DNA from: Prevotellaceae bacterium
Lineage (GTDB): Bacteria > Bacteroidota > Bacteroidia > Bacteroidales > UBA932
DNA: 46,791 nt
Reading direction: 5' to 3'
NCBI GenBank assembly: GCA_031277925.1
Contig: JAITLJ010000144.1
Span: 1-46,791, forward strand
Within the stretch, counting starts at the first letter, position 1. Each line of letters begins with the position of its first letter. The notes below the pieces were generated by a model that searched no databases, was not told where the DNA came from, and worked only from the letters and a program-made list of their open reading frames with translations. Made by a program: the position numbers and the translations under genes. Below, in pieces: positions 1 through 46,791 of the stretch.

Positions 1-30
1 ATAAAAATACCGAGTTTTATACAGATACAG

Positions 31-498
31 GCAGAAATTCGGCAAAATACGAACTTGTTTCTTTATCTTCTTTTGTCTTGATACAAAAGAAGCAAAAAAT
101 CAAGGCTTGCGTTGCCTTCGGCGAACTCGTAAACTCGGTTCTCGGCGACCCGCTAAGCGGCTCGATTGCTAACAGAATAATGTCTCTCTGCGTTCGACGG
201 AATTCTGTTTTAACGCAATCTTCGCCGAAGCGGGTACCCCGCCTGCGAAGTCTATGCCGATCTTTATTGCTATTCATCTTTTGTATTGAATTTGGCTGTA
301 CTTTTCTAATAATCAACATGCAGAAAATTTATTAGAACGTAGAGCAGGCGGCGTTCCCTCAGGTCACAAGCCTAAATCGGAGTTACCGTATAGCGTCGGC
401 TGCTCTTGACTTTTTAGTTACTTTTGTGTCAAGACAAAAGTAACATAAAGAAATAATTGTCCGAATTTTTTAATGTTTTAGCTTTGTCCTTTTTTTAT
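31..498. repeat. Dispersed repeat region with GC-rich core and hairpin
   Basis: This is a gene-free stretch. Bases 35-54 and the following CTTTATCTTCTTTTGTCTTG block recur at 26942-26991 and, inverted, near 36369-36437. The middle (about 105-250 and 340-410) is visibly more GC-rich than the surroundings. Near its right end lies a perfect hairpin with 11-bp arms GTTACTTTTGT (417-427) and ACAAAAGTAAC (434-444), and a weaker relative, CTTTTGT...ACAAAAG, sits near 70-90. The short ORFs here (17-319 minus, 78-335 plus) overlap each other on opposite strands, have no recognisable family and lie inside the repeat, so I do not call them genes. The element type is unknown; it carries no transposase. 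Confidence 0.6.
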
Positions 499-587
499 AC
501 TAACCCGCCATCAAACTGTAATTTATACAAATTGAATATCAATAAAATATCTTTACAGTTCAGGGTATTTTGATGCCGTTTTGGTAT
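499..587 (-). repeat. Inverted copy of the 86-bp repeat found at 13.7 kb
   Basis: Read in reverse complement, this stretch matches the tandem unit at 13678-13849. Shared pieces include CCATCAAACTGTAATTTATA, AATTGAATATCA and the end TGCCGTTTTGGTA, with a less conserved centre. It continues into a TTCGTAAGGAGCAACTATTT motif (about 588-608), related to motifs near 24405, 25409 and 27228. No coding potential is seen from here to the ompH terminator. Confidence 0.6.
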
Positions 588-690
588 TATTCGTAAGGAG
601 CAACTATTTCACAATTTATAAGGAATGACTATATAAACTACCGTTTGATGGCGTTTTGGTACAAAACAGCCTTAAAATTCGCAATAGAAA

Positions 691-719
691 CAAAAAGACG
701 TTACAATATGTAACGTCTT
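691..719 (-). terminator. Rho-independent terminator of the ompH/bamA operon
   Basis: Perfect 11-bp arms AAGACGTTACA (695-705) and TGTAACGTCTT (709-719) enclose a 3-nt loop. On the minus strand the stem is followed by TTTTTG. It lies about 34 bp past the stop codon of the last leftward ompH gene. Confidence 0.8.
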
Positions 720-752
720 GAAATAATAAATTTATTTTTTAGATGGACAAAA

Positions 753-1262
753 TCAATTTATTCCTAACTCTTTCTTTACTGCGGATAAAATATTTGTACT
801 TTGCGTTTCATCAACATAATGAACGGCTGTGGATTCAAATACATAAACATATCCGCCGGCTTGGGCTATTTTGTTTATTGCATCGCTTGCTTTTTTCAAT
901 ACGGGCGTAAACAGTTCGTCCTGTTTTTTTGTAAACAATTCTTCGGCTGATGTGTTCTGTTCCTGAAGGCGTCTTTGTATGTTTACTATTTCCTGCGATT
1001 TTACTTCTCTTTTTTCGGTTGTCCATGTGTCGCTGTCTTTTTGAAATTCTGCAAGTTTTCTATTGTATTCAACTTGAATTTCTTCTATGGTTGCAACCAA
1101 TTCTTTGTTGTAGGCGTTTAATTTTTCTTGTGCTGTTTTAAAATCGGGCATTGATTGAATAAGTTCGGTGCGATTTATGTGTGCAAATTTTTGTTGAGCA
1201 AACGTATCGTTTACAAGCATTGCCAATGCAATGACAAATACTGTTTTAAGTAATTTTTTCAT
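753..1262 (-). CDS. OmpH/Skp-family periplasmic chaperone (second copy)
   Basis: Predicted Skp/OmpH periplasmic chaperone, the family that holds unfolded outer-membrane proteins on their way to the BAM complex. I start at the ATG encoding MKKLLKTVF, 12 codons inside the track ORF, because this gives a clean signal peptide (hydrophobic core, then TFAQ). The mature part begins with KFAHINRTELIQSMPDF, typical of the family, followed by a long charged coiled-coil region (roughly residues 35-110) and a C-terminal half with AGGYVYVFE, the conserved Skp beta-strand. At 169 residues it has the usual length. It follows a paralogous ompH by 48 bp and ends just before a terminator, so it is probably the last gene of the bamA transcript. 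Tandem ompH genes downstream of bamA are common in Bacteroidales. Confidence 0.9.
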   Translation of the reverse strand: MKKLLKTVFVIALAMLVNDTFAQQKFAHINRTELIQSMPDFKTAQEKLNAYNKELVATIEEIQVEYNRKLAEFQKDSDTWTTEKREVKSQEIVNIQRRLQEQNTSAEELFTKKQDELFTPVLKKASDAINKIAQAGGYVYVFESTAVHYVDETQSTNILSAVKKELGIN

Positions 1263-1310
1263 ACTGTATTTATTTTTAATTTTTATTTGAAAATGCAAAA
1301 GTAATAAATT

Positions 1311-1826
1311 TTATTGTTTATATCCTAATTTTTCAAGAATTTTATCGCTGACGTCATAACGCGAGTTTACATAAATCATTGATGCGTTGTTTGCCAAATC
1401 GAAAATTGTGGCATATCCTCCATCATCGGCAAAGTTTTTTATTGCATTAAAAATTCGTTCTTGAATCGGTTTCAGCAATGCTTCGCGTTTTTTTGTCAAT
1501 TCGCCATCTGGAGCAAAATATTTCTGCTGCAAGGCTTTCACCGCTTTTTCCTTTGAGATGATTTCGTCTTCGCGTTTTTTCTTCATTGCGTCTGTTAGCA
1601 ATGCTTTTTCGGCTTGATATGTTTTATACATTTCATCTACGTTTCTGTATCCATCTTCAACTTCTTTTTGGTATTGAGCCGAAGCTTTTTCCATTTGCTC
1701 CTGCGCCGACTTGTAATTTGGAATTTTTTCCAAAATATATTCTGTATCAACGCATGCATATTTTTGAGCAAATGTCAGTGATGATAACATCATCAATCCT
1801 GCTGATATTAAAATAATTTTTTTCAT
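1311..1826 (-). CDS. OmpH/Skp-family periplasmic chaperone (first copy)
   Basis: Second member of the Skp/OmpH family, 171 residues. The N-terminus MKKIILISAGLMMLSSLTFAQ is a signal peptide and the mature protein opens with KYACVDTEYILEKIPNYKSA, the family's N-terminal strand and helix. A heptad-rich Lys/Glu coiled coil spans about residues 45-110, and the C-terminal part has DDGGYATIFD, matching the conserved GGY segment of the paralogue downstream. It lies 41 bp after the bamA stop, so co-expression with bamA is likely. The two copies differ clearly in sequence, so this is an old duplication. Whether they form mixed trimers cannot be seen from sequence. Confidence 0.9.
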   Translation of the reverse strand: MKKIILISAGLMMLSSLTFAQKYACVDTEYILEKIPNYKSAQEQMEKASAQYQKEVEDGYRNVDEMYKTYQAEKALLTDAMKKKREDEIISKEKAVKALQQKYFAPDGELTKKREALLKPIQERIFNAIKNFADDGGYATIFDLANNASMIYVNSRYDVSDKILEKLGYKQ

Positions 1827-1867
1827 AATCTGTATTTTTTTTATTATATAATTTGTGTTTATACTTA

Positions 1868-4381
1868 TTAATCAATTATCGTGCCAATTGAGAAATGGAA
1901 TCTTCCACCGCCTGCGCCATCGGCGTTTTTTACCTTGTCTAATCCGTAGCCCCAGTCAATGCCAAGAATACCTACAATAGGCAAATACAGTCGCAAGCCT
2001 ATACCTACAGAACGTTTAAGCGAGAAAGGATTGAAATCTTGAATCTTGTACCATGAATTTCCTGCTTCAAAAAATGCGAGCGCATAAATACTCGAACTTG
2101 GTTCAAGTATTATGGGATAACGGAGTTCAACAGTGAATTTGGAATAAATATTTGCGGTATTTACGCCGTTTTTCTCTGGTGAAAGCGAATTGTTTTCGTA
2201 TCCGCGCAAACCAACAATTTCCTGTCCATAACGCGTATATCCGCTCATGCCGTCGCCGCCGAGAACATATCCTTCAAATGGCGAATATCCCCATGCTTGG
2301 TTATAATATCCTAAAACGCCAAATTTTGTTTTTGTATGCAAAACTAATTTTTTTGCTGATGACAGCGATGTATATGTTGCAAATCTGAACGTCCATTTAT
2401 GATATTCTATCCATTTGTAACGTTCTGCATCCGATATTTTTGAATAATCCTTATTGCTGCCGAGCAACGAATAGGGTGGCGTGAGCTGTAATCCTATCGA
2501 AAATTCCGAACCTTGACGCGGATAAAATTGCTGGTCGATTGATATGCGCGACAGAGTTAATCCGAAACTCAAATTGTTTGAAGCGCCGTCTGAAAATGTA
2601 AAATAGCTTGCCCAGTCGTGCAAAGTGTATCGCTGATACGATAAATCGCCGCGCAGCATAAAATTATTGTCGGGCCATTTCAATCGTTTTCCCAGTCCTA
2701 TTGATATCCCGAGAACGCTCATCCACTGGTCGGAGTCGCCAAACCAGTACGAGGCGTTGGATTCGTGAGCGAAATATGTAGAAAATGAAAATGTATTCGG
2801 TTTCTTTTTGCCAAACCATGGGTCCATAAAACTCAAACTGAATGTATTATAATATGTGCCGTTTGATTGTCCGCGAAGCGAAAGCGTTTGTCCTTCGCCA
2901 GATGGCACCGGTCGCCATGCGCCTTTTTTGAAAAGGCGCGACATTGCAAAGTTATTGAATGTTACGCCGACAGAACCAACAAACATTCCGCTTCCCCAGC
3001 CGCCCGAAAGCTCGAGCTGGTCGTTAGAAACTTCTTCGAGATTATAAGCAATGTCCACTGTTGAATTTGCTCTGTCGGGCACAACGCTTATGCCTTCGGG
3101 TTTGTTGAACGCTTCGGGGTTGAAATATCCTGATGTTCCCAAACGGCGTATTGATTCGACAATAGCCGTTTTACTGAAAAGTTCGCCGGGCTTTGTATAA
3201 AGTTCGCGCCGTACAACTTCTTCATCTGTTTTGTTGTTTCCGTTGATTGTTATTCTGTTGAAACGCGCCTGATCGTATTCTAATATTCTCATTTCCAAAT
3301 CTATTGAATCTCCTTCAATATTTATTTCTACAGGGTCGAGATAAAAAAACATATAACCCATGTCATTGTATTGAGTTGATACGGAAAGATCATCTTCAAA
3401 CAGCATTTTATTTAGCGTTGATTTGTCATATACATCTCCTTTCTTAAATCCGAGGGTTGCGTTCAAGTGTTCTTCGGGCAATACGGAATTTCCTACCCAT
3501 GTTATATTACGTACAAAATATTGTTTGCCTTCTTCGATCTTTATATCTACGTTTATAAATTTATTGTCGAGAGCATATATTGTGTCCGAAACAATTTTGG
3601 CATCGCGATAGCCTTTTTTATTGTAATATGTGATTATGTTATCCAAATCTTCGTCATATTTTTCTTGAATGTATTTTCCTGAGCGAAAAAGGCTTTTGCG
3701 TTTCGTTTTTTTCATTGTCTTGCGCAGTTTTCTGTCGGAGATGTCGGAATTTCCGTTAAAATTCAGGTTTTTGATTTTTACTTTAAGGTTTTTGTTTATC
3801 ACAAAGGTCAGTGTTGCCGCGTTTTTCACTGTTGTATCGGCACGTTGTATTGCAGAAACTTCGGCATTAAGAAATCCTTTATCGGCAAAGTACATTTTTA
3901 TTAAGCGTTTTGAATTTTCTATCATAAATTCCGAAACTTCCGAGCCTCTGCGAAGTTTAAGTTTTTCGGCAAGGTCGGTTTTATTGCTTTTGCTTATTTT
4001 TGTTCCCGAGCTGCCAACAAATTCCCATTTTGCAAGTCGCGGATTTTCTTGAAGATTTATATCCAGCCAGATTTTATCGTCTTCTATTTTTGTATAGCGC
4101 AGTTCTACTTTAGAAAAATAGCGGTTCAGCCATAATTTTTTCACCAAAAACGACAAGTCTTCGCTTGGCACGGTAATTGTGTCGCCAACGGCAAATCCTG
4201 ATATGGAAAGGATTTGATTTGGGTCAAGAAATTGTAATCCCGAAACTTTCAGTTCCTGTATGACGTATTGTTTGGGATTATTGTAACTTGCTTCTATTGT
4301 ATTTATAGCATCTTGCCCAAGCAAAATATTGCCTGTAAAAAACAGAATAGCGAGTAATTTGAGAGTTAACAGTTTTTTCAT
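1868..4381 (-). CDS. bamA: BamA, outer-membrane protein assembly factor
   Basis: Core subunit of the BAM machine that inserts beta-barrel proteins into the outer membrane. The track ORF starts inside uppS. The ATG at 4381 gives MKKLLTLKLLAILFFTGNILLGQ, a good signal peptide, and sits 4 bp after the uppS stop, so I use it (837 residues). After the signal come repeated POTRA domains (roughly residues 35-440, including VKIKNLNFNGNSDISDRKL and FNRITINGNNKTDEEVV), then a C-terminal barrel. The barrel holds LRGYEN, matching the conserved RGF/RGY motif of loop 6, and ends in an aromatic-rich strand. The length is normal for Bacteroidales. The order uppS-bamA-ompH-ompH suggests one envelope-biogenesis operon. 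Confidence 0.96.
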   Translation of the reverse strand: MKKLLTLKLLAILFFTGNILLGQDAINTIEASYNNPKQYVIQELKVSGLQFLDPNQILSISGFAVGDTITVPSEDLSFLVKKLWLNRYFSKVELRYTKIEDDKIWLDINLQENPRLAKWEFVGSSGTKISKSNKTDLAEKLKLRRGSEVSEFMIENSKRLIKMYFADKGFLNAEVSAIQRADTTVKNAATLTFVINKNLKVKIKNLNFNGNSDISDRKLRKTMKKTKRKSLFRSGKYIQEKYDEDLDNIITYYNKKGYRDAKIVSDTIYALDNKFINVDIKIEEGKQYFVRNITWVGNSVLPEEHLNATLGFKKGDVYDKSTLNKMLFEDDLSVSTQYNDMGYMFFYLDPVEINIEGDSIDLEMRILEYDQARFNRITINGNNKTDEEVVRRELYTKPGELFSKTAIVESIRRLGTSGYFNPEAFNKPEGISVVPDRANSTVDIAYNLEEVSNDQLELSGGWGSGMFVGSVGVTFNNFAMSRLFKKGAWRPVPSGEGQTLSLRGQSNGTYYNTFSLSFMDPWFGKKKPNTFSFSTYFAHESNASYWFGDSDQWMSVLGISIGLGKRLKWPDNNFMLRGDLSYQRYTLHDWASYFTFSDGASNNLSFGLTLSRISIDQQFYPRQGSEFSIGLQLTPPYSLLGSNKDYSKISDAERYKWIEYHKWTFRFATYTSLSSAKKLVLHTKTKFGVLGYYNQAWGYSPFEGYVLGGDGMSGYTRYGQEIVGLRGYENNSLSPEKNGVNTANIYSKFTVELRYPIILEPSSSIYALAFFEAGNSWYKIQDFNPFSLKRSVGIGLRLYLPIVGILGIDWGYGLDKVKNADGAGGGRFHFSIGTIID

Positions 4382-4385
4382 TTTA

Positions 4386-5138
4386 TTAATCTGTATTTTG
4401 TTCGTATTTTTTAATTTGTTCGCTTGTTTTGCCAAATCTTCGTTCACGTTGCTGATAATCATAAATTGCATCAAACAGATGTTGCTTGCGAAAATCGGGC
4501 CACAATGTTTCGGTAAAATAAAATTCGCTGTAAGCAGCCTGCCACAGCAAAAAATTGCTTATACGTTTTTCGCCGCTGGTGCGAATTATCAGTTCGGGAT
4601 CGGGCATATCTTTTGTATAAAGTTTTGATGAAATCAACGTTTCGCTTATTTCATTCGTTTGCATTTTTTTGTCGATAATCTCTTGTACACAGCATTTTAC
4701 ACATTCAATAAATTCTTCGCGCGAGCCGTAATTAAGCGCAAGCGTTAGCGTCAAACCTGTATTTTCGGCTGTAAATATAGTTGCTTTTTTTAATTTTTCC
4801 TGAACTTTGCCGTTCATTTTTGCAATATTGCCTATTGTATTGAGTCGTATTCGGTTTTTATTCAATTCGGGAACTTCCTTTTCTATTGCCGAAACGAGTA
4901 TATTCATCAATTCGTCAATTTCGTCTTGCGGGCGGTTCCAGTTTTCGGTTGAGAAAGTGAAAAGAGTTAAAAATTTTATTCCTATTTCGTTAGCGCCTTC
5001 AACGGTAGAGCGAACAGATGTTAATGCATGACGATGACCGAAAATTCGTTTCAACCCTTGCTGCCGCGCCCAGCGTCCATTGCCATCCATAATTATGGCA
5101 ACATGTTTGGGAACTTTATTTTTATCAAGTCGATACAT
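4386..5138 (-). CDS. uppS: Isoprenyl transferase (undecaprenyl diphosphate synthase)
   Basis: Cytosolic cis-prenyltransferase that extends farnesyl diphosphate with isopentenyl units to make the C55 lipid carrier for peptidoglycan and O-antigen. The diagnostic HVAIIMDGNGRWA motif is at residues 12-24 with the catalytic Asp at 18. FGHRHAL, FTFSTENWNRP and the distal LIIRTSGEKRISNFLLWQ block all follow in the usual order. The 250 residues match the family, and MYRLDKNKVPKH is a normal start. The gene begins 2 bp after the DUF6089 stop and ends 4 bp before bamA, so the three are surely co-transcribed. Confidence 0.97.
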   Translation of the reverse strand: MYRLDKNKVPKHVAIIMDGNGRWARQQGLKRIFGHRHALTSVRSTVEGANEIGIKFLTLFTFSTENWNRPQDEIDELMNILVSAIEKEVPELNKNRIRLNTIGNIAKMNGKVQEKLKKATIFTAENTGLTLTLALNYGSREEFIECVKCCVQEIIDKKMQTNEISETLISSKLYTKDMPDPELIIRTSGEKRISNFLLWQAAYSEFYFTETLWPDFRKQHLFDAIYDYQQRERRFGKTSEQIKKYEQNTD

Positions 5139-5140
5139 TT

Positions 5141-5977
5141 TTACAATTCTTTATTAAATCCTTTATATTGACGTTTTTTTGTGCTTTTATTTGTTTTGTA
5201 CGCTGCGCAGGGCATTTTATCAACAAATCGGTAACTCACTGTCAGTAAAATTGTTGAAACCCAATCTTTGTTGAATATGTTAAACGAAGAGTTGAGGTTT
5301 CGGTTTATATAATAATCTATTTTGTCGGAATTGGTTTTATGAAATACACATTCTACGCCTATTGTCCATTGGTGTGCAGGCGAAAACTTAAACCCGAATC
5401 CCATTGGCAAAATAACGCTCGATGCTGTTTTTGTCGAATCGTATAACATTGGATACATTGCCGTTGCGTTGTTCAAGTAAGGTTGGTTATTGATTTTATT
5501 TTTATCGAAATATGTATATCCTGCTCCTATCATTAAAAAAGGAGTAAAAATTTGTTTTCGTTTTGGGTCAACAGACGAATAAGGGAAAAAATTAAATTCG
5601 GCAAAAGCATCCATATTGTAAAAATTACGTTTAAATGCTAAATTTACTCCTTGCGGAAATCCTTGCAATCCTCCGTCATATTTGCGTGAATCGCCTTTTA
5701 CAATTCCAAATGAAGCTTGAATTCTGATGTTTATATATTTTGTAAAATTATGTCGGTAAAACAATCCGCCTGTCGGGCTAATCATATATGGAACAAAACT
5801 TTCGTTGAAATCGCCGATATAATATGAAATTCCGCCGGCTATGCCTATTTCGCTTTTGTGAACGGGAGTAAGTAACTCATTGCTTTCCTGCGAAAACGTG
5901 GAAACGCAAAATGTTGATAATATTATAGATGTATATATTTTTATTGTTGCTGTCAATTTTTCTAATCTTTTAGTCAA
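5141..5977 (-). CDS. DUF6089-type outer-membrane beta-barrel protein
   Basis: Small predicted beta-barrel protein of unknown function, 278 residues. The N-terminal hydrophobic stretch (about residues 10-29, ending STFSQ) reads as a signal peptide. The mature part has alternating polar/aromatic strands, GIAGGISYYIGDFN near the start and FTPFLMIGAGYTYFD in the middle, as in the DUF6089 family. Its position between nadK and uppS-bamA is a recurrent Bacteroidales arrangement and is the best support for the family call. The C-terminus is a basic, probably disordered tail rather than a typical barrel end. A TACCTTTG element just upstream may start a transcript running through uppS, bamA and the ompH pair. 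Confidence 0.8.
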   Translation of the reverse strand: MTKRLEKLTATIKIYTSIILSTFCVSTFSQESNELLTPVHKSEIGIAGGISYYIGDFNESFVPYMISPTGGLFYRHNFTKYINIRIQASFGIVKGDSRKYDGGLQGFPQGVNLAFKRNFYNMDAFAEFNFFPYSSVDPKRKQIFTPFLMIGAGYTYFDKNKINNQPYLNNATAMYPMLYDSTKTASSVILPMGFGFKFSPAHQWTIGVECVFHKTNSDKIDYYINRNLNSSFNIFNKDWVSTILLTVSYRFVDKMPCAAYKTNKSTKKRQYKGFNKEL

Positions 5978-5993
5978 AGTGTAAATAAAATTG

Positions 5994-6001
5994 CAAAGGT
6001 A
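5994..6001 (-). promoter_or_regulatory. -7 promoter element before DUF6089-uppS-bamA
   Basis: On the minus strand this reads TACCTTTG, an exact match to the Bacteroidetes TAnnTTTG -7 box, 16 bp before the DUF6089 start. No clear TTTG -33 element lies 19-21 bp further upstream. It falls in the short gap after nadK, so the envelope operon may have its own promoter. Confidence 0.5.
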
Positions 6002-6010
6002 ATATTTATT

Positions 6011-6919
6011 TTATGTTTTGTCATTATCAGAGTGTTGATAAACGTTAATATCATTACGAATGTCATATCCCCACATCAATTTATTTCTAAGCGTTTTGTA
6101 AAAATTCACGCTGTCGGGTTTTATAATATTTATTTTATACTTTGATTTTTTCACTGAAAATTCCATTTCCGGTTCTACTTCAAACATTTCGTTATCAACG
6201 GTTAACATGGCTTTTTCGCCGCGTGTCTGCAGTTTTATTTTTATTTCAATATCGTCAGATATTACAAACGGACGTATAGCAAGATTGTGAGGAGCAATGG
6301 GAGATATAACAAAATTTGATGCTGTTGGTACAATTATAGGACCTCCAACGCTCATCGAATATGCAGTTGAACCTGTTGGCGTTGCAATTATCAATCCATC
6401 AGACCAGTATTGCGATAAACGTTCGCCGCTTATTTCAACTGTTGTCGAAATAAGAGTAGACATCGTACGCTGCAAAGTAATTTCGTTAAGAGCACATGCT
6501 GAAATATTTTTTTTACCATGCGCCGTAACGTTTATCAACGAGCGGTGTTCGATTTCGTATTTATTATTCAAAATTTCGTCTAATACGAGTCGAAATTCAT
6601 CAACAGATACATTTGCTAAAAATCCTAACGAACCTGTGTTTACGCCAATCATGGGAATACCGGTTTTTCGTACAAAACGCGTAGCTTCCAAAAAGGTTCC
6701 ATCACCGCCAAGACTTACAAAGAAAGAAAAATCGGCGGTCAAATACTTTTCTTCCGAAAAAGTGGAATATTCGCAAAAACCGGATGTGTTTTTCGATAAG
6801 AATTTTGCAAACTTTTCGTAAAGAAAAATCTTACAGTCTTTGGTCTTCAACACATTCAATATCAACAAATAATTATCGATTGAGTTGATAATATTTCTTC
6901 CATAAACAGCTATTTTCAT
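6011..6919 (-). CDS. nadK: NAD kinase
   Basis: Phosphorylates NAD to NADP in the cytosol. The signature GGDGT is at residues 71-75, followed by the NTGSLGFLA loop near residue 95 and, further on, the [22 protein letters not shown] region (about 185-206), which lines the NAD site. The 302 residues and the start MKIAVYGRN fit the family. It is divergent from pdxJ and lies 33 bp upstream of DUF6089. No strong TAnnTTTG box was found immediately upstream on the minus strand. Confidence 0.96.
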
Positions 6920-6987
6920 AAATTTGAAATTTTCGGCAAGTTATATTTTTTTTTGTTACAAAAAACTTTTATTTCCATAATAAATAC

Positions 6988-6995
6988 TAATTTTG
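6988..6995 (+). promoter_or_regulatory. -7 promoter element of pdxJ
   Basis: TAATTTTG, matching TAnnTTTG, lies 26 bp before the pdxJ start codon in the nadK/pdxJ divergent gap. The nearest upstream TTG is about 32 bp away, further than the usual 19-21 bp, so the -33 half is weak. Confidence 0.45.
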
Positions 6996-7021
6996 TAAAC
7001 AAAAATATACAATTTAACATA

Positions 7022-7735
7022 ATGACAAAGTTAAGCGTTAATATAAATAAAATAGCAACTCTGCGGAATTCTCGCGGCGGGAACATTCCCGATGTGTTGC
7101 AGGCAGCCATAGATTGCCAGCGATTTGGCGCACAAGGCATAACCATTCATCCTCGTCCCGACGAGCGCCATATCAAATATTCGGATGTAAAAAATCTGAA
7201 ACCATTGATAATAACAGAATTTAACATCGAAGGAAATCCTGTTCCGAAATTTATTGATTTGGTACTTGAAGTTTGTCCCGATCAGGTTACCTTAGTGCCT
7301 GATACGCACAATCAAATAACTTCAAATGCAGGCTGGAATACACGAAAATACAAGGATTTTTTAAAAAACATTATTTCAATTTTTAAAAAACAGGGAATAC
7401 GAACATCCGTTTTTGTTGATACCGATTTGATTAATGTTTGCTATGCAGCCGAAACAGAAACCAACCGCATTGAACTGTACACCGAACCTTATGCAACAAA
7501 TTTTGCGGCAAATAAAGAAAATGCCATAAAACCCTTTGTCGCCGCAGCAGAAAAAGCAGCAGAACTTGGTTTGGAAATAAATGCAGGACACGATTTGAAC
7601 CTTGCTAACCTGCACTTTTTTTATAAAAACGTTCCTCATCTTTTTGAAGTTTCTATCGGTCATGCCATCATAAGCGATGCGCTGTATTTCGGGCTTGAAA
7701 ATACAATACAACTTTACTTGAAACAATTGAAGTGA
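7022..7735 (+). CDS. pdxJ: Pyridoxine 5'-phosphate synthase
   Basis: Condenses 1-deoxyxylulose 5-phosphate with 3-amino-2-oxopropyl phosphate, the ring-closing step of DXP-dependent vitamin B6 synthesis. I start at [20 protein letters not shown]. The 23 upstream codons of the track ORF run through the promoter region. Family features are the N-terminal [11 protein letters not shown] strand, [13 protein letters not shown] (about residues 43-55), PDQVTLVPD, and the C-terminal [11 protein letters not shown] and [11 protein letters not shown] motifs, which bind phosphate. The 237 residues are standard. The gene converges on rpiB with a 36-bp gap in which I see no clear terminator. Confidence 0.96.
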
Positions 7736-7771
7736 AATGTAGTCGGAAGGAAAGTTTTATTTATGAATATT

Positions 7772-8206
7772 TCATATTTTACACGGAATCTTATCAATGC
7801 GCTTTTGATGTCGTCCGCCTTCAAAGGCGGTTGACAGAAATTTTTCAACAATTCCTGCGGCTTCGGTTGCCGAAATAAATCGCGCAGGAAGCGAACATAT
7901 ATTTGCATCGTTGTGTTTTCGTGCAAGAACGGCAATTCCTTCGTTCCAGCAAAGCGCTGCGCGTATTTTTTGATGTTTGTTCAAAGTCATGTTTATACCG
8001 TTTCCCGAACCGCAAATTGCAATTCCGCAATCAACATCGCCGTTTTCGACTGCAAGCGCTAATGGATGCGCAAAATCGGCATAATCAACACTTTCGGTCG
8101 AATTTGTTCCAAAATCAACAATTGTTGTTCCATTTTTCCTTAACAGTTCTATCAAAAACATTTTCAGTTGATAACCTGCATGATCGGCAGCAATTCCTGT
8201 TTTCAT
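7772..8206 (-). CDS. rpiB: Ribose 5-phosphate isomerase B
   Basis: RpiB/LacA/LacB-family sugar-phosphate isomerase, interconverting ribose 5-phosphate and ribulose 5-phosphate in the pentose phosphate pathway. Characteristic pieces are GIAADHAGYQLK at the N-terminus, VDYADFAHPLA, the active-site loop DCGIAICGSGNGI with its catalytic cysteine (about residue 66), and ALCWNEGIAVLARKHNDANI with the conserved HNDAN. The 144 residues are typical. The gene is monocistronic and leftward, and an exact TATCTTTG box lies 19 bp upstream. Confidence 0.95.
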   Translation of the reverse strand: MKTGIAADHAGYQLKMFLIELLRKNGTTIVDFGTNSTESVDYADFAHPLALAVENGDVDCGIAICGSGNGINMTLNKHQKIRAALCWNEGIAVLARKHNDANICSLPARFISATEAAGIVEKFLSTAFEGGRHQKRIDKIPCKI

Positions 8207-8224
8207 TTTATATATTTTTTTTTA

Positions 8225-8232
8225 CAAAGATA
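8225..8232 (-). promoter_or_regulatory. -7 promoter element of rpiB
   Basis: The minus strand reads TATCTTTG, an exact TAnnTTTG box ending 19 bp before the rpiB ATG. No convincing -33 TTTG is visible. Confidence 0.5.
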
Positions 8233-8982
8233 CATGAAACCATCAATTTTACATCTATAATACATAAATTTTTTACATAAAATTTGCATTATTGTAAAAT
8301 AATATTATAACTTCTTCTATAATTTTACCGTATATTTTTATTCTTCTGTGTGTAATTCAAAAATTTCACATCTTTGCACACAAAAACTATATAGAATAAA
8401 AAATGTATTAATTCATTATATCTATTCATAACGGGATATTTTTACACTTTAATAAGGTTTTAAACGACATATAAAATACACGACCATCAAATTTTTATCT
8501 AAAAAATTTACTTTTACTGAAAATGCTTTTTCAAAAACTTATGTTTATAAAATGTTGAAAGCTTATTAAAAATTTGTTTAATTAAAAAGAATATAAATAA
8601 AATCTTTTTTTTTGATTTTAAAGCCTGTTGCATGTATATAAAAAATTTAAAAATAAAATTAATTTTTACCCTGAATTTTTATCAAAGTTTTCAACATAAA
8701 AAATGATCTTTTTTAATTAATTTTTATAAACAAATACCTTTTCAACATTTGTTTATTTTATAATATAAATGCATAAAACATAATATTTTATATATCTAAT
8801 TTTTGTTTATTATTTTTTTATAAGAAAAAAAGATGTATTTTCGTATAAATTTTCTGACAAAATAAACATTTTATATCTAACAATATCTGTTTTTTTTAAA
8901 AAAAAGATAAAAATAAAAAATATGAATTTAAATGGTATTGTTATTAAAAAAATATTGAAAAACTAATCAAAGGTAGTGAACT
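8233..8982. other. 750-bp extremely AT-rich gene-free region (possible oriC)
   Basis: No ORF of interest is present. Two hand-counted lines (8581-8640 and 8821-8880) have only 10 G/C in 60 bases each. TTTTCAACAT occurs at 8688-8697 and 8739-8748, and the inverted ATGTTGAAA at 8552-8560. These resemble, but do not match, DnaA boxes (TTATCCACA). Genes to the left run mostly leftward and those to the right mostly rightward. An origin or a large regulatory/structural region would both fit. No canonical DnaA box was seen and dnaA is not nearby. Confidence 0.35.
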
Positions 8983-9909
8983 ATGGATTTTTCGAAAGAA
9001 ATATTGAAGATGAAGAAAGAAAAAAATTGCGTTATTTTATCGCATTTTTATCAAATTGCCGATATTCAAAACATTGCCGATTTTATTGGCGACAGTCTTC
9101 AACTTTCGCAGATAGCAGCTGAAACGACAGCCGATATTATATTATTTTGTGGAGTGAATTTTATGGCTGAAACAGCAAAAATTCTATCGCCTGACAGAAA
9201 AGTGCTTTTGCCCGAACCCGAAGCCGGATGTTCACTTGCCGATTCGTGTAATGTAAACGATTTGAAAGCATTTTTGAAAAATTATCCTGATCACACTGTT
9301 GTATCTTATGTAAATACGAGCGTTGGCGTCAAGGCATTGACCGATATTTGCTGTACATCGAGCAATGCCATAAAAATAATCGAAAATTTGCCTGAAAATG
9401 AGAAAATTGTTTTTTTACCCGACAGAAATTTAGGATCTTACATCAAATCAATCACAAAGCGCGATGATATGGTTGTTTGGAATGGCGCCTGTCATGTACA
9501 CGAAGAATTTTCGGTCGAAAAAATAATAGAATTAAAAAAAGAATATCCCGAAGCCAAAGTATTGGCGCATCCAGAATGTAAAAAAACAGTTTTGATTTTG
9601 GCTGATAAAATAGGTTCTACCGCGGCTTTATTGGAATTTTCAAAAAATGACGGGTGTAAACAGTTTATAGTTGCTACAGAATCGGGAATTTTGCATCAAA
9701 TGCAAATTTCAAGTCCTCAAAAGACATTTATTCCTGCTCCGCCTGTTGATTCGACCTGTGGCTGTAATGATTGTAAATATATGAAAATGGTTACATTAGA
9801 AAAAGTTTACAATACCCTTAAAAATGAAAGTCCCGAAGTTTTAATTGATATAGAACTGATTGAAAAAGCCAAAAAATCAATTTTAAGAATGTTTGAGATG
9901 ACAAAATAA
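8983..9909 (+). CDS. nadA: Quinolinate synthase
   Basis: Iron-sulfur enzyme that condenses iminoaspartate with dihydroxyacetone phosphate to quinolinate, the start of de novo NAD synthesis. The three candidate [4Fe-4S] cysteines lie in GCSLADSC (about residue 83), NGACHVHEEF (about 170) and CGCNDCKYMKM (about 259-264). FYQIADIQNIADFIGDS at the N-terminus and SYVNTS are also family motifs. At 308 residues it is the short NadA type. An AAAGGTAG stretch lies just before the ATG. nadB and nadC are not in the window. ruvB follows by 21 bp, so the two may share a transcript. Confidence 0.96.
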   Translation: MDFSKEILKMKKEKNCVILSHFYQIADIQNIADFIGDSLQLSQIAAETTADIILFCGVNFMAETAKILSPDRKVLLPEPEAGCSLADSCNVNDLKAFLKNYPDHTVVSYVNTSVGVKALTDICCTSSNAIKIIENLPENEKIVFLPDRNLGSYIKSITKRDDMVVWNGACHVHEEFSVEKIIELKKEYPEAKVLAHPECKKTVLILADKIGSTAALLEFSKNDGCKQFIVATESGILHQMQISSPQKTFIPAPPVDSTCGCNDCKYMKMVTLEKVYNTLKNESPEVLIDIELIEKAKKSILRMFEMTK

Positions 9910-9930
9910 TCGTTAATATTTAGCAATAAG

Positions 9931-10953
9931 ATGGAAAACAGTTTTAATCCACATAAAGAAAAAGATTTTAAGGATAAGGATTTTGAAAATCAGATACGTC
10001 CGCAAGAATTTTCGTCGTTTTTCGGACAGGAAAAAGTTATTGAAAATCTTAAAATATTTGTAAAGGCAGCCTTACTTCGCAGCGAATCGCTTGATCATGT
10101 ATTGCTTCACGGACCTCCCGGTCTTGGAAAAACTACGCTTGCTCATATAATAAGTCGCGAAATGAACGTAGGTTTGAAAATCACATCAGGTCCCGTGCTT
10201 GATAAACCAGGCGATTTAGCCGGATTATTAACAAACCTTGAAGAAGGAGACGTTTTGTTTATTGATGAAATTCATCGTTTAAGTCCTGTTGTAGAAGAAT
10301 ATCTTTATTCGGCAATGGAAGATTATACAATAGATATTATGCTCGACAAGGGACCAAGCGCGCGGTCGGTACAAATATCAATCAATCCTTTTACTCTCAT
10401 AGGTGCAACAACTCGCAGCGGATTGCTTACAAGTCCTTTACGCGCACGCTTCGGAATAAACTGTCATTTGGAATATTATGATTATATTACGCTTTTGAGT
10501 ATAATAAAGCGTTCGGCAATCATTTTGAACGTTACAATAGATGATGATGCAGCCGAAGAAATTGCTTTTCGCAGTCGCGGAACGCCTCGTATTTGCAATG
10601 CCTTGTTGCGGCGCGTACGCGATTTTGCACAGGTAAAAGGAGATGGAAATATTGATATTAAAATTACAAAATACGCTCTTGATGCTTTGAATATCGACAA
10701 ACGCGGCTTAGACAGTATGGATAATAAAATTCTTACTACAATAATAAGCAAATTCAGAGGCGGTCCGGTAGGATTAACAACAATAGCGACCGCCGTAGGC
10801 GAAGATGCCGGAACAATAGAAGAAGTTTACGAACCGTTTTTAATAAAAGAAGGATTTTTACAGCGTACGCCCCGCGGACGCGAAGTTACCGAACTTGCGT
10901 ACAGACATTTGAAAATAGACAGAATGGACGCAAATATAAGAAGTTTATTTTGA
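9931..10953 (+). CDS. ruvB: Holliday junction branch migration helicase RuvB
   Basis: AAA+ motor of the RuvAB complex, which drives branch migration at recombination junctions. Walker [10 protein letters not shown] is at residues 61-69 and Walker B FIDEIHRL at about 110-117. The N-terminal [12 protein letters not shown] block, the sensor region [10 protein letters not shown] with [12 protein letters not shown], and the winged-helix end [13 protein letters not shown] are all present. The 340 residues are standard. ruvA and ruvC are not adjacent, as in many Bacteroidota. Confidence 0.97.
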
Positions 10954-11007
10954 AAAATTATGAAAAAATGCATAACATTTGCAATACTGTAAAACATATT
11001 TTATCCT

Positions 11008-11042
11008 TTTGTGCTTAATTTTAAAAAAATCATTTACATTTG
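11008..11042 (+). promoter_or_regulatory. Promoter of the namZ-like gene
   Basis: TTTG (11008-11011) and TACATTTG (11035-11042) are separated by 23 bp, slightly longer than the usual 19-21 bp. The -7 box is exact and lies 29 bp before the ATG. Confidence 0.5.
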
Positions 11043-11071
11043 TAAATACAAACTGGTAAAACAATAAAATA

Positions 11072-12262
11072 ATGAAACAGAAAAAACTGACTTTTATACT
11101 TGTTTTTGCAGGTATTGTGACTATTGCCTGCAGTCAAAACTGCGAAAACAGAAATGTAATAACAGGAGCCGAGCAAACCGAAAAATATCTGCCTTTACTG
11201 AAAGGTAAAAAAGCAGGAATAATGGGAAACCAGACATCTGTTGTCGGCAAAAAACATTTGGTAGATGTATTGCTCGAAAACGGCGTAGATTTAAAATTTG
11301 TGTTTGCACTCGAACATGGATTTCGAGGTACTGTTGAACGCGGCGAAGAAATATCAAACGAAGTAGATGCCAAAACAGGCTTACCTGTGTTTAAACTTTA
11401 CAGAGGCAACGACAAAGCCGATTCTATTGTAAATTCGGTTGATATTTTGATTTTTGACATACAGGATGTTGGCGCTCGCTTTTATACTTACGTTGTGGGC
11501 ATGCATCGATTAATGCAACTGTGCGCCGACAACAACAAACCGCTTATCCTACTCGACCGTCCAAATCCCAACGGCGAACAGGTGGACGGTCCAGTGAGAA
11601 ACGATGACAGATTCAAAAGCGATGTCAGTTTTCATAAAGTTGCTATGATACATGGATTGACCATAGGCGAACTGGCGCAAATGATTAACGGCGAAGGCTG
11701 GCTTAACAATGGAGCGCAGTGCGATATTACCATTATTCCATTGCAAAATTACACTCACAGCACGCCGTACGAATTGCCTGTCATACCATCTCCCAGCCTG
11801 CCGAATCACTTGTCGGTGCGCTTGTTTCCGTTGCTGTGTCTGTTTGAAGCAACCGACTTCAGCATAGGGCGAGGAACTGATTTTCCTTTTCAGGTAATAG
11901 CGTATCCAAATCCTCTGTTCGGCGATTTTACATTTACGCCCGGCACGCGTACAGGCATGGTCAGTCATGTTGAACAAAAAGGTAATTTATGCTATGGCAT
12001 CGACCTGCGCGAATTAAATCCAAACGATATAAAATTTTCGTTGAAATATATTCTTGATTTCTATAAAAAATCGCAGCAAATAGAAGGTTTCAATTTCTTT
12101 ACACGTCCCGATTTCTTTAACAAACTTGCAGGTAATGCCGAATTGCAGGAACAAATAAAAAACGGACTTGGCGAAGAAGAAATACGCGCCTCGTGGAAAG
12201 AAGAACTGACTGAATATAAAGCAATGCGCAAAAAGTATCTTCTATACGAAGATTTTGAATAA
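11072..12262 (+). CDS. namZ: NamZ-family exo-beta-N-acetylmuramidase lipoprotein (DUF1343)
   Basis: Member of the DUF1343 family, for which NamZ-type exo-N-acetylmuramidase activity (release of terminal MurNAc from peptidoglycan fragments) has been described. The N-terminus is a lipoprotein signal with lipobox-like TIAC (Cys 20), so the protein should be anchored at the cell envelope. Family landmarks are GIMGNQTSVVG (about residues 50-60), the FALEHGFRG block, DVGARFYTYV, LLDRPNPNGE and the SPSLPNHLSVRLFP stretch. The 396 residues are normal. It stands alone after ruvB with its own promoter-like sequence. It probably acts in cell-wall recycling, though no MurNAc uptake genes are nearby. Confidence 0.88.
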   Translation: MKQKKLTFILVFAGIVTIACSQNCENRNVITGAEQTEKYLPLLKGKKAGIMGNQTSVVGKKHLVDVLLENGVDLKFVFALEHGFRGTVERGEEISNEVDAKTGLPVFKLYRGNDKADSIVNSVDILIFDIQDVGARFYTYVVGMHRLMQLCADNNKPLILLDRPNPNGEQVDGPVRNDDRFKSDVSFHKVAMIHGLTIGELAQMINGEGWLNNGAQCDITIIPLQNYTHSTPYELPVIPSPSLPNHLSVRLFPLLCLFEATDFSIGRGTDFPFQVIAYPNPLFGDFTFTPGTRTGMVSHVEQKGNLCYGIDLRELNPNDIKFSLKYILDFYKKSQQIEGFNFFTRPDFFNKLAGNAELQEQIKNGLGEEEIRASWKEELTEYKAMRKKYLLYEDFE

Positions 12263-12298
12263 CAAATATTGAATATTTACACTAAAAAATAATCATAA

Positions 12299-12331
12299 TT
12301 GAAATAAATTACCAAATTTTCTTTAACTTTG
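12299..12331 (+). promoter_or_regulatory. Promoter of the MFS permease gene
   Basis: TTG (12299-12301) and an exact TAACTTTG -7 box (12324-12331) are 22 bp apart, 30 bp before the start codon. This fits the Bacteroidetes housekeeping promoter pattern. Confidence 0.55.
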
Positions 12332-12360
12332 CATAACGCAAATTAATAAAACAAATTGTT

Positions 12361-13587
12361 ATGAATTTAAAATTAAGACTTACAATTACGCAGTTCCTCG
12401 AATTTTTTATTTGGGGCTCATGGTTAATATCATTTGGCAAATACATGACAAGTTTAGACATGAAGGATGATATAGGAACCTTATTTGCCACTGCCGGTAT
12501 TGCATCATTTATAATGCCTGCTATTGTCGGAATTATTGCCGACCGCTGGATTAATGCCGAAAGATTGCTGGGCATATTGCATTTGTTAGGAGCAGGCTGT
12601 CTTTTTCTTGCATCATCGGTAAAAGATTTTGACTCTCTTTATACGTATATGTTTTTGAATGCTTTGGTATTCATGCCTACTATAGGATTGAGTTATTCTG
12701 TTTGTTACAGTGTAATGGCAAAAAATAAAATGGATACCATCAAAGATTTTCCACCGATTCGTGTTTGGGGAACAGTAGGATTTATTATTGCCATGTGGAT
12801 TGTAAATCTTGCAGGATGGGAAACAAGTTCAAATCAATTATTGATGGCAAGTTGTGCCGCGCTTTTTCTTGGTTTGTATTCATTTACACTGCCGCCGTCG
12901 CCTCCCACAAAAGCAACAAAAGGCAGTTCGCTTATTTCTACATTAGGCTTGGATGCTCTGGTTCTTCTGAAAGAAAAAAAGATGGCTGTTTTCTTCCTGT
13001 TTGCAGTTTTGCTGGGTATTTGTCTGCAAATTACAAATTCGTACGGAAGCACGTTTTTAGACAGTTTTTCCGGCGCTTTTCCCGGCTCATTCGCCGTAAA
13101 ATACAATAACATATTTTTATCTATCTCGCAAATATCAGAAGCCCTGTTTATTCTGGCTATACCGTTTTTTATGCGTAAATTCGGAATCAAAACAGTTATG
13201 TTGTTGAGTTTTGCAGCGTGGATTTTACGTTTCGGGCTTTTTGGAGCAGGGGATCCGGGAAGCGGAATGATTTGGCTTACCTTGTCAATGATTATATACG
13301 GTATGGCTTTTGATTTCTTTAATATTTCAGGTTCTTTATTCATAGAACAGGAAACGCCATCGAAATTTCGCGCCAGCGCACAGGGAATATTAATGATGGT
13401 AACCAACGGTTTGGGCGCTATTATAGGTAATTACGGAGCGCAGGCAGTTATCAATAATTATACGGTAGATAAGATAACAGATTGGAAACCCTGCTGGTTT
13501 ATATTTGCCGCCTATGCATTAGTAATAGGAATTTTGTTTGCCATATTCTTCAAAAACAAACAGAAAACGGAAAATCAAACAATATAA
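12361..13587 (+). CDS. MFS nucleoside permease (NupG/XapB-like)
   Basis: Inner-membrane transporter of 408 residues with about 12 hydrophobic segments. The N-terminal FLEFFIWGSWLISFGKYM, the IVGIIADRWINAERLLG loop after the second helix, and FPPIRVWGTVGFI in the middle are the pattern of the NupG/XapB nucleoside:H+ symporter group of the major facilitator superfamily, so nucleoside uptake is the likely role. Substrate choice cannot be read from sequence. The gene is a single transcription unit with its own promoter-like box and a strong terminator 33 bp past its stop. Confidence 0.85.
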   Translation: MNLKLRLTITQFLEFFIWGSWLISFGKYMTSLDMKDDIGTLFATAGIASFIMPAIVGIIADRWINAERLLGILHLLGAGCLFLASSVKDFDSLYTYMFLNALVFMPTIGLSYSVCYSVMAKNKMDTIKDFPPIRVWGTVGFIIAMWIVNLAGWETSSNQLLMASCAALFLGLYSFTLPPSPPTKATKGSSLISTLGLDALVLLKEKKMAVFFLFAVLLGICLQITNSYGSTFLDSFSGAFPGSFAVKYNNIFLSISQISEALFILAIPFFMRKFGIKTVMLLSFAAWILRFGLFGAGDPGSGMIWLTLSMIIYGMAFDFFNISGSLFIEQETPSKFRASAQGILMMVTNGLGAIIGNYGAQAVINNYTVDKITDWKPCWFIFAAYALVIGILFAIFFKNKQKTENQTI

Positions 13588-13619
13588 GAGAATCGTTTTA
13601 CTGCATAATATAAGCAAGT

Positions 13620-13662
13620 ACCGCAGATTTGAATTTATACGAGTCTGCGGTTATTATTTTTT
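13620..13662 (+). terminator. Rho-independent terminator after the MFS permease
   Basis: Arms ACCGCAGA (13620-13627) and TCTGCGGT (13644-13651) are followed by TATTATTTTTT. It lies 33 bp downstream of the permease stop codon. Confidence 0.85.
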
Positions 13663-13677
13663 GAAATTTGCAAATAA

Positions 13678-13849
13678 TACCAAAACGGTATCAAAATAGA
13701 CTAAAATATAATGGTATTTTGCTGATATTCAATTTACATAAATTACAGTTTGATGGAGTTTGATACCAAAACGGTATCAAAACAGACTAAAAAATAATGA
13801 TATTTTGCTGATATTCAATTTATATAAATTATTGTTTGATGACGGGTTG
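13678..13849. repeat. Two tandem 86-bp repeat units
   Basis: Unit 1 (13678-13763) and unit 2 (13764-13849) both begin TACCAAAACGGTATCAAAA and share GCTGATATTCAATTTA and a GTTTGATG end. A divergent copy lies inverted at 499-587. Each unit starts with the palindrome ATACCAAAACGGTAT or a close variant. After the units a small hairpin GAGTAT...ATACTC (13854-13871) follows. The rest of the gap to 14128 shows no gene. Confidence 0.75.
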
Positions 13850-14128
13850 GTATGAGTATAAAATAATACTCTCAAAGACGAATGCAATAAATCAAATTGA
13901 TTGGGCGTTTTACAAAGGTTTCATTTTGATGATTTGTGCGACAGCAAATATAAATTTTACTAAAAAAATAAAAATAAAATTCTGAAAAATTCGATATTGA
14001 AATATCTTTTGCCGGCGGTTGTAAGCGCCTGAATGTTTACAATTAATTGTTTGCGTATTGTTTGCCTGTTTTTTTATATTTTAAAATAAAATGATAAACT
14101 CAAATTTTTCTGAAACAGTCTTTTTTCT

Positions 14129-14136
14129 TACCTTTG
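14129..14136 (+). promoter_or_regulatory. -7 promoter element of the S4-domain gene
   Basis: TACCTTTG, an exact TAnnTTTG match, lies 15 bp before the GTG start. It overlaps the TTG used as start by the ORF track, so that TTG is unlikely to be translated. A transcript starting about 7 bp downstream would have a leader of only about 8-9 nt. Confidence 0.6.
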
Positions 14137-14151
14137 CAAAAAAACAAAACA

Positions 14152-14361
14152 GTGATAGAATTTAAATTACAGGATGGCGACTACATTGAATTGGTACAAT
14201 TGCTTAAACGCATAAAAATTGTAATGTCGGGCGGCGAAGCCAAAATGCTTATTAACGACGGTAAGGTAAAACGCAACGGCGCGATAGAAACTCGAAAACG
14301 GGCAAAAATTCGCGTAGGTGAAATTGTTGAAATATTTGACAAAACAATTATAATCATTTAG
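14152..14361 (+). CDS. Small S4-domain RNA-binding protein (RlbA/YaaA-like)
   Basis: 69-residue protein made of little more than an S4 RNA-binding fold: YIELVQLLKRIKIVMSGGEAKMLINDGKVKRNG, then the basic R.R.K.R segment and VGEIVEIF. This is the family of small ribosome-associated S4 proteins (RlbA/YaaA-like), probably binding structured RNA. I choose the GTG at 14152 because the residues that follow (IEFKLQDGDYIELV) match the family start and the upstream codons lie in the promoter. recG follows after 42 bp, probably on the same transcript. Confidence 0.85.
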   Translation: MIEFKLQDGDYIELVQLLKRIKIVMSGGEAKMLINDGKVKRNGAIETRKRAKIRVGEIVEIFDKTIIII

Positions 14362-14403
14362 CAATTTTACGTTAAAGTGCAAACCTGTTTATCGAACAAC
14401 AGT

Positions 14404-16503
14404 ATGATTTTGGAAACCGAAATAAAATTTCTTGCAGGAATTGGTCATAGACGTGCGGAAATATTGAAAAAAGAATTGAATATAAGCACTTTCAAAGACA
14501 TGCTTTATACATTTCCATTTCGTTATACCGATCGCACAAAATTTTATAAAGTGAACGAAATTACCGAAGGTTTGCCATATATTCAATTTAAAGGCAAAAT
14601 TGTTCGTATCGAAAACATCGAAACTCCACACAATAACCGATTGATTGCATATGCTGCCGATAATTCGGGTGAAATACAACTCGTTTTTTTCAAAGGAATA
14701 AAATGGATAAAAAGTAAATTAAACAGTAATACCGAATATGTTTTTTTCGGCAAACCTAATGTTTTCAAAGGGCAAATAAATATAATTCATCCCGAAATAG
14801 AAACCGTAAACGACGAAAACAATCAGATAAATTCAAATATTCAGGCAGTTTACAGCTGCACGGAAACGCTGAAAAATAATTTTCTCGGAACAAAAGCATT
14901 CAACCGTTTTCAAAGCGTTTTACTCACGCTTGTTTACAGTAAGATTACCGAAACTTTGCCCGAATATATTATTTCTCGATATAAACTGATAGCGCTGCAA
15001 GATGCTTTGCTTAATATTCATTTTCCTCAAAGTCCCGAAATGCTTAAAAAAGCACAGTTTCGCCTGAAATTTGAAGAACTTTTTTACATACAGCTTTCAT
15101 TGTTGAGACAGCGATTGAACAGGATGCAAAAAAACAGAGGATTTATATTTTCAAAAATAGGCGATAATTTCAATCATTTCTACAAAAACAATCTTCCATT
15201 TGAACTTACCAACGCTCAAAAACGCGTGATAAAAGAAATACGGCGCGATTTTGCAACAGGCAAACAAATGAACAGACTGCTGCAAGGCGATGTTGGCAGC
15301 GGAAAAACTTTGGTTGCGCTGATTTGCATGCTTATCGCCATCGACAACGGATTTCAAACCTGTATAATGGCGCCTACCGAAATTCTTGCAAATCAACATT
15401 ATCAAACAATTAATGATTTTTTGAAAGGAATAGATATTAGTGTAAAATTACTTACAGGTTCAACAAAAAAATCAGAACGTAAAATAATTGATGCCGATTT
15501 GACCTCAGGCAAAATAAATATTCTTATCGGCACGCATGCATTGATTGAAGACACAGTACAATTTCATAATCTCGGCTTTGTTGTTATCGACGAACAGCAT
15601 CGTTTTGGAGTTGAACAGCGGGCGAAACTTCGCAATAAGAACGCTGTGTCGCCTCATGTTTTGGTAATGACAGCAACGCCAATACCGCGTACTTTGGCAA
15701 TGACTCTTTACGGCGATTTGGACATATCGACAATTGACGAACTGCCACCCGGACGCAAAAACGTAAAAACAGTTCATCTTTTTGAAACTAAACGTTTGCA
15801 ACTTTTCGGATTTATGCGCAGGCAAATTACGGCAGGACGCCAAATTTACGTTGTTTATCCGCTGATAAAAGAATCGGAAACAATGGATTATAAAAACCTC
15901 GAAGACGGATATTTTGCAATAACGCAAGCTTTTCCTGCACCTGAATACGTTACCTGCGTTGTACATGGAAAAATGAAATCTAATGAAAAAGATTTTGCCA
16001 TGAATTATTTTGCATCGGGCAAGGCGCAGATTCTTGTTGCAACCTCTGTGATTGAAGTAGGCGTAAACATACCGAATGCAAGCGTTATGGTGATTGAAAG
16101 CGCCGAAAGATTTGGACTTTCTCAACTTCATCAACTGCGCGGGCGAGTCGGGCGCGGCGCCGAACAGTCGTATTGCTTTTTGATGAGCGGCGTGAAACTG
16201 TCGAACGAAGCGCGCAAACGAATGCAACTTATGGTGAAAACAAACAATGGATTTGAAATTGCCGAAGAAGATTTAAAACTGCGTGGACCCGGCGATATTG
16301 AAGGAACGCAGCAAAGCGGATTGCCGTTTAATTTAAAAATAGCAAATCTTGCACAGGACGGAAAACTTTTGGAATATGTGCGAAATATCGCTTTCGACAT
16401 TTTAAATGAAGATAATTCGCTTGATTTGAAAAAAAATTCGTTACTTCGCAATTTTTTAGAGAAAAATTTCAAAAAACAGATTGATTACAGCGCAATAAGT
16501 TAA
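14404..16503 (+). CDS. recG: ATP-dependent DNA helicase RecG
   Basis: Branched-DNA helicase that remodels stalled forks and recombination intermediates. I start at the ATG encoding MILETEIKFLAGIG, nine codons inside the track ORF, which gives 699 residues, a normal RecG length. An N-terminal wedge/OB region (about residues 50-150) precedes the helicase core: Walker A GDVGSGKT (about 295-302), APTEILANQHY, the DEQHRFGVEQR motif, MTATPIPRTLAMTLYGDLD, and the C-terminal QLHQLRGRVGRG block. It lies between the S4 gene and DUF3108, 10 bp before the latter. Confidence 0.97.
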   Translation: MILETEIKFLAGIGHRRAEILKKELNISTFKDMLYTFPFRYTDRTKFYKVNEITEGLPYIQFKGKIVRIENIETPHNNRLIAYAADNSGEIQLVFFKGIKWIKSKLNSNTEYVFFGKPNVFKGQINIIHPEIETVNDENNQINSNIQAVYSCTETLKNNFLGTKAFNRFQSVLLTLVYSKITETLPEYIISRYKLIALQDALLNIHFPQSPEMLKKAQFRLKFEELFYIQLSLLRQRLNRMQKNRGFIFSKIGDNFNHFYKNNLPFELTNAQKRVIKEIRRDFATGKQMNRLLQGDVGSGKTLVALICMLIAIDNGFQTCIMAPTEILANQHYQTINDFLKGIDISVKLLTGSTKKSERKIIDADLTSGKINILIGTHALIEDTVQFHNLGFVVIDEQHRFGVEQRAKLRNKNAVSPHVLVMTATPIPRTLAMTLYGDLDISTIDELPPGRKNVKTVHLFETKRLQLFGFMRRQITAGRQIYVVYPLIKESETMDYKNLEDGYFAITQAFPAPEYVTCVVHGKMKSNEKDFAMNYFASGKAQILVATSVIEVGVNIPNASVMVIESAERFGLSQLHQLRGRVGRGAEQSYCFLMSGVKLSNEARKRMQLMVKTNNGFEIAEEDLKLRGPGDIEGTQQSGLPFNLKIANLAQDGKLLEYVRNIAFDILNEDNSLDLKKNSLLRNFLEKNFKKQIDYSAIS

Positions 16504-16513
16504 ATATATAATT

Positions 16514-17353
16514 ATGAATATAAAAAAGATTTTATTATTTATAAATTTTTCTGCAATTGCTGTTATATTAACGGCGCAAGTTAAAGCGTTCAGCGATTGC
16601 GAAAACATGAAAAACTCTGCCAATTTTGCATTTCAAAACGGCGAATCAATAACGCTTGAAGCAAATTATAAATGGGGACTTGTAAATACAGGAGTAGGCG
16701 AAGCCATGTTGAAACTGTCGAAAGAAGATTATAACAATCAAATACATTTTGTTTCGACAGTAAATATAAAAACTTACGCTTTTTTTGATGCCTTTTTCAA
16801 AGTTCGCGATCATTTTCAAAGTAAATTTAATGCGGAAAATATGAAACCTTCGTATTTTTATCAGGATACCCACGAAGGAAAATATACAAAAAAAAGCACA
16901 ATGAACTTTGACTGGAAAAACAATAATTTATCAGGAAAAAAACAACGCAAAAAAAGCCCAGAAAGAGAATATTCAATCGAATTGAAAGGCTGTACGTTTG
17001 ATTTTATTTCGTTCATATATTTTTTGCGTAATATGGATTTCAATTCAATCAGCACAAATTCCAACCTTCTGGTAACATTTGCCTTGGATGATATTTTAAA
17101 GACGCTGAATGTACGCTATGTCGGCACAAAAACGATAAAAACAAACGCAGGCAAATTCAATGCTCTGGAAATTATTGTGCAGTTGCTGGAAAGCGATACA
17201 TTTGCAAGCGAACCCGAAATGTCGTTATTCATAAGTAATGATAAAAATCACATTCCGCTGTATGCCGAAATGCCTTTGCGAATAGGCAAAGTGTACATAT
17301 CGCTTTCTGATTTCAAAAATCTGAAATATCCTGTTACAAGCAAAATAAAATAA
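16514..17353 (+). CDS. DUF3108-domain exported protein
   Basis: Predicted periplasmic or outer-membrane-associated protein of 279 residues, function unknown. A signal peptide (hydrophobic core about residues 6-21) is followed by the DUF3108 pattern: GESITLEANYKWGLVNTGVGEAML near the start, FFKVRDHFQSKF in the middle and the GKFNALEI segment near residue 217. The family is widespread in Gram-negative bacteria. The gene starts 10 bp after recG and ends 24 bp before a Lol-type permease, so it is probably in an operon with it. Confidence 0.82.
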   Translation: MNIKKILLFINFSAIAVILTAQVKAFSDCENMKNSANFAFQNGESITLEANYKWGLVNTGVGEAMLKLSKEDYNNQIHFVSTVNIKTYAFFDAFFKVRDHFQSKFNAENMKPSYFYQDTHEGKYTKKSTMNFDWKNNNLSGKKQRKKSPEREYSIELKGCTFDFISFIYFLRNMDFNSISTNSNLLVTFALDDILKTLNVRYVGTKTIKTNAGKFNALEIIVQLLESDTFASEPEMSLFISNDKNHIPLYAEMPLRIGKVYISLSDFKNLKYPVTSKIK

Positions 17354-17377
17354 ATGGAAGATTAAAAAAATTAATAT

Positions 17378-18622
17378 TTGAATATAGAATATTTTATAGC
17401 AAAAAGGCTTGCATCAAGCAAGGAAAGCGGCAACCGGCTGTCGAGATTAATGTCGATTGTAGCCGTTGTGAGCATTGCGCTTGGCTTTGCGGTAATGATT
17501 CTTACTATTGCAATAGTTACAGGTTTCAAAAAAAATATTTTCGATAAACTTGTCGGCGGAAATGCGCATATTCAAATCATAAATTTAGATTCAAACTATT
17601 CGTTTGAAACAAATCCCATAACTGCAACAAAAGACCTTATTGACGAACTGAACAGTTTCGAAGGAGTGCTGCATGTTCAAAAATTTATAACCAAAGGCGG
17701 AATAATCAAAACCGAACAGGACAATCAGGGCGTTATGTTCAAAGGAATTGACTGTGACTTTGATACAGCCTTTTTTGCAAAATGCATGGTCGAAGGACAA
17801 ATGTTTACTGTTTCCGATACGGCAACCACAAATGATATTTTGATTTCTAAAAAACTTGCGCAACTGTTGCGACTGAAACTTGGCGACAAACTCGATGCTT
17901 ACTTTGTGCAAAACCCGCCGCGCATACGAAGATTTACAATTTGCGGAATTTATTCAACACAACTCGAAGAAATTGACAAATCGCTTGTATTGTGCGATAT
18001 AAAACATTTGCAAAAAATTTACGGCTGGACAAAAAACCAAATTTCAGGCTTGGAAATTAATGTTGACGAGATTAAAAATATTGAAGAAATGAATTATGCA
18101 ATAAGCAATCTGGTTACATTCAACACAAACGAAGATGGTTCGCGGCTTGCCGTTACCGATGTTACGCAACTGTATCCGCATTTGTTTGCCTGGCTTGATA
18201 TGCTCGACACGAACGTTATCATAATTCTTTTGCTTACCATAGCCGTTGCCGGATTCAATATGGTTTCGGGCTTGCTTATCATGCTTATGGAACGCACTTC
18301 GATGATTGGCATTTTAGAATCGCTGGGAATGCAAAGCATAAACATTAGCAAACTGTTTTTGTACCGCACGGCGTTTATTGTGGTAAAAGGCTTGATCATT
18401 GGCAATATTATCGGAATTGCATGCTGTTTGTTGCAACATCATTTCGGAATAATAAAATTAGACGCCGCAAGTTATTTTGTATCAACAGTTCCAATAAATT
18501 TAAATCTCATTCATTTGGTTTTGTTAAACGTATCATCTGCTTTGGTTATTGCTCTGGCGTTGATAGTGCCATCGCTGATAATAACAAGAATAAGTCCGGA
18601 AAAAACAATCAGGTTTGAATAA
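17378..18622 (+). CDS. LolC/LolE-like ABC transporter permease (TTG start)
   Basis: Membrane subunit of the FtsX/MacB/LolCE superfamily, 414 residues. The N-terminus MNIEYFIAKRLASSKESGNRL followed by a helix (about 22-48) is typical of LolC/E. A large periplasmic domain (about 50-275) and three C-terminal helices (about 285-405) follow, ending PSLIITRISPEKTIRFE, also family-like. The likely role is extraction of lipoproteins from the inner membrane for transfer to the outer membrane. The start codon is TTG. I keep it because the residues after it match the conserved family N-terminus and the next ATG would delete it. No LolD-type ATPase gene is adjacent. Confidence 0.88.
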   Translation: MNIEYFIAKRLASSKESGNRLSRLMSIVAVVSIALGFAVMILTIAIVTGFKKNIFDKLVGGNAHIQIINLDSNYSFETNPITATKDLIDELNSFEGVLHVQKFITKGGIIKTEQDNQGVMFKGIDCDFDTAFFAKCMVEGQMFTVSDTATTNDILISKKLAQLLRLKLGDKLDAYFVQNPPRIRRFTICGIYSTQLEEIDKSLVLCDIKHLQKIYGWTKNQISGLEINVDEIKNIEEMNYAISNLVTFNTNEDGSRLAVTDVTQLYPHLFAWLDMLDTNVIIILLLTIAVAGFNMVSGLLIMLMERTSMIGILESLGMQSINISKLFLYRTAFIVVKGLIIGNIIGIACCLLQHHFGIIKLDAASYFVSTVPINLNLIHLVLLNVSSALVIALALIVPSLIITRISPEKTIRFE

Positions 18623-18651
18623 GCAGTTAAGTCTTTCGATGAATAGATACG

Positions 18652-18659
18652 TAATTTTG
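18652..18659 (+). promoter_or_regulatory. Possible -7 element before the M23 pair
   Basis: TAATTTTG matches TAnnTTTG in the 105-bp gap between the permease and the first M23 gene, 68 bp before the ATG. A second TTTG-containing stretch lies closer, so the exact promoter is uncertain. Confidence 0.3.
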
Positions 18660-18727
18660 TTAAAAATATTTGTAAAATTAAAATTTTTTATTGAACTTTA
18701 CCAAAATTTTTGTTCATTTTTTGTAAA

Positions 18728-19651
18728 ATGCCAAGACAAAAGTATAAATTAAATACCGAAAGTTTGAATTTTGAAGTAATCAAAATTCCTTTAAGACGCA
18801 AAACACAACGTTTTTTTGTAATGTTTTTGCTGTCGCTGATTTTGTTTTTTATTTATGCTTATATTTATTCTCAATTTTTTGAAAGTCCGAAAATGATGCT
18901 TCTGAAAAGCGAAAATATAAATGTGAAATTAAAATATGACCTGCTGCTGAAAGATGTAGAAAATGCCGATAAATCAATAACCGACATTAATAATCGCGAC
19001 CAAAACGTATATCGCACGCTTTTCGGGCTTGATAAAATACCATATACAGCAGGAAAGCGAAATATAAATTTTCAGAAAGGCGATTTTTTGCAAAGTGTAA
19101 ACAAAACCTTTGCTGTTTTTGATGATTTTCGCCATAAAATTTACATACAGTCGAAATCATTTGATATAATTTCAAAATATGCTGCAAATATGGAAAAAAT
19201 GGCGCTGTGTATGCCGTCCATTCCTCCTGTTGATTTAAAAAAAGTGAGAAATATCGGAAACTTTGGAAGACGAATGCATCCTGTATATCAACGAATGCAT
19301 CATCACGATGGATTGGATTTTTCAACCGATACGGGCAATCCTGTTCATGCAACCGGCGATGGAGTTGTGTCAAAAGTACGATATTCTTCATCTTATGGAA
19401 ATGTAATTGACATCGACCACGGATTCGGATATTTAACCCGTTATGCTCATTTATCAAAAATATTGGTTAAAGAAGGAATGCAGGTAAAACGTGGCGAAAA
19501 TATAGGATTATCGGGTAGTACAGGAACATCTACCGGACCGCATTTACATTACGAAGTAAGATATTATGGAGTAGCAATGCATCCTAAAAAATATTATGTT
19601 GACGAATCGGCAGAAATCAGTTATGATAAACTTATAAACGGAACAAAGTAA
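18728..19651 (+). CDS. M23-family metallopeptidase (first of pair)
   Basis: Predicted membrane-anchored LytM/M23 peptidoglycan endopeptidase, 307 residues from the ATG encoding MPRQKYKLN (the track's upstream TTG lies in non-family sequence). One membrane segment (about residues 30-50) puts the rest in the periplasm. A helical linker leads to the C-terminal M23 domain with intact zinc ligands: HHDGLDF (His and Asp), and HLHYEV near the end (HxH), plus YAHLSKI between. This points to an active enzyme, probably cutting peptide cross-links. It abuts a second M23 gene with no gap, so the two are translated from one message. Confidence 0.9.
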   Translation: MPRQKYKLNTESLNFEVIKIPLRRKTQRFFVMFLLSLILFFIYAYIYSQFFESPKMMLLKSENINVKLKYDLLLKDVENADKSITDINNRDQNVYRTLFGLDKIPYTAGKRNINFQKGDFLQSVNKTFAVFDDFRHKIYIQSKSFDIISKYAANMEKMALCMPSIPPVDLKKVRNIGNFGRRMHPVYQRMHHHDGLDFSTDTGNPVHATGDGVVSKVRYSSSYGNVIDIDHGFGYLTRYAHLSKILVKEGMQVKRGENIGLSGSTGTSTGPHLHYEVRYYGVAMHPKKYYVDESAEISYDKLINGTK

Positions 19652-20599
19652 ATGAACGAATGGAAATACGATGAACAGTCGCTGACATATAAAAAAATAA
19701 AAAAAGCAAAACAGATATTGCATAATTGCATTGTATATTTTGTTTCATCAATAGTGCTTTCTGCAATTTATTATGTTATTTTTGCGCTGACAGTTGATAC
19801 GGCGCAGGAAACGCAACTTAAAAAAGAATATGCATACCTGGCATCGGCATACGATTCGCTAAATACAAACTTTTTGAAAGCAAGGGTAGTACTCGAACAT
19901 TTAAAACAAAAAGATACGCTGATATATCGTTCGGTATTCAAAACCAACCCGACAGAAGCGGCGGCAACAGTTGAAACAGAAAATTTCAGCATGGCAAGCA
20001 TAATGGATAATTACGATATTGTAACCATGACGGCTGTCGCCATAGATCAACTTGTTGAGAGAGTTCGGCAAAATCGGGCAAAAATCGAAAAAACAATATC
20101 GGAAATAAACGCCGACAAAACAAAATTCAGAAATATTCCGGCAATACAGCCCGTTGAAAATAAAAACCTTAAATATAACAGCGTATCGGTAGGAATGAAA
20201 ATCCATCCTTTTTACCGTATCCCCAAAATGCATACAGGCTTAGACTACACAGTTCCGATAAATACAAAAGTTTTTGCTACTGCCGATGGCGTTGTCGAAA
20301 AAATTATAGATGAAGCAGCAAAAGGAACAGCAATTTATATCAACCATGGCAATGGATACCAAACCGTTTATGCGCATCTTGCCAAAGCGCTGGTTAGTAA
20401 AGGAACAAAAGTTCAACGCGGTAAACTTATAGCATTGTCGGGCGATTCGGGCTTATCAATTTTTCCTCATCTGCATTATGAAGTATGGAAAAACGGCAAA
20501 CTGCTGAATCCCATAAATTGTTTCTTTGCCGAATTAAAACCGGCGCAATTGAAAGAAATGATATATGCATCATCAAATATCGGTCAATCGCTTGATTAA
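19652..20599 (+). CDS. M23-family metallopeptidase (second of pair)
   Basis: 315-residue relative of the gene immediately upstream, whose stop codon directly touches this ATG. Same plan: a short cytosolic N-terminus, one membrane helix (about residues 25-48), a helical region and a C-terminal M23 domain with MHTGLDY, YAHLAKALV and FPHLHYEVW, so all zinc ligands are present. The pair is probably an old tandem duplication with related but not identical roles in wall turnover. It lies 186 bp before secA, a gap in which I see only an imperfect CGCCA/TGGCG stem and the secA -7 box. Confidence 0.9.
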   Translation: MNEWKYDEQSLTYKKIKKAKQILHNCIVYFVSSIVLSAIYYVIFALTVDTAQETQLKKEYAYLASAYDSLNTNFLKARVVLEHLKQKDTLIYRSVFKTNPTEAAATVETENFSMASIMDNYDIVTMTAVAIDQLVERVRQNRAKIEKTISEINADKTKFRNIPAIQPVENKNLKYNSVSVGMKIHPFYRIPKMHTGLDYTVPINTKVFATADGVVEKIIDEAAKGTAIYINHGNGYQTVYAHLAKALVSKGTKVQRGKLIALSGDSGLSIFPHLHYEVWKNGKLLNPINCFFAELKPAQLKEMIYASSNIGQSLD

Positions 20600-20746
20600 C
20601 AATAAACACTGGATTTTATATATACGCCAGATGGCGGTCTGTGTTCCTTACATTTTATTTACCTTTATATACAATTACCGAAAATCAATTTTGCAATGAA
20701 AATTAATTATATATAATATCAAATCTTAGATCTTGAAAATTTTCAT

Positions 20747-20754
20747 TAATTTTG
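20747..20754 (+). promoter_or_regulatory. -7 promoter element of secA
   Basis: TAATTTTG, matching TAnnTTTG, lies 31 bp before the secA start. No -33 TTTG sits at the usual spacing. Confidence 0.4.
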
Positions 20755-20785
20755 TCAATTATTTTCATAAAAAACACACAATAAA

Positions 20786-23700
20786 ATGACAGGAATTGGC
20801 TCTATTATAAAAAAAATATTCGGTTCGAAAGCAGAACGGGATTGGAAATCTACTCAACCATATGTTGAGAAAATCAAACAAATATATCCTGAAATTGAAA
20901 AATTAAGCAACGACGAACTGCGAGCTCGCACAAAGGCTTTACAACAAAAAATTCAAGACAATATAAAAGAAATTTCATTCGACATTATAGCCCTCGAAAT
21001 AGAAATAGAATATCAGGACGATGTAAAAATAAAAGAAAAAAATTACGAAAAAATAGATAAACTTAAAAAAGAAGTTAATGAACGCATTGAAACTGTACTT
21101 CTTGAAATTCTTCCCGAAGCATTTGCTATTGTAAAAGATACAGCCCGCCGCTTCAAAGAAAACGAGGAAATAGAAGTTACCGCTACCGAATTTGATAAAA
21201 ACCTGTCGGCAACACGCGAACAGATTCGTATCGAAGGCGACAAGGCATATTGGGCAACATCGTGGATCGCAGGCGGAAACATGCAGCGTTGGGATATGGT
21301 ACATTATGATGTGCAACTGTTTGGCGGCGTAGTTCTGCATCTCGGCAAAATAGCCGAAATGGCAACAGGCGAAGGAAAAACTCTGGTTGCTACATTGCCC
21401 GTTTTTCTGAATGCCCTTGCCGGAAAAGGCGTGCATGTTGTAACAGTTAACGACTATCTGGCAAAACGCGACTCGGAATGGATGGGGCCAATTTACGAAT
21501 TTCACGGATTGTCGGTTGACTGTATTGACAAACATCAACCGAACTCCGAAGCCCGACAAATAGCATATCTTGCCGACATAACATTCGGAACAAACAACGA
21601 ATTTGGCTTCGATTATCTTCGCGACAATATGGCAATAGATATAAAAGATTTAAGTCAATATAATAATGAATTATCTGAAAAAAGATGGGCAGACAAACAT
21701 GCAAACGAAGAACCGAAAATAGACGAAATACTTGAATCTTGCTTTGAAAAATATTCTAAAACAGCGAAATTTCCGATAGACGACGAGTTAAAAAAGACAT
21801 TTATAAAAAGAATGGGACTGATGGATTTGCGAGGACATCATTACGCAATTGTCGATGAAGTCGATTCGGTGCTGATTGACGATGCGCGCACGCCATTGAT
21901 TATTTCTGGTCCTGTGCCGCGCGGCGACGACCAGCTTTTTGACGAATACAAACCTTTGGTTGAACAACTTTACAATTTTCAAAGAAATTACGTTACGCAA
22001 ATTCTTGGCGAAGCCCGCAAATTTATTGCCACAGGAAACGACATCGAAGGCGGCAAATTGCTTTTACGCGCTCATAAAGGATTGCCCAAATACAAACCCC
22101 TCATCAAATTTCTGAGCGAACAGGGAATGAAAGCCTTGCTCCAAAAAACAGAAAATACATATATGCAGGACAATAATCGACAAATGCATATTATTACAGA
22201 CGAATTGTTTTTTGTGATAGAAGAAAAAAACAATACGGTAGAATTGACGGATAAGGGCATTGATATTATATCCAAAAAAGTTGAAGACACTAAATTTTTC
22301 GTGCTGCCCGATATAGGAAACGAACTCGCCGAACTTGAAAAAAAAGAACTTTCGACAAAAGAAAAACTTGAAGCAAAAGAAAATCTGCTTACCGATTATG
22401 CAATAAAATCGGAACGCGTACACACAATTCATCAATTACTGAAAGCGTATGCAATGTTCGAAAAAGATGTTGAATACGTTGTTATGGACAACAAGGTAAA
22501 AATAGTAGATGAACAAACAGGACGTATTCTCGAAGGTCGCAGATATTCAGATGGATTGCATCAGGCAATAGAAGCAAAAGAACGAGTAAAAGTTGAAGAT
22601 GCAACACAAACATTTGCAACAATTACTCTGCAAAATTATTTCAGGATGTATCACAAACTTGCCGGTATGACAGGAACTGCCGAAACCGAAGCCGGCGAAT
22701 TTTGGTCTATATATAAACTTGATGTCGTTGTAATACCAACCAACAAACCCGTAATACGTATTGATCATAACGACTTCGTTTATAAAACAAAACGCGAAAA
22801 ATATAACGCCGTTCTTAATGAAATAGCTCATTTAAGCAAAGATTTGAAAAGACCGGTGCTGGTTGGAACAACCTCAGTTGAAGTTTCGGAACTGTTGAGT
22901 AAAATGTTGAAACTGCGAGGCATAAAACACAACGTTTTGAACGCCAAACAGCATCAGCGCGAAGCCGATATAGTAGCCGAAGCAGGACAAGCCGGAGCGG
23001 TAACAATTGCAACAAATATGGCTGGTCGAGGTACCGATATTAAATTGGGAGCAGGCGTAAGAGAAGCCGGCGGACTCGCAATTATCGGCACCGAAAGGCA
23101 TGAATCTCGTCGAGTTGACCGACAGTTGCGCGGACGTTCGGGACGTCAGGGCGACCCCGGAACTTCCCAATTCTACGTTTCGCTCGAAGACAATCTTATG
23201 CGACTGTTCGGCTCTGAACGTATTGCAAAAATAATGGATACTTTGGGATTAAAAGACGGTGAAGTTATTCAGCACAGCATGATTTCCAAATCAATAGGAC
23301 GCGCTCAACGCAAAGTGGAAGAAAATAATTTCGGAATACGTAAACGTCTGCTCGAATACGACGATGTAATGAATTCGCAGCGCGAAGTTATTTACAGACG
23401 TCGACGCAACGCTTTGTACGGCGACCGTGTCGAAGTGGACATTAGAAACATGATGAGCGATTATGCCGGAACGCTTATTGATAAAAATGCAGGAACCCTT
23501 GATTATGAAGAAATGACATTTGAAATTGTTCGCAATTTATCGATTGAACCCGGATTTACACAGGAAGAATTTGAAACCGGAAACAATGCCGAACTTGCAG
23601 ATAAATTACTCGAAAACATTACCATTTCATACGAAAACCGCATGAAAACAATTGCCGAAAAAATTTATCCCGTCGTTAAAAATGTATACGAAAATCAAGG

Positions 23701-24238
23701 TTCTACGTACGAAAATATCCTGATTCCAATAAGCGATGGACAGCGAATATATCAAGTAAGCGTAAATCTGAAAAAAGCCTGCGAAACACAGGGCGCCGAA
23801 TTTACAAAAGTCATTACAAAAACAATAGCGCTGATTACTATCGACGAATATTGGAAAGAACATCTGCTCAAAATGGACGAACTGAAACAATCGGTGCAAA
23901 ATGCAACTTACGAACAGAAAGACCCGCTTTTGATTTACAAATTTGAGTCGTTTAACCTGTTTGAAACCATGCTTACAAAAACATGTAAGGATGTAACAGC
24001 ATTTTTGATGAGAGCGGCGATTCCATTACGCGATAAAAATGTTGCCGTGCGCCGCGAAGAACAGCGCAAACGCACCGACATGTCGAGCTTGAAAACAGGA
24101 CGCGAAAATTTGGCGACAAACAGCAGCGAACAAAAAACCAACATGCCTGTACGGGTAGAAAAAAAAGTAGGTCGTAATGAGCTGTGTCCATGCGGAAGCG
24201 GCAAAAAATATAAAAACTGCCACGGCAAAACAGCATGA
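20786..24238 (+). CDS. secA: Preprotein translocase ATPase SecA
   Basis: Motor that pushes unfolded preproteins through SecYEG. Walker A MATGEGKT is at residues 192-199, [20 protein letters not shown] holds the DEAD-like Walker B, and [13 protein letters not shown] and [14 protein letters not shown] belong to the second nucleotide-binding domain. The C-terminus has a zinc-binding SEC-C tail, [13 protein letters not shown], which contacts SecB or ribosomes in other bacteria. At 1150 residues it is about 250 longer than E. coli SecA. Bacteroidota SecA proteins are commonly this long, with extra N-terminal helical sequence (about residues 60-110) and insertions in the first ATPase domain. It is followed by a bidirectional terminator. 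Confidence 0.98.
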
Positions 24239-24335
24239 TATCATTATTGTTTGCAGATAAAGTTTATATTAGTCGTATTTAAAGTGTTGCATCTAATTTA
24301 TTATAGAATAAGATATCAATGCAGAGTTTTGATTT

Positions 24336-24430
24336 ATTTGATTGGATTAGTGGAATTTTGATTTAAATTTTACATTTTAAATCATTTTGCCATTGTTATT
24401 TTTTATTCGTAGGGAGCGACTATTTAGAAA
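24336..24430 (+). repeat. Intergenic repeat, left copy flanking the barrel gene
   Basis: This stretch, from ATTTGATTGGATTA through TTAAATCATTTTGCCATTG to TTCGTAGGGAGCGACTATTT, is repeated in the same orientation at 25348-25432 with substitutions and one small deletion. The two copies bracket the barrel gene and the candidate invertible segment. The rest of the 24239-24506 gap holds only the terminator. Confidence 0.6.
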
Positions 24431-24436
24431 CAAAAT

Positions 24437-24470
24437 AAATAAAGCATACTCAATTGAGTATGCTTTATTT
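24437..24470. terminator. Bidirectional terminator between secA and the barrel gene
   Basis: A perfect 34-bp palindrome with 17-bp arms centred at 24453/24454 (core GCATACTCAATTGAGTATGC), flanked by A-rich sequence on the left and T-rich on the right. It can therefore act on both strands between the convergent secA and barrel genes. Confidence 0.88.
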
Positions 24471-24506
24471 TTGTTCATTTAATTAAAAAAAAGATTATAC
24501 AACCTT

Positions 24507-25052
24507 TTATTTTCTGCCACCGCCAAGATAGAAACCTATAGTGGCTCCAAAGAAATGAAATGTTTCATCTGCCGATTTACCGCCATAATTGTACGAAAGC
24601 GCTAAACGGAAATGCGAAATATCAAAACCGGCGCGAATCAATGATCCAAAATTGTTTTTTGCTTCGCCTTCGATTGTTTCATCTCCAACCGTAACGCTTG
24701 CCGCACCAATGCTGTAAATTCCTAAACCAAGCCCTACAAAAGGACGGAACTTGTTATTGTTGAAATAATAATCGCCCGTAACCATGTAAGCCGAACTTAA
24801 TTTAACATCCACACTTTGACCTTCCTGTTCAACTCCTGCAAATAACGAACCTTCCCAACGAAGTCCAACTGCTATTTGAGGAGCGATCTCATACTTCGGT
24901 TCAAGATAAAATTGAACTCCTCCATCCAAACCATCAGAAAATGGTAAACCATAGCCAATACCGGCATCTACGCGAAATGGCTTAAACTCTTGTGATTGAG
25001 CTGACAATGCAACTCCGCAGATTAATACTGCAATGAATAATAATTTTTTCAT
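24507..25052 (-). CDS. Small outer-membrane beta-barrel (porin-like) protein
   Basis: 181-residue predicted outer-membrane protein. MKKLLFIAVLICGVALSAQSQ is a clean signal peptide. The mature chain shows alternating strands with glycine/aromatic turns (VDAGIGYGLPFSDG, FRPFVGLGLGIYSIG, FRLALSYNYGG) and ends with a strand FFGATIGFYLGG, so an eight-strand OmpA/OmpW-like barrel is plausible. Function is unknown. Upstream lies a 171-bp segment bounded by inverted repeats and carrying a promoter that points the other way, so the gene may be subject to phase variation. The minus strand otherwise offers only a poor -7 candidate, TGATTTTG (25119-25126). Confidence 0.85.
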   Translation of the reverse strand: MKKLLFIAVLICGVALSAQSQEFKPFRVDAGIGYGLPFSDGLDGGVQFYLEPKYEIAPQIAVGLRWEGSLFAGVEQEGQSVDVKLSSAYMVTGDYYFNNNKFRPFVGLGLGIYSIGAASVTVGDETIEGEAKNNFGSLIRAGFDISHFRLALSYNYGGKSADETFHFFGATIGFYLGGGRK

Positions 25053-25084
25053 AAATTTAAAATTTAATATTTTTAACTAAGTAT

Positions 25085-25113
25085 TTTTTTTGTCCTATAA
25101 TGTTTATTATAGG
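25085..25113 (+). repeat. Left inverted repeat of the candidate invertible segment
   Basis: 29 nt identical to the reverse complement of 25227-25255. The site is itself nearly palindromic: CCTATAAT and ATTATAGG around a 4-nt GTTT centre. It lies 33-61 bp before the barrel-gene start codon. The form, two arms around a short asymmetric centre, resembles a recombinase crossover site. Confidence 0.75.
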
Positions 25114-25179
25114 CTCTGCAAAATCATTGTATAATAACTGATTATAAAATATTTTTAAAATATTTTAAAAAATATGATA

Positions 25180-25210
25180 TTTGTAATTATCAAATAATTA
25201 TGTACCTTTG
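25180..25210 (+). promoter_or_regulatory. Consensus Bacteroidetes promoter inside inverted repeats
   Basis: TTTG (25180-25183), a 19-bp spacer and TACCTTTG (25203-25210) match the Bacteroides housekeeping promoter exactly, the best such match seen in this window. It points right, into 25256-25444, where there is no plus-strand gene before the 3' end of the opposing tolC gene. If 25085-25255 were inverted it would point at the barrel gene and start transcription about 70 bp before its ATG. Confidence 0.7.
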
Positions 25211-25221
25211 CGCAAATTAAC

Positions 25222-25255
25222 TTTGTCCTATAATAAACATTATAGGACAAAAAAA
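25222..25255 (-). repeat. Right inverted repeat of the candidate invertible segment
   Basis: Contains perfect 13-bp arms TTTGTCCTATAAT (25222-25234) and ATTATAGGACAAA (25239-25251) around AAAC. Bases 25227-25255 are the exact reverse complement of 25085-25113. No T-run follows the stem on either strand in the right place for a terminator. Downstream at 25277-25301 there is another hairpin (11-bp arms AATCAATAATT) of unknown role. Confidence 0.75.
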
Positions 25256-25347
25256 CCGTCTAGACTGTTAAATTTTAATCAATAATTAACAATTATTGAT
25301 TGACAAGTAAAAAACAGGGAAGAAAATAATCGTCTAAACTGTAATTT

Positions 25348-25432
25348 ATTTGTTTGGATTAAAGGGATTTTGTTTTAAATCTTTAAATCATTTTGTCATT
25401 GTCGTTTTTTATTTGTAAGAAACGATTGATTA
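25348..25432 (+). repeat. Intergenic repeat, right copy flanking the barrel gene
   Basis: Diverged direct copy of 24336-24430: ATTTGTTTGGATTA, then TTTAAATCATTTTGTCATTG, then TTTGTAAGAAACGATTGATTA. Between the invertible segment and this repeat nothing gene-like is seen. Confidence 0.55.
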
Positions 25433-25444
25433 AAAGAATAAATT

Positions 25445-26749
25445 TTATTGTTGCGTTACCTGTTTGTATTTTGCAAGTTTTATCTGATAATTACAGCAGG
25501 CTTCGGCATATTGATTTTCACTTTTTTGCAGCAACGAATGAGCATCCAAAACATCTGTTATTGTTGATATTCCTGCTTTGTAATAATTATTGTTCAAACG
25601 CAAATTTTCCATTGCCGCCGAAACGGACTTCTTCGCCAAAACAATTAGTTCGTACGATTCTGCAAGTTCGTTATACGTTTGTTGAATTTCTACAATCATC
25701 AATTCAGTTGAATTTTGACGCTCGTTTTCGGCTTGCTGCATTTTCAGTTTTGCCCGTTTCACGGCATAGGTTCCGCTCCACCAGTCGGAAATCGGAATGC
25801 GAACAGTTGCAAACAGCACGCCGAAAGTATTTGCCTGTTCTGCAAAATTATGATAAACATAGCCTGCGCCTATGCCAACTGTCGGCAATCGTTTTCCCGA
25901 TTCTATTTTCACATTCAGCCTGTTTGCTTCTATATTTTTATTCAACAACCTGTATTCAATTCGCTGCATCGCGGCGGTATTGGCTTCGACATAAAACCTT
26001 GACGGCATTTCGGGCAGTGGAAACGAATCAATATCTATATCAAATGCATTCAACATTTCGCCAATATACTGACCAAGCAGCATTTTTGCAATATTTATTC
26101 CGTTATTAAGTTTCAATTCTTCGCTTTCGAGTTCCTGCTGTTTTAATTCAACGCGCAAAAGTTCGTTTCTGTTTATTATTCCTGCTTTCACAGCCATATC
26201 GACATCTTTGTGCAGTTGTTCCATCTGTTTTTTTAAAACTTTTATTGTTTTCGTTTTTTCTTTAAGCGCAACAATTTGCCAAAAACAGTTTTCAGTTGTT
26301 TCGTTGATTTCGTCAGCCGAAAGCGCCTGTTGCAAAGCGCTTATTTCTTTGCCTGTCTTTGCAAGTTTGTTTGAATTTATTATTTGTCCGCCCGCAAAAA
26401 CAGGTTGAACTGCCATTATGCTTGCCGTTTTTCCTTTTTCCATAAACTTAATCGGAACAGGATTGGCAAAAATAGGAAATGAAGGCGCAAGCGCCGAGAG
26501 ATCCAAATCTTTTTGAAAGGTTTGATGATTAGCCTTAAATATAAATCCCGTTGCCTCTATATGCGGAAAATATTTTGTAAAGGCTTCGTTTTGTGTTGCG
26601 GTTGCCATTTGTGTTTCTATCGCAACATTCTTTATTTTGAAATTATTCTCAATAGCTTTTGCCTTGCACGTTTCGAGGCTGTAAATCTGACACGTTGCCG
26701 TTGATATGTAAAGGCAAAAAGCAATAAATATTATTACTGATTTTTTCAT
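25445..26749 (-). CDS. TolC-family outer-membrane efflux channel protein
   Basis: 434-residue member of the TolC/OEP family, the outer-membrane duct of tripartite exporters. A signal peptide (MKKSVIIFIAFCLYISTATCQ) is followed by YSLETCKAKAIENN, the family's first helix. Two internally related halves of long helices and short strands follow, with PIPVK-type FANPVPIKFMEKGK in the first half and RIPISDWW (about residue 320) in the second. The final helices end AKYKQVTQQ. The nearest RND pump gene lies 1.2 kb upstream on the same strand, but an oppositely oriented HU-like gene and a repeat separate them, and no membrane-fusion protein gene is present. It has its own -7 box. Confidence 0.9.
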   Translation of the reverse strand: MKKSVIIFIAFCLYISTATCQIYSLETCKAKAIENNFKIKNVAIETQMATATQNEAFTKYFPHIEATGFIFKANHQTFQKDLDLSALAPSFPIFANPVPIKFMEKGKTASIMAVQPVFAGGQIINSNKLAKTGKEISALQQALSADEINETTENCFWQIVALKEKTKTIKVLKKQMEQLHKDVDMAVKAGIINRNELLRVELKQQELESEELKLNNGINIAKMLLGQYIGEMLNAFDIDIDSFPLPEMPSRFYVEANTAAMQRIEYRLLNKNIEANRLNVKIESGKRLPTVGIGAGYVYHNFAEQANTFGVLFATVRIPISDWWSGTYAVKRAKLKMQQAENERQNSTELMIVEIQQTYNELAESYELIVLAKKSVSAAMENLRLNNNYYKAGISTITDVLDAHSLLQKSENQYAEACCNYQIKLAKYKQVTQQ

Positions 26750-26771
26750 ATTAATTTTTATTTATATATGG

Positions 26772-26779
26772 CAAAATTA
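26772..26779 (-). promoter_or_regulatory. -7 promoter element of the tolC-like gene
   Basis: The minus strand reads TAATTTTG, matching TAnnTTTG, 23 bp before the start codon. No good -33 element is visible. Confidence 0.45.
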
Positions 26780-26941
26780 GTTTTTTTTAATTAATAATAA
26801 CGCTGTCGGCTTTGCAGGGATAAAGATTTAAACAGCAACAGGTATTTATAAAAAATGATATCGAATATCAAGCCTCGTTTTTACCTTATTTCGCCAAGAA
26901 AACAACCTCATTATAGCGGAAACAATAAATAATCAGACAAA

Positions 26942-27010
26942 AATTCGGCAAAATACGAACATAATTATTCTTTATCTTCTTTTGTCTTGATGCAAATTAA
27001 CAGAAAGAAA
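26942..27010 (+). repeat. Dispersed repeat, copy B
   Basis: AAATTCGGCAAAATACGAAC and CTTTATCTTCTTTTGTCTTG match 35-80. The segment through ATGCAAATTAACAGAAA also matches the inverted copy at 36369-36437. It lies in the 776-bp gap between the tolC-like and HU-like genes. The 72-residue ORF that starts here (26987-27205) belongs to the repeat region and I do not call it a gene. Confidence 0.7.
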
Positions 27011-27272
27011 AACTGTCCCGCTATGGACAAAATGTTGGTAGAAATTTTGCCGCAACAACGAATACGTGCGGAGCAGCGGCGGCGTTTCAAGTCATTTGTG
27101 GCAAATCCGCACGTGATGCACAAAGAGATTTCATTTCTACCGACAGGCAATTCATGGAGGAACAGTTTTTTCGTCATTGCAAAAATATCTGACAGAAAAG
27201 TTTAATATCTTATCATTGGCTTTTTTTCGTAAGGTACGACTGTGTACAGCCTGACAGGCAGCAAAGAATTTT

Positions 27273-27321
27273 AACATCTCGCCTGCAAAATATTAATCGC
27301 GGGCGGGATGTTTTTGTTTTT
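27273..27321 (+). terminator. Strong orphan terminator-like hairpin
   Basis: Arms AACATCTCGCCTGC (27273-27286) and GCGGGCGGGATGTT (27299-27312) pair over 14 positions with two G-U wobbles and are followed by TTTG and a T-run. No convincing plus-strand gene lies upstream, so it may end a short non-coding transcript or be part of the repeat. Confidence 0.65.
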
Positions 27322-27383
27322 CCACTGTAGTAATTTCATTTTTATATATATAAAAAACTATTATAATACATATCTAAAATTAC

Positions 27384-27421
27384 TAAGATATATATATTAT
27401 CAAGCTATAATATATATCTTA
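27384..27421. repeat. Long AT inverted repeat upstream of the HU-like gene
   Basis: TAAGATATATATATTAT (27384-27400) and ATAATATATATCTTA (27407-27421) form a long stem about 38 bp before the -7 box of the HU-like gene. It could be an operator or a structural element. Confidence 0.45.
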
Positions 27422-27458
27422 CTGAAATAATATATATACTAAACTAAATTTTTTTCGG

Positions 27459-27466
27459 TATCTTTG
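27459..27466 (+). promoter_or_regulatory. -7 promoter element of the HU-like gene
   Basis: TATCTTTG is an exact TAnnTTTG match, 59 bp before the ATG. No TTTG is found at -33 spacing. Confidence 0.5.
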
Positions 27467-27525
27467 CGAAAAATTCTAATGTAAGAATTAATTTTTTCAC
27501 TTGTAATTATTAATCTTTAATCAAT

Positions 27526-27906
27526 ATGAATATGAAATACAGAGTAAAACAAAAGCGCAACGGCATTAATGACAATGAGTTGTACTATGCCGTGCCTGTG
27601 TGGTCGGGACTGATTGGCACTCGCGAAATAGCGCAGGAACTTGCAGGGCGCAGTTCGCTTACTCCTGCCGATATTCGCGCCACGCTTATCGGGCTGGTCG
27701 AAGTGATGGAAAAGTATCTGCACAGCGGCTACAGCATCAAACTTGACGATTTGGGCGTGTTTCGACTGTCGCTTACGAGCGCGGGTTACGCCTCGCCCGA
27801 TGCATGTACGCCTCACCGCGTCAACGCAGCTAAACTGTGCTTTCGCGCCGACCCGCAAATCAAGAAAAACCTTAAAAAGGTAAAGTTTGAGCGCGATAAA
27901 AGTTAG
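27526..27906 (+). CDS. HU-family DNA-binding protein (Bacteroidetes histone-like type)
   Basis: 126-residue HU/IHF-fold protein of the Bacteroidetes type, which begins with KYRVKQKRNGINDNELYYAVPVWSG. The helical pair TREIAQELAGRSSLTPADIRATLIGLVEVMEKYL and the strand GYSIKLDDLGVFRLSL form the HU core, and the C-terminus is basic (KKNLKKVKFER). Probable role: non-specific or structure-specific DNA binding. The start may be the second Met (27532). The gene is much richer in GC than its neighbours (35 of 60 bases in 27601-27660) and is inserted, in the opposite direction, between the RND pump and the tolC-like gene. Both facts hint at later acquisition. It converges on the pump gene with a 57-bp gap. 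Confidence 0.87.
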   Translation: MNMKYRVKQKRNGINDNELYYAVPVWSGLIGTREIAQELAGRSSLTPADIRATLIGLVEVMEKYLHSGYSIKLDDLGVFRLSLTSAGYASPDACTPHRVNAAKLCFRADPQIKKNLKKVKFERDKS

Positions 27907-27963
27907 CGTATAAGAGATTTAGTCGTAAAGAGCAATTAAATAATTTAAACAATTTTTAAACAC

Positions 27964-30900
27964 CTATTTATTTCCATATATTTTCCAATATACAACAGGT
28001 AAAATTGTTACAACAAGAATCATTGCGACAAGAGCGCCAAAACAAATTATAACACCCATTGGCGTCCACAGCGAACTGTTGCTTATTATCATCGGAATAA
28101 CGCCGACAGCAGTCGTTGCCGATGTCAGAAATATCGGCAACATACGGCGTTTGCCTGCATCATATATTGCATCGCGCGCCGTAGCATGATGCCGTTTTCG
28201 CAAATTTTCGGCATGTTCAAACATTATTATTGCATTGCGGACAATTATTCCCATCAGGCTGATAATGCCCAGCACACAGGTCAATCCAAATTCCAAATTG
28301 AAAATTAACAATCCTGTTGCAGCGCCCAATAAACACAAAAGGATAGACAATAATGCAGTGGCGGCAAGGCTTATTTTTTTGAAATTGAACAGTAAAAAGA
28401 AAAATATCAAAATTACCGATACCGACAGACTGCTGATAATGGGAGGAACAACCTGTCTGTCGTTTTCGACAACGCCGCCCATACTTACAGTAATGTTGTC
28501 GGGTAAAGTCTGTTTTATTTGGGTTTCTACGATTTTCTTTATTTTTTCTATCATCTTCGATTGACTGTAACCTCTTGCAATATCGGCAATAATGCTTACG
28601 GTACGCATACCGTTGCGGCGTACAATTTGACCTTGCGACCAGGCTGGTTTTATTTCTGCTATTTGTTGCAGTTGAACGGAAACGCCCGGAATTGCGGTTG
28701 ATATGTATTCATCGCCGATGTTGTCAAGTGTTTGCGGCGTTTTTTTATTTGATTTTAACACTACGGCAAGCGGATAGTCGTTTTCCCACATTGTGCCTGC
28801 GGAGATTTCATCATAATTCATCGCAAGGTTTGCTGCGGCAAGCGTTTTACTTACTCCAAGGCGCGCCGATTCGACAGGCTCAAGTTTTACTTCGATTACA
28901 GGAAGCATTTCTTCATAATTTGTATGAAGCCAAACCAAACCTTCGATTTTTTGGAGTTTATGCACAAGCGTATCGGCATACTGTTTTAACATTGGAATTT
29001 CGTCGCCGGCAAGACGCACTTCCACCGGATTTGAAACATTTTGATAGTCGAGTTGCTTAAATTTTACGTACGCATTAGGAAAATAATCGGCATATTTATT
29101 TGTATAATCGTCAAGAATGTCGCGTGTTGCCTGTATTGATGCTGTATTCACTATAAATTGCGCATAATGTTTTGAAGGTAAATTCGGCGTATACGAAGCC
29201 TGAAAGCGCGGTGATGCCATTCCTGTAAAGGCTGTAATTGATTTTATGCGCACGTCAGTCGAAAGAATATTTCTCATGCTGTCTGCAATTTTTTCTGTTG
29301 TCTGTAATGATGAACCTTGCGGAAGGTAAATTTCAACAGCAAACTGGTTGCGGTCGGCAACAGGCATCATGCGAATACTGAAATTCGACATAATCACAAC
29401 AGATATGATTATTGTGCTTATTCCAATAAAGATGGTAACATAAGGAAATTTAAATGTAATATCCAGTGTTTTATTGTATATTCGCTGTACAAGGTTCAGC
29501 GTATTGAAACTTTTCTTTTTTTGATTTTTTTGTCTTGTTCTTAATCCTTTTTTTATTAAAACATATTCTAAAAAAGGAATAAAAATCATTGCAACAATCA
29601 AAGAAGTCATTAATGAAATAGTTAACGTCCACGGGAAATCGCGAAGGAAATCAAGGAACAGCCCTTTCATTATAAACAATAATGGAAAAAATATTGTGCA
29701 AATACACAGCGTTGCAAGTAATATAGAGCCGAAATAGTTTTTTGCGCTTAATATTGCCGCATGCCAGCGCGACATGTTTTTATCAAGGTTTTCAAGATAG
29801 GCATCTACAACAATTATCGAATTGTCAACAATCATTCCCAAAACAACAATCAAAGCGGCAAGCGTAACCGTATTTAGGGGAATGCCTACGACAAACATTA
29901 TTCCGATTGAAATAAATATTCCTGTTGGTATGGAAGTTGCAGCAACTACCGCCGACCTGAAAGGAAACAATATCATCATTACAAGAATTACAACGATTAT
30001 TGAAATAAACAAGTCGCGCACAAACGAATAAACCGAATCGGCAACAATTTTTGGCTGGTCGGCAATTCTTTTTACCGCAACGCTTTCGGGCAATTCTTTT
30101 TGAAATTCGGCAAGCGCTTTGTCAATATCTTTTCCGTAGGCGATAATATTGTTGCCTTCAGTCATTTCCATTGATAAAATTATTGCTGTTTTTCCATTGT
30201 TTGTGATATAACTGTCGGGCGTATCGTATTCGCGTACGATATTTGCAATGTCGCGCAATCGTATCGTATTTCCGTCAGTGTCGCTGTAAATTATCTGGTC
30301 GGCAATTTGTTTTTCGGTAGAAAATGTTTTGGCAAAATGAATTGGAAAATCCTGTCCGTTACAGGTTATTGTTCCGCCGGCTGTCGTAAGTGTTTGTGTA
30401 AATAAATTTGTTGTTAAAAAGTTATATTTTATTCCATAAACAGCCATTTTGTCGCGGTCGAGATAAACATTGATTTTTTCTTTTTGCAATCCGTAGCGGC
30501 GAAGATTTGAAACTGATTCTATTTGTCGCAGTTTTGCTTCGAGTTTATCAAGATATGTTTCGAGTTCGCGATATGTTTTGTCGCTCGATTCAAGCGCAAC
30601 AAGCAATGCAGACGTATCTCCAAAATCGTCGTTGGCAATTACGGCGATAACGCCAGATGGCAGTTGCGATTTAAAGTTTGTCAATCCGTGTTTGATTTTC
30701 GACCAGACTTCATCTTTATTGTTCACATTGTCGTTGAGTTCAACCATGATAAAAACCATGCCGTTTTGCGACATCGAACAGGTTTTGTCTTTTTTTATTT
30801 CTTTGTATGTAAACAAAAATTGTTCAAGCGGTTTTGCCAGCTGTTCTTCAACTTCGGCTGATGTAGCGCCCGGATAAACGCCTGCGATTAAACCCTGTCG

Positions 30901-31038
30901 AATCGTAAATGGAGGAAATTCCTGTTTTGACATTTTTATTAAACCGAAAACGCCCAGCCCGACAAGTAAAACCACTATTAGCAACATTATTTTGCTGTAT
31001 CGCATTGCAATGCCTGTTATATTTCTTTTCATTTTCAA
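27964..31038 (-). CDS. RND-family efflux transporter permease (AcrB-like)
   Basis: Inner-membrane proton-driven pump subunit, 1024 residues, with the two-fold RND layout: a first helix at about 12-34, a large periplasmic loop, a block of helices at about 330-540, a second loop, and helices at about 870-1020. Recognisable stretches are KQEFPPFTIRQG, YPGATSAEVEEQLAKPLE and GMIVDNSIIVVDAY. The last is the helix-4 proton-relay region, where this protein has Asp-Asn instead of the Asp-Asp of E. coli AcrB. Partner genes: a TolC-like gene lies downstream beyond the HU-like gene, but no periplasmic adaptor (HlyD/MFP) gene is in the window. The substrate is unknown. Confidence 0.93.
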   Translation of the reverse strand: MKMKRNITGIAMRYSKIMLLIVVLLVGLGVFGLIKMSKQEFPPFTIRQGLIAGVYPGATSAEVEEQLAKPLEQFLFTYKEIKKDKTCSMSQNGMVFIMVELNDNVNNKDEVWSKIKHGLTNFKSQLPSGVIAVIANDDFGDTSALLVALESSDKTYRELETYLDKLEAKLRQIESVSNLRRYGLQKEKINVYLDRDKMAVYGIKYNFLTTNLFTQTLTTAGGTITCNGQDFPIHFAKTFSTEKQIADQIIYSDTDGNTIRLRDIANIVREYDTPDSYITNNGKTAIILSMEMTEGNNIIAYGKDIDKALAEFQKELPESVAVKRIADQPKIVADSVYSFVRDLFISIIVVILVMMILFPFRSAVVAATSIPTGIFISIGIMFVVGIPLNTVTLAALIVVLGMIVDNSIIVVDAYLENLDKNMSRWHAAILSAKNYFGSILLATLCICTIFFPLLFIMKGLFLDFLRDFPWTLTISLMTSLIVAMIFIPFLEYVLIKKGLRTRQKNQKKKSFNTLNLVQRIYNKTLDITFKFPYVTIFIGISTIIISVVIMSNFSIRMMPVADRNQFAVEIYLPQGSSLQTTEKIADSMRNILSTDVRIKSITAFTGMASPRFQASYTPNLPSKHYAQFIVNTASIQATRDILDDYTNKYADYFPNAYVKFKQLDYQNVSNPVEVRLAGDEIPMLKQYADTLVHKLQKIEGLVWLHTNYEEMLPVIEVKLEPVESARLGVSKTLAAANLAMNYDEISAGTMWENDYPLAVVLKSNKKTPQTLDNIGDEYISTAIPGVSVQLQQIAEIKPAWSQGQIVRRNGMRTVSIIADIARGYSQSKMIEKIKKIVETQIKQTLPDNITVSMGGVVENDRQVVPPIISSLSVSVILIFFFLLFNFKKISLAATALLSILLCLLGAATGLLIFNLEFGLTCVLGIISLMGIIVRNAIIMFEHAENLRKRHHATARDAIYDAGKRRMLPIFLTSATTAVGVIPMIISNSSLWTPMGVIICFGALVAMILVVTILPVVYWKIYGNK

Positions 31039-31060
31039 TCTTTATTTTTTCTTTATCACA

Positions 31061-31068
31061 CAAAATTA
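31061..31068 (-). promoter_or_regulatory. -7 promoter element of the RND pump gene
   Basis: The minus strand reads TAATTTTG, 23 bp before the ATG. A TTG lies about 16 bp further upstream, closer than ideal. Confidence 0.4.
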
Positions 31069-31244
31069 ATATTTAAATCATAATCAACAGACACATAATA
31101 TGAATTAATAATCAAATGAATAAAAAATACAGGGTTTTATGTTAATATTGATTAAAAACAGTATAAAATGCAGTGAAAATAGTTTTTTCTGTAAATTTTG
31201 GGCGACATTTTTATTCGGCGGTGCGAGATGTCGAAAATTTCATA

Positions 31245-31252
31245 TATATTTG
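31245..31252 (+). promoter_or_regulatory. -7 promoter element of phoH-purC
   Basis: TATATTTG matches TAnnTTTG, 28 bp before the phoH start. No clear -33 element is present. Confidence 0.4.
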
Positions 31253-31279
31253 TAAGTTATATTAGAATTAAAAAACTTA

Positions 31280-32242
31280 ATGGCAGATAAATTATTAGTT
31301 GTCGAAGACGTTGATATTGTTAAGTTGTACGGAATAAATAATGTGAACTATAATTTTATTGTTTCGCAGTTTCCTAAACTTAAAATAATTTCGCGTGGAA
31401 AAGAAATTCGTGTTATAGGCGATGATGCCGAGATTGAACGGTTTGAAAACAAATTAAATACCATAATCGAATGCTTGTTGCGTCATGGCACATTGAAAGA
31501 ATCGGTATTGGAAGATATTTTTTTAAGAAATGAGAATTTTGACAGTAATAATGCGCCCGATGTAATTGTTTACGGAAATAACGGACGCATAATTCGCGCA
31601 CGAACCGAAAATCAGCGGAAACTTGTAGAACTTTACAGCGAAAACGATTTGCTTTTTGCGATTGGTCCTGCAGGTTCGGGCAAAACATATACGGCGATTG
31701 CGCTTGCCGTTTGCGCGCTTCGCAACAGAGAAGTTCGCAAAATTATTCTTACTCGACCAGCCGTTGAAGCCGGCGAAAGGCTCGGATTTTTGCCCGGCGA
31801 TTTCAAAGAAAAACTTGATCCCTATCTGCAACCTTTGTACGATGCATTAAACGATATGATACCACAGCGCAAACTTCAAACATATATTGAAGATGGAACG
31901 GTGCAAATTGTTCCGCTTGCCTATATGCGCGGACGAACGCTGGATAATGCTTTTGTAATACTTGATGAAGCGCAGAATACAACGCTGAATCAAATAAAAA
32001 TGTTTCTTACGCGAATGGGTTGCAATGCAAAATTTATTGTAACCGGCGACATTACACAAATTGATTTGCCTTACAAAAACGATTCGGGATTATTAAAAAT
32101 TCGTAAAATACTTGCAGATGTGAAAAATATAGGCTTTATTGATTTTGATAATCGCGATATAATAAGACATCCACTGGTAAAAACAATTATTAATGCATTT
32201 GAAAAAAACGAAGAAAATAACATAAAACAAAATAAAGAATGA
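31280..32242 (+). CDS. PhoH-family P-loop ATPase
   Basis: Cytosolic PhoH/PhoL-type ATPase of 320 residues. PhoH-family proteins are linked to RNA metabolism and are often found near ybeY, which lies about 8 kb downstream here rather than adjacent. An N-terminal KH-like region (about 20-90) precedes Walker A GPAGSGKT (residues 129-136), [17 protein letters not shown], the Walker [10 protein letters not shown] and the sensor [11 protein letters not shown]. All are intact. Its stop overlaps the purC start by 4 bp (ATGA), so translation is coupled. Confidence 0.94.
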
Positions 32243-33195
32243 AAGCAATTGTAAAAACAGAATTTAATTTTGCAAAACAAACACAAAAATACACAGGCAA
32301 AGTTCGAGATGTATATACCATTGCCAATGATATTTTGGTGATGATTGTTACCGACAGAATTTCGGCATTTGACGTTGTGCTTCCCAAAGGAATTCCTTAT
32401 AAAGGACAAGTATTGAACCAAATAGCATCAAAATTTTTGGACGCAACGTCTGATATTGTTCCAAACTGGAAAATAGCATCACCCGATCCCGTTGTAACTG
32501 TTGGATATAAATGCGTTCCGTTTCCTGTAGAAATGATAGTTCGCCAATATCTTACAGGAAGCGCATGGAGAGCGTACAAATCAGGTATTCGTGAAATTTG
32601 CGGAGTAAAAATTCCCGATGAAATGCGCGAAAATCAAAGGTTCGAAACGCCGATAATAACACCTACAACCAAAGCGGAACTCGGAACGCACGACGAAGAT
32701 ATTTCGCGTGAAGAAATTATCGCAAAAGGATTGATTTCGGAAAAAGATTATCTGCAACTCGAAAAATTTTCACTCGCTTTGTTCGAATGTGGCTGCGAAA
32801 TGGCAAAAAAACAGGGTTTGATACTTGTTGATACAAAATATGAATTTGGAAAACGCAACGATGAAATTTACCTGATAGATGAAATTCATACGCCCGATTC
32901 GTCTCGATATTTTTATGCCGACAGTTATGATGAAAATTTCAAAAACAATTTGCCTCAACGTCAACTGTCAAAAGAATTTGTGCGCGAATGGCTGATGGAA
33001 AACAATTTTCAAGGCAAGCAGGGACAGAAAATACCGGAAATGACCGCCGAAATTGTTGAAAATATAAGCAATAGATATATAGAACTTTACGAAAAAATTA
33101 CGGGCGAAAAATTCAAACAAACCGAATACGCCGACGACATTTACATTCGTATAGAAGAAAATGTAAAAAACATGCTGGCGCGCCTTGTTTTTTAA
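32239..33195 (+). CDS. purC: SAICAR synthase
   Basis: Joins aspartate to CAIR in purine nucleotide synthesis (phosphoribosylaminoimidazole-succinocarboxamide synthase). The conserved pieces are [77 protein letters not shown] and [11 protein letters not shown]. The 318 residues fit the longer SAICAR synthase form. It overlaps the 3' end of phoH by 4 bp. No other pur genes are in the window. Confidence 0.97.
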
Positions 33196-33206
33196 TATAT
33201 AATTTT

Positions 33207-33214
33207 TAATTTTG
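33207..33214 (+). promoter_or_regulatory. Possible -7 element before the LysM gene
   Basis: TAATTTTG matches TAnnTTTG, 22 bp before the chosen ATG. It overlaps the TTG used as start in the ORF track, which supports the downstream ATG. An AAGGAA stretch directly precedes that ATG. Confidence 0.4.
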
Positions 33215-33235
33215 TTAAAAGCAAACATAAAGGAA

Positions 33236-34927
33236 ATGAAAACATTAAAACATATTTTTGCAACAGTATTGTTATTGCTTGTTTTTTCGGTTTTTGCACA
33301 GATTGATATAAAAAAATCGACTGAAAAAATACGCATTGGCGATAAAATTTATTATGTTCATCACGTCAAATATGGTGAAACAATTTATTCGCTTTGCAAA
33401 GTGTATAATGTTTCGCAGGAAGAACTTATAGAAGCCAATCCGCAATTAGCGCAAGGTTTGAAAGCCGAACAAAGAATAAAAATTCCAGATAAGACCGAAT
33501 CGAAAACCGAAACAGAAACAACTCCGATTGCCGAAAAACAGGAAAACGAACAAAAAACCGAAACGCTACAAACAAACAATAATGCAAATTCGGCTATAAA
33601 ACATAAGGTCAAAAGCGGAGATAAACTTGTTGAAATAGCAAAAAAATATAATTGCACGGTTGAAGATATTTTAAAATATAATCCTTTTTTAGATAAAAAT
33701 TCAAAATTAAGGAAGGGACAGTATCTTACCGTTTATCCCGATCGAAATGAATTGCCGCAAACCGAAACTGTTGCTGAAAAAACAACAGAAAAAGATACTG
33801 TTATTGTAGAAATTGACGAAATCGTTATTGATGCCGACTGCAACGAAAATTTATATTCGGGCGATGCGCTTAACATCTTGTTAATGTTGCCGATAAAAGC
33901 AAACGCGATAAATAAAATATTGGAAAAAAATCAACATAACAATTATGATTTTATTGAATTTTACGAAGGTTTTCTTTTGTCGGTCGATTCGTTAAGCCGT
34001 AAAAATATTTCAATAAATCTTACAACTTTTGATGTGTATGACAAACAAACATTAACTGCAGCGTTAAATTCGGCGGCTTTCAGCGAAGCGCAGCTGATAA
34101 TAAGTCATATACCGAAAGAATTGACAAATGACTTTGTACAAATTGCAGCCGAAAGCAAAATACCTGTCGTTTCAGCCTTTTCGTCAGAAACAGAAAATAT
34201 TGCAGGAAAAAACAAATATTTTATTCAAGCGCTTGCTCCCCTGTCGATTCAAGTCGAAAAACTGAATAAAATACTGTGCAGTGTCGAAAAAAATGTTGTT
34301 GTTGTTTATGAAAACATAATTGATACTGCTAATTTCAATAATTTTATTCAAACGCTTGAAAATTGCGGGAAAACTGTGAAAAAATATCATTATCGCATGC
34401 GTGGAAGCCTGAACGAAAATTTGCAGACAGAACTTGACAGCATATCCAAAAATAATGTATTTGTACTGTCGAACAACAGGGTTTTTATAACAGATGTTTT
34501 GTCAAAATTAAATACGCTTTCGATAAAGCTAAAATATGATATAACTGTTTATGGATCACCGCAATGGCAAACTTTTGAAGCAACTTTGAATTTCGACCAT
34601 ATTCACAATTTGAACTTGTCAATATTGCAAACATTTTTTGTGGATTACAACCGCGCTGAAGTAAAAAATTTCATAAACAAATACAGATATTATTACAAAG
34701 GCGACCCATCTCGTTTTGCGTTTCACGGCTACGATTTGGGAATTTATTTTATTGACCGAATGGCTAAATACGGCGCAAATTTTATGCAATGCATAATCAA
34801 CGACGAAGCATCAACGCTTTTACAGACACGATTCAAATTTGCCAAAATCGAGCCTCAAGGCGGTTTGGTAAATAACGAAGCGCTGTTGCTGCGATATACA
34901 AAAGACCTGAATATAATTGTAGAATAA
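33236..34927 (+). CDS. PBP1-like and LysM domain exported protein
   Basis: 563-residue exported protein from the ATG encoding MKTLKHIFATVLLLLVFSVFAQ (signal peptide). Two LysM peptidoglycan-binding modules follow: about residues 39-83 (HHVKYGETIYSLCKVYNVS) and 122-167 (HKVKSGDKLVEIAKKYNC), joined by a Glu/Thr-rich linker. From about residue 212 the chain resembles a type-1 periplasmic-binding-protein fold (ILLMLPIKAN, FYEGFLLSVDSLS, IPVVSAFSSETENI). This architecture recurs in Bacteroidota. By analogy with LpoA-like proteins it may link peptidoglycan to another factor, but that is inference. folC follows by 39 bp. Confidence 0.87.
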   Translation: MKTLKHIFATVLLLLVFSVFAQIDIKKSTEKIRIGDKIYYVHHVKYGETIYSLCKVYNVSQEELIEANPQLAQGLKAEQRIKIPDKTESKTETETTPIAEKQENEQKTETLQTNNNANSAIKHKVKSGDKLVEIAKKYNCTVEDILKYNPFLDKNSKLRKGQYLTVYPDRNELPQTETVAEKTTEKDTVIVEIDEIVIDADCNENLYSGDALNILLMLPIKANAINKILEKNQHNNYDFIEFYEGFLLSVDSLSRKNISINLTTFDVYDKQTLTAALNSAAFSEAQLIISHIPKELTNDFVQIAAESKIPVVSAFSSETENIAGKNKYFIQALAPLSIQVEKLNKILCSVEKNVVVVYENIIDTANFNNFIQTLENCGKTVKKYHYRMRGSLNENLQTELDSISKNNVFVLSNNRVFITDVLSKLNTLSIKLKYDITVYGSPQWQTFEATLNFDHIHNLNLSILQTFFVDYNRAEVKNFINKYRYYYKGDPSRFAFHGYDLGIYFIDRMAKYGANFMQCIINDEASTLLQTRFKFAKIEPQGGLVNNEALLLRYTKDLNIIVE

Positions 34928-34966
34928 AGCAAAAATGACTGTTGATACTTTGTTGTATAAAAATAA

Positions 34967-36274
34967 ATGACTTATTACGAAACCATAAATTATCTTTTCA
35001 ACTGTTTGCCGATGTTTCACCGTATTGGCGCTGCGGCTTATAAGGCAAGTTTGGATACAACGTTAAAATTAGACGAAATAGTTAATCATCCGCACACACA
35101 ATTCAAATCCATTCATGTTGCAGGAACGAACGGCAAAGGTTCTGTTTCGCACATTATTGCTTCGATTTTACAAAGCGCCGATTACAAAGTTGGACTTTAT
35201 ACATCGCCTCATTTAACCGATTTTCGCGAACGGATAAAAATCAATGGAAGCAAAATTCCCAAAAGCGAAGTTGTGCATTTTGTCGAAAAATATAAATCTG
35301 TTTTTGACGAACTTCATCCATCATTTTTTGAGATGACGCTGGCTTTGGCGTTTGATTATTTTGCACGTCAAAAAGTTGATGTTGCCGTTGTTGAAGTCGG
35401 GCTTGGCGGACGATTGGATTCTACAAATATTATCTCGCCGCTGCTAAGCATAATAACAAACACAGGCTTCGACCACACTGAATTTTTAGGAAATACAATT
35501 ACGTCAATTGCGAGCGAAAAAGCGGGAATCATCAAACCTCAAACACCTGTTGTTGTTGGCGAATGGGATGACGAATCGGCAGCTGTATTTTTGGAAAAAG
35601 CAATATGCGAAAACGCAGAAATTATTTTTGCATCACAATGCGCAAAAGTTGATGAAATAAAGCAATACGAAACATATCAGGAATTTGAAATATCAGTTTC
35701 GGATTGTAACTTTATGGCTTTTGACAATAAAAAAATAAAACTTGACCTGCTTGGAAATTATCAGCAAAAAAATATAATAACAGCGCTTGCCGCGATAGCA
35801 GCATTGCAAAAACACAGTCTTTTGAAAATAAATAATGAAGCAATATTTACAGGCTTTGCAAATACAGCAAAGCAAACGGGCTTACGCGGTCGCTGGCAAA
35901 TTCTTGCTCAAAATCCGCTTACAATTTGCGACACAGGACACAATGCTCACGGTCTTAATTTGAGTATGGCTCAATTGAAATCCACGAAGCGCAACAAACT
36001 GTTTTTTATTTTTGGAATCGCAGACGACAAGGATTTGGATTCTATTTTGCCCTTTTTGCCGCAGGATGCATTTTATATTTTTACTAGTGCAAATATTCCG
36101 CGCGCCATGCCTGCTAACTGTCTGGCACAACGATGTTTTGCCGCAAATTTGCAGGGAAAAACAATTTCAAATGTGCAGGATGCATTGTTTTATGCTCAAA
36201 AATCAGCGCAAAAAGACGATGTAATTTTTATCGGAGGCAGTACTTATGTAGTTGCCGAAATTATAGATATTTAA
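34967..36274 (+). CDS. folC: Bifunctional folylpolyglutamate/dihydrofolate synthase
   Basis: Mur-ligase-fold enzyme adding glutamate to dihydropteroate or folates, 435 residues. The ATP loop GTNGKGSV is at residues 53-60, then SPHLTDFRERIKINGSKI, the VVEVGLGGRLDSTNI motif, ITNTGFDHTEFLGNTITSIASEKAGIIK, and RGRWQILAQNPLTICDTGHN in the C-terminal part. All are family signatures in the right order. It is the last gene before a repeat-containing gap, and no terminator was recognised. Confidence 0.96.
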   Translation: MTYYETINYLFNCLPMFHRIGAAAYKASLDTTLKLDEIVNHPHTQFKSIHVAGTNGKGSVSHIIASILQSADYKVGLYTSPHLTDFRERIKINGSKIPKSEVVHFVEKYKSVFDELHPSFFEMTLALAFDYFARQKVDVAVVEVGLGGRLDSTNIISPLLSIITNTGFDHTEFLGNTITSIASEKAGIIKPQTPVVVGEWDDESAAVFLEKAICENAEIIFASQCAKVDEIKQYETYQEFEISVSDCNFMAFDNKKIKLDLLGNYQQKNIITALAAIAALQKHSLLKINNEAIFTGFANTAKQTGLRGRWQILAQNPLTICDTGHNAHGLNLSMAQLKSTKRNKLFFIFGIADDKDLDSILPFLPQDAFYIFTSANIPRAMPANCLAQRCFAANLQGKTISNVQDALFYAQKSAQKDDVIFIGGSTYVVAEIIDI

Positions 36275-36640
36275 TACAATCTTGACACCGGCGGAAGCAA
36301 TTTACTGTCCTGTATTAACTTCGAATCTTTTATGCTGACAAGAAAACTATCCCTGCGAAACATCTTTTTTTTCTGTTAATTTGCATCAAGACAAAAGAAG
36401 ATAAACGAAAAACGTTTTTCAAATTTTGCCGATTTTTTGCATGGATCAATATAAAAAACACGGTTTTTTATTCGATAATTTACGCTTATAACTTATTATT
36501 TTCGTTAACGGTGGTTTTGTGTATTAAGGTTATCTGCACACGAACAAAATGAATGGCAAGCCAAAAAACAGGAATTTGCAGAAGAAGAATGTCAAAAAAT
36601 CTGTTAATTTTGCGGATATTAATAAAATCTTTAAGTTTAA
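36275..36640. repeat. Gene-free gap with inverted copy C of the dispersed repeat
   Basis: Bases about 36369-36437 are the reverse complement of the repeat at 26942-27010: TTCTGTTAATTTGCATCAAG, ACAAAAGAAGATAAA and ATTTTGCCGA appear in reverse order. The rest of the gap shows no family-like ORF. Confidence 0.65.
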
Positions 36641-36644
36641 TTGA

Positions 36645-36674
36645 TTGATGTTCTTATTAAAATGTGTAAATTTG
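36645..36674 (+). promoter_or_regulatory. Promoter of dut
   Basis: TTG (36645-36647), a 19-bp spacer and TAAATTTG (36667-36674) match the Bacteroidetes promoter, 18 bp before the dut ATG. Confidence 0.6.
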
Positions 36675-36691
36675 CACGAAATTTTAAACGG

Positions 36692-37126
36692 ATGAAAATA
36701 AAAATTGTAAATAAATCGGCATTTGATCTTCCTCAATATGCAACTTCGCAGTCGGCTGGGCTTGACTTGCGTGCAAATATAAATAATCCTGTAATTCTAA
36801 AACCCTTGGAGCGAAAACTTGTTCCTACAGGTTTGTTTATTGAACTTCCCGATGGTTACGAAGCCCAAGTTCGTCCGCGCAGCGGTTTGGCAATCAAGCA
36901 CGGAATATCATTGGTAAATACGCCGGGAACAATCGACCCTGATTATCGCGGTGAAATACGAGTGATACTTATAAATTTATCGAACGATGATTTTATTTTA
37001 AATCCCGGAGAACGCATAGCGCAAATGATTATTTGTAAATTTGAACGAATTGAGTGGGAAAATGTTGTCGATTTGTCAGTATCGGAGCGTGGCGATGGCG
37101 GATTTGGCTCGACAGGCACTAAATAG
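36692..37126 (+). CDS. dut: dUTP diphosphatase
   Basis: Trimeric dUTPase that hydrolyses dUTP to dUMP, keeping uracil out of DNA and feeding thymidylate synthesis. I start at MKIKIVNKSAFDLP, since the 17 upstream track codons cross the promoter. All five dUTPase motifs are present: SAGLDLRA, RPRSGLAI, GTIDPDYRGEI, PGERIAQMI and the C-terminal RGDGGFGSTG. The 144 residues are typical. A TPR lipoprotein gene follows after 33 bp. Confidence 0.97.
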   Translation: MKIKIVNKSAFDLPQYATSQSAGLDLRANINNPVILKPLERKLVPTGLFIELPDGYEAQVRPRSGLAIKHGISLVNTPGTIDPDYRGEIRVILINLSNDDFILNPGERIAQMIICKFERIEWENVVDLSVSERGDGGFGSTGTK

Positions 37127-37159
37127 ATGAAAAGTTTATATTAAAAAATTAAATAAAAA

Positions 37160-38932
37160 TTGATAAAAATATTACAAAATATAACTAAAAAGCCCAGATT
37201 GACAGTTGTTTTTTCTGTTAAAATGATAATTGTTGCCTTATTGTTTTTGAGTTGCTCATCATTGCGCACTAACACATCAAAAACATGGAGTTTTCCTGTT
37301 GATGTTGAACGCGAATATTATTTGATTGATGCTGTGCGAAAATATTATCAAGGCGATATATTGGCAGCACATCGATTTTTGCTTAAATCAATTTCCATCG
37401 ATCCCAATTGTTCTGCCTGTTACTATTTACTTTCTAATGTGTTACTTAAAGAAGGTTATGTAAAAGAAGCCTTAACAGCAGGAAAAATGGCATTCTTTTT
37501 AGATTCTGCCAATTTTTGGTATGGCAAACATTTGGCTCAGGTAAGCGATATTGCTGGCGATGCGAATTTGGCAATGAAAACATATAAATATCTTGCAAAT
37601 TTTAAAAACAGCGATGAAGATATTTTTTACAGTCTGGGCATGTTGTATTATCGTCAAAAACAATTTGATGAAGCATTAATGCTCTATGATTCGCTGCAAA
37701 AAAAATCAGGCTTTAACGAAAAAATATTATTTGCCAAACAACAGATTTATTATGCAACTAACAATAATTCAGCAGCATTAGTAGAGGCATTAAGATATTT
37801 TGAAAGCAATACGGAAAATCCCCAGGCAAATCTTTTACTTGCCGAAGTTTTTGGACGCAGTGGAAATGATTCGCTTGCATTTCAATATTTGGAACGTTCG
37901 CACGAACTTGATGAAACTTATGCAGCGCCTTTATTTGCTCTGGCTGAGATATATCAAAAAAAGTATGAATATGATAAATTTTTTGACATTATTCATAAAA
38001 TTGCAATTAATAAATCTGTTCCTCTTTCCGATAAAATTGAATATTTTATTCCCGTGCTTCAATTTTGGCAGCAAATTCATTATCGCGATGCAATAGAAAA
38101 AATGTTTAGCCTGCTTGCTGAAAATTATGCTGACGATTGGGCTTTTAAACAGTTTTATTCCTCGTTTCTTGTTCAAACCGAACGGCAGGCGCAAGCCATG
38201 AATATTATAGAAAGCGAATTGCAGCAAAATAAACAGAACAGTTCTGCGTGGAAAATGAAAATTGCTTTGCTGTATTATAATAAAGATTTGGAAAATATTT
38301 TATCGGTAATAGATACAGCGATTGTTTATTCGCACGAAAAACATGATTTTTTATTGCAAAAGGCTTCAACATTGTACGAGTTGAAACGTTATGCGGAAGC
38401 GATTACGCTTATCGAAACAGCATTAACGACAAGCCGAAATATGCAAAATCGCAAGGAAATCTTAGCCTTTCTTGGCGATTTGTATCATGCTGTCGGAAAT
38501 AAACGAGCGGCGTACAAAAGCTACGAAAAAGTTTTGGAAATTGATACGGCAAATCTTGGAGTGCTTAATAATTATGCATATTATTTAAGTGAAGACAATA
38601 AAAATTTGGAACGCGCCCTTGAAATGTCAAAAAAAACAATTAATGCCGAGCCTGAAAATGCAACTTTTCTTGATACTTATGCCTGGATTCTGCATAAACT
38701 CGGACGCAACAATGAAGCGCAACCGATTTTTCGCAAGGCAATGACACTTGGCGGCAGAGAAAGCGCTGTCATTTTAGATCATTATGGCGATGTTCTTTTT
38801 GAATTGAAAGAATATAATACTGCGATACTTTACTGGGAAGATTCTCTTTCGAAAAAAGATGCGGTAAATGCAGATAAAATTCGTGTGAAAATTGAAAAAT
38901 GTAAGAAAATAAAAAATAGAATAAAAAAATGA
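37160..38932 (+). CDS. TPR-repeat lipoprotein
   Basis: 590-residue tetratricopeptide protein with a lipoprotein-type signal ending LFLSC, so probably membrane-anchored. The start is uncertain: TTG at 37160 (used here) or TTG at 37199 both keep positive charge before the hydrophobic core, while ATG at 37223 would not. Degenerate TPR units run through most of the chain: CSACYYLLSNVLLKEGYVKEALTAG at the N-terminal side, EDIFYSLGMLYYRQKQFDEALMLYDS, and NLGVLNNYAYYLSEDNKNLERALEM and LDTYAWILHKLGRNNEAQPIFRKAM near the end. Its stop overlaps the next gene's start by 4 bp, so it is coupled to the EnvC-like gene and may scaffold cell-envelope enzymes. Confidence 0.83.
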   Translation: MIKILQNITKKPRLTVVFSVKMIIVALLFLSCSSLRTNTSKTWSFPVDVEREYYLIDAVRKYYQGDILAAHRFLLKSISIDPNCSACYYLLSNVLLKEGYVKEALTAGKMAFFLDSANFWYGKHLAQVSDIAGDANLAMKTYKYLANFKNSDEDIFYSLGMLYYRQKQFDEALMLYDSLQKKSGFNEKILFAKQQIYYATNNNSAALVEALRYFESNTENPQANLLLAEVFGRSGNDSLAFQYLERSHELDETYAAPLFALAEIYQKKYEYDKFFDIIHKIAINKSVPLSDKIEYFIPVLQFWQQIHYRDAIEKMFSLLAENYADDWAFKQFYSSFLVQTERQAQAMNIIESELQQNKQNSSAWKMKIALLYYNKDLENILSVIDTAIVYSHEKHDFLLQKASTLYELKRYAEAITLIETALTTSRNMQNRKEILAFLGDLYHAVGNKRAAYKSYEKVLEIDTANLGVLNNYAYYLSEDNKNLERALEMSKKTINAEPENATFLDTYAWILHKLGRNNEAQPIFRKAMTLGGRESAVILDHYGDVLFELKEYNTAILYWEDSLSKKDAVNADKIRVKIEKCKKIKNRIKK

Positions 38933-40116
38933 AAGGATTTCTAAAAAATATTTTGACTGTTGTTTTTTTATTTGTGGCTATCGCTTTGTTTGCACAATCG
39001 CCGGAAGAAAAATTAAAGAAAAGTAAGGAAAGTACCGAAAAAGAAATAGCGAAACTCAATAATCAAATTGCCGAAAACACCAAAGCGAAACGGTCAAAAA
39101 CAAGTTATGTTTCATTGCTTAATAACCGTATTGCGCAGCGCAAAAAATTAATTCGCGATACCGATGTACAAATTTCCATTACAGAAAGCGAAATTGCAAA
39201 AAAAAATAAAAAAATAGATAACATACGCCAACAGATTAACCGCCTGAAAGAGTCGTATTCGGAATTGGTTGTAAATATTTATACCAATCGCAAAAAGGCG
39301 ACGTGGTTGATGTATGTGTTTGCAAGCGAAGATTTTAGTCAGGCATATCGTCGACTGAAATATTTGCAGTCTTATGCAGATGTTATATTTGTTCAAGCAA
39401 AAAAAATTGAACAGACCAATCAACATCTAGCAAAAGAAATTGCCTTACTGTCGGATAAAAAACAGGAACTTGACAATTATAAATCTGAACGAAATCAAGA
39501 AATAGCAAGTCTGGCAAAAGATGAAGAAGAGGCGCAAAAAACATTGAAAGAACTGAAAAATGAAGAAGCAAAATTAAAAAAACAGTTGCAACGTAAGCAT
39601 AACGATTTGGCGGCGCTGAATAAAAAACTTGAAGAACTTGTGAAAAAAGAATTGGCAAAAGATAAATCTACGGGATTTTCCAAATCGCCCGAAAATGTGA
39701 AACTTTCTGCAAATTTTGCGGCGAATCGAGGTCGCTTGCCATGGCCTGTGAAGCAGGGCAAAGTTGTAAGTTTTTTTGGAAGTCATTCAGTTAGCGACTA
39801 TGTACAGTTAGATAACAAAACAATTGATATATCTACTGTTGAAGGCGAAAATGTTTTAGCAATTTTTGATGGAATTGTAACAAATGTGTTTCCGGCGGTA
39901 GGAATGAATCTTGGCGTTTTGGTAAAACATGGCGAATATTTTACTTTATATTGTCGGCTTGGAAGGGTTAACGTAAAAGCAGGCGATGTTGTAAAAACAG
40001 GAACTGTACTTGGAAAAGTTGCCACCCGAAACGATGATGATGGCGTGCAGTTAAACTTTGGTTTGTGGAAACAGTTTAATCCGCTTAATCCTTTGCTCTG
40101 GCTTTTAAAAAATTAG
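38929..40116 (+). CDS. EnvC-like murein hydrolase activator (degenerate M23)
   Basis: 395-residue exported protein: a signal peptide (to about residue 23, ALFAQ), then a long coiled coil (about 25-245, rich in Lys/Glu/Gln heptads), then a LytM/M23 domain starting at RLPWPVKQGKVVSFFG. The zinc ligands of active M23 enzymes are replaced: KTIDIST where HxxxD is expected and QLNFGLW where HLHFE would be. Such degenerate LytM proteins with coiled coils (EnvC, NlpD) activate amidases at division rather than cut peptidoglycan, and that is the likely role here. It overlaps the TPR gene by 4 bp and lies 25 bp before ybeY. Confidence 0.9.
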   Translation: MKGFLKNILTVVFLFVAIALFAQSPEEKLKKSKESTEKEIAKLNNQIAENTKAKRSKTSYVSLLNNRIAQRKKLIRDTDVQISITESEIAKKNKKIDNIRQQINRLKESYSELVVNIYTNRKKATWLMYVFASEDFSQAYRRLKYLQSYADVIFVQAKKIEQTNQHLAKEIALLSDKKQELDNYKSERNQEIASLAKDEEEAQKTLKELKNEEAKLKKQLQRKHNDLAALNKKLEELVKKELAKDKSTGFSKSPENVKLSANFAANRGRLPWPVKQGKVVSFFGSHSVSDYVQLDNKTIDISTVEGENVLAIFDGIVTNVFPAVGMNLGVLVKHGEYFTLYCRLGRVNVKAGDVVKTGTVLGKVATRNDDDGVQLNFGLWKQFNPLNPLLWLLKN

Positions 40117-40141
40117 ATTATAGTTATTCGACAAATATAAA

Positions 40142-40558
40142 ATGATAAGATTTTTTACTGAAAATATTTCTTTCAAATTAATAAATCGCCGTAAAATAAA
40201 ATATTGGATAACCAATGTTGTAGAAAGTGAAAATAAAAATATTGGCGATATCAATTATATTTTTTGTTCGGATAAATATCTTCTTAATATAAATAAAAAA
40301 TATTTGCATCATAACTGTTTTACAGATGTTATAACTTTTGATTTTTGTGAAGGCAGTAAAATTTCAGGCGATATTTTTATAAGCATTGACTCTGTTCGTG
40401 CGAATGCAAGTAAATACAGGCAATTATTTATCGAAGAATTATATAGAGTAATGATTCATGGCATACTTCATCTCTGTTCGTATGATGATTCTACAAAATC
40501 CGAAATTGCCCTAATGCGCTCAAAAGAAAATAATTATCTTAAAAAAATCACAATTTAG
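40142..40558 (+). CDS. ybeY: Endoribonuclease YbeY (rRNA maturation factor)
   Basis: 138-residue UPF0054 zinc endoribonuclease involved in 16S rRNA 3'-end processing and ribosome quality control. The fold landmarks are NKKYLHHNCFTDVITFDF, GDIFISIDSV and the metal motif HGILHLCSYDD. The classical form is HGxLHLxGxDH. Here the third ligand position is Asp instead of His and the usual Gly is Ser. I recall a non-His third ligand being common in Bacteroidota, so this is probably lineage-typical rather than damage. The stop codon directly abuts the mnmG ATG. Confidence 0.92.
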   Translation: MIRFFTENISFKLINRRKIKYWITNVVESENKNIGDINYIFCSDKYLLNINKKYLHHNCFTDVITFDFCEGSKISGDIFISIDSVRANASKYRQLFIEELYRVMIHGILHLCSYDDSTKSEIALMRSKENNYLKKITI

Positions 40559-42427
40559 ATGCTTTATACTTTCGATATAATTGTTGTAGGCGGAGGACAT
40601 GCCGGATGCGAAGCAGCAGCAGCAGCAGCAAAAATGGGTTCGCGCGTTCTTTTAATATCAATGGACATGACTAAATTTGCAGCGATGTCGTGCAATCCTG
40701 CTGTTGGCGGAGTTGCAAAAGGGCAAATTGTTCGAGAAATTGATGCGCTTGGCGGTTGCACAGGAATTGTTACCGATAAAACATCTATCCAATTTCGAAT
40801 GCTTAATCGTTCAAAAGGTCCGGCGATGTGGAGCCCTCGCGCGCAGTGCGACCGTACTCTTTTTTCTGTTGAATGGCGAAAAATATTAGAAGAAAATATT
40901 AATCTTTCGTTTTGGCAGGATTTTGTTGTCCAACTTATTGTGAAAAAAAGTAAAGTTGAAGGACTGATAACGGCACTTGGCGTTAAATTTTATGCAAAAA
41001 TTATAATTCTTACTACAGGAACGTTTCTTAATGGTAAAATTCATGTTGGAAGCGCACAACTTGCTGGTGGCCGAATTGGAGAAATGCCTTCTGTTGGAAT
41101 TACCGAGCAACTTGTTCAGTTAGGATTTGAATCAGGAAGGATGAAAACCGGTACGCCTCCACGATTTGATGGAAGAACTGTAAATTTTGAAAAATTGACC
41201 GTTCAGCATGGAGATGAAAATCCATCTAAATTTTCTTTTCTACCCGAAATCAAGCCGGTGAAAAAACAAAAACCGTGTTATATCATTCGCACCTCGCCCG
41301 AAGTTCACCAAATTTTAGAATCAGGTTTTGACGAATCGCCTTTGTTTACCGGAATTATTAAAGGTATTGGTCCGCGCTATTGTCCAAGTATTGAAGATAA
41401 AATCAAAACTTTTTCGGATAAAGATTCACATCAATTATTTTTAGAACCCGAAGGCTTCGACACAAATGAATATTATTTAAGCGGTTTTTCATCGTCTTTG
41501 CCGTTAGATATTCAATATAGCGCATTGAGGAAAGTTGAAGGATTTGAAAATATTAGAATTTTTCGTCCCGGATATGCAATCGAATACGACTACTTCCCTC
41601 CTACCCAACTTTATCATACATTAGAAACAAAATTGATTGAAAATTTGTTTTTTGCCGGACAGATAAATGGAACAACCGGATACGAAGAAGCCGCTGCACA
41701 AGGATTGATGGCTGGCATAAATGCTCATTTGAAATTGCAGCATAACGAAAAATTTGTGCTTTCGCGCAATCAGGCATATATTGGCGTTTTGATTGACGAC
41801 TTGGTATCAAAAGGCGTTGATGAGCCTTATCGAATGTTTACAAGCCGTTCGGAATATAGAATTTTATTGCGCCAAGATAATGCCGATGAGCGTCTTACCG
41901 AGTTGTCGTATAAAATTGGATTAGCATCTAAATATCGTTACAATGCCGTAACGACAAAGAAAAATGCGATACGGGAACTGCTGTCGCTTATTAATAACTG
42001 TTCAGTTTCACCCGATGAAATAAATCCTTATTTGGAATCAGTTGGTTCTGCTTTAATCAATCAAAAACGGAAACTTTCCGATATTCTTTCGCGCCCCGAA
42101 GTTTCCGTAAATAGCATTTTAACTGTATCAAGCATTGCCGGAAAGATTAATACCATAGGGAACCTTACATCGGAGATAATTGAAGAATCTGAGATTGCCA
42201 TAAAATATTCGGGATATATTGAGCGCGAACACCTTCTTGTTGAAAAAATGAGCAGATTAGAAAAAGTGAAAATTCCTAAAACCTTTGATTTTTCAAAGGC
42301 GAGTATTACTATTGAAGCTCAACAGAAATTAAAAAAGATTATGCCTGAAACCATTGGACAGGCATCGCGAATTCCGGGCGTTTCTCCGGCTGATATTTCT
42401 GTTTTGCTTGTTTTGTTAGGAAGATAA
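40559..42427 (+). CDS. mnmG: tRNA uridine-5-carboxymethylaminomethyl modification enzyme MnmG
   Basis: FAD-dependent partner of MnmE in making cmnm5U at the wobble base of certain tRNAs. The FAD-binding GGGHAGCEAA is at about residues 11-20, followed by MSCNPAVGGVAKGQIVREIDALGG, PRAQCDR, TGTFLNGKIHVG, GRMKTGTPPR and the C-terminal GLMAGINA and FTSRSEYRILLRQDNADERL. All are intact and the 622 residues are standard. An in-frame GCA run near the start codes for seven alanines in a row. The gene starts at the ybeY stop and is followed within 5 bp by a pair of parS-like palindromes. Confidence 0.97.
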   Translation: MLYTFDIIVVGGGHAGCEAAAAAAKMGSRVLLISMDMTKFAAMSCNPAVGGVAKGQIVREIDALGGCTGIVTDKTSIQFRMLNRSKGPAMWSPRAQCDRTLFSVEWRKILEENINLSFWQDFVVQLIVKKSKVEGLITALGVKFYAKIIILTTGTFLNGKIHVGSAQLAGGRIGEMPSVGITEQLVQLGFESGRMKTGTPPRFDGRTVNFEKLTVQHGDENPSKFSFLPEIKPVKKQKPCYIIRTSPEVHQILESGFDESPLFTGIIKGIGPRYCPSIEDKIKTFSDKDSHQLFLEPEGFDTNEYYLSGFSSSLPLDIQYSALRKVEGFENIRIFRPGYAIEYDYFPPTQLYHTLETKLIENLFFAGQINGTTGYEEAAAQGLMAGINAHLKLQHNEKFVLSRNQAYIGVLIDDLVSKGVDEPYRMFTSRSEYRILLRQDNADERLTELSYKIGLASKYRYNAVTTKKNAIRELLSLINNCSVSPDEINPYLESVGSALINQKRKLSDILSRPEVSVNSILTVSSIAGKINTIGNLTSEIIEESEIAIKYSGYIEREHLLVEKMSRLEKVKIPKTFDFSKASITIEAQQKLKKIMPETIGQASRIPGVSPADISVLLVLLGR

Positions 42428-42431
42428 AAAT

Positions 42432-42447
42432 TGTTCCACATGGAACG
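42432..42447. promoter_or_regulatory. Degenerate parS-like site
   Basis: TGTTCCACATGGAACG differs from the perfect site 40 bp downstream at two positions. With flanks, it and the second site share about 19 bp in inverted orientation (AAATTGTTCCAC...GGAAC). Confidence 0.45.
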
Positions 42448-42471
42448 TTATGCAATAAAACTACTAATTTA

Positions 42472-42487
42472 TGTTCCACGTGGAACA
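42472..42487. promoter_or_regulatory. Candidate parS centromere-like site
   Basis: TGTTCCACGTGGAACA is a perfect 16-bp palindrome and differs at one position from the ParB-binding parS sequence of Bacillus subtilis (TGTTCCACGTGAAACA). It lies in the 74-bp gap between mnmG and uvrC. No T-run follows, so a terminator role is less likely. Confidence 0.6.
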
Positions 42488-42501
42488 ATTTAAAATTTAT
42501 A

Positions 42502-44346
42502 ATGCCAATAATTATGAAAATGAATGAAAAAATAAAACAAAAGATTTTGCTTTTGCCCCATTCTCCCGGAATTTATCAATTTTTTGATGCACAAAATAAG
42601 ATAATTTATATAGGGAAAGCAAAAGATTTAAAAAATAGAGTTGCATCATATTTTTTAAATCGCGTAAGCGCTAATAATCTTAAATTAAGAACCATGGTAA
42701 CAAAAATTGTTGATATAAAACATATTGTTCTGGCAACCGAATCAGATGCTTTCTTTTTAGAAAATATTTTGATAAAAAAATATCAACCTCGATATAATAT
42801 TTTATTAAAAGATGATAAAACCTATCCATGGATTTGTGTGAAAAAAGAAAACTTCCCCCGGTTGCTTGTTGTTCGCCACAGGCAAAATGATGGATCTAAA
42901 TATTTTGGTCCTTATTCGTATGTATCGTCAATCAGGTTTTTGCTTGATTTGATTAAGCGCTTATATACATTGCGTACCTGTAATTTGCATCTTACACCGA
43001 CATCAATCGCTCGCAAAAAATATAAACCTTGTCTTGAATATCATATCGGCAATTGCAAAGCTCCTTGCATTGGCAATCAAACAGAATATGAATATGATTT
43101 ACAAATAGAACAGGTTTTATCAATATTAAAAGGCGATATTCAATATGTATTGAGATATTTGCGCAATGAAATGGATAAAGCCACTGTTGAATATCGTTTT
43201 GAAGATGCTCAATTATTGAAAGAAAGATACAATAGACTGGAAACCTACCAATCAAAATCAGTAATTGTCAGTTCTGTAATTAAAACAGCAGATGTTATAA
43301 CAATTTTTGTAGAATCAACAATGGGTTTTGCCAATTTTATGCGTATTCTAAATGGAGCAATAGTTCTGTCGCAAACATTTGAACTTAGTCTTGGTATTGA
43401 AGATACGCGAGAAAGCCTGTTGAATTATGTAGTTGCCGATATGATTGATAGATTAGGCGATTTATCCTTTGAAATAATAGTTCCATTTAAACCCGACTTT
43501 GAATTCCCAAATCATGTTTTTACTATTCCAAATCGTGGCGATAAACTTAAATTACTTGAACTGTCATTTCGAAATTTGCGAACATATCAATTTGAACGAT
43601 TGAAGCAAATACAAATAATTGATTCTGACAGGTATGCTATTCGTGTCCTTTCAAAACTCCAAAAAGCCTTGAAATTAGCAACGCTGCCTCGTCATATTGA
43701 ATGCTTTGACAATTCCAATATAAATGGAACAAATCCTGTTGCCTCCTGTGTCGTTTTTAAAAATGGAAAACCAAGTAAAAAAGATTACAGAAAATACAAC
43801 ATAAAAACAGTTGTTGGCGCTAATGATTACGCTTCGATGCGTGAAGTCGTTTGGCGAAGGTATTCAAAATTTATTACCGAAAATATTGATATGCCGGATT
43901 TAATAATTACTGATGGAGGTCGGGGACAAATGGAAATTGTACGTAGAGTAATCAAAGATGAATTAAACTTAAATATTCCTGTTGCCGGATTGACGAAAGA
44001 TAAGTATCATCAAACAAACGAACTTTTATTTGGTTTTCCCCCTGTTCAAATAGGAATAAAACCAACCGATCCTTATTTTAAATTATTGGCGGCTATTCAA
44101 AATGAAACACATCGCGTTGCCATTGAATTTCACAGAGATAAACGAAGCAAAGCAATGACTGGCACGCAGTTAACCGATATTCGGGGAATAGGCGAAAAAA
44201 CGGCGCAAAAATTATTAGTGAAATTCAAAACATTATCACGGATAAAGGCTGCAACGGTTAGCGAATTGTACGAAATAATTGGCGAAAAAAAGACAAAAAA
44301 TCTATTAAATTATTTTGCGAAAAAAAATAATAAAAATATAGTTTAA
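42502..44346 (+). CDS. uvrC: Excinuclease ABC subunit C
   Basis: Dual-incision nuclease of nucleotide excision repair, 614 residues. The GIY-YIG domain is at the N-terminus (GIYQFFD...IIYIGKAKDLKNRV), then a cysteine-containing region, the UVR motif YRFEDAQLLKERYNRLE (about 231-247), the RNase H-like nuclease core (ECFDNSNINGTNPVAS, DLIITDGGRGQME) and a C-terminal HhH pair (DIRGIGEKTAQKLL, and a second unit ending LLNYF). The start could also be Met 5 or Met 7 (42514 or 42520), and all three keep the domain. uvrA and uvrB are not in the window. Confidence 0.97.
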   Translation: MPIIMKMNEKIKQKILLLPHSPGIYQFFDAQNKIIYIGKAKDLKNRVASYFLNRVSANNLKLRTMVTKIVDIKHIVLATESDAFFLENILIKKYQPRYNILLKDDKTYPWICVKKENFPRLLVVRHRQNDGSKYFGPYSYVSSIRFLLDLIKRLYTLRTCNLHLTPTSIARKKYKPCLEYHIGNCKAPCIGNQTEYEYDLQIEQVLSILKGDIQYVLRYLRNEMDKATVEYRFEDAQLLKERYNRLETYQSKSVIVSSVIKTADVITIFVESTMGFANFMRILNGAIVLSQTFELSLGIEDTRESLLNYVVADMIDRLGDLSFEIIVPFKPDFEFPNHVFTIPNRGDKLKLLELSFRNLRTYQFERLKQIQIIDSDRYAIRVLSKLQKALKLATLPRHIECFDNSNINGTNPVASCVVFKNGKPSKKDYRKYNIKTVVGANDYASMREVVWRRYSKFITENIDMPDLIITDGGRGQMEIVRRVIKDELNLNIPVAGLTKDKYHQTNELLFGFPPVQIGIKPTDPYFKLLAAIQNETHRVAIEFHRDKRSKAMTGTQLTDIRGIGEKTAQKLLVKFKTLSRIKAATVSELYEIIGEKKTKNLLNYFAKKNNKNIV

Positions 44347-44372
44347 ATGTCTATAAATTAAAACAAAATTAT

Positions 44373-44380
44373 TAATTTTG
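44373..44380 (+). promoter_or_regulatory. -7 promoter element of the yfhO-like gene
   Basis: TAATTTTG matches TAnnTTTG, 21 bp before the ATG, in the short gap after uvrC. Confidence 0.45.
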
Positions 44381-44401
44381 CTAAAAATAAATACACATAA
44401 A

Positions 44402-46791
44402 ATGAAAACGAAATTCAAACATTTTTTACCGTATGTAGCGGCGATTTTTATATTTTTAATAATTTCTGTCGGCTATTTTACACCTGCCATTTTTCAAGGG
44501 AAAACATTGTTTCAAGAAGATATACGCAGAGGAGCAGGCATGGGCAGAGATTTGAACGAACATGTAGCTGCAACAGGAGAAAGAAGCTTATGGTCATCAC
44601 GAATGTTTTCGGGGATGCCGTCTTATCAAATAACTCCGAATTATAAAACAGCGCCCGTTTTGCGCGAAATGAGAAATGCTTTTGAAGGATGGTTGCCGTC
44701 GCCGGCAAACCACCTTTTTGCCTATATGCTGGGCTTTTTTATTTTGCTGCTGGCGTTGCGTATAAATCCGTGGTTGGCAATGGTTGGCGCTATTGCTTAT
44801 GCTTTTTCTTCGTACTTTTTAATTATTATCGAAGCCGGGCATATTTGGAAAGTCTGGGTGCTGGAACTCATCCCGCCAACGATGGCAGGAATTATTTGGG
44901 CTTATCGCGGAAAATTTTTGGAAGGAGGCGTTGTTACCGCTCTGTTTTTTGCCTTGCAAATAGTTTCAAATCACATTCAAATGACATATTACTTTTTGTT
45001 GTTTGTCGGTGTGTTTATAATCTGCCGATTGGTTTACGATATTCGAAAACGCCAGATTGCAAAATTTTTTAAAGCGACTATAGTTTTATTTATTGCAGGA
45101 TTGATTGGATTTGGAGCAAATGCCACTAACCTTATTTTATCAGCAAAACATTCTGCGCAAACTATTCGCGGAAAGTCGGAATTGACAGACAGTATTGCGA
45201 ATAAAACAAGCGGACTCGACCCTAATTATGCTACGCAGTGGAGTTATGGTATTGGAGAAACATTTACCTTATTAATACCGAATACCAAAGGCGGAGCCTC
45301 TGAACCGATTGGTTATGCTAAACAAAAAAATGGACAATGGCAGCCCGATAGCAATAAAAATAAAGCAGCCTTAAAGAAAATTACTGATAAAAATGTACGG
45401 GACTATCTTGCAAGACAACAAAGCTATTGGGGCAAACAACCATTTACATCCGGTCCTGTGTATGTTGGCGCTTTCATTTTGTTTTTGTTTATTTTCGGTC
45501 TCTTTGTTGTCAAAGGATATTTAAAATGGGCTTTGCTTGCCGGAACGGTTTTTTCCATTTTGCTTGCGTGGGGACATAATTTTATGTGGTTTACCGATCT
45601 GTTTCTTCATTATTTTCCGATGTACAATAAATTTAGAACAGTTTCGTCTATATTGGTTGTTGCCGAACTTACAATTCCTGTGCTTGCCGTATTGGCATTG
45701 TGTAAAATTGTAGAAAACCGACAACTTCTAACTGAAAAAAGAGAAGCATTTCTTCTAAGTTTAGGTTTTACAGCAGGATTAGCGTTCATTTTTATTCTTT
45801 TACCTCAATTGTTTTTTGATTTTTCTTCTCCGCAAGATTTTGATACATTAAAAGCTCAAGGTCTTTCTAATACAGTGATATTAAATATTATAAACGATTT
45901 GGAATCTGTCCGTATTTCAATTTTCCGCAGTGATGCCTGGCGCAGTGTAATTATTATTTTAATCGGCGCTGGACTCTTGTGGCTCTACCGCGCCAAAACG
46001 ATAAACAAATCATTATTAATTGCATCTGTTGCCATTCTTACTTTATTCGATTTGGCGAATGTCGATAAACGCTACCTGAACAACAACGACTTTTTACAAA
46101 AAAATGAAACTAAAACCGTTTGGGTAAGCACAGATGCCGACAGGCAAATTCTGAAAGATAACAACCCGAATTTTCGAGTATTTAACCTGTCGCTTTCCGC
46201 ATTTAATGATGCAAGTACTTCGTATTATCACAAATCAATCGGAGGCTATCACGGCGCAAAATTACGCCGCTATCAGGATCTAATTGATAAATATCTTAAT
46301 TCGGGGAATAGGAGCGTGTTATCTATGTTAAATACAAAATATTTCATTCGATTTGCAGACTCTAATAATAGCGGAAAGTTAATAATTCAGCGTAATCCGG
46401 ACGCATTGGGTAACGTCTGGTACATTGATAGTGTGCGTATTACGGTTGATCCGAACGAAGAAATTGAAGCCATTGGTGAAGTTAATTTGAAAAATACAGT
46501 CGTTGTTGATAAACGCTTTGAAAATCAGTTGGAAAACTTTATATATCAAGTAGATAGCACTCGTGCAATTGAGATGACCGACTATAAAATTAATGATATA
46601 AAATACAAATCAAATTGTGCAGCAGAACAAATCGCCGTTTTTTCTGAAATTTATTACGATGACGGGCTGACGCGCTGGGAGGCTTTCATTGACGGGAAGC
46701 CTGCGCCGCATTTCCGCGCCAACTACGTGTTGCGCGCCTTGCGCGTGCCTGCCGGCGAACATACAATAGAATTTGTGTTCAAACCGAAAGC
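44402..46791 (+). CDS. YfhO-family multi-pass membrane protein (3' end outside window)
   Basis: The reading frame stays open from the ATG at 44402 to the window end (796 codons), so the gene is truncated only by the window. The ORF track omitted it. My translation begins MKTKFKHFLPYVAAIFIFL, has a helix and then a conserved-looking periplasmic stretch (LFQEDIRRGAGMGRDLNEH), then many membrane helices (to about residue 550), then a soluble C-terminal domain. The arrangement matches the YfhO family (PF09586), membrane proteins related to glycosyltransferases acting on envelope or teichoic-acid sugars in Firmicutes. The role in Bacteroidota is unclear. The last 130 bp are strikingly GC-rich compared with the rest of the gene. 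Confidence 0.85.
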   Translation, partial: MKTKFKHFLPYVAAIFIFLIISVGYFTPAIFQGKTLFQEDIRRGAGMGRDLNEHVAATGERSLWSSRMFSGMPSYQITPNYKTAPVLREMRNAFEGWLPSPANHLFAYMLGFFILLLALRINPWLAMVGAIAYAFSSYFLIIIEAGHIWKVWVLELIPPTMAGIIWAYRGKFLEGGVVTALFFALQIVSNHIQMTYYFLLFVGVFIICRLVYDIRKRQIAKFFKATIVLFIAGLIGFGANATNLILSAKHSAQTIRGKSELTDSIANKTSGLDPNYATQWSYGIGETFTLLIPNTKGGASEPIGYAKQKNGQWQPDSNKNKAALKKITDKNVRDYLARQQSYWGKQPFTSGPVYVGAFILFLFIFGLFVVKGYLKWALLAGTVFSILLAWGHNFMWFTDLFLHYFPMYNKFRTVSSILVVAELTIPVLAVLALCKIVENRQLLTEKREAFLLSLGFTAGLAFIFILLPQLFFDFSSPQDFDTLKAQGLSNTVILNIINDLESVRISIFRSDAWRSVIIILIGAGLLWLYRAKTINKSLLIASVAILTLFDLANVDKRYLNNNDFLQKNETKTVWVSTDADRQILKDNNPNFRVFNLSLSAFNDASTSYYHKSIGGYHGAKLRRYQDLIDKYLNSGNRSVLSMLNTKYFIRFADSNNSGKLIIQRNPDALGNVWYIDSVRITVDPNEEIEAIGEVNLKNTVVVDKRFENQLENFIYQVDSTRAIEMTDYKINDIKYKSNCAAEQIAVFSEIYYDDGLTRWEAFIDGKPAPHFRANYVLRALRVPAGEHTIEFVFKPK

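Follow-up and report, generated by a model that had tools for sequence, protein, structure and literature searches.

Results

A promoter cassette between inverted repeats

The window analyzed here, a stretch of 46,791 nucleotides from the metagenome-assembled genome (MAG) of a Prevotellaceae bacterium, carries at 24507–25052 (minus strand) a gene encoding a 181-residue secreted, strand-rich, barrel-like protein, the ATG of which lies 36 nt from a short element bounded by inverted repeats. From the other side, a TolC-family outer-membrane efflux gene (25445–26749, minus strand) converges on the element and is a predicted target of it in neither orientation. The preliminary description had assigned the product of 24507–25052 to the outer-membrane barrels, which is plausible for a strand-rich protein with a signal peptide, but searches of Pfam and NCBIfam matched no family, and the fold model of the protein (pLDDT 36) was too poor for use. 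Rfam and tRNA scans of the whole window gave no matches.

The two repeats (25085–25113 and 25227–25255) are, as had been noted, exact reverse complements of 29 nt with 113 nt in between; in 500 sequences simulated with a first-order Markov model of matching composition, no inverted repeat was longer than 14 nt, so that the observed repeat is far above chance. The 13+4+13 palindrome attributed to each repeat is present in the right copy (25222–25251), but the left copy is only 8+4+8, because its inner arm ends in CTCTGC and not in ACAAA. On the basis of the sequence, the repeat, and the site architecture derived from 37 and then 104 elements (see below), a left recombination site is predicted at 25089–25118 (plus strand), composed of the outer arm TTTGTCCTATAA (25089–25100), the centre TGTTTA (25101–25106), and the inner arm TTATAGGCTCTG (25107–25118). 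The right site, predicted in inverted orientation at 25222–25251 (minus strand) from the sequence and the repeat, has the same outer arm TTTGTCCTATAA (25251–25240) and the same centre TGTTTA (25239–25234), followed by the inner arm TTATAGGACAAA (25233–25222). When the crossovers are placed inside both 6-bp centres, the segment predicted to invert from the site architecture and the matched centres (101 of 102 elements) spans 139 bp (25101–25239, no strand).

The cassette as a whole (25089–25251, 163 bases) encloses a canonical Bacteroidetes promoter, TTTG-N19-TACCTTTG (25180–25210, plus strand), the place of which is conserved in the aligned copies. To call it the best promoter of the window, as had been done, is fair, but it is not unique, since the window contains three perfect TTTG-N18..21-TANNTTTG matches. 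The direction assigned to it proved right: it points rightward, away from 24507–25052 and toward the end of the convergent minus-strand TolC-family gene. The proposed OFF state of the assembly is likewise borne out by this direction. In two sister species, G001 and G006, the orthologs (87 and 93% identical, respectively) also lie behind OFF elements. After inversion, the end of the −7 box would be 78 nt from the ATG, and therefore transcription would start near the claimed 70 bp before it. That all three known orthologs of the barrel gene (in G001, G006, and the MAG of the window, G000) are OFF counts against the inversion reading.

Two further repeats were observed around the element. A direct repeat of about 100 nt (74–85% identical) flanks the barrel gene and the element, with the first copy (24332–24429) downstream of the gene and the second (25344–25435) to the right of the element. 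The far-side flank (25260–25360) recurs with 77–84% identity at three other elements of the MAG, L062 (C108), L051 (C43), and L049 (C22), sometimes in reverse relation to its element.

A family of cassettes in the genus

A search of the MAG (2.15 Mb in 217 contigs, 84% complete) for further copies, as suggested in the preliminary description, was carried out with the 171-bp element as query and returned 13 more over all or much of its length, with 77–89% identity, giving about 14 promoter-bearing elements in total. The aligned copies share two palindromic ends at a near-constant spacing, mostly 133 bp, and a well-kept promoter, TATTTG...ATAYCTTTGCG, close to the right end. The palindrome-pair pattern ATAATNNNNATTAT-N104..134-ATAATNNNNATTAT was matched in all 11 genomes of the genus, 5–23 times per genome, and its reversed control gave no match in the same 11 genomes; a stricter pattern run over GTDB r220 returned 43 stretches, every one of them in eight MAGs named 'Prevotellaceae bacterium', with names like those of bins from termite-gut metagenomes. 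An order-wide search for paired dif-like sites was negative in all 393 genomes, a result that sets no bound on the distribution, as the same pattern misses the window's own elements. The set studied in detail comprises 104 elements from eight genomes, 102 of them with both sites complete; the promoter is perfect in 77 of the 104 and has at most one mismatch in 100.

For five of 16 copies in the window's own MAG, a contig ends no more than 160 nt away, so that assembly breaks cluster at the elements, a clustering that repeats alone could cause. At one copy of this MAG (L054, contig C45, 19185–19355), the inverted repeat is unusually long, its two arms staying 100% identical for another 39 nt into the flanks.

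Both orientations in front of surface-protein genes

When the genes adjoining the elements were clustered into families, the largest proved to be that of SusC-type TonB-dependent receptors (an assignment checked with Pfam on the MAG's own copies), with 27 genes on the promoter side (ON) and 10 on the opposite side (OFF). We prefer this count to the raw ratio of 29 ON to 31 OFF, which is misleading because it takes in a family of far-side open reading frames (1 ON, 14 OFF). Within a single SusC ortholog (87–90% amino acid identity over about 420 residues), the promoter is ON in G000, G001, and G010 and OFF in G003 and G005; in each of the five genomes, ON or OFF, 23–36 nt separate the ATG from the element.

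Homologies of at least 60 nt between flanks were found 187 times at the same end of the elements and 112 times at opposite ends. The cleanest opposite pair is formed by two elements of G002 (L246 and L258), which are 96% identical with their promoters aligned and 57% identical when one is reversed, and whose flanks match at opposite ends (79 and 100%) versus 39–40% at the same ends. Copy C3 and L282 of G006 also match in both flanks at opposite ends, but their relative orientation is less sure because the interiors differ (68% versus 61% reversed). Both orientations are thus documented between species and between paralogs, and they could be old, fixed rearrangements.

Architecture of the sites and matched centres

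Each element end has the form of an 11-6-11 site, made up of the consensus outer arm TTTGTCCYATAA, six central bases, and TTAT with a variable inner arm. The two ends share their 6-bp centre in 101 of the 102 complete elements (eight genomes), compared with a mean of 81 and a maximum of 90 in 2000 shuffles of the partners within each genome. As the centres vary from element to element (TTTATA, TTTACA, TTTTTA, TCTATA, and others, besides TGTTTA in the window), the match within an element is a property of the pair. Strand exchange by tyrosine recombinases requires matching centres. The outer arms, with five variable bases, agree less (48 of 102 versus 36 expected), and agreement of the inner arms between the two ends is not above chance, which is expected if the outer arms stay with the flank and the inner arms move with the segment. 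Judged by this architecture, the element ends are tyrosine-recombinase sites of the 11-6-11 form.

Relation of the sites to dif

The genomes of the genus contain a single-copy site, TTTGTCCYATAA|TTTATA|TTATGTTAAGTT (with TCTATA or TATATA as the centre in two species), which lies at the same intergenic place beside a glutathione peroxidase-like gene in all nine genomes with a covering contig. Its right arm matches the XerD arm of Escherichia coli dif, TTATGTTAAAT (PMC3025954), at 10 of 11 bases, and from synteny and sequence we refer to it as dif-like. The outer-arm consensus of the cassettes, TTTGTCCYATAA, is its left (XerC) arm. The inner arms of the cassettes are mostly the dif XerD arm in G003, G008, and G010, and are not the XerD arm in most sites of the window's species; in G008, element sites come as close as one base to that genome's dif. 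Nevertheless, none of 154 element sites is identical to the dif of its own genome, and the dif centre is shared by only 1 of 57 sites with a dif-like inner arm, versus 38 of 97 other sites. The element sites look insulated from dif, although the kinship among elements of any one species means that few independent events underlie this pattern.

Dif-like sites were also noticed elsewhere. Six IMG/VR viral contigs (L314–L319) carry the dif-like site TTTGTCCYATAATNTAYATTATGTTAA, which may mark phages that use Xer or may be due to chance in AT-rich DNA; these contigs carry no weight in the interpretation. In G030, which belongs to another genus of the family, six loci (L143, L153, L157, L160, L163, and L166) have sites of the form ATAA-N6-TTATGTAAA with mostly TAGAGT as the centre, several of them followed by similar sequence ending in CATAACCG, which may point to a dispersed element of another kind that has Xer-like sites.

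Candidate recombinases

The search of the MAG for recombinase genes, also proposed at the outset, yielded five tyrosine recombinases: XerD, XerC, two integrase-like proteins, and a 269-residue orphan encoded at G000:C66:26395-27201. (Directly behind an integrase-like gene on contig C109, L095, lie CRISPR-array-like repeats, GAAATTGAACC-TTGGAATTGAAACTT.) The flipping enzyme is probably of the tyrosine type, because no serine recombinase was found in the MAG (84% complete).

A search for the orphan recombinase was positive in 8 of the 11 genomes of the genus (62–77% identity) and negative in all 26 other relatives. It was not found in G004, G006, and G009 (83, 69, and 77% complete, respectively), all of which have elements, and the leuS locus, where some other genomes have it, is without it in G004 and G009. 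The tyrosine-recombinase motifs TGAR, HSFRHR, GH, and IYLRRT are kept in the aligned members. The orphan lies among chromosomal genes of an ordinary kind, ruvA and leuS for example; no phage genes were seen around its loci, nor was an hsdS neighbour at nine genus loci. Relatives with 60–67% identity occur in 5 of 392 other genomes sampled across the order, and these adjoin type I specificity genes (PF01420 in all four loci tested). A place beside hsdS genes is the position of HsdS shufflers. In a phylogenetic tree, the orphan (26% identical to the MAG's own XerC) and the hsdS-adjacent recombinases fall into one group apart from XerC and XerD, within which the genus proteins form no single clade separate from the hsdS-adjacent ones. 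The probable site of the hsdS-locus relatives in G358 and G355 is CTTGTGATAA|CGGGCA|TTAT, with a kept outer arm, an identical centre, and a variable inner arm; the dif of G355 was not found in the stretches examined.

Discussion

The results described above make it very probable that 25089–25251 is a phase-variable invertible promoter cassette, flipped in trans by a tyrosine recombinase and belonging to a genus-wide set. In the predicted mechanism, a tyrosine recombinase supplied in trans would exchange strands inside the identical 6-bp centres of the inverted 11-6-11 pair and so flip the 139-bp segment between the two sites, an inversion that we infer to be ongoing. In the present state, the promoter would face a gene-free convergent intergenic region, leaving 24507–25052 OFF; after inversion, it would drive this gene with a leader of about 70 nt and thereby switch its expression. 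The genus-wide set, with 5–23 members per genome, would mainly control SusC/RagA TonB-dependent receptors and other secreted proteins. The idea of an invertible phase-variable promoter, with which the preliminary description began, is thus supported by a promoter-carrying family, by both orientations before surface-protein genes, by opposite homologous flanks, and by matched centres.

A MITE, or any other mobile element that carries a promoter between terminal inverted repeats, could insert in both orientations without ever inverting in place, and would likewise leave many scattered copies whose interior is conserved and whose ends are inverted. We regard such an origin as very improbable, in that target-site duplications are not evident in the aligned copies, different copies have homologous flanks, whether at corresponding or at opposite ends, the distance to the gene start is the same 23–36 nt within one ortholog group whether the member is ON or OFF, and the centres match inside an element yet vary between elements. 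Even harder to believe is an arrangement without recombination, in which a fixed promoter is bordered by palindromes that serve as operators or terminators. Every site can form a hairpin, and one was flagged as terminator-like on the minus strand, but a fixed promoter leaves unexplained the orthologs with the promoter facing away, the opposite orientation between homologous flanks, and the agreement of the two 6-bp centres of an element. We reject both readings because of the flank homologies, the orientations, and these shared centres.

More weight has to be given to the housekeeping enzymes. That the XerC/XerD pair flips the cassettes, which would then lie between two dif copies, or two XerC halves of dif, in inverted orientation, seems to us rather unlikely, even though the outer arms carry the XerC-arm consensus of a conserved dif-like site, most inner arms in three genomes are its XerD arm, and the sites behave as if insulated from dif. 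The inner arm differs from the XerD arm in most species (TTATAGGACAA, TTATAAGACAA, and others), XerC-like proteins also occur outside the genus, where no cassettes were found, and the insulation statistic reflects few independent events among related elements of the same species. As for the flipper itself, we lean slightly toward the orphan recombinase of the HsdS-invertase type, against which count the different arm sequence of the probable hsdS site of its relatives and the failure to find it in the incomplete genomes G004, G006, and G009. XerC/XerD, alone or in concert, stays a serious rival because of the arm shared with dif; action by the host pair alone appears unlikely, and joint action with the orphan recombinase more unlikely still. 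It is a tentative possibility that chromosome-dimer resolution was co-opted, with dif duplicated as inverted promoter-flanking pairs that would be flipped by XerC and a partner, either XerD or an invertase of the HsdS type acting on the inner arm, and insulated from dif by changes in the centre or the arms.

These cassettes are worth comparing with known systems. In Bacteroides fragilis YCH46, a single tyrosine recombinase, Tsr0667, inverts many distant regions, including SusC/SusD loci, with shufflon-type inversions at three SusC/SusD clusters and action at nine other regions (PMC4747536). The present promoters are of the same −33 TTTG/−7 TANNTTTG type and likewise have SusC targets, whereas the genus differs, as far as descriptions can be compared, in having 5–23 small cassettes of near-constant size per genome, mostly one per gene. 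Short inverted repeats around a promoter and a trans-acting enzyme are shared with the invertible promoters of the Mpi and Tsr19 type, of which Mpi is a serine recombinase, a kind not found in the MAG, and Tsr19 acts on two regions only (PMC4747536). With HsdS-shuffling recombinases, the system has in common the 60–67% identity of the orphan and, at the probable G358/G355 site, the ATAA-N6-TTAT form, identical centres, and variable inner arms, but no hsdS (PF01420) neighbour of the orphan was seen, and the arm is CTTGTGATAA in the shufflers versus TTTGTCCYATAA in the cassettes. In Ureaplasma parvum, XerC binds the inverted repeats of a phase-variable locus and flips it, while CodV binds dif (PMC3599477); an Xer-type enzyme thus has there the role for which it is a candidate here, but the inversion sites here share the XerC arm of dif. 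Dif-like sites outside dif are also found in the dif-using Microviridae of Bacteroidetes (PMC3091885) and the XerC/D plasmid modules of Acinetobacter (PMC9947245), where, in contrast to the promoter-flanking pairs described here, they serve integration or plasmid rearrangement.

Invertible SusC promoters in gut Bacteroides and multi-locus promoter inversion by one tyrosine recombinase are already known. What appears to be new is the ancestry of the sites, suggested by the dif arm, and the enzyme candidate; our reading of the open-access literature turned up no switches of this kind that are built from dif arms, and none in termite-associated bacteria. An uncultured genus in which all 11 genomes share a single family of homologous switches offers enough material to trace the origin and spread of such a system. 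With an arm of dif in its sites and a relative of restriction-specificity shufflers as the foremost enzyme candidate, the family raises the testable question of what may drive a global surface switch: the housekeeping Xer system, or an HsdS-type invertase that was captured.
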